From assembly GCA_014297435.1 (NCBI GenBank), contig JACOQA010000006.1, positions 1 through 34,590 on the forward strand: a stretch of DNA of 34,590 nt, written 5' to 3'. The notes under the pieces were generated by a model. That model ran no database searches. It worked only from the letters and a program-made list of their open reading frames with translations, and had not been told where the DNA came from. The stretch's first letter is position 1, and each line of letters begins with the position of its first letter. Positions 1-34,590 of this stretch are shown one piece after another. The stretch is from Candidatus Nanohaloarchaea archaeon. GTDB lineage: Archaea > Nanohalarchaeota > Nanosalinia > Nanosalinales > Nanosalinaceae. A program made the position numbers and the translations under genes.

Positions 1-312
1 TATTCCGTGCTCTATAATATTGACCCTAATATGACTACGGAAAATACAACAAGCCAAACAGGGCAGCCTTCAAACTATAGAAGGAAGCTACTGAGGATAC
101 CATACTCCTACGAAGCAGAATCAATTCAAATCCTGAAATCAGGAGGAGAAATCTACTCGCTCAATATACCTGATAGGGTTTGTAAGGATAATGACGATTC
201 CTGTCCAGACTACTGTGACGGAAAAGGAGTTGACTCTGACTGCAGTACCAAAAGCAGTAGCAAAGGGTTTTTCGCAAATATCATAAGCTGGTTATCACAG
301 ATTATCCCGTGA
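1..312 (+). CDS. C-terminal part of unknown, possibly secreted protein (5' truncated)
   Basis: The reading frame is open from the first base of the window, so the start is probably outside; a GTG at 7 is in frame but cannot be judged. The visible part has a Cys/Asp-rich stretch (residues about 59-79 counted from that GTG, with four Cys) and a hydrophobic tail near the C terminus. Asn/Thr-rich sequence near the visible N terminus and the Cys cluster suggest an extracellular or surface-exposed protein. No family recognised. Its stop overlaps the GTG start of the next gene by four bases (GTGA), so the two are probably translationally coupled. Confidence 0.55.
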   Translation, partial: YSVLYNIDPNMTTENTTSQTGQPSNYRRKLLRIPYSYEAESIQILKSGGEIYSLNIPDRVCKDNDDSCPDYCDGKGVDSDCSTKSSSKGFFANIISWLSQIIP

Positions 313-509
313 GGAGAATAAAAAGAAATTTCTTGATAATTAGTCTTCTTATCTGCCTTCCCGTTGCTACATATATCGGAAAGATCCTGCTGTGGCAGGA
401 AAAACTAACGAATGCAGTTCTGAACCCGCGAGACACATTAGCAAGGCAGTTTCGAAGGTCAAAATACGATTTCAAAGTGATTTTCAATTTTCAAGTAAAA
501 GAAGGATAA
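309..509 (+). CDS. Small single-pass membrane protein, unknown function
   Basis: A 66-residue ORF starting with GTG that overlaps the stop codon of the preceding gene. It opens with a basic segment (MRRIKRN) followed by a hydrophobic stretch at about residues 8-28, which reads as an N-terminal membrane anchor or signal segment, then a charged tail. The arrangement with the preceding Cys-rich protein resembles small archaeal surface or pilin-type operons, but no pilin signal motif is seen, so function is unassigned. The short length and non-ATG start leave some doubt. Confidence 0.5.
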   Translation: MRRIKRNFLIISLLICLPVATYIGKILLWQEKLTNAVLNPRDTLARQFRRSKYDFKVIFNFQVKEG

Positions 510-545
510 AAAAACTCAACAGGAAGCAGTGAATCGATAATAGCT

Positions 546-617
<72 letters not shown>

Positions 618-672
618 ACACCAAAACTCACTGTATATCTTTGACATCGTTAAGTTCTTTAAATGGAGCGGT

Positions 673-1551
673 TTAGAGAGCGATCAACACCACTCCAACA
701 ACTAAGATCACTGATCCGACAACTTTTCTCAGCATGTTCTGCTCGTTGAACAGGTATCCTCCTGCCGCAACCGAAGCTAAAACTTGTAGTTGAAGTACTG
801 GGATTACTTTGGATGCGGCTGCCATCGAGTAAGCTATGAAGATCGATAGGTAGGCTCCGGCTGCCAGCAAACCAACCAGGAAAAAACTGGAGGGCTTTTC
901 CCGTACAGCATTCTTTGCCTCTATCAGCTTCTCTCTTTTAGTTGTACCGAGGTAGACGGTGAAGCATGCCGACATAACCAGGAAGATACCTGAGACATAG
1001 ACTTCAGGTCTGATAGCTTGTGTGCCAAAACGGTCCATTATAGAAGCGAAGGCGTAGATCACGGAGGAAATTGAGGCTAAAAGCGCTGCACGGTTAGTAA
1101 ACAAACGTTTCAAAGGACCAACAAGAGACTTGTTCTTCCTAAGTAAAACTATGTAACTACCCAAAGTTACGGCCAGAATTCCTGTTACCATCAAAGGAGT
1201 CATCTCCTCGCCCAGTATAGAGAAGCCGAGTACTGCAGTAAAGATAGGTGTTAGCTTGGTTAAAGGTATTACTTCGCTTATCTCTCCCTGTTTGATCGAG
1301 TTGTTGTAAGCGATTATTCCGAACGTGTTTGCGATACCCGAACCGACTAAAGCAAGCCAAGGGACGATACTCGATGTTAGATTGGTGTTCAGTCCAAAGT
1401 AGGTCGAGAACGGTAGAAGAAGTATTAGTGCCGAAAGCGAGAAGATGAAGTTATAAGCCAAGCCGGAAATGTCTTGCGTTAGTTTTTTTGTTACTACGTT
1501 GAGTATTGAGAAGAAGAACGCCGAACTTAGTGCGGTCAGTAACCATTCCAT
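673..1551 (-). CDS. EamA/DMT-family transporter
   Basis: A 292-residue integral membrane protein with about ten hydrophobic segments in two similar halves, the usual size and layout of the EamA (RhaT-like) drug/metabolite transporter superfamily. Each half begins with a helix near its N terminus; the first half carries the typical 'ISEVIPLTKLTPIFTAVLG' type segment and the second ends 'KVVGSVILVVGVVLIAL'. Such proteins export or import small metabolites; the substrate cannot be read from sequence. It lies 27 bases downstream of L40e on the same strand and may be cotranscribed with it. Confidence 0.85.
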   Translation of the reverse strand: MEWLLTALSSAFFFSILNVVTKKLTQDISGLAYNFIFSLSALILLLPFSTYFGLNTNLTSSIVPWLALVGSGIANTFGIIAYNNSIKQGEISEVIPLTKLTPIFTAVLGFSILGEEMTPLMVTGILAVTLGSYIVLLRKNKSLVGPLKRLFTNRAALLASISSVIYAFASIMDRFGTQAIRPEVYVSGIFLVMSACFTVYLGTTKREKLIEAKNAVREKPSSFFLVGLLAAGAYLSIFIAYSMAAASKVIPVLQLQVLASVAAGGYLFNEQNMLRKVVGSVILVVGVVLIAL

Positions 1552-1578
1552 AACAAAGTAAAGTGGAAAATGGGTTTT

Positions 1579-1740
1579 TTATCCTGCGAACTCTGCGTTC
1601 TTCGGTCTTAGATTGCTGTAACCGCACTTCCTGCATGAGCTGGATTCAGGGTCCTCGGTTCTGTTAGTTGCGTTGCATTTCCTACAGACGTAGACGTCGC
1701 CGAAGATTCTTTTCTTAGCCTCTTCAAATCTTTGTGCCAT
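1579..1740 (-). CDS. rpl40e: Large ribosomal subunit protein eL40 (L40e)
   Basis: A 53-residue ORF, below the usual ORF length cut-off. It starts MAQRFEEAKKRIFGDVYVC and carries two Cys pairs (C19-x2-C22 and C36-x2-C39), followed by GYSNLRPK. This matches the archaeal L40e zinc-ribbon protein (CxRCN...CRKCGY..LRPK) in length and order. An AAGGTGAG ribosome binding site lies just upstream of the ATG. It is transcribed divergently from uppP and sits directly upstream of the EamA gene. The four Cys should bind one zinc ion in the 50S subunit. Confidence 0.93.
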   Translation of the reverse strand: MAQRFEEAKKRIFGDVYVCRKCNATNRTEDPESSSCRKCGYSNLRPKNAEFAG

Positions 1741-1780
1741 TTGTTTAACTCACCTTATACACGGAATCGGAGGCTTTAAC

Positions 1781-1788
1781 TTTAAATA
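1781..1788 (+). promoter_or_regulatory. TATA box of uppP (leaderless)
   Basis: TTTAAATA is centred about 26 bases upstream of the uppP ATG at 1811. That is the archaeal TATA-to-start distance, so the mRNA probably begins at or next to the A of ATG. No ribosome binding site is present. Confidence 0.65.
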
Positions 1789-1810
1789 AGCTCGACCGTT
1801 TAACCGGGTC

Positions 1811-2611
1811 ATGGAGCTTCTACTGGCAGTCATTCTCGGAGTAGTTCAAGGAGTTTTTGAGTGGCTGCCTGTCTCAAGCGAAGCCGTCATATCCATAATA
1901 CTGACACAGCTAGGCAACACAGGAGTTGTAAAATCGGTTAACACCGCTGTATGGCTTCACACCGGAACCATGTTCGCCGCACTACTCTACTTCAGGAAAG
2001 AATTCCTCAACCTAATCAGAAAGTTCTTCAGTTCAATAAGGAAGAAAAGCTTCGATAGAGGTTCGGAGGACGGAAAACTTCTTGAATTCGTTTTTGTGGC
2101 AACACTTGTCACCGGTATTATCGGCGGTCCGCTCTACTTCCTAGGTCTAAAATCTGCAGCCAACTCGCCAGAACTGTTCTCCGGTTTAATGGGTGTCGCC
2201 CTCCTGCTTACAGGATTACTACGATTTTACTCGGGCGGAAGTTCGAGACAAAAAGGTTCCACGAATTGGAAAGACTCAATATTTGCAGGAATCTTGCAGG
2301 GCTTTTCGATCATTCCTGGTGTTTCTCGTTCAGGTTCAACAGTTTTCGGTCTTCTTTACAGGGATTTTGACCCTCAAACCGCTTTCAGGCTCTCTTTTTT
2401 GTTAAGCGTTCCAGCAATACTCGCAGCAAACATCGTACTAAACCTGTTCGAAGGTTTCACGATCACCATTCCACTGATTGTCTCTTCCGCAGTCTCATTC
2501 ATAGTAGGTTATGCGTCGATCGATCTAGTTCTTAGAATTGCGGATAGAACTGAAGTGGCTTACCTGTGTTTCGTTCTTGCGGCTTTAAGCTTCGTCCCAC
2601 TCGTTCTCTAA
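1811..2611 (+). CDS. uppP: Undecaprenyl-diphosphatase family (UppP/BacA)
   Basis: A 266-residue polytopic membrane protein, the family's normal length. The first signature GVVQGVFEWLPVSSEA (E17, SS) and the second PGVSRSGST (residues 169-177) are the conserved catalytic motifs of UppP, which dephosphorylates C55-isoprenyl diphosphate so that the lipid carrier can be reused. In archaea without murein the substrate would be a polyprenyl or dolichyl diphosphate used for glycan export or N-glycosylation; that substrate is inferred. Its 3' end overlaps the convergent gene at 2585 by 27 bases. The promoter appears leaderless. Confidence 0.93.
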   Translation: MELLLAVILGVVQGVFEWLPVSSEAVISIILTQLGNTGVVKSVNTAVWLHTGTMFAALLYFRKEFLNLIRKFFSSIRKKSFDRGSEDGKLLEFVFVATLVTGIIGGPLYFLGLKSAANSPELFSGLMGVALLLTGLLRFYSGGSSRQKGSTNWKDSIFAGILQGFSIIPGVSRSGSTVFGLLYRDFDPQTAFRLSFLLSVPAILAANIVLNLFEGFTITIPLIVSSAVSFIVGYASIDLVLRIADRTEVAYLCFVLAALSFVPLVL

Positions 2612-3070
2612 ATGACGGAAGACTCTGAGAACTGCGGCATAGTCTTCTTTCTCGTAATCCATCCTCGCTGTAGTATTGTTTGTGCGATTGGATGCCAGAC
2701 CCATTTCCTGAAGGCTCTTGAGAAGACTCCCTTCTACAGTACTGTTGACAGCACCTTCCTTCCCAGGTTTTACTCTCCTGCCGAGCTTGTCCACCGTGTT
2801 GTGTATCTCTTTCTGCTGGAACTCTTTGTAGTAGTTGTCGTAGTGAGATAGGATTGTAGTATCCCACCTGTCTTCAGAAGAATTTTCCATACCTAACTCG
2901 TTGAACTCAGAGTAAGCCTTTCTAATTACATCTAGACCGTCAGGGTTGGCTGTCAGATAGTCAAGTTCTTTAGAAATATGCGGTCTGAGTTCTTCCGGAA
3001 CATCTATCTCATTCTCTTCCAGAAGAAGTTCTGTTTCGACCTGTTTTCGGAAGCTGTACTCGTCCATCAA
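2585..3070 (-). CDS. Hypothetical acidic protein
   Basis: A 161-residue soluble protein with no recognised domain. It is strongly charged and probably mostly helical, with an N-terminal helical region (residues 1-60) and a Lys/Arg-rich middle (about 95-105, 'GRRVKPGKEG'). Start is one of two adjacent ATGs (3070 or 3067). An AT-rich segment upstream is shared with the divergent oxidoreductase gene at 3115. The 3' end overlaps uppP. Coding is supported by length and absence of a competing frame, not by homology. Confidence 0.65.
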   Translation of the reverse strand: MMDEYSFRKQVETELLLEENEIDVPEELRPHISKELDYLTANPDGLDVIRKAYSEFNELGMENSSEDRWDTTILSHYDNYYKEFQQKEIHNTVDKLGRRVKPGKEGAVNSTVEGSLLKSLQEMGLASNRTNNTTARMDYEKEDYAAVLRVFRHLENEWDEA

Positions 3071-3084
3071 ATAAATATTGAAGA

Positions 3085-3092
3085 TATTAAAT
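3085..3092 (+). promoter_or_regulatory. TATA box of the FAD oxidoreductase gene
   Basis: TATTAAAT is centred about 26 bases before the ATG at 3115, consistent with a leaderless transcript. Confidence 0.5.
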
Positions 3093-3114
3093 TCTTATAG
3101 CCTAAATTTGGGTT

Positions 3115-3672
3115 ATGAGAACCGTAACCGTTGTAGGCGGAGGGATTGCCGGGCTTCAGACCGCGGTATTCACGGCAAAAGCAGGAGAAGACACCCTAGT
3201 ACTTGATACAGGAGAATCACTTGTACACAACACATCAAATATCAAGAACTTGATTGGTCACGAGTCTGTGAGCGGGCAGGAACTTTTAAACTCAGGTAAA
3301 CAGAAGCTTGAGGACTTCGGAGGAGAATTGAAGGAGGAAAAAGTTGAAAGCGTTGAGAGATCCAAGGATGGATTCGTTGTCAAGACTGCCGAGGAGGAGT
3401 ATGAATCTGAGTATGTTGTTGTTGCTTCTGCAGGCAGTCTTGAGTTTCTTGACGTAGATGTCGAGTTCGAGAAAGGTGTTGAAGGACCTTACATGATGGA
3501 GAAGCATGTTAAGACCGATGATTCGAATAAAGCAGCTGAGAAACTGTATGCTGCAGGTCTAGCTAATTCATGGGAATACCAGACCTCGACCGCTATAGGG
3601 GACGGTTCGAAGGCAGCTGTAAACCTTCTATCCGATCTTTACGGTGAGCCGTACACTGATCACGACACATAA
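3115..3672 (+). CDS. Short FAD/NAD(P)-binding oxidoreductase (thioredoxin reductase-like, single domain)
   Basis: Residues 1-30 form a dinucleotide-binding fold: beta strand, GGGIAG turn, helix, then strand ending in the acidic LDT that binds the FAD ribose. The C-terminal region AAGLANSWEYQTSTAIGDG is the second FAD-contact region of the thioredoxin reductase-like family. At 185 residues it is little more than half the length of TrxB and lacks the NADPH domain and redox CxxC; no Cys pair is visible. Comparable short FAD oxidoreductases occur in halophilic archaea. The redox partner is unknown. Confidence 0.8.
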   Translation: MRTVTVVGGGIAGLQTAVFTAKAGEDTLVLDTGESLVHNTSNIKNLIGHESVSGQELLNSGKQKLEDFGGELKEEKVESVERSKDGFVVKTAEEEYESEYVVVASAGSLEFLDVDVEFEKGVEGPYMMEKHVKTDDSNKAAEKLYAAGLANSWEYQTSTAIGDGSKAAVNLLSDLYGEPYTDHDT

Positions 3673-3746
3673 AGATTGTAGAACGTCATAATCCACTACC
3701 TAGTAGTTCTAAAAAAGATGTAAATAGTGTTCTCTATCTTACCGAT

Positions 3747-4088
3747 ATGATTAGCTACAGTTTTGAGAAAAGCAAGAGGTGGCACGGCAAACACATAATC
3801 CAGATAGAAAATCTAGAGATCGAGATACCTGGACACCCTGGTCAACAAGGATACAATGCTGTACCCACACTCTACGGACTAAGCAAAGGAAGATGCCTGG
3901 AGGACGTGGTCGAAGAAGTCTACGAAGTGGAGTCCCAAAAAGTCCAGAGCAAAATAATCGAAGATGTAGACAAACTGCTGGAAGACGGCAGGATGCCAGA
4001 AAAATACAGAGAAGACTTAGAGAGTATAGTTGAAGAAGAGTTTGACTTTTTCAGCTCCGACACTGATCCAGGATTCGGAGTTCCCTAA
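3747..4088 (+). CDS. Hypothetical protein
   Basis: 113 residues, no family recognised. The N-terminal half looks beta-rich with a Gly/Pro turn ('EIPGHPGQQGYN'); the C-terminal half is acidic and helical (residues 50-100). It overlaps the convergent BtuF-like gene by four bases. No signal peptide or membrane segment. Confidence 0.6.
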   Translation: MISYSFEKSKRWHGKHIIQIENLEIEIPGHPGQQGYNAVPTLYGLSKGRCLEDVVEEVYEVESQKVQSKIIEDVDKLLEDGRMPEKYREDLESIVEEEFDFFSSDTDPGFGVP

Positions 4089-4810
4089 ACCTCCCCCTCA
4101 ATCTTTCTCATTCCTTCAACCAATCGAAAGCTAGGACGATTCAGTAGAGAATCATTCACGACGAAAACATTACCGTTCTTCACAGCAGAAATATCCTGCC
4201 AACTATCTCTTCGATCTATAATTGAAGGATCAAGATTAGATCCGGCACCACAGACATTCAAGATTATCACCTCAGGATCAAATTCCTTCAACTCTTCAAG
4301 ATCGAACTCCCTGCTTCTACCTTCTTCGATAAAGTATTCGCCATTACATTTCCTGATTAAGTCCGGCATCCAGTTACCGGATACCATGGGAGGATCCATC
4401 CACTCCTCACAATATATCCGGGGAGAGCCCTCAAAGGAAACCTTGGAAAGTTCTTCCTTCATTTCTTCAACCAGTTTTTCTGCTTCTTCGGTTTTTCCTA
4501 CGGCTTCACCTATTTGCCAGAAGCTTTCGTAAACGTCTTCCAGCGTATGCGGCTTTACCTGCAAAACGTTGTACCCTTCCTCCTCTAACCGGTTAACTGC
4601 ATCGTCCTGAAGATCGTCTGACGCAATAATCAGGTCCGGATCTAGATCATTTATCCTGTCAACTTCAGGGTTAGTCCATCCTCCTATACTAGGCTTTTCA
4701 CTTACTCCTTCAGGATAGTTGCAGAGAGAAGTGGTCGCAACGACCTGATCCTCCACACCTAGCTTATAAAGTATCTCGGTGTTCGAAGGTGCTAAAGAAA
4801 CTATTCTCAT
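4085..4810 (-). CDS. BtuF-like cobalamin/siderophore-type substrate-binding protein lacking a signal peptide
   Basis: 241 residues starting directly with the mature periplasmic-binding fold (RIVSLAPSNTEILYKLG), typical of class III binding proteins of the BtuF/FhuD group. Following segments GGWTNPEVDRINDLDPDLIIAS and EEWMDPPMVSGNWMPDLI match BtuF-like proteins of archaea. No signal sequence or lipobox Cys precedes the domain, and a TATA box 25 bases upstream of the ATG (4832-4838) argues that the start is correct, so the product should be cytoplasmic. A role in corrinoid binding fits the B12-dependent reductase at 15792, but no BtuCD partner is in the window. Confidence 0.82.
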   Translation of the reverse strand: MRIVSLAPSNTEILYKLGVEDQVVATTSLCNYPEGVSEKPSIGGWTNPEVDRINDLDPDLIIASDDLQDDAVNRLEEEGYNVLQVKPHTLEDVYESFWQIGEAVGKTEEAEKLVEEMKEELSKVSFEGSPRIYCEEWMDPPMVSGNWMPDLIRKCNGEYFIEEGRSREFDLEELKEFDPEVIILNVCGAGSNLDPSIIDRRDSWQDISAVKNGNVFVVNDSLLNRPSFRLVEGMRKIEGEV

Positions 4811-4831
4811 AATTATTCTTTTCCGAGATAG

Positions 4832-4838
4832 TTATTTA
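4832..4838 (-). promoter_or_regulatory. TATA box of the BtuF-like gene
   Basis: On the minus strand TAAATAA is centred 25 bases before the ATG at 4810. It overlaps the last codons of the upstream gene. A leaderless start here fixes the N terminus and supports absence of a signal peptide. Confidence 0.5.
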
Positions 4839-5279
4839 CAGGTTATCTAGATAATCCTGCGCTACCTCTTCAAAAGTAAAGAAACTCACTTTAAGATCGG
4901 TTTCACGCTCTATCGCTGACTCAAACACGGTGTCGAAACCATGTAAATCATCCGGATTTCCACGTCCATAACTTTCAAGCGACTCAGCCACAACCTTAAC
5001 AATTGATCCGAATCCTACTTCAGGTTCAACATCTTCCAAATTAAGCTCATAATCAGAACTATCTCCCGAAACATCTGAATGTTGCTGTATGTACTCCGAA
5101 ACCTGTGAATGTATAGCTCTCTCATTTCCGATACCGTCCTCGCTATATTCCAGGACCGCTTCCTTCCGCGGTAGATGTCGGTATTCATCTCCGTTCTCAA
5201 CCTGTTGTTCACGGTATTCAAGCTCTTTCTGCGTATCTTCAAGCAGTTCTACGATTTCACCCTGAGTGGCTCTGGTCAT
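4836..5279 (-). CDS. Hypothetical acidic protein
   Basis: 147 residues from the ATG at 5279 (MTRATQGE); a TTG at 5300 would add seven residues. The ATG is preferred because a TTAAAG element lies at about -28 to -23 of it. Acidic, probably helical N-terminal half with a coiled-coil-like stretch (EIVELLEDTQKELEYREQQ), then an Asp/Ser linker and a compact C-terminal part. No family recognised. Same strand as, and 25 bases before, the BtuF-like gene. Confidence 0.6.
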   Translation of the reverse strand: MTRATQGEIVELLEDTQKELEYREQQVENGDEYRHLPRKEAVLEYSEDGIGNERAIHSQVSEYIQQHSDVSGDSSDYELNLEDVEPEVGFGSIVKVVAESLESYGRGNPDDLHGFDTVFESAIERETDLKVSFFTFEEVAQDYLDNL

Positions 5280-5419
5280 ACGCCAATTATAAGTCGACAA
5301 GCTTTAATGGTATTGAGATCCATTTCCAATACTATCAGTGACCAAATCATAGAAAGAACATACAAAGAATTTTGACTATTCAGAAAGATTATTGAAGCTG
5401 ACATATACACCTACTCTTC

Positions 5420-6262
5420 ATGACATTCCGTATAGGCGCTCATGTTTCAATTTCGGGAGGAGTCGAAAAAGCTATCGAAAGACAAGAGGATGAGACAGGA
5501 AACTGCGGACAGATATTCGCAGGTTCTCCAAGAACATGGAGTGTCTCAGAATACTCGGATGAAGAAGGCGAAAAGTTCCAGGAAGCAATGAAAGAAGCAG
5601 ATCAGAAACCATACGTAATCCACTCAACCTATCTTGTCAACCTAGCAACGCCTAAAGACGATCTCTTCGAAAAATCTTTGAACTGTCTTCAGTCAGAGCT
5701 CGATGCCGCATCAAAACTAGGTGTAAAATACGTTGTTTTCCATCCTGGCGCACACACAGGTTCAGGAAGAGAGAACGGACTTGACAGGATTGCAGAAGGG
5801 ATAGACAAACTTGACATACCTGAAAACGTTACACTGCTCCTCGAAAACACAGCAGGTAAAGGAACAACTCTAGGAAAGTCGATGGGTGACCTGAGAGAGA
5901 TGATGGAAAGAAGCGAGACCGATAACGGCAACATAGGTGTATGCTTGGATACTTGCCATGCGCACGCCGCAGGTTACGACCTCAAATCCGAAGAAGGTTT
6001 CAAAGACTTTCTCCAGGAAGTTGAGGAAGATCTAGGAATTGATAAGGTTAAAGTTCTGCACCTTAACGATTCAAAGGACGAGATAGGTAGCGAGAAAGAC
6101 AACCACGAAGATATCGGATACGGAAATATCGGCGAAGAAGGGTTCTCAAACATAGTTAACTCGAAAGAGCTTGAAGATAAGCCTATGGTTCTTGAGACAC
6201 CGAGCGATAACCGTGCGAGTTACAAGGAAAATATAGAGAAGTTGAGGGAGCTGCGTAAATAG
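5420..6262 (+). CDS. nfo: Endonuclease IV (deoxyribonuclease IV)
   Basis: 280 residues, the full family length. It starts IGAHVSISGG, the endonuclease IV signature, followed by metal-site segments VIHSTYLVNLA, VVFHPGAHTGSG, LLLENTAGKG, GVCLDTCHAHAAGYD, KVLHLNDSK and MVLETPS in the canonical TIM-barrel order. It cleaves DNA 5' of abasic sites in base excision repair using three zinc ions. Soluble, stand-alone gene; the region 5301-5419 upstream contains only a weak 22-codon ORF and AT-rich sequence. Confidence 0.97.
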   Translation: MTFRIGAHVSISGGVEKAIERQEDETGNCGQIFAGSPRTWSVSEYSDEEGEKFQEAMKEADQKPYVIHSTYLVNLATPKDDLFEKSLNCLQSELDAASKLGVKYVVFHPGAHTGSGRENGLDRIAEGIDKLDIPENVTLLLENTAGKGTTLGKSMGDLREMMERSETDNGNIGVCLDTCHAHAAGYDLKSEEGFKDFLQEVEEDLGIDKVKVLHLNDSKDEIGSEKDNHEDIGYGNIGEEGFSNIVNSKELEDKPMVLETPSDNRASYKENIEKLRELRK

Positions 6263-6276
6263 CAGCCTTCCCCTTT

Positions 6277-6630
6277 TTAAGAAGTAATTTTATCTAATGT
6301 TTCGTACAGGGCTCCGAACAATTCACTGCCATATTCGGTGAGTTCCGCACATTCGCCCATCTCAAACTGAACGTAATCCTCCTTCTCGAGAATTCGTAAT
6401 TCATGATACCCTTTAGTGTCTGTGTCGACACCTTCTTCATCAAGACATTCCTCTACACTCTCCCATTCTAGATTTCCGCCTTCTTTAACGAGCCGATATG
6501 TTAGCTCCACTCTATCCGGATTGCCGCCAAGAAGACCCATAGCGTTCTCTAACTCATCTATTTCAAGTCCTTGTAGAGGATTTTCTCCTTCAATACCCTC
6601 TCCATCTTCATAATTGTCTTCTGGACTCAT
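6277..6630 (-). CDS. Small protein with possible winged-helix domain
   Basis: 117 residues. After an acidic N terminus (about 30 residues) the segment 38-115 resembles an archaeal winged helix: helices around LTYRLVKEGG and WESVEECL, a beta wing near ILEKEDYVQFEMG, then the common tail 'ELTEYGSELFGALYE'. That would make it a DNA-binding or transcription-associated protein; the recognition helix is not convincing enough to name a family. Convergent with nfo. Confidence 0.6.
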   Translation of the reverse strand: MSPEDNYEDGEGIEGENPLQGLEIDELENAMGLLGGNPDRVELTYRLVKEGGNLEWESVEECLDEEGVDTDTKGYHELRILEKEDYVQFEMGECAELTEYGSELFGALYETLDKITS

Positions 6631-6724
6631 ATTGTACCATCATTAATTAAAAGGGAGTTTTAATTCCAAATTTATCAATAGTTCTGTGTTTTTCTACAGG
6701 ATTTAGCTCGACAACTTAAAAACC

Positions 6725-7645
6725 ATGGTTTCGAAAACAAAGGTTATGCCTCTTCACGGTCTTGAAGCCGACCTAGAGCTTGCAGTACTTGTAATCGGAA
6801 GCGCAATAATCTCATACTTAATTGAAGGCGCTATAGTATCAAACTACCTGTTTGCGGGTCTTCTAGCCGGACTTTTCTTCCTGATGGGAACGCACCTAGA
6901 ACATTTCAATCCTAGGAAGAAGGAGGTTTTGACTGGTTTAGCGTCGGTCTATCTTACAGGTTTGTTAATCGGAGGCGCTTTCTACCTGCTTGGATTTGGA
7001 CCTGTAATGATAGCTCTAGGACTTTCAGCAGCTTCAATAGGTTCTCCATCAATATGGTCTAACCTTTCCAGCGCTGATGGCAACTTAGCCTCAGAAGTTT
7101 CAAGTGCAGCGGTGGTATCATCCATCCTGTTAATTCCATCAATTTCTCTCCTACTGCCTATCCAATTCAACTTCACACCAATTCATGTGGCAATTGCTTA
7201 CATTCCTATGGTCGCCGGCTACCTATTGAAGACTTCCAGTTTCGAATATGTCCAAGAGGTAAGAGTCCACTTCTCAAAGCTCTCACTGTTCCTAATACTG
7301 CTTATAACAGGAATTCAGACCCAGATGTTGATTGAATCAGGCGCATTCATCTCAGTTATATCGATCGTTGGGAAAGCATCTGTTTTCGCAGTCTTCTTCA
7401 TGACCTGCTTCCTCGCCAGCTATCCTGTCTCAAGACTTCTGGGTTTCAATATAAAGCAGTCGAGGGCGATCGCTTTCTCAAGCTCGTCGAAAAACGTAGC
7501 GATCGGTTTCCTACTAGCTTCGATGATTTCACCCGAAGCCGTGGCATCGGTCGGAATCTATTACGCGGTCAGGCAGCTTATGGGTGTCGGAACCGTCGAT
7601 TTCTTCGATGAAGAGGCGGATATTGCCCAAAGGTTAGGCTTATAA
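6725..7645 (+). CDS. Polytopic membrane transporter (BART/CPA-type, ion-coupled)
   Basis: 306 residues with about ten hydrophobic helices. The pattern of short helices with internal breaks and the late segment SSSSKNVAIGFLLASMISPEAVA recalls transporters of the BART superfamily (bile acid:sodium symporter, cation:proton antiporter folds), where the second inverted repeat contains a conserved Ser/Asn-rich crossing. No regulatory TrkA domain follows. Substrate not assignable. The C-terminal 20 residues are cytoplasmic and acidic. Confidence 0.6.
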   Translation: MVSKTKVMPLHGLEADLELAVLVIGSAIISYLIEGAIVSNYLFAGLLAGLFFLMGTHLEHFNPRKKEVLTGLASVYLTGLLIGGAFYLLGFGPVMIALGLSAASIGSPSIWSNLSSADGNLASEVSSAAVVSSILLIPSISLLLPIQFNFTPIHVAIAYIPMVAGYLLKTSSFEYVQEVRVHFSKLSLFLILLITGIQTQMLIESGAFISVISIVGKASVFAVFFMTCFLASYPVSRLLGFNIKQSRAIAFSSSSKNVAIGFLLASMISPEAVASVGIYYAVRQLMGVGTVDFFDEEADIAQRLGL

Positions 7646-7709
7646 GGTTCTCAAGAGCTAGAGTTTTTACACAGAAACATAAACGATTTTTTGAAGAGGT
7701 AAGTTTGAA

Positions 7710-8213
7710 ATGTCAGATATACACGATGATCAGAGAGTAGGCGTCTACGTAGACGTCCAAAACATGTACTACAGCGCAAAAAACCTATACGAATCAAAGG
7801 TAGACTTCGACAAGCTGCTTGACGCAGCAGTAATGAACAGAAATCTTATCAGGGCTTCAGCATACGTAATAAAAGCCGACACACCCGACGAAGGAGACTT
7901 CTTCGAAGCACTAAGAAGAATCGGCTACGAAGTAAAGATAAAAGAACTCAAGGAGTTCTACGGAGGACAGAAAAAAGGAGACTGGGATCTTGGAATGTCA
8001 GTGGACATGATCCAGCAAGCCAAGAAGCTTGATACAATCGTCCTCGTAACAGGCGACGGGGACTTCGCAGTACTTGTCGACCATCTCAAAGCCATGGGAT
8101 GCAGAGTAGAAGTCATGTCCTTCGGGAAAAGCTCAGCGAAAGAAATCAGAGAGTCTGCCACAAACTTTATCGATATGGACGAAAACCCGGACAAGTTCCT
8201 TGTTGACAGGTGA
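7710..8213 (+). CDS. NYN-domain (LabA/DUF88-like) putative ribonuclease
   Basis: 167 residues, essentially one NYN domain, a PIN-like nuclease fold. Strand 1 ends VYVDVQNMYY (D15, N18), the family's first acidic motif; the middle helix region has GDWDLGMSVDMI with conserved Asp residues; the last motif is VLVTGDGDFAVLV. These acidic residues form the metal site in NYN nucleases that act on RNA. A GAGGT ribosome binding site is upstream of the ATG. The next gene begins five bases after the stop, so the two are probably cotranscribed. Confidence 0.85.
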   Translation: MSDIHDDQRVGVYVDVQNMYYSAKNLYESKVDFDKLLDAAVMNRNLIRASAYVIKADTPDEGDFFEALRRIGYEVKIKELKEFYGGQKKGDWDLGMSVDMIQQAKKLDTIVLVTGDGDFAVLVDHLKAMGCRVEVMSFGKSSAKEIRESATNFIDMDENPDKFLVDR

Positions 8214-8217
8214 AATT

Positions 8218-9387
8218 ATGAATCTAGACGAGATAGACGCCGAACAAGTTATGAACACAGAGCCTTTAGTTGAAACCAACGACAGAAACCTCGCACAGAT
8301 CAAAAACACTATGGAGGAAAATGAGGTAAGAGCAATCCCCGTAACAGATACACAGGGAGGATTCAAAGGAGTTATCGGTTACAGGGATTTAATCAGGTTC
8401 ATCCAGTTCAACCCTGAAAGAACATCGATCGAAAAAGTAATGCACCAGCCTCCCGAGTTCGATGAGGACGACTCCCTTGTAGAGCTGGCAGATCTAAGGA
8501 TTAACTCAGGCAGAAAATTAATGGTATGCCTTGAAAACGGCGAACTGAAAGGAGTAGTAGGAGACGATGAGTTTATCAAGTACTTCAAGGACGCAGAAGT
8601 ACTGGAGAAAGCAAACACTCTTGACGTAGCTTCTCACGAACTCAAGACAGTTTTCGAGGAGGACTCTATCGAGGAAGCTAGACACTTCATGCTTGACAAC
8701 AATATCTCGAGAGTTCCGGTCTTGGATGAGGACGGAAAGCTTTCAGGCATAGTAAGAAGCTCTGACATACTAAGGATGATGGCTCCAAGGGACCGTCAGG
8801 ACGCGGGAGGTACCTCCGGCGACAGACACGGCTCGGACGAGGTCAAGATGGCAGGCGGAACCGAAAAGAAGCAGTTTTCCGGAGTCACAGCCGACCAGCT
8901 GATGAAGGAAGATCCTGTAACCGCAACCGACCACATGAACCTTAAGGATGCCGCTGAACTGATGTCGGAGAGGGGAAGAGGTGAGATAATATTCCTTGAG
9001 AACGGCTACCCCGAAAGAATCGTCACGCTGAAGGATATTATCAACTATGTAGAGGGCTTCGCGCCCGGAAAGACGATGATGGTCAACCTCTCCGGTTTAG
9101 AGCTTCCCGAGGAAAAAGCAGCTGTACATAACTCGATTAAGAGACAGCTTCAGGGAAGTCTCGGAAGAAAGCTTGACAGACCTGAACAGCTCGATGTCCA
9201 CATTAAGAAGTCTGAGAAGGATGGGAAGAAGCATCGTTGGGAGCTTGACATGAAGCTTGACTGCGAATACGGACTTTTAACCGTAAACGAAGAAGACTGG
9301 GAGCTTTTGGATGCAGTCGACGAAGCTCTGAATGAGTTGAACTCGATCGTGAGGAAGAAGCACGAGAAAAGTACAGAGCACCGTTAA
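8218..9387 (+). CDS. Four-CBS-domain protein with C-terminal HPF/RaiA-like domain
   Basis: 389 residues from the ATG at 8218 (GGTGA ribosome site at 8209-8213; a TTG at 8200 is less likely). Residues about 8-190 hold three CBS motifs ('NEVRAIPVTD', 'GRKLMVCLENG', 'NNISRVPVLDEDG'), a Gly/Asp linker (about 195-220) and a fourth CBS (about 225-280, ending 'VTLKDIINYVEG'). Residues about 285-385 follow the beta-alpha-beta-beta-beta-alpha plan of the S30AE ribosome hibernation family. This suggests a ribosome-binding factor gated by adenine nucleotides, an inference. It follows the NYN gene by four bases. Confidence 0.82.
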   Translation: MNLDEIDAEQVMNTEPLVETNDRNLAQIKNTMEENEVRAIPVTDTQGGFKGVIGYRDLIRFIQFNPERTSIEKVMHQPPEFDEDDSLVELADLRINSGRKLMVCLENGELKGVVGDDEFIKYFKDAEVLEKANTLDVASHELKTVFEEDSIEEARHFMLDNNISRVPVLDEDGKLSGIVRSSDILRMMAPRDRQDAGGTSGDRHGSDEVKMAGGTEKKQFSGVTADQLMKEDPVTATDHMNLKDAAELMSERGRGEIIFLENGYPERIVTLKDIINYVEGFAPGKTMMVNLSGLELPEEKAAVHNSIKRQLQGSLGRKLDRPEQLDVHIKKSEKDGKKHRWELDMKLDCEYGLLTVNEEDWELLDAVDEALNELNSIVRKKHEKSTEHR

Positions 9388-9396
9388 ACAGTCTTC

Positions 9397-9759
9397 TTAT
9401 CTATTTCCTATTTCTTCGTTACCCATTTTCTCCAGTTTCTTTTCCTGACTTATACCGAACTGGTTCGCGATGCCTTCGAAGGACATGGCTGCGTAGATCA
9501 GTGAGATGAATACTGCTGCTAGGATGATGTACATAGGGTACTGGGCCATAGCGTTGCCTTGGAAGAACTGGTTGTAGAACGTCAGGTAAGAGGTGTAAAG
9601 TATTAGGAATGAGATTACTAGAAGAAATCTCTTGGAGAACTCCTGGAGCTTTTCCTGTTGAAGTCCTTTGAACGTTGTGAATACGATTATGAACGTCATA
9701 ATTCCGATTGCCAGGGTTCCTGCAGTGTTTACCGCAAGAATTATCTGCTCCAGACTCAT
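9397..9759 (-). CDS. Small membrane protein, about three transmembrane helices
   Basis: 120 residues with hydrophobic segments at about 8-28, 45-64 and 74-94 and a charged C-terminal tail (SQEKKLEKMGNEE). No family recognised. A TTTAAAAA element lies about 27 bases before the ATG, indicating a leaderless transcript. Convergent with the CBS-protein gene. Confidence 0.65.
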   Translation of the reverse strand: MSLEQIILAVNTAGTLAIGIMTFIIVFTTFKGLQQEKLQEFSKRFLLVISFLILYTSYLTFYNQFFQGNAMAQYPMYIILAAVFISLIYAAMSFEGIANQFGISQEKKLEKMGNEEIGNR

Positions 9760-9820
9760 TTTAGACCAGAATTAGAGACGCTTTTTTAAATAGGTCATGC
9801 AGTTTTTTTCGAAATATTAC

Positions 9821-9827
9821 TTAAAAA
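9821..9827 (+). promoter_or_regulatory. TATA box of the PIN-like gene
   Basis: TTAAAAA is centred 28 bases before the ATG at 9852, consistent with a leaderless mRNA. Confidence 0.5.
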
Positions 9828-9851
9828 TCAAGTCCTAATTCAGAATGTTAA

Positions 9852-10553
9852 ATGTCGAAGACGAACAGAAGAAAAAGAGATACGATTCTTGAACTTTCTA
9901 ACCTGGAAAGCGGATATGATGAAGAACCTAGAGCTGTATCTCGACTTTTTTACAGAATGATGGATGTCAAACCTGTTGAAACGGTAGGTATCGACTTAAA
10001 TGTCCTACTTGACCCAGTAATCGATAGATCCCGGTCTACGGACGTTCCCCTAAACCCAACTCAAAAACAGAAAACTAACGAAATACTCGGAACAGACTAT
10101 GTTGAAGAATACTGGTACGAAGAAGATTCAAGTATAAAGAAGACTACAGGTGCCTTATACACAATAAATACTATCGACAATCTTTCAGAATACTTTGATA
10201 TTTTGTACCCCGACACCTTAGATAAAGCTGTTGAAGGAAGCAAGTTCTCACAAAAAGCGAGCGATGGAGATACGATAGATACTAGGTATAGTATTTTCAA
10301 GGAATTCTTGGAACCGAGAGCGGAACCGCTAGAAGTGGAAAAAGAATTAGAGAGACACGAACTCGAGGACGATGCAATCTATGAAGCGCTCTCAGAACAT
10401 GATAATCCAGTGATAATAACTTACGATTCAGACTTTGTCACAAAAAACAGATACTCAGATGTGCTGGCGTTACCCCCCGAAATGATGGAGAGAATGATAG
10501 AAAACAATCCGGGCAGAACAGGGTTAGCCTTGAAACAGAAATACCTGAGTTAA
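9852..10553 (+). CDS. Probable PIN-like nuclease domain protein
   Basis: 233 residues. Residues 46-54 (GIDLNVLLD) resemble the first PIN motif (D-x-N-x-L-L-D). Late in the chain the run LEDDAIYEALSEHD followed by VIITYDSDF (residues 187-195) matches the typical PIN layout 'DDxIxxxA...I.TxDxDF'. The acidic set D48, the DD pair and D192/D194 would form the metal site. The middle (about 60-150) is an insertion unlike short VapC toxins, and no antitoxin gene adjoins. The 3' end overlaps the convergent PIN/ATPase/KH gene by four bases. Family call is by motif only. Confidence 0.6.
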   Translation: MSKTNRRKRDTILELSNLESGYDEEPRAVSRLFYRMMDVKPVETVGIDLNVLLDPVIDRSRSTDVPLNPTQKQKTNEILGTDYVEEYWYEEDSSIKKTTGALYTINTIDNLSEYFDILYPDTLDKAVEGSKFSQKASDGDTIDTRYSIFKEFLEPRAEPLEVEKELERHELEDDAIYEALSEHDNPVIITYDSDFVTKNRYSDVLALPPEMMERMIENNPGRTGLALKQKYLS

Positions 10554-12337
10554 CAACGGACCTCAAGCCTGCCTGATTCGTAAGCTCCTAGAATTCTGCC
10601 CGCAAGATCTGAATCTTTCGTAAGTGAAACTTCACCGTTCTTGCCTACTGTGGCTGTAAACAGAAATTCCTCGCCATCATAGACATCAACATCATCACCA
10701 GAGTAATCGGTTCCTACATCGATAATCATCGAGTTTCCTCTCTCTTCCACTGAGAACTGTACACCGCTCTTCAAAGTCTTCTTCTTAGGTTCTACAGTAA
10801 TATCGAGTCCGAGCTCGTCCTCTAGTCGGTCAATATTTTCTCCACCTGAACCGATTACATGAGGTATCTCATCCTCGTCAAGCAATAAACGGATGTGATC
10901 GTCGGAGATAAACTCTATCTCTGGGTCGTCAACCCTACCTCTTAGCTCGTGTTCAAGCTGTTTCTTCGCCAGCTTTTGGGCGCTGGACATCTGCTCCTCG
11001 TCCTCAACCGGTATAACCACGGTTTCTTCCCCGTAGGTGTAGATTTCGTAGACAGGTTCCTTATTTTCGAGTTCAAGAATCTGCACAACCGGTCTCGCCA
11101 AGTCAGCTTCAGTCATGCCCTGAGGGACTTTAACCGTTAGTTCGAGTTTGTATACGTCTGAAACCTCAGCGTTTTCAATATGGACAACTGTGTCACAAAT
11201 CTGAGGGATCATTCCTAGCTCAACTCTTCCGATCAATCTCTGTACTGCGTCAACAGCTTCTCGAGCATGTACAACTCCAAGCATTCCAACACCAGCCATC
11301 CTCATATCTGAATAGACCTCGAAGTCATCAGTCTTCCTTACCTCGTCATAGACCGTGTAGTCCGGTCTTACTAGGAGGAGGAAGTCGCCTGTATTTTCCA
11401 TCGATTCCTCAAGTTCAGCGTACTGTGTGACATCTGGACCAACATCCAGGTCTCGAGGCTTCTCCATTGTTTTCATGACGTTGCCCTGTTCCTCGTAGTA
11501 TTCTGTAAGTGCCTGTGCGAATGTTGACTTTCCGTGACCTGGAGCTCCCGCAATCAAAACACCTTCAGCCTTTTCCCCAAGTCTTTCAAGCAGTTTGTCG
11601 GAGAGGTCATAGTCTTCAAGACCCACATCCGCCACCGGTCTTACGGCGGTAATTTCGGATGCTTCGGAGAAAGGAGGTTTCGCAATCGCGATTCTATAAC
11701 GTCCGATCTGTACAACTGTCGCACCCTCCTTCTCTAGTTCTACTAATCCGTCGTCAGAGAACTCTGCGGTCTCAATAGTTTCTTCTATCAACTTGTTTAT
11801 CTCGTCGCGTTCCATGACTTCGTCTCTAATTTCTTCAAGTCCGAATTCACCGGGAATACCTCTCTTCGCTTTAGGAATACTTCCCTGTTTCAGGTGGACG
11901 GACATAGTTTCATCGTCAAAGAATTCTTTCAGTGAGAAAGTTTCTACAGCTTCTTTCTCGAAAAGCCTGACTTCAATTCCTTTAGCTTCGGCAACTTTGG
12001 ACTGTACAATATCTCCTGTGTAAAGTGTGGCGTCCATTTCTTCTGCGACATCCCTGATTAACGCATCGATTCTTCCTGATTTCGCAAGTTCAATCTCTTC
12101 CATGTTGGGACGTCTTCCGGTAAAGTTTACGTTGAAGCCTTTCTCTTCGCCGATTTCTCTGAGCTTTCTTATTTCCTCGATCCCTATGTGACCTATTTCT
12201 AGTCCTTTGTTGGCCTGGTTCTCGATCTCATCGACAACAAACTCCGGTATAACTACCTCTTCATCTATCTCACCTTCTTCCGCAAGTTTCGACATCTTTC
12301 CGTCTACAAGAACCGAGGTATCAGGAACAATACTCAT
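10550..12337 (-). CDS. PIN-ATPase-KH protein (COG1855-type archaeal RNA-associated ATPase)
   Basis: 595 residues from the ATG at 12337 (MSIVPDTSVLVDG); an upstream start would add an unlikely 30-residue hydrophobic leader. Order: PIN nuclease domain (residues 1-130, D6 and LYTGDIVQSKVA), a linker, a VirB11/PilT-type ATPase (about 240-450) with Walker A GAPGHGKS at 264-271, and a C-terminal KH domain with HVIGSGGENI. This architecture is conserved across archaea. The combination suggests an RNA-binding hexameric ATPase with nuclease activity, but its cellular role is not settled. The preceding gene on the strand ends 67 bases upstream. Confidence 0.93.
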   Translation of the reverse strand: MSIVPDTSVLVDGKMSKLAEEGEIDEEVVIPEFVVDEIENQANKGLEIGHIGIEEIRKLREIGEEKGFNVNFTGRRPNMEEIELAKSGRIDALIRDVAEEMDATLYTGDIVQSKVAEAKGIEVRLFEKEAVETFSLKEFFDDETMSVHLKQGSIPKAKRGIPGEFGLEEIRDEVMERDEINKLIEETIETAEFSDDGLVELEKEGATVVQIGRYRIAIAKPPFSEASEITAVRPVADVGLEDYDLSDKLLERLGEKAEGVLIAGAPGHGKSTFAQALTEYYEEQGNVMKTMEKPRDLDVGPDVTQYAELEESMENTGDFLLLVRPDYTVYDEVRKTDDFEVYSDMRMAGVGMLGVVHAREAVDAVQRLIGRVELGMIPQICDTVVHIENAEVSDVYKLELTVKVPQGMTEADLARPVVQILELENKEPVYEIYTYGEETVVIPVEDEEQMSSAQKLAKKQLEHELRGRVDDPEIEFISDDHIRLLLDEDEIPHVIGSGGENIDRLEDELGLDITVEPKKKTLKSGVQFSVEERGNSMIIDVGTDYSGDDVDVYDGEEFLFTATVGKNGEVSLTKDSDLAGRILGAYESGRLEVRC

Positions 12338-12404
12338 CTTATTACAGTTTAAGTTGGAGAACGAAGATTCAAAAGTCTGAAAGAAATAGATGTAAAAGAA
12401 AATT

Positions 12405-13124
12405 CTAAGGTTCGAGGCGTGAACCAAGCATCTTCAATGAGTTCTTGAGGTCTTCACCTAACTCTGACTCAAGACCTTCATCTCTCCAGTCTCCGATTCG
12501 AATCGATACTGTTGGCTGTGATGCTCCGATTTCTTCACCTATCTCTAACTGTGTCTTATCCGAATCCATGTACTCCTGAAAGCCGGTTGTCCATGCGGAG
12601 TTTCCGGTTCCAGCTGTCTGACGGTTGTTTGTTAGTTTCTCGAACATCTGGTCGACAGCTCCATACTTTCCATCAACGAATCCTGGGTGGTCTGGACCTA
12701 CTGATAGTCTTTTTCCACCCGTAATTGTGTGGTTCGATGTTCCATAAGTTTCTGGTGTATTCTGGACTGAGTCGGCAAGGAACTCTACTTCTTCAACTAT
12801 CTTATTCGCATCTTTGGTTAGTTCGCCATCGCTGTACAGTTCTGTTCCTTCAAACTGCTCTAGAGCTTCATCGTTGCCGTTGTATGCGTCGACAAGTGTT
12901 TCAGAGCCAACCTTTGCCACTGTTGAGAGCATGTCGTCCATATATTCGCCGACTGTTGGTTCTCCATAGTCTTCGGATTCTTCTTCGTAGGTTTCTTCGG
13001 TTTGGTTGTTCTGGGGCTTTAGAGGTCTTGTAACCTCTGAGGATCCATCAAAATCTGCAATGGATTCGCTTATTTCCTCCATACGCCTCTGTTGTTTGTT
13101 CAGGTGGTCTTGGTATCGTCCCAT
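12405..13124 (-). CDS. HTH protein, putative autoregulated DNA-binding protein
   Basis: 239 residues. Residues 1-60 are charged and disordered-looking. The C-terminal part has a clear helix-turn-helix: TQLEIGEEIGASQPTVSIRI (about 193-212), with the turn Gly and 'SQPTVS' recognition helix typical of Trp-repressor/RNA polymerase sigma-4-like HTHs. No ligand domain recognised. The promoter has an inverted repeat around its TATA box (13139-13158), so self-repression is plausible. It opens a minus-strand run ending at the PIN/ATPase/KH gene. Confidence 0.72.
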   Translation of the reverse strand: MGRYQDHLNKQQRRMEEISESIADFDGSSEVTRPLKPQNNQTEETYEEESEDYGEPTVGEYMDDMLSTVAKVGSETLVDAYNGNDEALEQFEGTELYSDGELTKDANKIVEEVEFLADSVQNTPETYGTSNHTITGGKRLSVGPDHPGFVDGKYGAVDQMFEKLTNNRQTAGTGNSAWTTGFQEYMDSDKTQLEIGEEIGASQPTVSIRIGDWRDEGLESELGEDLKNSLKMLGSRLEP

Positions 13125-13138
13125 AACAGGTTCTTATG

Positions 13139-13158
13139 TTGTCATCATATAGTGACAA
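13139..13158 (-). promoter_or_regulatory. Inverted repeat flanking the TATA box of the HTH gene (candidate operator)
   Basis: On the minus strand the arms TTGTCA and TGACAA flank an eight-base spacer CTATATGA. The spacer contains the TATA element and lies 21-28 bases before the ATG at 13124, the right distance for a leaderless promoter. A dimeric protein bound to both arms would compete with TBP. Confidence 0.6.
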
Positions 13159-13209
13159 TTAAATATGTTGTGCTGAATCCTCTACTTTCAACCCACATGA
13201 AGAAAAAGT

Positions 13210-14238
13210 CTATTCGATCTGTTCAATCGAAAAGCGCTCTCTCAACCGTCTATCCTCGCCCTCAACCAGATCCTCTATACTATCGACAACTCCGTCCACA
13301 CCCATCTGTACTAAATCACTGGTTGGGAGATCGATCTCACCCTCTATGTCTCTTATTGCCAGCCTACGTGAGACCAGATATCCACGATCCTCCATGCTTG
13401 CGTATCTTTTGGACTTCCTTCTCTCCTCCTCAAGCTCTTGTCCGGTGAGATCTTTCAGCCAGTCAACCCGTTCCCTTAATGTATCTGTGTCGGGCTCAAC
13501 GCCGTCCGGAGAATAGATGCCAGAAGTCCTTACATGAACTTTCAGGAATGCTTCAGGAAATGTTCCGAAGAAGTAATCGTCCTTAGAGTAGTCATCAATA
13601 TCTGAGAGTGTTTGAATATCCTCCTTCCAGCCATCAAACTTACTTTTCTCGTATTCTACCACCTTTTCTAAGCTCTCTCCACTCTCAATCCGCCTTGCGA
13701 TATTTTCCTTATGTTCAATAAACTCCGGCAACATCTCATCTACGCCAGAATACTCCGAATAAACATCGTCTATGACTTCAAGATTTCTTTCGATAATCCT
13801 TGTGTCGTTTTCAAGTAGAACCGGATGTTCGTAGCCGAGCGCCAAGGCTCCAAACAGTTCGTTTGCAGCGACTTTCTCGACAGAGGTTTCAGTTTCTTTG
13901 GTATAGGGAATACTGGAAACCAGGTGTCCTGCCGACTCCACTACCTCTGTGATGGGCACCGGATAACTTTCATCAATTAGTTCTTCTGCGCCATCTACCG
14001 GAGTAAATCTCTCTGACATCTCTTCAGCATAGGTTTCTGGATGGCTTAGTTCTGCATTAAAATAAATTCCTTCCGGAAGTTCCCCAATTCCAACCTTTAT
14101 ATCTAAAACCTCGTCTATTTCAATACCCCATTTACTTCTCAGGCATCCTACTGTTTCGAGGTACTTGGCACCTACTTCTCTCTGGACCTCTTCGTCCACA
14201 TTTTCGGAGTATATATCTGCTTTCCAGCCTATCGCCAT
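13210..14238 (-). CDS. Hypothetical acidic protein
   Basis: 342 residues, soluble, strongly acidic, no recognised family. The N-terminal 80 residues look alpha/beta ('VGIGELPEGIYFNAELSHPETYAEEM'), followed by long helices (110-230) and a basic stretch 'EEERRKSKRYASMEDRGYLVSRRLAIRD' near 275-302. A TTTAAAG element lies about 32 bases upstream of the ATG. It has no metal-binding or ATP motifs I can see. Confidence 0.62.
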   Translation of the reverse strand: MAIGWKADIYSENVDEEVQREVGAKYLETVGCLRSKWGIEIDEVLDIKVGIGELPEGIYFNAELSHPETYAEEMSERFTPVDGAEELIDESYPVPITEVVESAGHLVSSIPYTKETETSVEKVAANELFGALALGYEHPVLLENDTRIIERNLEVIDDVYSEYSGVDEMLPEFIEHKENIARRIESGESLEKVVEYEKSKFDGWKEDIQTLSDIDDYSKDDYFFGTFPEAFLKVHVRTSGIYSPDGVEPDTDTLRERVDWLKDLTGQELEEERRKSKRYASMEDRGYLVSRRLAIRDIEGEIDLPTSDLVQMGVDGVVDSIEDLVEGEDRRLRERFSIEQIE

Positions 14239-14302
14239 AACAGTCTATCCACATTTAGAATTCAAACTTTAAACATGCTTTTGTTATACTCTGGTGAAAA
14301 CA

Positions 14303-15079
14303 TTAGAGGTTGAGACGATCCAGTCTAACCCCTCCTCTAATAAGTCCTCCCTCGTAGTTGAAACCGTCTTCACCTATTACCCCTCTAAGACCGGCATTCG
14401 ACAGTCGGGACTCAAGCTCGTCTCCATATTCGTGAGATTGAATCTCTTCCAGCCTGTGTCCATCATCAAAGAAGAGGCTTGCCATCTCGTAGAACTCAGC
14501 TTCTGAATCATGTTCACGTTTGAACTTTCCGATTGTCGAAGCTTCGTTTTTCCTGAGATATTTATGAAGGCTTAAATTTTCATCAAGGGCTTCGTTTAGT
14601 ACCTCCACCATCTCCTCGTCCTTGAAATCCTCCAGGATCTCGTTGCAACGTTTCTCTGAACCTAGCTTCTCTATCTTTGAAGCCCAGTTATCGTAGACCA
14701 ATTGTCCTTTGCTGGTTAGTTCATCCCCCTCCATCAAGCCTAGTTCGTTGAGACACCCCTGTTTGTAGTCTATTACAGGGTTGGAGTATTCCTCTAATTC
14801 TGATTCAGCGGAAAGTCTCATTACATCAAGACCGCCGGTGAAAAGTGTCTGGTATAGAGGCTCCATTAACTCGTCTTTGTAGTTCTCTATAGAATCTTCT
14901 TGAGATTCCTCAATAGATTCGTCTTTAGAAGGCTTAGTTTCAGGTGTTTCGGGCACAGAATCGAATTCGAACCCCCCTCTTCTCCTTTTTACCGGTATTG
15001 GTTCGCCTTCGTCATCTTCAGGAAATTTAGAATCTTTTTTCTCCATGTATTCTTCTGCTTGAGGACCTTTTCCAGACAT
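14303..15079 (-). CDS. Hypothetical protein, possible winged-helix segment
   Basis: 258 residues from the ATG at 15079 (MSGKGPQAEEY); in-frame ATGs at 15088 and 15118 would add 3 or 13 residues. The chosen start sits about 30 bases after a TATATTAT element. The first 70 residues are disordered, with a basic patch (VKRRRGG) and repeated Glu/Ser. Residues about 85-150 include 'LGLMEGDELTSKGQLVYDNWAS', similar to the wing and last helix of archaeal winged-helix proteins. No family recognised. Confidence 0.58.
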   Translation of the reverse strand: MSGKGPQAEEYMEKKDSKFPEDDEGEPIPVKRRRGGFEFDSVPETPETKPSKDESIEESQEDSIENYKDELMEPLYQTLFTGGLDVMRLSAESELEEYSNPVIDYKQGCLNELGLMEGDELTSKGQLVYDNWASKIEKLGSEKRCNEILEDFKDEEMVEVLNEALDENLSLHKYLRKNEASTIGKFKREHDSEAEFYEMASLFFDDGHRLEEIQSHEYGDELESRLSNAGLRGVIGEDGFNYEGGLIRGGVRLDRLNL

Positions 15080-15168
15080 CAATAACATCCCTACAGAATA
15101 ACAACTATAATATACCATATGATTTAGGACTTTCAGGTGAATATTCGTTTGTCTCCAACACGGCAGGG

Positions 15169-15176
15169 TTTATAAG
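15169..15176 (+). promoter_or_regulatory. TATA box upstream of nrdR
   Basis: TTTATAAG lies about 110 bases before the nrdR GTG. Transcription would start near 15198, giving a leader of roughly 85 bases that contains the hairpin at 15212-15247. Confidence 0.5.
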
Positions 15177-15211
15177 GTAAGATCATGAATTCAAACGACA
15201 GAACGTACGAC

Positions 15212-15247
15212 ATGTTGTGGGGGAGGGGAACAGGTTCTCCACAACAT
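15212..15247 (+). promoter_or_regulatory. Inverted repeat / hairpin in the nrdR leader
   Basis: ATGTTGTGG (15212-15220) is repeated in inverted form as CCACAACAT (15239-15247). Between them GGGGAA and TTCTCC can pair around CAGG, giving a bulged hairpin in RNA. The half-site CACAACA occurs again at 15262-15268, 22 bases after its first copy. It may be a DNA operator (NrdR is the obvious candidate) or an RNA element. It does not match the bacterial NrdR-box consensus as I know it. Confidence 0.55.
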
Positions 15248-15283
15248 CTAGTATGACAATTCACAACAGAGGTAACTATACCG

Positions 15284-15727
15284 GTGCAATGCGCCTACTG
15301 CGACCACGAATCAACCAAAGTAATCGACACACGCGAGACCACAGAAAAGGTCCGCAGAAGAAGAGAATGCAAAGAATGCGGTAGACGCTTCACAACCTAC
15401 GAAACAGCCGAAAAACTCGACATAAAAGTCGAGAAAGGTGACGGAGAAATTGAAGACTTTGACGAAGAAAAAATCCGCTCCGGAGTCTCGAAGGCAGCCG
15501 AAAAAACCTCCGTAACCGAAGACCAAGTTGAAGAAATAATGGAAGAAGTAAAGAAATCGGTTCGAGGCGAACAGAAAGTAAAGTCGAAACGCATCGGAGA
15601 AGAAGTAAAGCAGTCACTCAAGCAGAGAGATGAAGTAGCTTACATGCGGTTTGCCTCTGTATATGACTCGTTTGACGACGCAGAAAGCTTCATGAAAGAA
15701 GCAGAAGCGTTGAAGACCGAAGACTAA
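15284..15727 (+). CDS. nrdR: Transcriptional repressor NrdR
   Basis: 147 residues, normal length. The N-terminal zinc ribbon has C3-x2-C6 and C29-x2-C32, with the basic RRRREC and RRFTTYE stretch of NrdR; an ATP-cone domain fills about residues 48-137. NrdR senses ATP/dATP and represses ribonucleotide reductase genes. Here it lies 64 bases upstream of nrdJ, the expected target. Start is GTG at 15284, placing the first Cys at residue 3 as in other family members. Its own leader carries a strong inverted repeat. Confidence 0.95.
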
Positions 15728-15791
15728 AGTTTTCAGTTTCACAGACACCTGTTCCATATCACATTATCCTCACAAAAGGTGCATACAATTA

Positions 15792-18707
15792 ATGACTGAA
15801 ACAAAACAGAAGACTTCGTTCAAGCTACCAGTAAAAAGAGTAACAGGCGACACTGTCGAGGAGAGACTCACAGAAAACGCCTATCAGAGAATTCTTCCAT
15901 CCAGATACCTCCTGAAAAACGAGAAGGGAGAGAATATCGAGGAACCGGAAGAACTTTTCGAGAGAGTAGCGAAGAACGTTGCGCAGCCCGATAAAGAATA
16001 CGATGACGTGGATTTCGAGGAGAGCTGGCAGGAGTTCTTCGACCTGATGAGTAATCTGGCGTTCATGCCTAACAGTCCTACACTGATGAACGCAGGAGCA
16101 GACCTCCAGCAGCTTTCCGCATGCTTCGTAGTCCACCCGGAAGACGACATGGACTCAATCTTCTCGAAAGTTCACGACGCAGCCAAGATCTTCCAGTCAG
16201 GAGGAGGCATGGGTTACCCGTTCCACCTCATGAGACCAAAAGGAGACATCGTCTCAAGTACTGGAGGAGTCAGCTCCGGTCCTATGAGCTTCCAGCAGGT
16301 GTTCGACACCATGTGCGGAACGATCAAGCAGGGCGGAAAACGTAGAGGAGCCCAGATGGGAATCATGAAAGTCGACCACCCTGACATCCTCAGATTTGTA
16401 ACAGCTAAGAGAAAGGAAGGAAACCTTTCGAACTTCAACATCTCCGTAGGAATCACAGAGGAGTTCATGGAAGCTGTCAAGAACGACGAGGAGTACACAC
16501 TAGTCAATCCAAGAACTGAAGAGCCTTACAGGGTAAAGGAGATGACAGCCGAGTTCTACAACTCGGACGAAGAATGGTACCCTGAAGCAGCAGGTTCAGA
16601 CCAAGGTAAAGACGACAACTTCTGGAGAGACTTCGCCTCCACTTTCGGAGAAGAAGTACAGCAGTACGATATTGACCTAGAAGTCGGTGACAAGATGACA
16701 CTTCCCGCAAGATTTATCTGGGAAACCTTGATTGACGGCGCATGGAGAAACGGAGAGCCAGGACTCTTCATGTACGACGAAGCCAACGACATGCACTCCT
16801 TCGATACAGACAAGCATCCTGAGCACACAATCGAGGCCACAAACCCTTGTGGAGAACAACCTCTTGAAAACTATGAGGCATGCAACCTCGGACACATCAA
16901 CCTTTCCGTACTTGTGGACGACAAAGGAGAGGGAGAAGCTCTTACATTTGCGGAGTGGAAGCAGAGAAACGGCGACAAGTACGATCTCTCGACACAGGAA
17001 GGACTTAACCAGGCTATGCAGGACTACATCCCTGAAGCCATGGACATGGAACGTTTCGAGTACACCGCAAAAACGGGAATGAGGTTCCTCGATAACGTTG
17101 TAACCATGTCAGACTTCCCATTAGAAGAGATCGAGGACACAGTTACGGACTTGAGAAAGGTTGGACTTGGTTTGATGGGCTTCGCACAGATGCTTGTCCA
17201 GCTAGGAGTCCGTTACGGTTCTGACGAGTCTGTTGCCGCAGCCAAGGAAATCCAGAGATTGATCACACGTTACTCGATCGAAGAATCCAACAGACTTGCG
17301 GATGTAAGAGGAGAGTTCCCTGAATGGGAGAAATCCAAGTGGGCGAATCCAACAGAACATGAGGAATGGTTCAGAGATTACACAGGAGGACTCGATCCTG
17401 AAGACTTCGAGGACGGACTTAAGATGAGAAACCACAACACAACCACGATCGCACCTACCGGAACAACTTCCATGATCGGGAACACTTCCGGAGGATGTGA
17501 GCCGATCTACAGCTTGGCTTACTTCAAGAACGTTGCGAAGGACATCCAGGGAGAGGACATGCTCGTAGAGTTCGACGACTACTTCATCCGTGCCTTGGAA
17601 GCCAACAATGTAGATGTAGAAAAGGTCAAAGAAGCTGCGCAGGAGAAGATGGAGAACAACGAATGGGAAGGCGTAGAAAGTATTCCTGACGAAGTTCTTC
17701 CTGCACACGTTAAAGAGATCTTTGCGACCGCTGACCAGGTCACACCTGAGGAACACATCGATATCCAGGCAGCGTTCCAGGAACACAACCACTCAGGAAT
17801 CTCGAAGACCTGCAACTTCCCTAACGAAGCCTCGAAGGACGATGTAAGAGAGGCTTACATGCGTGCTTATGACAAAGGTGTCAAAGGCATGACAGTCTAC
17901 AGGGACGGAACAAGAGACACACAGGTCATGCAGACCAACAAAGAAAACACGTTGACCGATATGGACAAGGTCGACATGCTCTCAGAGATCGTCGAAGAGT
18001 TCGGAGGAGCCAAAGAACTTCTCGAATCCAACGAGTTCGAAGAAGTAGTCAGTCAGACAGGTCTCCAGATCCAGGACGAAGACACTGAAGATCTTTCACA
18101 GGAAGTTACGCAGGAAGGTGTAGAAGCTGAATCAAGCGAGGAAGGCGGCCACACCTCGATGGGATCAAACGAGAAGGTCAAGGAAAGGCCTAAGATCGCG
18201 ACAGGTACCACTCAAGAAATTGAGACTGCTTACGGCGACCTGTTTGTGACTATCAACAACTCGAAGACCAACGGACCGATCGAAGTATTCGCAAGGGTTG
18301 GCAAAGGCGGAGGCTACACACAGTCCTTCACCGAAGCACTTGGAAGAACAATCAGCCTTTCACTTAGATCCGGTGCCGACGCGGAAGAAGTCATCAAGCA
18401 GCTGGACGATATCCGTTCGCCGCAGATTTCCTGGGACCAGGGAGAGCAGATTCACTCCGTGCCTGACGCTATTGCGGAAGCGATGAAACGTCACGTCCAA
18501 GGACATGGAGGGTCGCAGCAGACAGTTGACTCGTTCGATGAAGAAACAGAGTCGAAGACCCAGACCAAGACCGAGCAAGAAGAGAAAGCTGACGCCGCAA
18601 AAATTGTCCAGGACGGCGGAAACCCTGAATGCCCGGAATGCGGAGGCATGCTTGTCCTGCAGGAAGGCTGCAACAAGTGCCCTGATTGTGGGTACTCGAA
18701 ATGTTGA
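15792..18707 (+). CDS. nrdJ: Adenosylcobalamin-dependent (class II) ribonucleotide reductase
   Basis: 971 residues. The active site is visible: C111 (SACFVV), N351/C353/E355 in NPCGEQPL, and C364 eleven residues later, the spacing of class II NrdJ. Further motifs: [19 protein letters not shown], and [13 protein letters not shown] near 700. No N-terminal ATP-cone is seen. The C-terminal part holds a TSCPD-type domain (about 800-900), an acidic linker and a zinc-ribbon tail with CPEC and CPDC pairs and a final Cys, used to re-reduce the active site. It makes deoxynucleotides using B12. An AAAAGGTG site precedes the ATG. Confidence 0.96.
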
Positions 18708-18711
18708 ATAA

Positions 18712-18741
18712 GGGGTCAACACCCCATTTCTATTATTTTTT
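18712..18741 (+). terminator. Hairpin plus T-tract after nrdJ
   Basis: GGGGT and ACCCC form a five-base stem around CAAC immediately after the nrdJ stop, followed by a T-rich run to 18741. The T-tract is the main archaeal termination signal; the stem may help. Confidence 0.6.
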
Positions 18742-18743
18742 AA

Positions 18744-19370
18744 TTAAGAAACAAGAGAACTGAAGAGATTAACAATTTCGTCATTTCTTAACAAAGATTC
18801 TAAACCTTCATCTACATTAGAGTATTGTTCATTAATACCTGAAACACTCTCTAAACTACCTTTCCATAGTACCGTAGTAAAGAACCCTTTCCTATGGCCT
18901 TTCCTATCTAAAAGATAGTTTTCATTAATAATTAAATGTTGGTTCTCGTTGACTACATCACCAATTTTTATCTCCACCTTTGAACCCTTATGCCTTTGTT
19001 CTATGCGATTCTTGATTGAGTTGTTAAATTCCATTAAACTAGTTTTGTGATCAGAAACGGATTCTTCTAGATTAACGTCTGTATCAGCCATCAAAATTAT
19101 CTTTTCAACTCTATTCATTAGGGTCGGCACAAAATGCGGTACTACTTTTTTCAAGTTAGATTTTCCCCCTTCTGCTTTCACTAGCACTTCAACATCAGGA
19201 TTTCCAACAAGATCCCTTATTTTGTCAGATTGTTGATTTTTAAGCCTACTGTGTTTTAAACATTGGCCATCGAAAGTCTGAGGAGTTGAAATTGTATTGA
19301 CTTTCTCACATAGTTTCTCAAAGAACTTCAATTCATTTTTGCCTTCACAAAATATCATGATTCCCATCAT
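18744..19370 (-). CDS. Small TOPRIM-like protein partnered with the ATPase
   Basis: 208 residues. FCEGKNELKFF near the N terminus (E9-G10) and IILMADTDVN (D96, D98) are the Glu and DxD motifs of a TOPRIM domain in the DUF4276/DUF3226-like arrangement, the usual nickase partner of OLD-type ATPases. Metal-dependent nucleic-acid cleavage is expected. The start overlaps the stop of the ATPase gene by four bases, so the products are likely made together. The gene is visibly AT-rich relative to nrdJ, as is its partner. It converges on nrdJ. Confidence 0.75.
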   Translation of the reverse strand: MMGIMIFCEGKNELKFFEKLCEKVNTISTPQTFDGQCLKHSRLKNQQSDKIRDLVGNPDVEVLVKAEGGKSNLKKVVPHFVPTLMNRVEKIILMADTDVNLEESVSDHKTSLMEFNNSIKNRIEQRHKGSKVEIKIGDVVNENQHLIINENYLLDRKGHRKGFFTTVLWKGSLESVSGINEQYSNVDEGLESLLRNDEIVNLFSSLVS

Positions 19371-20623
19371 AAACCCCTTAGGTCAATCTGGAGATCTTTC
19401 AGATGCTCAGTAGCCCCAACATAATCAAATTCTTCAACAAATCCTCCTGTCTTAAACTGGAATAATCTTAATTCTTCTTTCAGAAATTCTTTCTCTTCTT
19501 CGTTAAAGTGATCAGCAAAGAATTCATTAATAAAGTCATTATCATGGGTCGTGATAAATAATTGAATATCTTCCTCCTTGGATATTTTAACTAAGAAAGA
19601 GACCAATTCCCTGATATAACCAGGATGCATGTGATTTTCGGGCTCCTCGACCAGTACAACTTTATTTTCTTTTTCGTCTATAAGCCGCCAAAGAAATCCC
19701 ACTATCGATTTGAAACCATCTCCCATGAATTCAAAGGGTATCTGATATTTTTGACCATCCTCTTTGAAGACTAAGCTATCCAAATCAAAGGTTTTCAAAT
19801 TGTCCAAAATCCCATTCTCTTTAATATAGTCTCCAATATCATCAATTTTAACTGCGTTATCCTCTTCGTCCTTTTCTAAGCCTACTCTGTCAAATTTTGC
19901 AGATCTTATAAATTTGAGATTCTCTCGGGTTGCGGGTTTTGATAGAAAACCGCTGCGATTGTGAGGATGTCGAAACACGAAATCTCTGATAAGATGGTTC
20001 TTCACGATCTCCTCATATTCATCTAATCTCTCGTTATCAAGGATATCTTTTCTTATTTCTTCTCTATCTCTAAATAAAGGTTGTAAAGCTCCAATATTAT
20101 AGAAAATATGCGACCTATCATTTACCTTGACTACCAAAAAATTATCCTGTATCTTAGATTCTTGGATTTCTGTTATCCTCTCTTGAATAACATCTTCAAA
20201 TGCTTCTTCTATAGAATCAAGAACGTCTTTTACTTTAAACTCATAATCAGCATCCAAATTATCTCTTAAGTCATTTAATCTAACTTCAAGTTGATTTCTA
20301 TGAAATAGAGATTTTTTAGAAGCCATCATTAAGTTATCTTTGGCTTCTTTCTTATCAATATATTTTAAAATAATCTCTTCAGTTTCATCATCAATTTGTC
20401 CAGTTAAAGTAGCTTTATTATAGTCTCTATTAATTAGAGAATCAATATTCCTACTGTAACCCGATATTCTTGTAGGGCGGTATAGAAGTTCCAAAGATTG
20501 CAGGAAAGAGGTTTTTCCAGTGTTGTTGCGGCCAGTAATAAGGTTAAAACGGCCGGGTTCTAACTCCAAGTCCTCTACTCCCTTATAACCTATGACGCTC
20601 ACCTTATTGATTTTATCTGACAT
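19367..20623 (-). CDS. OLD/AAA_15-type ABC-like ATPase
   Basis: 418 residues. N terminus 'INKVSVIGYKGVEDLELEPG' is the usual start of RecF/OLD-like ATPases. Walker A is GRNNTGKTS (31-39); the signature-like region is FMGDGFKSIVGFLWRL; Walker B is VVLVEEPENHMHP (about 322-334, E326/E327); the switch His is in ITTHDNDF. A helical insertion (about 75-240) separates the halves. Partnered ATPase plus TOPRIM pairs occur in several anti-phage systems (for example PARIS, AbiL and Gabija-related). Promoter contains a 25-base palindrome. AT-rich, suggesting acquisition by transfer. Confidence 0.88.
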   Translation of the reverse strand: MSDKINKVSVIGYKGVEDLELEPGRFNLITGRNNTGKTSFLQSLELLYRPTRISGYSRNIDSLINRDYNKATLTGQIDDETEEIILKYIDKKEAKDNLMMASKKSLFHRNQLEVRLNDLRDNLDADYEFKVKDVLDSIEEAFEDVIQERITEIQESKIQDNFLVVKVNDRSHIFYNIGALQPLFRDREEIRKDILDNERLDEYEEIVKNHLIRDFVFRHPHNRSGFLSKPATRENLKFIRSAKFDRVGLEKDEEDNAVKIDDIGDYIKENGILDNLKTFDLDSLVFKEDGQKYQIPFEFMGDGFKSIVGFLWRLIDEKENKVVLVEEPENHMHPGYIRELVSFLVKISKEEDIQLFITTHDNDFINEFFADHFNEEEKEFLKEELRLFQFKTGGFVEEFDYVGATEHLKDLQIDLRGL

Positions 20624-20648
20624 ATATTGGTACTAGTTATTTCCAAAC

Positions 20649-20673
20649 AATTAAAAGATAGTGCGTTTTAATT
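20649..20673 (-). promoter_or_regulatory. Palindrome at the promoter of the ATPase-TOPRIM operon
   Basis: Perfect eight-base arms AATTAAAA and TTTTAATT are separated by nine bases. The proximal arm doubles as the TATA element, 26-33 bases before the ATPase ATG at 20623. It may be an operator; being AT-rich it could also arise by chance. Confidence 0.45.
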
Positions 20674-20739
20674 AACTACTCGAACATAAGTAATTTAATA
20701 TCCGCTCCTAATTTAACTCTTAGTTATACTTCTCTACAC

Positions 20740-21447
20740 ATGGGGGATTGGGGAGAAGAATTCAACGCACTTCTAAACGGCGAAGAACCAGAAATCAGAA
20801 CTCCAGGAGATATATCCAAAGTTCTTGACCGCGAAAACAGTTACTGGCATCCTACACAGGTAAGAAACGTGGAAAGACAGGAAACAATCGACAGAGAGTA
20901 CGCTTCAAGTATGAACAAAGCAATAGCGACCGCTTATGAACAGCATTTTGCGGACGATTATCAGTCAGAGAAAGCTGACCGGGGGCACATGGATGTAAGA
21001 CTTACTTTTACTCCGAAAGCCCAAAACTGGTCTGTACAGGTAAAATCATGTAACTACTTCCGGAAAGCCCAAGACAGTGTCAGAACAGGATCTTTCACTT
21101 TCAGAAAGGATGACTATCAAAAGATGGAGGAGAAATCATTTATCCAGTTTTACGTTGGTCAGACATTTTTCGACGATGAAAGGGATTTTGAGGGCGAAGT
21201 GATCCAAGTAGTAAACGATGAAGGACGTGAAGCGTATGTTGAGAAAGTGGGTCAGATGTTGGTTCCTAAGCATGTTTTCGACCAGCACTTTGAACCGGAT
21301 TGGAACCGTAGCGGAACCTGGAATCTGAAGTGGACAGAGGTGTTCGGAGAGGTTCCTGCAGAGAGTCCTATCTTTGGTTTTACATTTGAAAATTACTCGG
21401 AAATTAACAACGAAGACCTGTACAAGCTCTCCGATTTCAAAGCTTGA
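20740..21447 (+). CDS. Putative PD-(D/E)XK-like nuclease (QxK variant), unknown family
   Basis: 235 residues, no named family. Residues 60-102 look like the core of a PD-(D/E)XK fold: helix with E67 (IATAYEQHF), strand ending MDVRLTF (D85), then WSVQVKS with Q100 and K102, the QxK variant seen in Mrr-type enzymes. The following sequence is beta-rich with many aromatic residues. A TTTAAC element is at about -26 of the ATG, divergent from the ATPase operon. It may act with the neighbouring genes. Motif evidence only; catalysis unproven. Confidence 0.55.
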   Translation: MGDWGEEFNALLNGEEPEIRTPGDISKVLDRENSYWHPTQVRNVERQETIDREYASSMNKAIATAYEQHFADDYQSEKADRGHMDVRLTFTPKAQNWSVQVKSCNYFRKAQDSVRTGSFTFRKDDYQKMEEKSFIQFYVGQTFFDDERDFEGEVIQVVNDEGREAYVEKVGQMLVPKHVFDQHFEPDWNRSGTWNLKWTEVFGEVPAESPIFGFTFENYSEINNEDLYKLSDFKA

Positions 21448-21510
21448 TAATTCCTTCTTTATGGTACAGAGCCCTTTAAAAGGGAAAGGATTATCTAACG
21501 TGGCGACCGC

Positions 21511-21518
21511 TTAATAAG
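21511..21518 (+). promoter_or_regulatory. TATA box of the 362-residue gene
   Basis: TTAATAAG is centred about 27 bases before the ATG at 21542, which suggests a leaderless transcript and supports that start. Confidence 0.5.
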
Positions 21519-21541
21519 CTTTTACCCATAAGTTACAACAC

Positions 21542-22630
21542 ATGTCTGGGCTTGAAGTCGTAGAGCAAATGCTGGGAGAGGAAAAAGCGGAGAACCTAAA
21601 GGAAGCAAGAAAGCATCATGCCGACATAACTGAGGAGGAGAGAAAAAGAATTAGAAACACAAACAGGGCTCTAGAATATACAACTGAAACAATTGAAGAC
21701 CCTGAAAGAGATTTTGAGATATCGACCGCGATGATTCTATGGGGTGGTAATACGCCTGAAGAGCTTTCATCGCTCTTCTCGAGGGAGAGAGTCGTTGATG
21801 CGATGGTAAATGACATGCAAGAAGTACGTGAAGGAAACTACAATAAAGTTGATTGGAAAGGATCAGAGCTTCTAGAAAGCTTCAGGCATCATGTCACAAC
21901 CAACAATCATCCTGCTAACAAGATGATAGATATTGAAGATGAGAACGATTACGATTCCAATCTTTCATCCTTGAGGGAAGATATAAAGAGTTGGTTCAAA
22001 GAAACAAGAGAGAACTTCCATAAGATGCATAATGAGAATGGACTCCTGCGAGATTTCGACCCTAAAAATATCGGAGACAGACCAGAGATGAGAGAGACGG
22101 CGAAAGAAGCCTACGATTCTAGAGAACCAGAGGTCCCTGAAGTCTCTAAACCAGTTGCAACTGAAATACTAAAATTCCTTGTAGAAGATCGCATCTACCT
22201 TTCACCTCCTGAAGAGAATTCTAAGGCTGTTAGAGAAGATGAAAAAAGAGAAAAAACGTTTGAAACCAAACACTCAAGAATAGACTGGGATGGATTCAAA
22301 GAGAAGTATAGCTCAGTTCCCGGAGACGAAATGAGAGAACTATATGAGATTGCAGCCAAGTACCAGGACGAGGACGGAATTATCGACTCCGATCTACTTG
22401 GAAAAATAACAGCAGACATCAACGGAATGGACGTAAAATATGATGCCGATGAGAAAGATCTAGCCGAGAACTTCGGAGAACTGAAGAGAGCTGTCTCCCA
22501 GGTAGAAGATCTTGACTATGGTTTGCCTGTAGGCGGAAAGGAAAGAGAGCTTGAGGCATTAGCAAGAACCATTCAGAACGTTCAGGAATTTTACGAGAAA
22601 GAAACCTACAAAATCAAGCGAGAAGCCTAG
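21542..22630 (+). CDS. Unknown helical acidic protein between two nuclease-like genes
   Basis: 362 residues, almost entirely charged and predicted helical, with no Walker, zinc or membrane motifs visible. Segments such as LKEARKHHADITEEERKRIR (19-38) and the C-terminal 310-360 could form coiled coils. There are conserved-looking aromatic spots ('ILWGGNTPEELSSLFSRE', 'WKGSELLESFRHHV'). No family recognised. It has its own TATA box and lies between the genes at 20740 and 22692, on the same strand. Confidence 0.6.
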   Translation: MSGLEVVEQMLGEEKAENLKEARKHHADITEEERKRIRNTNRALEYTTETIEDPERDFEISTAMILWGGNTPEELSSLFSRERVVDAMVNDMQEVREGNYNKVDWKGSELLESFRHHVTTNNHPANKMIDIEDENDYDSNLSSLREDIKSWFKETRENFHKMHNENGLLRDFDPKNIGDRPEMRETAKEAYDSREPEVPEVSKPVATEILKFLVEDRIYLSPPEENSKAVREDEKREKTFETKHSRIDWDGFKEKYSSVPGDEMRELYEIAAKYQDEDGIIDSDLLGKITADINGMDVKYDADEKDLAENFGELKRAVSQVEDLDYGLPVGGKERELEALARTIQNVQEFYEKETYKIKREA

Positions 22631-22691
22631 CTATTTTTCTCCACAAACTTTAGTATTTTTATCACAATTATAGCTCAGGGGGAAACTATTT

Positions 22692-23474
22692 TTGTTAGTA
22701 AACAGGAATTCTGAAGATTCTGAAAATCTGATATACGCCGCTCTCAAAGCTCTAGGCGGAGAACCTAGAAGCTATCATCCACGTTTCTACGTAAATGAGT
22801 GGGCAGAAGCAGCACACGATCCTCTGATAGAACATCCTGAAGACGTTAAAGAGGACTGGTACAGACCTAACCTCGAACCCTTTACACATGATATCAATGA
22901 AGCACATGAAAACTACCTCGCTGAGAATTTGCATATGGAGAGAATGAATGGACAGGGAGCTTACAGATCAGATGAATTGGAAGGGGAAGAACTTAACCAA
23001 GCTAAGGAAGTCGATCTAGTTGTAACCGAGGGACCTTTCAAAGATACTTTGGTTCAGGCTAAATGCGCTGCATTAAGAGTCACGAGAGGTGACAGACCGG
23101 CTGGAGGTCACAAGAGTACTCCTGGAGGAATCTACATGAGAGACAACCTTCCTGATCTGAGAGATGACTGGGATCAAGATGCATTACTTTATGTGTCAAT
23201 ACATTATCCTAGAACCGATTTTGAAGATGATTTACCTGTTCCGACTGTTCCCGTTGTTGAAAAAGAGGACGAAAGGCTGGACGACAGCAAGCTTGAAACA
23301 GCGTATGTCGGAGACTTTATCATGCCGGTCAAAAGGGTTCTTGAAGAAGTTGAGTTCTATCCAAGCGGTTACCGTAACTGGGAGTGGCCGGACGCTTTAG
23401 GAGAAATACCTGAACCAGATTGCCTAGTTGATAGATGGCTTAAAGATTCCTTTATTTCTGAGAATCTTCCTTGA
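22692..23474 (+). CDS. Putative Mrr-like PD-(D/E)XK nuclease, unknown family
   Basis: 260 residues starting at TTG; an in-frame stop at 22671 and a strong AGGGGG site at 22677-22682 leave TTG as the only reasonable start. E106-V-D108 followed exactly 13 residues later by Q122-A-K124 gives D-x13-QAK, the arrangement of Mrr-type restriction endonucleases. The strand before QAK (KDTLV) and following helix fit the fold. The N-terminal 80 residues and the Trp/Pro-rich C terminus are unlike known Mrr proteins. No methyltransferase is adjacent. Confidence 0.58.
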   Translation: MLVNRNSEDSENLIYAALKALGGEPRSYHPRFYVNEWAEAAHDPLIEHPEDVKEDWYRPNLEPFTHDINEAHENYLAENLHMERMNGQGAYRSDELEGEELNQAKEVDLVVTEGPFKDTLVQAKCAALRVTRGDRPAGGHKSTPGGIYMRDNLPDLRDDWDQDALLYVSIHYPRTDFEDDLPVPTVPVVEKEDERLDDSKLETAYVGDFIMPVKRVLEEVEFYPSGYRNWEWPDALGEIPEPDCLVDRWLKDSFISENLP

Positions 23475-23670
23475 TGCCAGAAAAAGGGGACTTTTGCTTA
23501 AGTGGTCCTGAGACATAGAATTGATTCTTTCCAAAACATTGTAGTTTTTAGATCCATTGAGTTCTCTCTGCTCTCCGATTTAACGTTGTACAATGCATCT
23601 CTATCAAAACAGTATTGGTTAAAAGCCTTCAGCTCTACAGATAACAGGTCGAGAGGTTAAACCTGGAACT

Positions 23671-24213
23671 ATGGTAATGATTAAAGGAAATCATACGGTA
23701 GAGGATCTGATCAGAGCTTCAAGAATCGATGAAGTTGATGCGCCTAAAGGTTACTCTTGGAGAGCTCTTGATCGTATAGAGGAAGAAAGTGAAGGATTGG
23801 ATAGTATCTCTGAACTGAACGATCAGCACCCCGAAAGGATGAAGGACGGTTCGGAAATAGTCTTAAGCATGGAGGAATACCTTGAAGAACTTCCGGACTA
23901 TGCGAGTTGGCAGCCTGAAAACATCGATTCTTACAGAGCGGAGAGAACTGTTAACTATGATTTAATCTTGTCAGTAGGTCCTGATCACGAGAGTTTTAGG
24001 AAGGTTCTGAAAGATGAAGGGTACAGACCTTTTTGCGATTCGCAGTGGGAAAGATTAACCTTGAATCTTTTGAGCATAGCAGATTCAGAGGCAGCGGATA
24101 GAAAGGCGTGGGAAAACGCCAGCCAAGAACTTTCAGGTCATAAGTGGGAAATCAAAGGTGTTGTCGATAGATGGGTTTACGAAGATATAATTGATGATCC
24201 GTCGGATTACTGA
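23671..24213 (+). CDS. Hypothetical acidic protein, last gene of the cluster
   Basis: 180 residues, no recognised family; soluble, Trp-rich towards the end. An AGAGGT ribosome site lies before the ATG at 23671 (a second ATG two codons later is possible). It follows the Mrr-like gene by 196 bases, a stretch where I see no gene, RNA or strong repeat. Same direction as the previous three genes, so it may belong to the same accessory module, but the gap suggests its own promoter. Confidence 0.58.
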   Translation: MVMIKGNHTVEDLIRASRIDEVDAPKGYSWRALDRIEEESEGLDSISELNDQHPERMKDGSEIVLSMEEYLEELPDYASWQPENIDSYRAERTVNYDLILSVGPDHESFRKVLKDEGYRPFCDSQWERLTLNLLSIADSEAADRKAWENASQELSGHKWEIKGVVDRWVYEDIIDDPSDY

Positions 24214-24407
24214 GGTTCTTTCTCTTTTTCGACCCGCTTATCTTTTCTAAGCCATATTCTACGGAACCCTATTGAAAAACCAATTGAAATCAGTTAGATG
24301 AAGGCTCCTGTAGATAGAAAGACCTTCGGTATAAGCTGAATCTGGTAATAAATCTGTTGGAGAGTGCTGATCGTCAGAGTAGTTGAAGAAGAAAATTAAA
24401 AGAGTTT

Positions 24408-24536
24408 TTAGGCGCTTATGCCCGATGCCCCGAGACAGCTCCGGTGTATATAGCCATCAGCAGTTGTAACGAAGCTGTGACTTGATTTGACACGTTTACC
24501 GCAGAAAATGCAGTTGCCGTAGCTGTTCGAGGACAT
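24408..24536 (-). CDS. 42-residue zinc-finger microprotein
   Basis: A short ORF starting MSSNSYGNCIFCGKRVKSSH. It contains C9-x2-C12 with the zinc-knuckle turn CIFCGK, then H31-x2-C34 (YIHRSCL), a complete C2HC set for one zinc ion in a treble-clef or LIM-like order. A GAGGTG ribosome site is placed about ten bases before the ATG, and a stop lies just upstream in frame, so the start is well defined. Small one-zinc proteins of unknown role are common in haloarchaea. It accounts for part of an otherwise gene-free stretch; 24214-24407 and 24537-24711 hold nothing I can identify. Confidence 0.65.
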   Translation of the reverse strand: MSSNSYGNCIFCGKRVKSSHSFVTTADGYIHRSCLGASGISA

Positions 24537-24711
24537 AACTTGGACACCTCATATACCAAAAGAGATTGACAGTTGAAAAATGTTTGACAGATCGAAAGGT
24601 TTCAATCGAACATTATGTATAGGCACTAACGTTAAGTGAAGAGATAGGTGAAAGAATTGAAAACGGTTAACATAATTTAAAGCTGAGGTTAGACAGTTTT
24701 TACAGTAAGTA

Positions 24712-24840
24712 GGGGTCGTAGCTCAACTTGGGAGAGCGTCCGCCTCCAGAAATAGTTCTGGAGGGATGAGGCATTCAGCCAATGATTAACCCTTTTTCGG
24801 AGATAGCGGAAGGTTGCGGGTTCAAATCCCTCCGACCCCA
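24712..24840 (+). tRNA. tRNA-Trp (anticodon CCA) with a 55-base intron
   Basis: Acceptor GGGGTCG pairs with CGACCCC (discriminator A at 24840). The D arm is GCTC/GAGC. The anticodon stem TCCGC (24739-24743) pairs with GCGGA (24806-24810). The loop begins CTCCAG, giving CCA at 24746-24748. The intron runs from about 24750 to 24804, after canonical position 37, where archaeal introns usually sit. The exon segment CTCCAGAA pairs perfectly with TTCTGGAG inside the intron, as expected of a pre-tRNA fold around the splice site. The T stem GCGGG/CCCTC has one C-U mismatch. Confidence 0.92.
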
Positions 24841-24878
24841 AATATTCTAAGAAAAAAATTAACGGAAGTAGATATTTT

Positions 24879-25163
24879 TTAGTTGGCGAACGCTAGAAGT
24901 GTCGAAACGTACGATGCAGCAAGCACTGCCGCCAACAAAGTCAGCAAAGAGATCGCTTCTGTCAGCTCTTTCCAGTCTCCTTCAAGCATGTCCGCGATTG
25001 TTGCGGAGACGAAACTCACCGCTGCCATAACAGCGACACCTAGAAGTGTGCCAGCGTAGCTGGGGTTCAGCGAGAGACTGAACGCCGAAAGTATGATGAA
25101 ACCGTAAAATATAGGTTTCGCGATCTCAACCGATTTTTCTGTCGAAATAAACTCGTCTTTCAT
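24879..25163 (-). CDS. Small membrane protein, three transmembrane helices
   Basis: 94 residues from the ATG at 25163 (MKDEFISTEKS); a longer reading frame to 25271 would add a Arg/Tyr-rich leader overlapping the divergent gene and is rejected. Hydrophobic segments at about 16-32, 36-54 and 71-91. No family recognised. Divergent from the 3'-end processing factor gene, with 47 bases between starts. Confidence 0.68.
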   Translation of the reverse strand: MKDEFISTEKSVEIAKPIFYGFIILSAFSLSLNPSYAGTLLGVAVMAAVSFVSATIADMLEGDWKELTEAISLLTLLAAVLAASYVSTLLAFAN

Positions 25164-25210
25164 AACAACAAACTCGTATAAAACATTCAATTCGCCTAAA
25201 TAAAAGTACC

Positions 25211-26164
25211 GTGATTCATGAGAAAGATGGCATCCATATCGAAACCAACGAGAAGGTTGTAGCCGACGCAAGAACAGCTAAGGGAGATATTAACTTTGTA
25301 TCTCATGCCCATGCGGACCACGCAGCCAAAGAAGACGGCAGATTCGTCTGTTCCGAACTTACACGAAAGATAATGTCCGAAAGATTTGATGTGGAAATGG
25401 AGAGGTATGAAAACAGTAAAATAGAGCTTATTGAATCCGGTCATATCATAGGATCCACCTCCGCACTGATAGACAACCAGATACTTTACACAGGAGACTT
25501 CTCACCAAGAGACAGACTCTACCTAAACGGTTTCGAGCCAGTAGAAGCTGAAAAGCTGATTATGGAGACTACGTACGGAACTCCCGCTTACAGGTTTCCC
25601 TCCCAAGAAGAAGTAGAGAAAAGAATCAAGGACTGGGTTGCAGACAGTAATGGACCTCTAGTTCTTTTTGGATACTCACTGGGAAAAGCGCAGAAAATAC
25701 AGCAGATAGTACAGAAATCAACTAGTAGAGATCTTATTGCGCATGACGCTATCAAAAACATGAATGAAGTAATTGAGAAACATACAGACCTTGAATTTAG
25801 AGCCAAGCCTTACGACAAAAATAAAGACGTTTTGGAGGAAAACGGGATACTTTTTGCGCCTTCAAGAAGTTCTCAAGCCGACTGGATGAAAAAAATTGTC
25901 GACAAGTATGGCGTGAAGAAAGCAGGCTTCTCAGGATGGGCGAACACCGATTCATTCAGGTATAGAGGAGGTTACGACGAGACCTTTGTTTTGTCCGACC
26001 ATGCCGACTTTGATGAGCTGGTGGAAACAGTTGAGAAGGTTAATCCGGAAAAAGTTTACACTCATCACGGTTTTGACGAGGAGTTTGCTTCTTACCTGAA
26101 AAGAGAGAAAGGAATCGACGCCCGCGCATTAAAACATAACCAGTCAAGCCTTACTGACTTCTAA
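25211..26164 (+). CDS. Metallo-beta-lactamase/beta-CASP RNA 3'-end processing factor-like exonuclease
   Basis: 317 residues, GTG start. SHAHADHA (residues about 31-38) is the HxHxDH zinc motif; YTGDFSPRD supplies the Asp; a beta-CASP insert (about 120-240) includes FGYSLGKAQKIQQ; LSDHADFDEL and YTHHG complete the site. This is the archaeal COG1236-type group related to the mRNA 3'-end cleavage factor Ysh1/CPSF73, but without N-terminal KH domains, so probably the short archaeal exonuclease form. Soluble RNA processing enzyme. Confidence 0.9.
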   Translation: MIHEKDGIHIETNEKVVADARTAKGDINFVSHAHADHAAKEDGRFVCSELTRKIMSERFDVEMERYENSKIELIESGHIIGSTSALIDNQILYTGDFSPRDRLYLNGFEPVEAEKLIMETTYGTPAYRFPSQEEVEKRIKDWVADSNGPLVLFGYSLGKAQKIQQIVQKSTSRDLIAHDAIKNMNEVIEKHTDLEFRAKPYDKNKDVLEENGILFAPSRSSQADWMKKIVDKYGVKKAGFSGWANTDSFRYRGGYDETFVLSDHADFDELVETVEKVNPEKVYTHHGFDEEFASYLKREKGIDARALKHNQSSLTDF

Positions 26165-26177
26165 AAAAAACTTGATC

Positions 26178-26609
26178 TCAGTTTGAACCGGTGAAGAATA
26201 TCCTGTCGAGAGCTGCATCTACAAACTTCTCCTCTTTATCCTCAAAAAGAGGTGCGGCATCCTCCACCGCCATCCTTCCTCCAGATGTAAGTTGTTTTCC
26301 GAACTCTTTACGTGCCGAACTCAACACATCGACTTTACCAGTTAGATGCTGTCTGATTTCACGATTTTGTTCTTTACCGTGGGAATCAAAATCAGTTAGA
26401 ATAGCAACTCTATCGCTTCCTCTTTCTACATCTTCCGCCAGGTCTTCATGGGTTCTTTCGGCTGATTCAAAGATCTTTCCTTCGAATCCCAGCATCCTCA
26501 TCACTCTTCTATCGGAGAAACCTTCTACAATTATAGAGTCAACGTCTCTGTCGAGTTTTTCCACCTCTTTTTCCAGACGGTTTCTTTCCTTGAACTTCTC
26601 TACATCCAT
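26178..26609 (-). CDS. Small TOPRIM-domain protein
   Basis: 143 residues. SIIVEGFSDRRVMRMLG (E29) and AILTDFDSHGKE (D73, D75) are the TOPRIM Glu and DxD motifs, similar to the archaeal stand-alone TOPRIM proteins related to RNase M5 and DnaG. An N-terminal basic helix (residues 1-20) precedes the domain. A TATAAATA-type element about 30 bases upstream of the ATG lies between this gene and the divergent pcm. Unrelated in sequence to the TOPRIM protein at 18744. Confidence 0.85.
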   Translation of the reverse strand: MDVEKFKERNRLEKEVEKLDRDVDSIIVEGFSDRRVMRMLGFEGKIFESAERTHEDLAEDVERGSDRVAILTDFDSHGKEQNREIRQHLTGKVDVLSSARKEFGKQLTSGGRMAVEDAAPLFEDKEEKFVDAALDRIFFTGSN

Positions 26610-26634
26610 AACTGGGGTAAATTAGGGACTCGAA

Positions 26635-26644
26635 GTATAAATAC
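26635..26644. promoter_or_regulatory. Possible bidirectional TATA element between TOPRIM gene and pcm
   Basis: GTATAAATAC reads similarly on both strands. It is about 30 bases before the TOPRIM ATG (26609). It directly abuts the pcm ATG at 26645, too close to serve it, but is about 24 bases before the in-frame ATG at 26663. Confidence 0.45.
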
Positions 26645-27229
26645 ATGGATTCGAACGAAAGCATGGTCGACTACCTGGTTGAAATGGAAAAGATCCAATC
26701 TCCCGAGGTAGAGCAAGCTTTCAGAAACGTAGACAGAAAGAGGTTCATGCCAGACGATTTCAGGGATCGGGCTTACGAAGATCGTCCTTTCTCACTCGCG
26801 GAGAATTCGACTATATCCGCTCCTCACATGGTGGCGATCGACACAGAACTACTCGAAGTCAAAGAAGATTCTAGTGTTGTAGAGGTAGGTTCCGGTTCGG
26901 GCTACCAGCTAGCGATACTTTCAGAACTAGGTAAAGAAGTGAAAGGCATCGAACTTAATGAGGAGCTATTCAAATCTTCGAAAGAAAAGCTTTCCGACCG
27001 TGAAAACGTCGATGTCTTCCATGGCTCCGGACTAGAACCTTTGAAAGAAAATTTCGACCGTATTCTTTTTTCATGTGCTGTCGAATCTATCGAACCGTTC
27101 CTTGAAAAATTAAAGGAGGATGGGGTCATGGTGGCGCCGGTTAACGAAGAGTTGGGCACACGTCTGAAGAAATGGAAGAACGGCACAGTCTCTAATCATG
27201 GCTTTGTTCGTTTCACGGATTTCAGGTAA
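26645..27229 (+). CDS. pcm: Protein-L-isoaspartate O-methyltransferase
   Basis: 194 residues. N-terminal helix 'SPEVEQAFRNVDRKRFMP', then 'AYEDRPFSLAENSTISAPHMVA' is the substrate-site signature of Pcm; VVEVGSGSGYQLAILSEL is the SAM-binding motif I; GIELNEEL is motif II. The enzyme methylates isoaspartyl residues to start their repair. Start is uncertain: the ATG at 26645 is listed, but the TATA-like element just before it makes the ATG at 26663 (MVDYLVEM) attractive. The 3' end overlaps the convergent nuclease-like gene by eight bases. Confidence 0.92.
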   Translation: MDSNESMVDYLVEMEKIQSPEVEQAFRNVDRKRFMPDDFRDRAYEDRPFSLAENSTISAPHMVAIDTELLEVKEDSSVVEVGSGSGYQLAILSELGKEVKGIELNEELFKSSKEKLSDRENVDVFHGSGLEPLKENFDRILFSCAVESIEPFLEKLKEDGVMVAPVNEELGTRLKKWKNGTVSNHGFVRFTDFR

Positions 27230-28442
27230 CTTTCCTTTCTATTTCCTTGCTGAGAACAGGGTTAACTGCGGACTGGAAGAAACTTCTTACAGTATCTCTG
27301 TACGCCTCGAAAGACTCCTCTGTATCCAGATATGAGATATCAAAATCTTCTGTAACGGTTAGTTCGTGGCTAAAACGTCCGTTCTTGAATCCTCCAAAGT
27401 CTTTCCTCGAGTTAACAAGCTTCTCTCTCATACGGGACTCAGCTTCCTCAGGTATCTCCGCAAACACTTTATGCGTCACATCGTCGTGAGAAACAACTTC
27501 AAGCCTGAAACCTAGGTCTTCTGTATCCTTAATTTTTATCCTGTTGTCTCCGTACTCTTTTTCTGTTCTCACTTTAGGTGTGAATAGCTCAGCGATGGTC
27601 TCGGTCGATACAACCCCCAGAGTTTCCATAACCTCTTTTTCAACCTCTTCAGGTTGTAGAACAAAACCGGACTCGACAGGTTCGAAAGTGCTTACCGCAG
27701 CGTAGAAAACTTCTCTGTCCATAGATTCAAGCCTCTCCCTTACCTGTTCAACTTTCTCCTTAACTCCTTTCACTGCGTCCCAGGAGTAAGGAATGTCGAA
27801 AAGTAGGGCGCTTTCACGCTCTTTGTGAGTCATTACTGCGTCGACAGGAAGTTTGAAATCAAAACTGCTTAAAGGCGGTCTTTTCAACTCAAGTTTTGTA
27901 TAATCCCTCTCCAGTTTTTCCAAAGGCTCTAATGCAGCGTTCACACGGTTCTCAAAAGGTTTCAAAGACCTGAATAGAAGTCTTGCCTGGCTCTGAGAAA
28001 GCTGCTTTCGTTCAACCATCTTCGCAACATCCCTCACCACTCTATCAGTATCTGTATAAACTAATTCCGACTGCAGGAACTGGTGAAGTGATTTGAACTC
28101 TACTGCTTCAAAGTCTTTCAGTGACGGTTTTCCTGAGCTGTTGATGAATATTCCTCTGTATTTGTGGTCGGAGACTTCTTCCACATCAAGACCTGTGTCT
28201 ATCGGGTTTGTCTTCAGCTTTTGAATATACTTTTTCATTCTGTCAAGGTCTTCTTCGCCTACTTCAGGTTTCTTCTTTGCGTCAAGAACCCAGACCTCTT
28301 TCTTTCCCTCTCTACTTATCCTGGCAAAGGCATCCGGTCTAGAGTTGTTGCTTAGAGAACCGACTCTTTCGAAGAAATCGAAATATCCTTCATACTGTCT
28401 GAGTACATCGAGTACGTCTCTCTGGAATACTTTCCAGCTCAT
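27222..28442 (-). CDS. Protein with N-terminal PD-(D/E)XK nuclease domain, otherwise unknown
   Basis: 406 residues. Within residues 30-60, RPDAF (D37) followed by WVLDAKKK (D54, K56) gives the D-x16-DAK pattern of PD-(D/E)XK nucleases, with E25 in the preceding helix. The remaining 340 residues are charged, with a helical region (150-280) and a beta-rich C terminus; no other domain recognised. The start overlaps the stop of the regulator gene by four bases (ATGA), so the nuclease is probably controlled and translated with it. Confidence 0.68.
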   Translation of the reverse strand: MSWKVFQRDVLDVLRQYEGYFDFFERVGSLSNNSRPDAFARISREGKKEVWVLDAKKKPEVGEEDLDRMKKYIQKLKTNPIDTGLDVEEVSDHKYRGIFINSSGKPSLKDFEAVEFKSLHQFLQSELVYTDTDRVVRDVAKMVERKQLSQSQARLLFRSLKPFENRVNAALEPLEKLERDYTKLELKRPPLSSFDFKLPVDAVMTHKERESALLFDIPYSWDAVKGVKEKVEQVRERLESMDREVFYAAVSTFEPVESGFVLQPEEVEKEVMETLGVVSTETIAELFTPKVRTEKEYGDNRIKIKDTEDLGFRLEVVSHDDVTHKVFAEIPEEAESRMREKLVNSRKDFGGFKNGRFSHELTVTEDFDISYLDTEESFEAYRDTVRSFFQSAVNPVLSKEIERKVT

Positions 28443-29341
28443 TCTATTACCTCGTAGCTGTCGATCTTTCCGTCACCGTCCATGTCTTTTCCTTCTACGA
28501 CCCTGTAGAACTCCCCTGACCTGTAATCCTCTGTAATGGTTTCCAGGTTTTTGAAGGCTTCTACCGCCGCCTCAGTTCCTTCAGCTCTAACACCAGCCAC
28601 CAGAAAGATAGAGTTTTCCAGTTCTGCAGGATTATCGGCTTTCGCCACCACCCCAATTGACCCTGAGGTGTAGGTGTTTTCAGGAGTTTCAAGACCTCTG
28701 TACGGAAATTCTTCGGAGAATTCTACAGGAAAATCGCCGTTAAACCTTTTGGCAACGGTATTGGTTAGTATTCCTCCCAGTATCAATAGGTTTTGGTCAA
28801 AACTTGATTCGCGTTTTATCTCAGTGTCTAGCTTGACTTTTCTTCCTTTCCAGTCTGTATACGCACCTAGTTTTCTTCCGATTTCGAAGGCTAGATGGCC
28901 GTCAGCTGCTTTAACCTGATCAGGACCATGTTCCTCGGGCGAACCTACAACGACTTTGCCCTCAAGGTTTGAACCGTTTAGAAGCGGATCGAAGAATTCC
29001 TTGATGTGTTCAGGTTTTTCAGGAAAGAACCGTTTTTCTCCTTCTTTGCTGAAATCTATGCTGAAGGCGTCTGATGAAAGTTTGTAGAATGTTGCGATCC
29101 CTCCTGATCTTTTTTCCTGTCGTTCTTGTTTGATTATTCCCGAGTTTTTCAGCTTCTTGAAGTGGTAGTAGGTTTTCTGTTTTCCTATATCAAGTTCTTT
29201 GGCAATTTCAGCCGGATAAGATGGTTCTTCAGAAAGCAGGTTCAATATTTTTCTTCTGGTTGGATCTTTCAGGGCGTCGAGCTTCTCAGGGCTTAAATCC
29301 TTTGCTTCAAGTCTTTTGCCGCTCTTTAGAAGATCAGCCAT
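28439..29341 (-). CDS. ArsR-type HTH regulator with S-layer-like domain and C-terminal EF-hand loop
   Basis: 300 residues. Residues 18-90 form a winged helix (DPTRRKILNLLSEEPSYPAEIAKELDIGKQKTYYHFKKL is the core, quoted in parts: DPTRRKILNLL and IGKQKTYYHFKKL). The second half resembles the repeat domain of archaeal S-layer proteins around LILGGILTNTVAKRF. The last residues DMDGDGKIDSYE form a perfect EF-hand/dockerin calcium loop. A TTATAAT box lies 25 bases upstream. It overlaps the downstream nuclease gene. A calcium-responsive cytoplasmic regulator is one reading; inference. Confidence 0.75.
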   Translation of the reverse strand: MADLLKSGKRLEAKDLSPEKLDALKDPTRRKILNLLSEEPSYPAEIAKELDIGKQKTYYHFKKLKNSGIIKQERQEKRSGGIATFYKLSSDAFSIDFSKEGEKRFFPEKPEHIKEFFDPLLNGSNLEGKVVVGSPEEHGPDQVKAADGHLAFEIGRKLGAYTDWKGRKVKLDTEIKRESSFDQNLLILGGILTNTVAKRFNGDFPVEFSEEFPYRGLETPENTYTSGSIGVVAKADNPAELENSIFLVAGVRAEGTEAAVEAFKNLETITEDYRSGEFYRVVEGKDMDGDGKIDSYEVIE

Positions 29342-29362
29342 TAAAATAAATCTTGTACCGGT

Positions 29363-29369
29363 ATTATAA
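29363..29369 (-). promoter_or_regulatory. TATA box of the HTH/EF-hand regulator operon
   Basis: On the minus strand TTATAAT is centred 25 bases before the ATG at 29341, typical of a leaderless archaeal promoter. Confidence 0.55.
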
Positions 29370-29460
29370 GTTTTTTATGGACTTCTCCAAATGAAAAGTT
29401 GGAACGGCCTAAAACGGGATTTAAGGTTCTTACCGTTCAGAAAATTGTTTCACCTGTCTG

Positions 29461-29467
29461 TTTATAA
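29461..29467 (+). promoter_or_regulatory. TATA box of glmS
   Basis: TTTATAA is centred 30 bases before the glmS ATG, predicting a leader of only a few bases. The rest of the intergenic region 29370-29460 shows no other feature. Confidence 0.55.
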
Positions 29468-29493
29468 CCCCGGAAAAATGATTAGTTGATTGT

Positions 29494-31209
29494 ATGTGCG
29501 GTATTGTAGGTTACAATGGTGAAAACGCCTCAGAGAAGATACTTGAAGGGCTTCAGAGACTGGAGTACCGAGGCTACGACTCAGCAGGAATCGCCACACT
29601 CTCCGAACAAATAGAAGTTGTGAAAGCTGAAGGCGAGGTAGATGAAGCTATCACAGAGCTGCCCTCAGGAAACACGGGGATAGGTCACACACGCTGGGCC
29701 ACACACGGCGGCGTAAACGACAGAAACGCTCATCCGCACACAGACTGCAAGAACAAGGTCGCGGTTGTACACAACGGAATAATACAGAATCACGAACAAC
29801 TCAAAGAAGAGCTGGAAGATCATAAATTCCGTTCCGAGACAGATACCGAAGTTATACCCCACCTAATCGAGGAAGCACTCAAGGAAGGACTTGAAGCCCG
29901 AGAAATATGTGAGATGCTTCAGGAAAAACTGGAAGGAGAGTACGCAATAGTCGCTTTACTTGAATCAGGTGAGATGATCGCATTAAGAAAAGGCTCTCCA
30001 CTTGTAATAGGCGTAGGGGATGGAGAAAATTTCCTAGGCTCGGATGTGACAGCTTTCATCCAACACACCGATCAGGCTATCTTCATGCAGAACGGCGACT
30101 ACGCCACAATTAATGAGGGAATTGATATCTACAAATCAGGGGAGAAAGTCGAAAGAGAAATAGAGAAAGTTGATTGGGATGCTCAACAGGCCTCGAAAAA
30201 CGGTTACGACCACTTCATGCTGAAGGAGATAGAACAGCAGCCGAAAACCGTGAAGAGAGCTGCATTCCAGGACAGGAAAGACATGGAAGAAGCCAAAAAA
30301 TTGATTGAAAACTCCAGAAAAGTTGTTTTAACAGGTTGCGGGACTTCAAGCTACGCTGCATCAATTGCAGCCAAATACTTCAGAGAAGCAGGTATCGAAG
30401 TAGTTTACGAGCAATCCCATGAAATCGAGTACCGTTCCAAAGAGTTCTCAGAAAAAGATCTTGTGATTGCATTAAGCCAGAGCGGGGAAACAGCAGACCT
30501 GCTTTCATTCCTCGAAAAGATAGATTCAAGGGTTTTAGGAATTGTAAACGTGGTTGGATCGACTCTTGACAGGCATTCTGACAAATCCCTCTACGTAAAT
30601 GCAGGACCTGAGATAGGTGTCGCCTCAACCAAAGCCTTTACAGGACAGCTAACAGTCATGAAGCTCCTGAAATACACTTTAGAGGATAAGCTTGAGGAAG
30701 GACGAGATTCTCTGACGGAAACTGCTGAAAAAATAGAGGAAGTAGTTGAAACCAACAAAAAAAGTATTGAAGAACTATCTGAAGAACTGAAGGACAAAGA
30801 TAATGTCTACTTCGTAGGACGTTACAGAGGTGTTGATGTAGCGAGAGAAGCCGCGTTAAAATTGAAAGAGCTCTCGTACATCCATGCTGAGGCGTTTCCT
30901 GGCGGAGAGTTCAAACACGGAACTCTAGCATTAGTTGAAGATGATACTCCGGTAGTCGGTTTTGTTAAAGATAGGGGCATGGAAGAAGTTATCTCGAATA
31001 TTGTGGAGGCAAAAAGCCGTGGCGCAAGTATAACGGGAGTTGGAGAGTCATTAGAAGGTTTTGAACATTTTATTGAGATACCGGAAGACAAAAACAGGGA
31101 GATACTTGAGGTAGTACCTTTCCAGCTTCTCGCTTACAGAACCGCTGTCAAACTAGGTCATAACCCGGATAAGCCCCGGAATCTGGCGAAATCTGTAACG
31201 GTGAAATAA
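29494..31209 (+). CDS. glmS: Glutamine--fructose-6-phosphate aminotransferase (isomerizing)
   Basis: 571 residues. Starts MCGIVGY so that C2 becomes the N-terminal nucleophile of the glutaminase domain; RLEYRGYDSAG, HTRWATHG and HNGIIQNH follow as in all GlmS. Two SIS sugar-isomerase domains occupy about 260-570 (TGCGTSSYAA, ALSQSGETADLL, STKAFTGQL, LKELSYIHAEAFPGGEFKHG, ending NLAKSVTVK). It makes glucosamine-6-phosphate, the first step to UDP-GlcNAc for surface glycans, and so links functionally to the UppP-like enzyme. Slightly short in the linker compared with bacterial forms. Confidence 0.97.
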   Translation: MCGIVGYNGENASEKILEGLQRLEYRGYDSAGIATLSEQIEVVKAEGEVDEAITELPSGNTGIGHTRWATHGGVNDRNAHPHTDCKNKVAVVHNGIIQNHEQLKEELEDHKFRSETDTEVIPHLIEEALKEGLEAREICEMLQEKLEGEYAIVALLESGEMIALRKGSPLVIGVGDGENFLGSDVTAFIQHTDQAIFMQNGDYATINEGIDIYKSGEKVEREIEKVDWDAQQASKNGYDHFMLKEIEQQPKTVKRAAFQDRKDMEEAKKLIENSRKVVLTGCGTSSYAASIAAKYFREAGIEVVYEQSHEIEYRSKEFSEKDLVIALSQSGETADLLSFLEKIDSRVLGIVNVVGSTLDRHSDKSLYVNAGPEIGVASTKAFTGQLTVMKLLKYTLEDKLEEGRDSLTETAEKIEEVVETNKKSIEELSEELKDKDNVYFVGRYRGVDVAREAALKLKELSYIHAEAFPGGEFKHGTLALVEDDTPVVGFVKDRGMEEVISNIVEAKSRGASITGVGESLEGFEHFIEIPEDKNREILEVVPFQLLAYRTAVKLGHNPDKPRNLAKSVTVK

Positions 31210-31242
31210 ACGGTTTAAACTCTCCTCCACCAAGATTTCTCT

Positions 31243-31677
31243 ATGAAGAAGACACTTCCAGTCCTCGCGATCGGGCTTATGGTTGTATCAGCAGCAGGAA
31301 TAACGGTTGGCGACACAAGTTTCGACACCAAAGAGCTAAAAAATAAGTACAACTCGAACACAGACCAGCTACCAAGCTTTATGTCAGATCTGATAGGAGA
31401 TCAGACCATTAACCTGAACTATGAGAACATGACTTTTGGAGTTGAGATGGATGGAGTTAAGATAAACAGGACTTCGGAAAACGGTTTTAACGAAACAACT
31501 CTTAAGGTCTGGGCGGACAGCTCTGATGTAGAGAATATAACTAATTCCAAAGAACCTATCAAAGCTTTGAACAACCGTTTGAAGAACGATGAGATACGTT
31601 ATGAGACACAGGGAGTTGTTAACACTGTTAAGTTCTTTGTAGCTGAGCAGCTACTCAAGATAGGTTCATTCCTATAA
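31243..31677 (+). CDS. Exported protein of unknown function
   Basis: 144 residues with a classic signal peptide (MKK followed by hydrophobic residues to about 20, then 'SAAGITVGD'). The mature part is acidic with several N-x-S/T sites (NMT, NRT, NET, NIT), consistent with an N-glycosylated surface protein. No lipobox Cys and no second clear membrane helix, though the C-terminal 'VVNTVKFFVAEQLLKIGSFL' is amphipathic. Sits 33 bases after glmS with its own GGTTTAAAC TATA-like element at -28. Confidence 0.68.
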   Translation: MKKTLPVLAIGLMVVSAAGITVGDTSFDTKELKNKYNSNTDQLPSFMSDLIGDQTINLNYENMTFGVEMDGVKINRTSENGFNETTLKVWADSSDVENITNSKEPIKALNNRLKNDEIRYETQGVVNTVKFFVAEQLLKIGSFL

Positions 31678-31696
31678 TTTACCTTCTTTCTTAAAG

Positions 31697-31710
31697 ACTT
31701 GATTTCAAGT
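31697..31710. promoter_or_regulatory. Short palindrome before the gene at 31718
   Basis: Six-base arms ACTTGA and TCAAGT with a two-base centre lie directly after a TTAAAGA element and end eight bases before the GTG start. Position fits an operator; the short arms could be chance. Confidence 0.35.
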
Positions 31711-31717
31711 TTAGATT

Positions 31718-31957
31718 GTGGCAGATACGCTTTACAAGCTCGAAGGATTGAAAGATGGCGACAGTATTCGTCTTGAAGATGCCGCTATAGTTCTAGATTA
31801 CAGAGGGAATTATAAGACGGAATCCGGACTTTACTGGAATGATCTAAGACTTGTCAAGAACGACTTTGAAGCCTCTGAACTTGTAGAAGCCCTCGAGTCA
31901 GATCTCAGCGTTAAGGAGTCAGAGCTTGGATTGAGAGAGATAAATGATTATGGGTAA
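31718..31957 (+). CDS. Short hypothetical protein, probably truncated by a nonsense codon
   Basis: 79 residues from a GTG start, with no recognised family. The N-terminal part is beta-rich (KLEGLKDGDSIRLEDAAIVLDYRG), the rest helical. The frame stays open after the TAA at 31955-31957 for 45 more codons of plausible helical protein (see next entry), ending at the convergent gene. Either the gene was longer and is now broken, or the 79-residue form is the real product. Confidence 0.5.
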   Translation: MADTLYKLEGLKDGDSIRLEDAAIVLDYRGNYKTESGLYWNDLRLVKNDFEASELVEALESDLSVKESELGLREINDYG

Positions 31958-32095
31958 CTACTCGAGCAAAGATGTTACATAGAAGATTTTAACGCTTTCA
32001 GGTCTAGACTTAAAGCTAATAAAGAGGCTCTGGATCTTTTTGAAGTAATCAACGAGCTTGAGCAAAGATTGGAAGAGTTCAGCCAAGGTTACTGA
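31958..32095 (+). pseudogene. In-frame remnant C terminus after the TAA at 31955
   Basis: The same frame continues with 45 codons to a TGA at 32093-32095. The text is charged and has a heptad-like hydrophobic spacing (ANKEALDLFEVINELEQRLEEF), and no start codon of its own. It fills an otherwise empty gap and overlaps the convergent gene by 17 bases, as other genes here do. A single base change or an assembly error could have made the TAA. Confidence 0.45.
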
Positions 32096-32675
32096 AACCG
32101 ATATTTCTGTCCTCGACCTCCGCCTGGAAGGCCTTTAGATCGACTTCTCTATCATCGGAGTCGCGGTGGTAAGGAATTACTGTACTGGGCTTGATCATTA
32201 CCGCTGCTTTAACCGCTTCATCAACATCAAGCATCTCGCCGTTAACAGGTAGGAAAGCGATATCCACACACCCCTCAATATCCATCAGGGATTCGTCAAG
32301 TTCGAGCTTACCAGGTATGTAGAAATCTTTGTCTCTCATCCTGAAACGGTAGCCAAAGCTGTCTGAAGGACCTACAGCCTCAATCTCTACTCCGTAAACA
32401 TCGATTGTTTCGCCAGAACCAATACTTTCAGTATCTTCAAGCGGCACCTGACCTCTATCAATCTCCTTTGGAACTACCACACATGTTCGGCCGTTAGAAA
32501 CCTTGTCTATTGTTTCGGGATCAAAATGTTCGGGGTCGTTCCCTGTAACAAGTATTATGTCGGCGGAGAACTCGGAATCTTTTACGGGGTCAACAGCCAC
32601 AGTAAATCCTGCGTCTTCTATTCTGACCGTTGAAAGTCCTTCCCAGTTAATATTGAATCCGTCGAAATCTGCCAA
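32079..32675 (-). CDS. Metallo-beta-lactamase-fold protein with degenerate metal site
   Basis: 198 residues. The layout follows UlaG-like MBL proteins: N-terminal beta sheet with DAGFTVAVDPVK, a metal loop before FDPETIDKV, and the closing IPYHRD. However the HxHxDH motif reads GNDPEH, keeping only the final His, so zinc binding as in the active enzymes is unlikely. Start is TTG at 32675: a TAG lies immediately upstream in frame, no ATG/GTG follows early, and GGGGAGTG gives a ribosome site. Soluble; substrate unknown. Confidence 0.78.
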   Translation of the reverse strand: MADFDGFNINWEGLSTVRIEDAGFTVAVDPVKDSEFSADIILVTGNDPEHFDPETIDKVSNGRTCVVVPKEIDRGQVPLEDTESIGSGETIDVYGVEIEAVGPSDSFGYRFRMRDKDFYIPGKLELDESLMDIEGCVDIAFLPVNGEMLDVDEAVKAAVMIKPSTVIPYHRDSDDREVDLKAFQAEVEDRNIGFSNLG

Positions 32676-32795
32676 CTAGATGCACTCCCCTTAAAGTTTA
32701 TTGATTGCTCAAAATACTTTAAAACCATCGTTTTCGAGTATGTTCCTGCCACTTGATTAAAAACCTTTGCGGAACCTATAATTCTATACACACTT

Positions 32796-32878
32796 GCGGG
32801 GGTAGCCAAGTGGTCAAAGGCGCAGGATTTAGGCTCCTGTCCGTTAGCGGTTCGCAGGTTCAAATCCTGTCCCCTGCA
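32796..32878 (+). tRNA. tRNA-Leu (anticodon UAG)
   Basis: Class II tRNA of 83 bases. Acceptor GCGGGGG pairs with CCCCTGC (one G-U), discriminator A. The anticodon stem is CAGGA/TCCTG with loop TTTAGGC (TAG at 32830-32832). The long variable arm contains CCGTTAGCGG. The T arm is CAGG-TTCAAAT-CCTG. No intron. A restriction-modification operon begins 150 bases downstream. Confidence 0.95.
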
Positions 32879-32917
32879 CTACTTCCTTCTCTAACAGAAA
32901 TTTCAACAAAAAACTAC

Positions 32918-32942
32918 GTAAACCGGTTGAAATACGGTTTAC
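32918..32942. repeat. Inverted repeat upstream of the RM regulator, with an extra half-site
   Basis: Perfect eight-base arms GTAAACCG and CGGTTTAC are separated by nine bases; GGTTTAC recurs at 32979-32985. These lie 45-112 bases before the regulator GTG at 33030, suggesting operator sites for the winged-helix protein. The intervening sequence 32879-33029 has no gene. Confidence 0.55.
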
Positions 32943-33029
32943 AACCAATGTTAGCACTGCCAAACAAATATCAGAAATGGTTTACCTAAAACAAAATATT
33001 GTTAAAGGTGTATACTACAAAACAATAGT

Positions 33030-33602
33030 GTGAGGATTCTAATAGACAACACTGGTCAGGGTCAACTTGAAGTTCTTGGAGTATTGACCGACCAACAGGA
33101 TTTAAGACAGAAGGATATCGTTAGGATAAGTTCGTTGAGCAAAGGTTCTGTTTCCTCAAATGTTGCTAAACTGGAAGAAAAAGACCTCATTAAGACTAAT
33201 TCTGGCATTCTGAAGATTAATAGGGAAAAAATACTTTCGTTCTACAGAGAACATCTCGAAAACTTTCTGATCAGGGACAAGAACGATCCCGAAGAGCTTA
33301 ACGAGATAAGAACTTTGACGAAGAAAGAGATCGAAGAGATCTTCGAAACACACAAAGAAGAACTATGGAGCATAATTAGCAAAGTTCTTTCACAGGCTGG
33401 AGAACGAAGCGATATAGAATCAATCAATTCAGTATTCAAGGAAACAGACAGAGCTATTAGAGAATACGTTACCTCCAAAGATGGTTCAGATTTTAAACTA
33501 ATAGCAATCGTCACAGACAAGTCCTACTCACTGATTGAAAACTTAGAGGAAACGGACAACTTGAAACAGGCAAGAAATATACTAGAAGAGGTTAAAGAAT
33601 GA
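33030..33602 (+). CDS. Winged-helix regulator of the type I RM operon
   Basis: 190 residues, GTG start. Residues 10-70 read as a winged helix: helix LEVLGVLTDQQ, helix QKDIVRIS, recognition helix KGSVSSNVAKLEEKDLI, then wing TNSGILKI. The rest is helical and may mediate dimerisation. It overlaps the hsdM start by four bases (ATGA), so the products are coupled, as for controller proteins of RM operons. Inverted and direct GTAAACC-type repeats lie upstream. Confidence 0.75.
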   Translation: MRILIDNTGQGQLEVLGVLTDQQDLRQKDIVRISSLSKGSVSSNVAKLEEKDLIKTNSGILKINREKILSFYREHLENFLIRDKNDPEELNEIRTLTKKEIEEIFETHKEELWSIISKVLSQAGERSDIESINSVFKETDRAIREYVTSKDGSDFKLIAIVTDKSYSLIENLEETDNLKQARNILEEVKE

Positions 33603-34590
33603 ACGCAGTTACAGAAGAAGAACTAAGAGACCACCTGTTCAAATGCGCAGACATTATCCGCGACAGAGTGGATCCAACCGACTACAAAACCTATATTCTC
33701 CCCGTCGTCTTCTACAAAGCAATAGACGACACATACCAAGACAGGTACGAAGAAGCGCTGGAAGAAACAGGAGACGAAGAACTAGCAAGAGATGAGGCCT
33801 TCCACGACTTCCAGATCCCAGAAGACTACAGATACGAGAAAGCTAAGAATCAGACTGAAAACGTGGATCAATTTTTGAACGAAGCCTTCGATGCTCTCGA
33901 AGCAGAAAACCCCGAGAAACTGGAAAATATCTTCAGAGTTAACTTTGTGAATGCAGACGGAATCGACCACGATACACTCCACAGAATGCTGGAGCACCTA
34001 GATACCAAAAACATGTCTCTGGAGAGAGTGAAGCCAGATATTCTCGGAGAAGCCTACATGGACCTCGTCCGAGACTTCGCAGAATCGGAAGGAAAAGATG
34101 GAGGTCAGTTCTTCACACCACAGGAAATGGTCCAGTTAATGGCTGACGTACTGAACCCGGAGAACGGCGACGGAACAATCAAAGTCTACGACCCAACAGT
34201 AGGATCAGCAGGAATGCTAGTAGAAATGGCTGAACACTACAGAGAAATCGGAGACCCAAAGAAAGACCTACTACTGAAAGGACAGGAAATCAACCCCGGA
34301 ATCGCACCAATCGCAAGAATGAACCTGTTCCTCCACGATCTGGATGGAGAAATTACACGAGAAGACTCGCTTTCCAATCCACAATTTACTCAGGACGGCA
34401 AACTAGAGAAGTTCGACTACGTACTTGCGAATCCTCCGTTCTCCGCCGACTGGCAGAAAGACGCATGTCAGGACGATAAGTTTAATCGTTTCGACTGGGG
34501 AATGGCCCGAGCAGACCGCGCCGACTACGCATTCATCCAACACATGATCGCATCACTGAATGAAGAAGGAAAGATGGCCTGCGTCATACC
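33599..34590 (+). CDS. hsdM: Type I restriction-modification methyltransferase subunit HsdM (3' truncated)
   Basis: The frame runs off the end of the window after 330 codons, so the gene is partial. Residues 1-150 match the HsdM N-terminal helical domain (LRDHLFKCADIIRDRVDPTDYKTYILPVVFYKAI). GGQFFTPQEMV (about 170-180) leads the methyltransferase domain; DPTVGSAGML (about 197-206) is the SAM motif I, with V and A where DPTCGSGGM is usual; LANPPFS (about 276-282) is the N6-adenine catalytic motif IV. It should methylate adenine in the type I complex; hsdS and hsdR would be expected downstream, outside the window. Confidence 0.95.
   Translation, partial: MNAVTEEELRDHLFKCADIIRDRVDPTDYKTYILPVVFYKAIDDTYQDRYEEALEETGDEELARDEAFHDFQIPEDYRYEKAKNQTENVDQFLNEAFDALEAENPEKLENIFRVNFVNADGIDHDTLHRMLEHLDTKNMSLERVKPDILGEAYMDLVRDFAESEGKDGGQFFTPQEMVQLMADVLNPENGDGTIKVYDPTVGSAGMLVEMAEHYREIGDPKKDLLLKGQEINPGIAPIARMNLFLHDLDGEITREDSLSNPQFTQDGKLEKFDYVLANPPFSADWQKDACQDDKFNRFDWGMARADRADYAFIQHMIASLNEEGKMACVI

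Follow-up and report, generated by a model that had tools for sequence, protein, structure and literature searches.

The nrdJ–tRNA-Trp interval of a Candidatus Nanohaloarchaea archaeon (assembly GCA_014297435.1, contig JACOQA010000006.1) carries an ATPase gene and a TOPRIM-like gene, with four genes of no recognizable family on the opposite strand beside them. The question raised by this locus is whether the six genes constitute a single defence module, or whether they are two units that happen to lie side by side. We investigated this in the window, i.e. the whole stretch of 34,590 nucleotides that was analysed, and in related genomes. The genome from which the window comes, 1.0 Mb in 15 contigs, encodes mostly acidic proteins, in keeping with a nanohaloarchaeon.

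Organization of the locus

The open reading frame coordinates agree with the arrangement given in the preliminary description of this DNA. The ATPase and TOPRIM-like genes share four bases (19367-19370), and a divergent gap of 116 bases separates them from four genes (U1-U4), all of which are on the plus strand. The proposed flanks were likewise recovered, namely a ribonucleotide reductase gene of the nrdJ type and an intron-bearing tRNA-Trp. The features are as follows:

15792 to 18707, plus strand: nrdJ-type ribonucleotide reductase (Pfam Ribonuc_red_lgC, 5e-131), left flank of the variable interval
18744 to 19370, minus strand: TOPRIM-like partner, 208 aa, presumed to serve the pair as effector nuclease
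19367 to 20623, minus strand: ABC/OLD-type ATPase, 418 aa, with a C-terminal DLRG, presumed sensor and regulator
20624 to 20739, no strand: divergent intergenic region of 116 bases separating the ATPase from U1, where the two units meet (from the ORF coordinates)
20740 to 21447, plus strand: U1, putative PD-(D/E)XK-like protein, 235 aa, of a nine-member family with invariant E, D and QxK
21542 to 22630, plus strand: U2, unknown, 362 aa, with one paralogue in the same genome
22692 to 23474, plus strand: U3, 260 aa, paralogous to U1 and likewise putatively PD-(D/E)XK-like, same family as U1
23671 to 24213, plus strand: U4, orphan, 180 aa, no relative found
24712 to 24840, plus strand: tRNA-Trp with intron (ARAGORN with introns; Rfam tRNA, 50 bits), right flank of the variable interval

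Since the successive genes from U1 to U4 are spaced by 94, 61 and 196 bases, they do not form a compact operon. An Rfam match to SNORD112 within the ATPase gene falls below the gathering score and was set aside as a chance hit.

The ATPase and its TOPRIM-like partner

The ATPase is a member of the AAA_15/AAA_21 group (Pfam AAA_15, 4.9e-20; AAA_21, 1.3e-23), in keeping with its earlier assignment to the AAA_15/OLD type. Among the PADLOC models it matches AriA (1.9e-27), PDC-M38A (6.5e-25) and AbiLi (8.2e-24), and the solved chains that it recovers are those of OLD, PtuA, Rad50, GajA and, weakly, AriA. The Walker A and Walker B motifs, together with a DLRG motif at the C-terminus, are invariant across 27 distinct relatives. 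We found no description of this DLRG tail in the literature, where a four-letter motif is not searchable, making this weak evidence of novelty.

The TOPRIM identity of the partner is weaker than had been stated at the outset. What stands is an invariant E...DxD pattern, corresponding to the motif I glutamate and the motif II DxD of the TOPRIM domain: E9, G10 and D96 are invariant (27 of 27 relatives for E9 and D96), and D98 is conserved in 26 of the 27. An alignment to the small protein 1t6t covers both motifs, though weakly (E 0.11), and the predicted model (pLDDT 81) shows the alternating strands and helices of an alpha/beta protein. The Pfam matches to DUF3226 (2.7e-5) and RloB (0.0018) lie below the curated cut-offs, a Foldseek search with the model returned no significant match, and no profile, solved structure or fold match placed the partner firmly in the TOPRIM superfamily. 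When the TOPRIM-family profile was compared with the TOPRIM domain of a fused OLD protein, motif I alone aligned; with the small TOPRIM protein of the window, nothing useful aligned. Hence, based on the invariant acidic residues, the sub-threshold profiles and a predicted model with an uninformative fold search, we treat the partner as a putative TOPRIM protein.

The pair is a recurrent and mobile unit

Searches with the ATPase by itself retrieved relatives from Halorussus, Halorubrum, another haloarchaeon, a micrarchaeon, Methanocorpusculum and others; in the closest of them, a TOPRIM-like gene comes after that of the ATPase. We then used a model of the partner, built from seven pairs (that of the window and six from the ATPase-search relatives or from a relative in the same order), to search 394 haloarchaeal genomes without using the ATPase. 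It matched 18 of them (4.6%), two of these being seeds. All 22 of the 22 partner matches outside the model-building set directly follow an orthologous ATPase, a recurrence of the two genes together that goes beyond chance; in one case the start of the partner seems displaced solely on account of a premature stop in that gene. The distance matrices of the ATPase and the partner are correlated at r=0.85.

The pair is found in haloarchaea and, in a scattered fashion, in other archaea, while it is absent from 18 other genomes of the host family; two genomes have three or four copies. In haloarchaea its GC content lies below that of the flanks at every one of 20 loci and below that of distant regions in 18 of 18, with means of 47% for the pair, 63% for the flanking 3 kb and 66% for regions 200 kb away. 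Similarly, the pair in the window has a GC content of 34%, compared with 44-45% in the DNA to its left and right, and its GC3 is 3.2-3.4 standard deviations low. The patchy distribution and the composition establish that the pair is mobile, and the reading that suits it best is that of a split OLD-type system that moves between genomes. The ATPase tree tentatively places the sequence from the window with the haloarchaeal ones and not with the other DPANN relatives, on a long branch and with incomplete support (93/98).

Other neighbours of the pair were also considered. The upstream gene in four haloarchaea, including the closest relatives, is cofC, which we rejected as a third partner: it belongs to cofactor biosynthesis and points to a shared insertion site. 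No helicase recurs beside the pair. In viral, plasmid and phage sequences, weak generic ATPase matches were all that was recovered for the pair. Near the pair 46 PADLOC models were matched (136 proteins) versus 18 in the control regions (129 proteins); these are counts of models and not of genes, many being repeated helicase or Cas12f-like models, and the control regions used for this defence-island comparison matched defence models too.

U1-U4 and the U1/U3 family

None of U1-U4 matched a housekeeping or known-defence profile in Pfam, NCBIfam, PHROGs or PADLOC; housekeeping matches of these four genes were among the grounds that the preliminary description had named against its proposal. U1 and U3 find each other only weakly in a BLAST comparison (E 0.033) and fall in one family of nine divergent homologues, and as judged from these sequences they are diverged paralogues. 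The QxK motifs that had been noticed in two of the genes prove to be QVK in U1 and QAK in U3, and both are invariant across the nine members along with an upstream E and D (E73, D108, Q122 and K124 in U3 numbering). The PD-(D/E)XK superfamily has the same E ... D ... QxK pattern, with a helix followed by strands in a compatible order as in U1 and U3, and on this motif the two are probably PD-(D/E)XK nucleases. Neither a profile match, nor a solved relative by sequence, nor a fold match to that superfamily was obtained: the U3 model is of low confidence (pLDDT 66), and Foldseek returned nothing significant with it.

Members of the family occur in 7 of the 28 genomes of the phylum, in U1-only, U3-only and U1+U3 states, and have so far been seen in a single family of that phylum. 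They were found in none of the 394 haloarchaeal genomes, a negative that is the weaker for coming from a search with no positive control. U1 had no match in viral contigs or plasmids, and U3 had none in viral contigs or phages. In six relatives the genes occupy one slot near an ABCE1 gene and an AlaX-like gene, with 17-43% identity to U3, and the ATPase-TOPRIM pair is missing from all six. The best sign that U1 and U3 are partners comes from genome G003, where they are adjacent with a four-base overlap (L033 8247-8250); in the window U2 separates them. Thus, U1 and U3 add a nuclease-like family that is restricted, so far, to one family of a small archaeal phylum.

The single relative of U2 that was found is a paralogue in its own genome (G000:C10:125987-126493; E 1e-23, 38% over residues 181-357); viral contigs had no match. 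For U4 no relative was recovered from 59 other genomes or from viral contigs.

Two units at a probable accessory-gene site

In all other genomes that were found to have the pair, it is unaccompanied by U1-U4, and no relatives of U1-U4 were found beside the ATPase elsewhere. Within the window, the composition of the pair is alien, that of U3 is intermediate and that of U1, U2 and U4 is not alien. The proposal that the six genes are one functional module, with U1-U4 acting as effectors of the ATPase-TOPRIM pair, draws on the common 116-base divergent region and the adjacency in the window genome; set against this, no other genome was found with all six, either part is present in genomes that lack its counterpart and GC3 differs between them, such that it strikes us as very improbable. 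Because the parts are separable and differ in composition, we reject a six-gene module: the pair and U1-U4 are two separate units. Of the two possibilities originally offered, the one that stands is that of two units that came to lie side by side.

The setting would account for their proximity. The nrdJ gene is found in 17 of the 19 genomes of the host family. In genome G007, nrdJ and the tRNA-Trp, along with the genes after it, flank a wholly different interior of ~6 kb, which includes a VRR-NUC gene, while shortly after nrdJ there is a fused OLD gene in genome G009 and a NUMOD3 endonuclease in genome G008. The nrdJ–tRNA-Trp interval is thus probably an accessory-gene site at which genes come and go, a reading based on G007, the sole genome keeping both flanks, and on the single-flank cases. 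No convincing repeat indicative of an attachment-site duplication of the tRNA-Trp was seen near nrdJ. Gain and loss of accessory genes at such a site would explain the side-by-side landing of the two units without a functional link between them.

Proposed function and alternative explanations

Taken together, we favour, at a probability of roughly 60%, two unrelated units at an accessory-gene site: one is a mobile split OLD-type pair working in a PARIS-like manner, and the other comprises U1 and U3, probable nucleases, with U2 and U4. For the pair, we infer by analogy a mode of action modelled on AriA and AriB. In PARIS, AriA senses a phage protein, and the activated AriB cleaves host tRNAs (PMC12409363). 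In the pair, the ATPase, as the presumed sensor and regulator, and the TOPRIM-like partner, as the presumed effector nuclease, are translated from frames that overlap, and the two proteins probably assemble into a complex. In this complex the TOPRIM protein would be kept inactive by the ATPase until a virus or a stress sets the system off; the TOPRIM protein would then be released or activated to cut tRNA or DNA, leading to cell arrest. The anatomy of the pair, its mobility and its PADLOC similarity make a role in antiviral defence plausible, and we regard it as a real, recurrent and mobile unit and a fair defence candidate. Two serious reservations weigh on this reading: the TOPRIM assignment of the partner is putative, and a different archaeal OLD protein, Cran1, acts in the cell cycle. 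To this extent the defence-type label originally given to the locus is plausible for the pair; the comparison with PARIS, AbiL and Gabija does not extend to membership in any of them by the partner protein.

The same anatomy and mobility would also fit a toxin-antitoxin or selfish addiction element, in which a TOPRIM toxin is held by the ATPase and the pair is maintained because it perpetuates itself, not because it protects against viruses. Indeed, premature stops, at different places, interrupt 2 of the 27 partner genes with the ATPase intact in both, as expected of a costly partner. However, antitoxins in such pairs are mostly small and not 400-residue ATPases, and the bacterial relatives of the same plan are, where studied, antiviral (PMC12409363), which leads us to consider this alternative unlikely. 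More improbable still is a housekeeping or cell-cycle role, for which the precedent is Cran1, an archaeal OLD protein that is a cell-cycle factor in Sulfolobales and not antiviral (PMC12796447): Cran1 is conserved and vertically inherited within its order and has its TOPRIM domain on the same protein, whereas the pair is present in 4.6% of haloarchaeal genomes, was not found in the other genomes of its family and has an alien base composition.

For the second unit, the principal alternative is that U1 and U3 have no part in defence and are nucleases with which this archaeal family processes or repairs its DNA; they would evolve fast, be kept at one locus in most genomes and have been moved in the window genome. 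The ABCE1/AlaX slot common to six genomes, with its genes of 17-43% identity to U3, and the want of relatives in the 394 haloarchaea, viral contigs, plasmids and phages speak for it; but the U1-only, U3-only and U1+U3 states among 7 of 28 genomes ill suit an essential repair gene, and we hold it to be a possible but minority explanation.

A wider proposal, slightly more tentative than the last, is that the pair represents an archaeal split OLD immune class spread across haloarchaea, methanogens and DPANN symbionts, with the DLRG tail docking the TOPRIM effector so as to hold or activate it, and with the system being common to haloarchaeal hosts and their nanosized symbionts. Class 4 (split OLD) systems are reported as restricted to bacteria (PMC12796447), and restriction-modification and CRISPR systems are under-represented in DPANN (PMC12988326). 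With its strict pairing, its mobility and the invariant tail of its ATPase, the ATPase-TOPRIM unit is a candidate immune system of archaea that is both compact and testable.

Comparison with known split and fused OLD systems

The fused OLD nucleases, including GajA of Gabija and Cran1, have an ATPase of a like type but carry the TOPRIM domain in the same protein, whereas in the pair it is separate. Gabija, moreover, combines GajA with the GajB helicase, while the pair has its TOPRIM split off and no recurrent helicase. The closest system is PDC-M38, an unvalidated PADLOC candidate with an ATPase (A) and a partner (B), of which we found no published description. Both window proteins match its models, strongly for A but weakly and non-universally for B: the window partner matches PDC-M38B at 1.6e-5, and although PDC-M38B models are the commonest matches among the 27 partner relatives, the commonest single model matches 9 of the 27.

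With AbiL the likeness is in the ATPase, which matches AbiLi (8.2e-24); AbiLii models matched none of the 27 partners, and RloB matched one of them at 0.0019, below the cut-off. PARIS (AriA and AriB, class 4 OLD) has separate adjacent ATPase and TOPRIM genes, as does the pair, whose ATPase is of the AriA type by the PADLOC model (1.9e-27), itself close to generic AAA_21; the AriB models matched none of the 27 partners at E <= 0.01. Since the partner is neither AriB nor AbiLii by any profile while the split plan is that of PARIS, we take the pair to be a non-member of PARIS that probably works in the same way.

Gene content between nrdJ and tRNA-Trp

The ribonucleotide reductase gene nrdJ and the intron-bearing tRNA-Trp gene bound the interval carrying the ATPase-TOPRIM pair and the genes U1-U4. 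A comparison of this interval (window 18708-24711) with its counterpart in the genome G007 (L070 2940-9194) revealed that the two have both flanks in common while their interiors are wholly different; the tRNA-Trp gene of G007 lies on the opposite strand relative to that of the window. In another genome, G009, nrdJ is closely followed by a gene for a fused OLD protein of 607 aa (L068 3465-5288), which combines an AAA_15 domain with a TOPRIM-like end displaying a VEG...DED signature. In G008 the neighbor of nrdJ codes for a homing-endonuclease-like NUMOD3 protein (L071 10700-11539).

A separate small TOPRIM-like protein of 143 aa (Pfam Toprim, 0.0032) is encoded in the window at 26178-26609 on the reverse strand, and profile comparison recovered no relationship between it and the TOPRIM-like partner of the pair.

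Other loci of the pair and of the U genes

In two haloarchaeal copies of the pair (L130 and L138; also L151, L156) the TOPRIM gene is interrupted by a premature stop, at a different position in each; the adjacent ATPase gene is intact in both, and the two copies share flanking genes. In four related haloarchaea (L008, L142, L143 and L144) the pair adjoins cofC, which represents either a repeated insertion site or an inherited insertion.

Relatives of the diverged PD-(D/E)XK-like paralogs U1 and U3 occupy a slot between the ABCE1/Rli1 gene and an AlaX-like gene in six relatives (L033-L038). This slot is variable within the window's family, containing U1-type genes, U3-type genes or both; in the window's own genome, different genes lie near ABCE1 (L073), including one for a winged-helix protein. 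The sole U2 paralog is found elsewhere in that genome (L039 7331-8530), adjoining a ROK-family gene.
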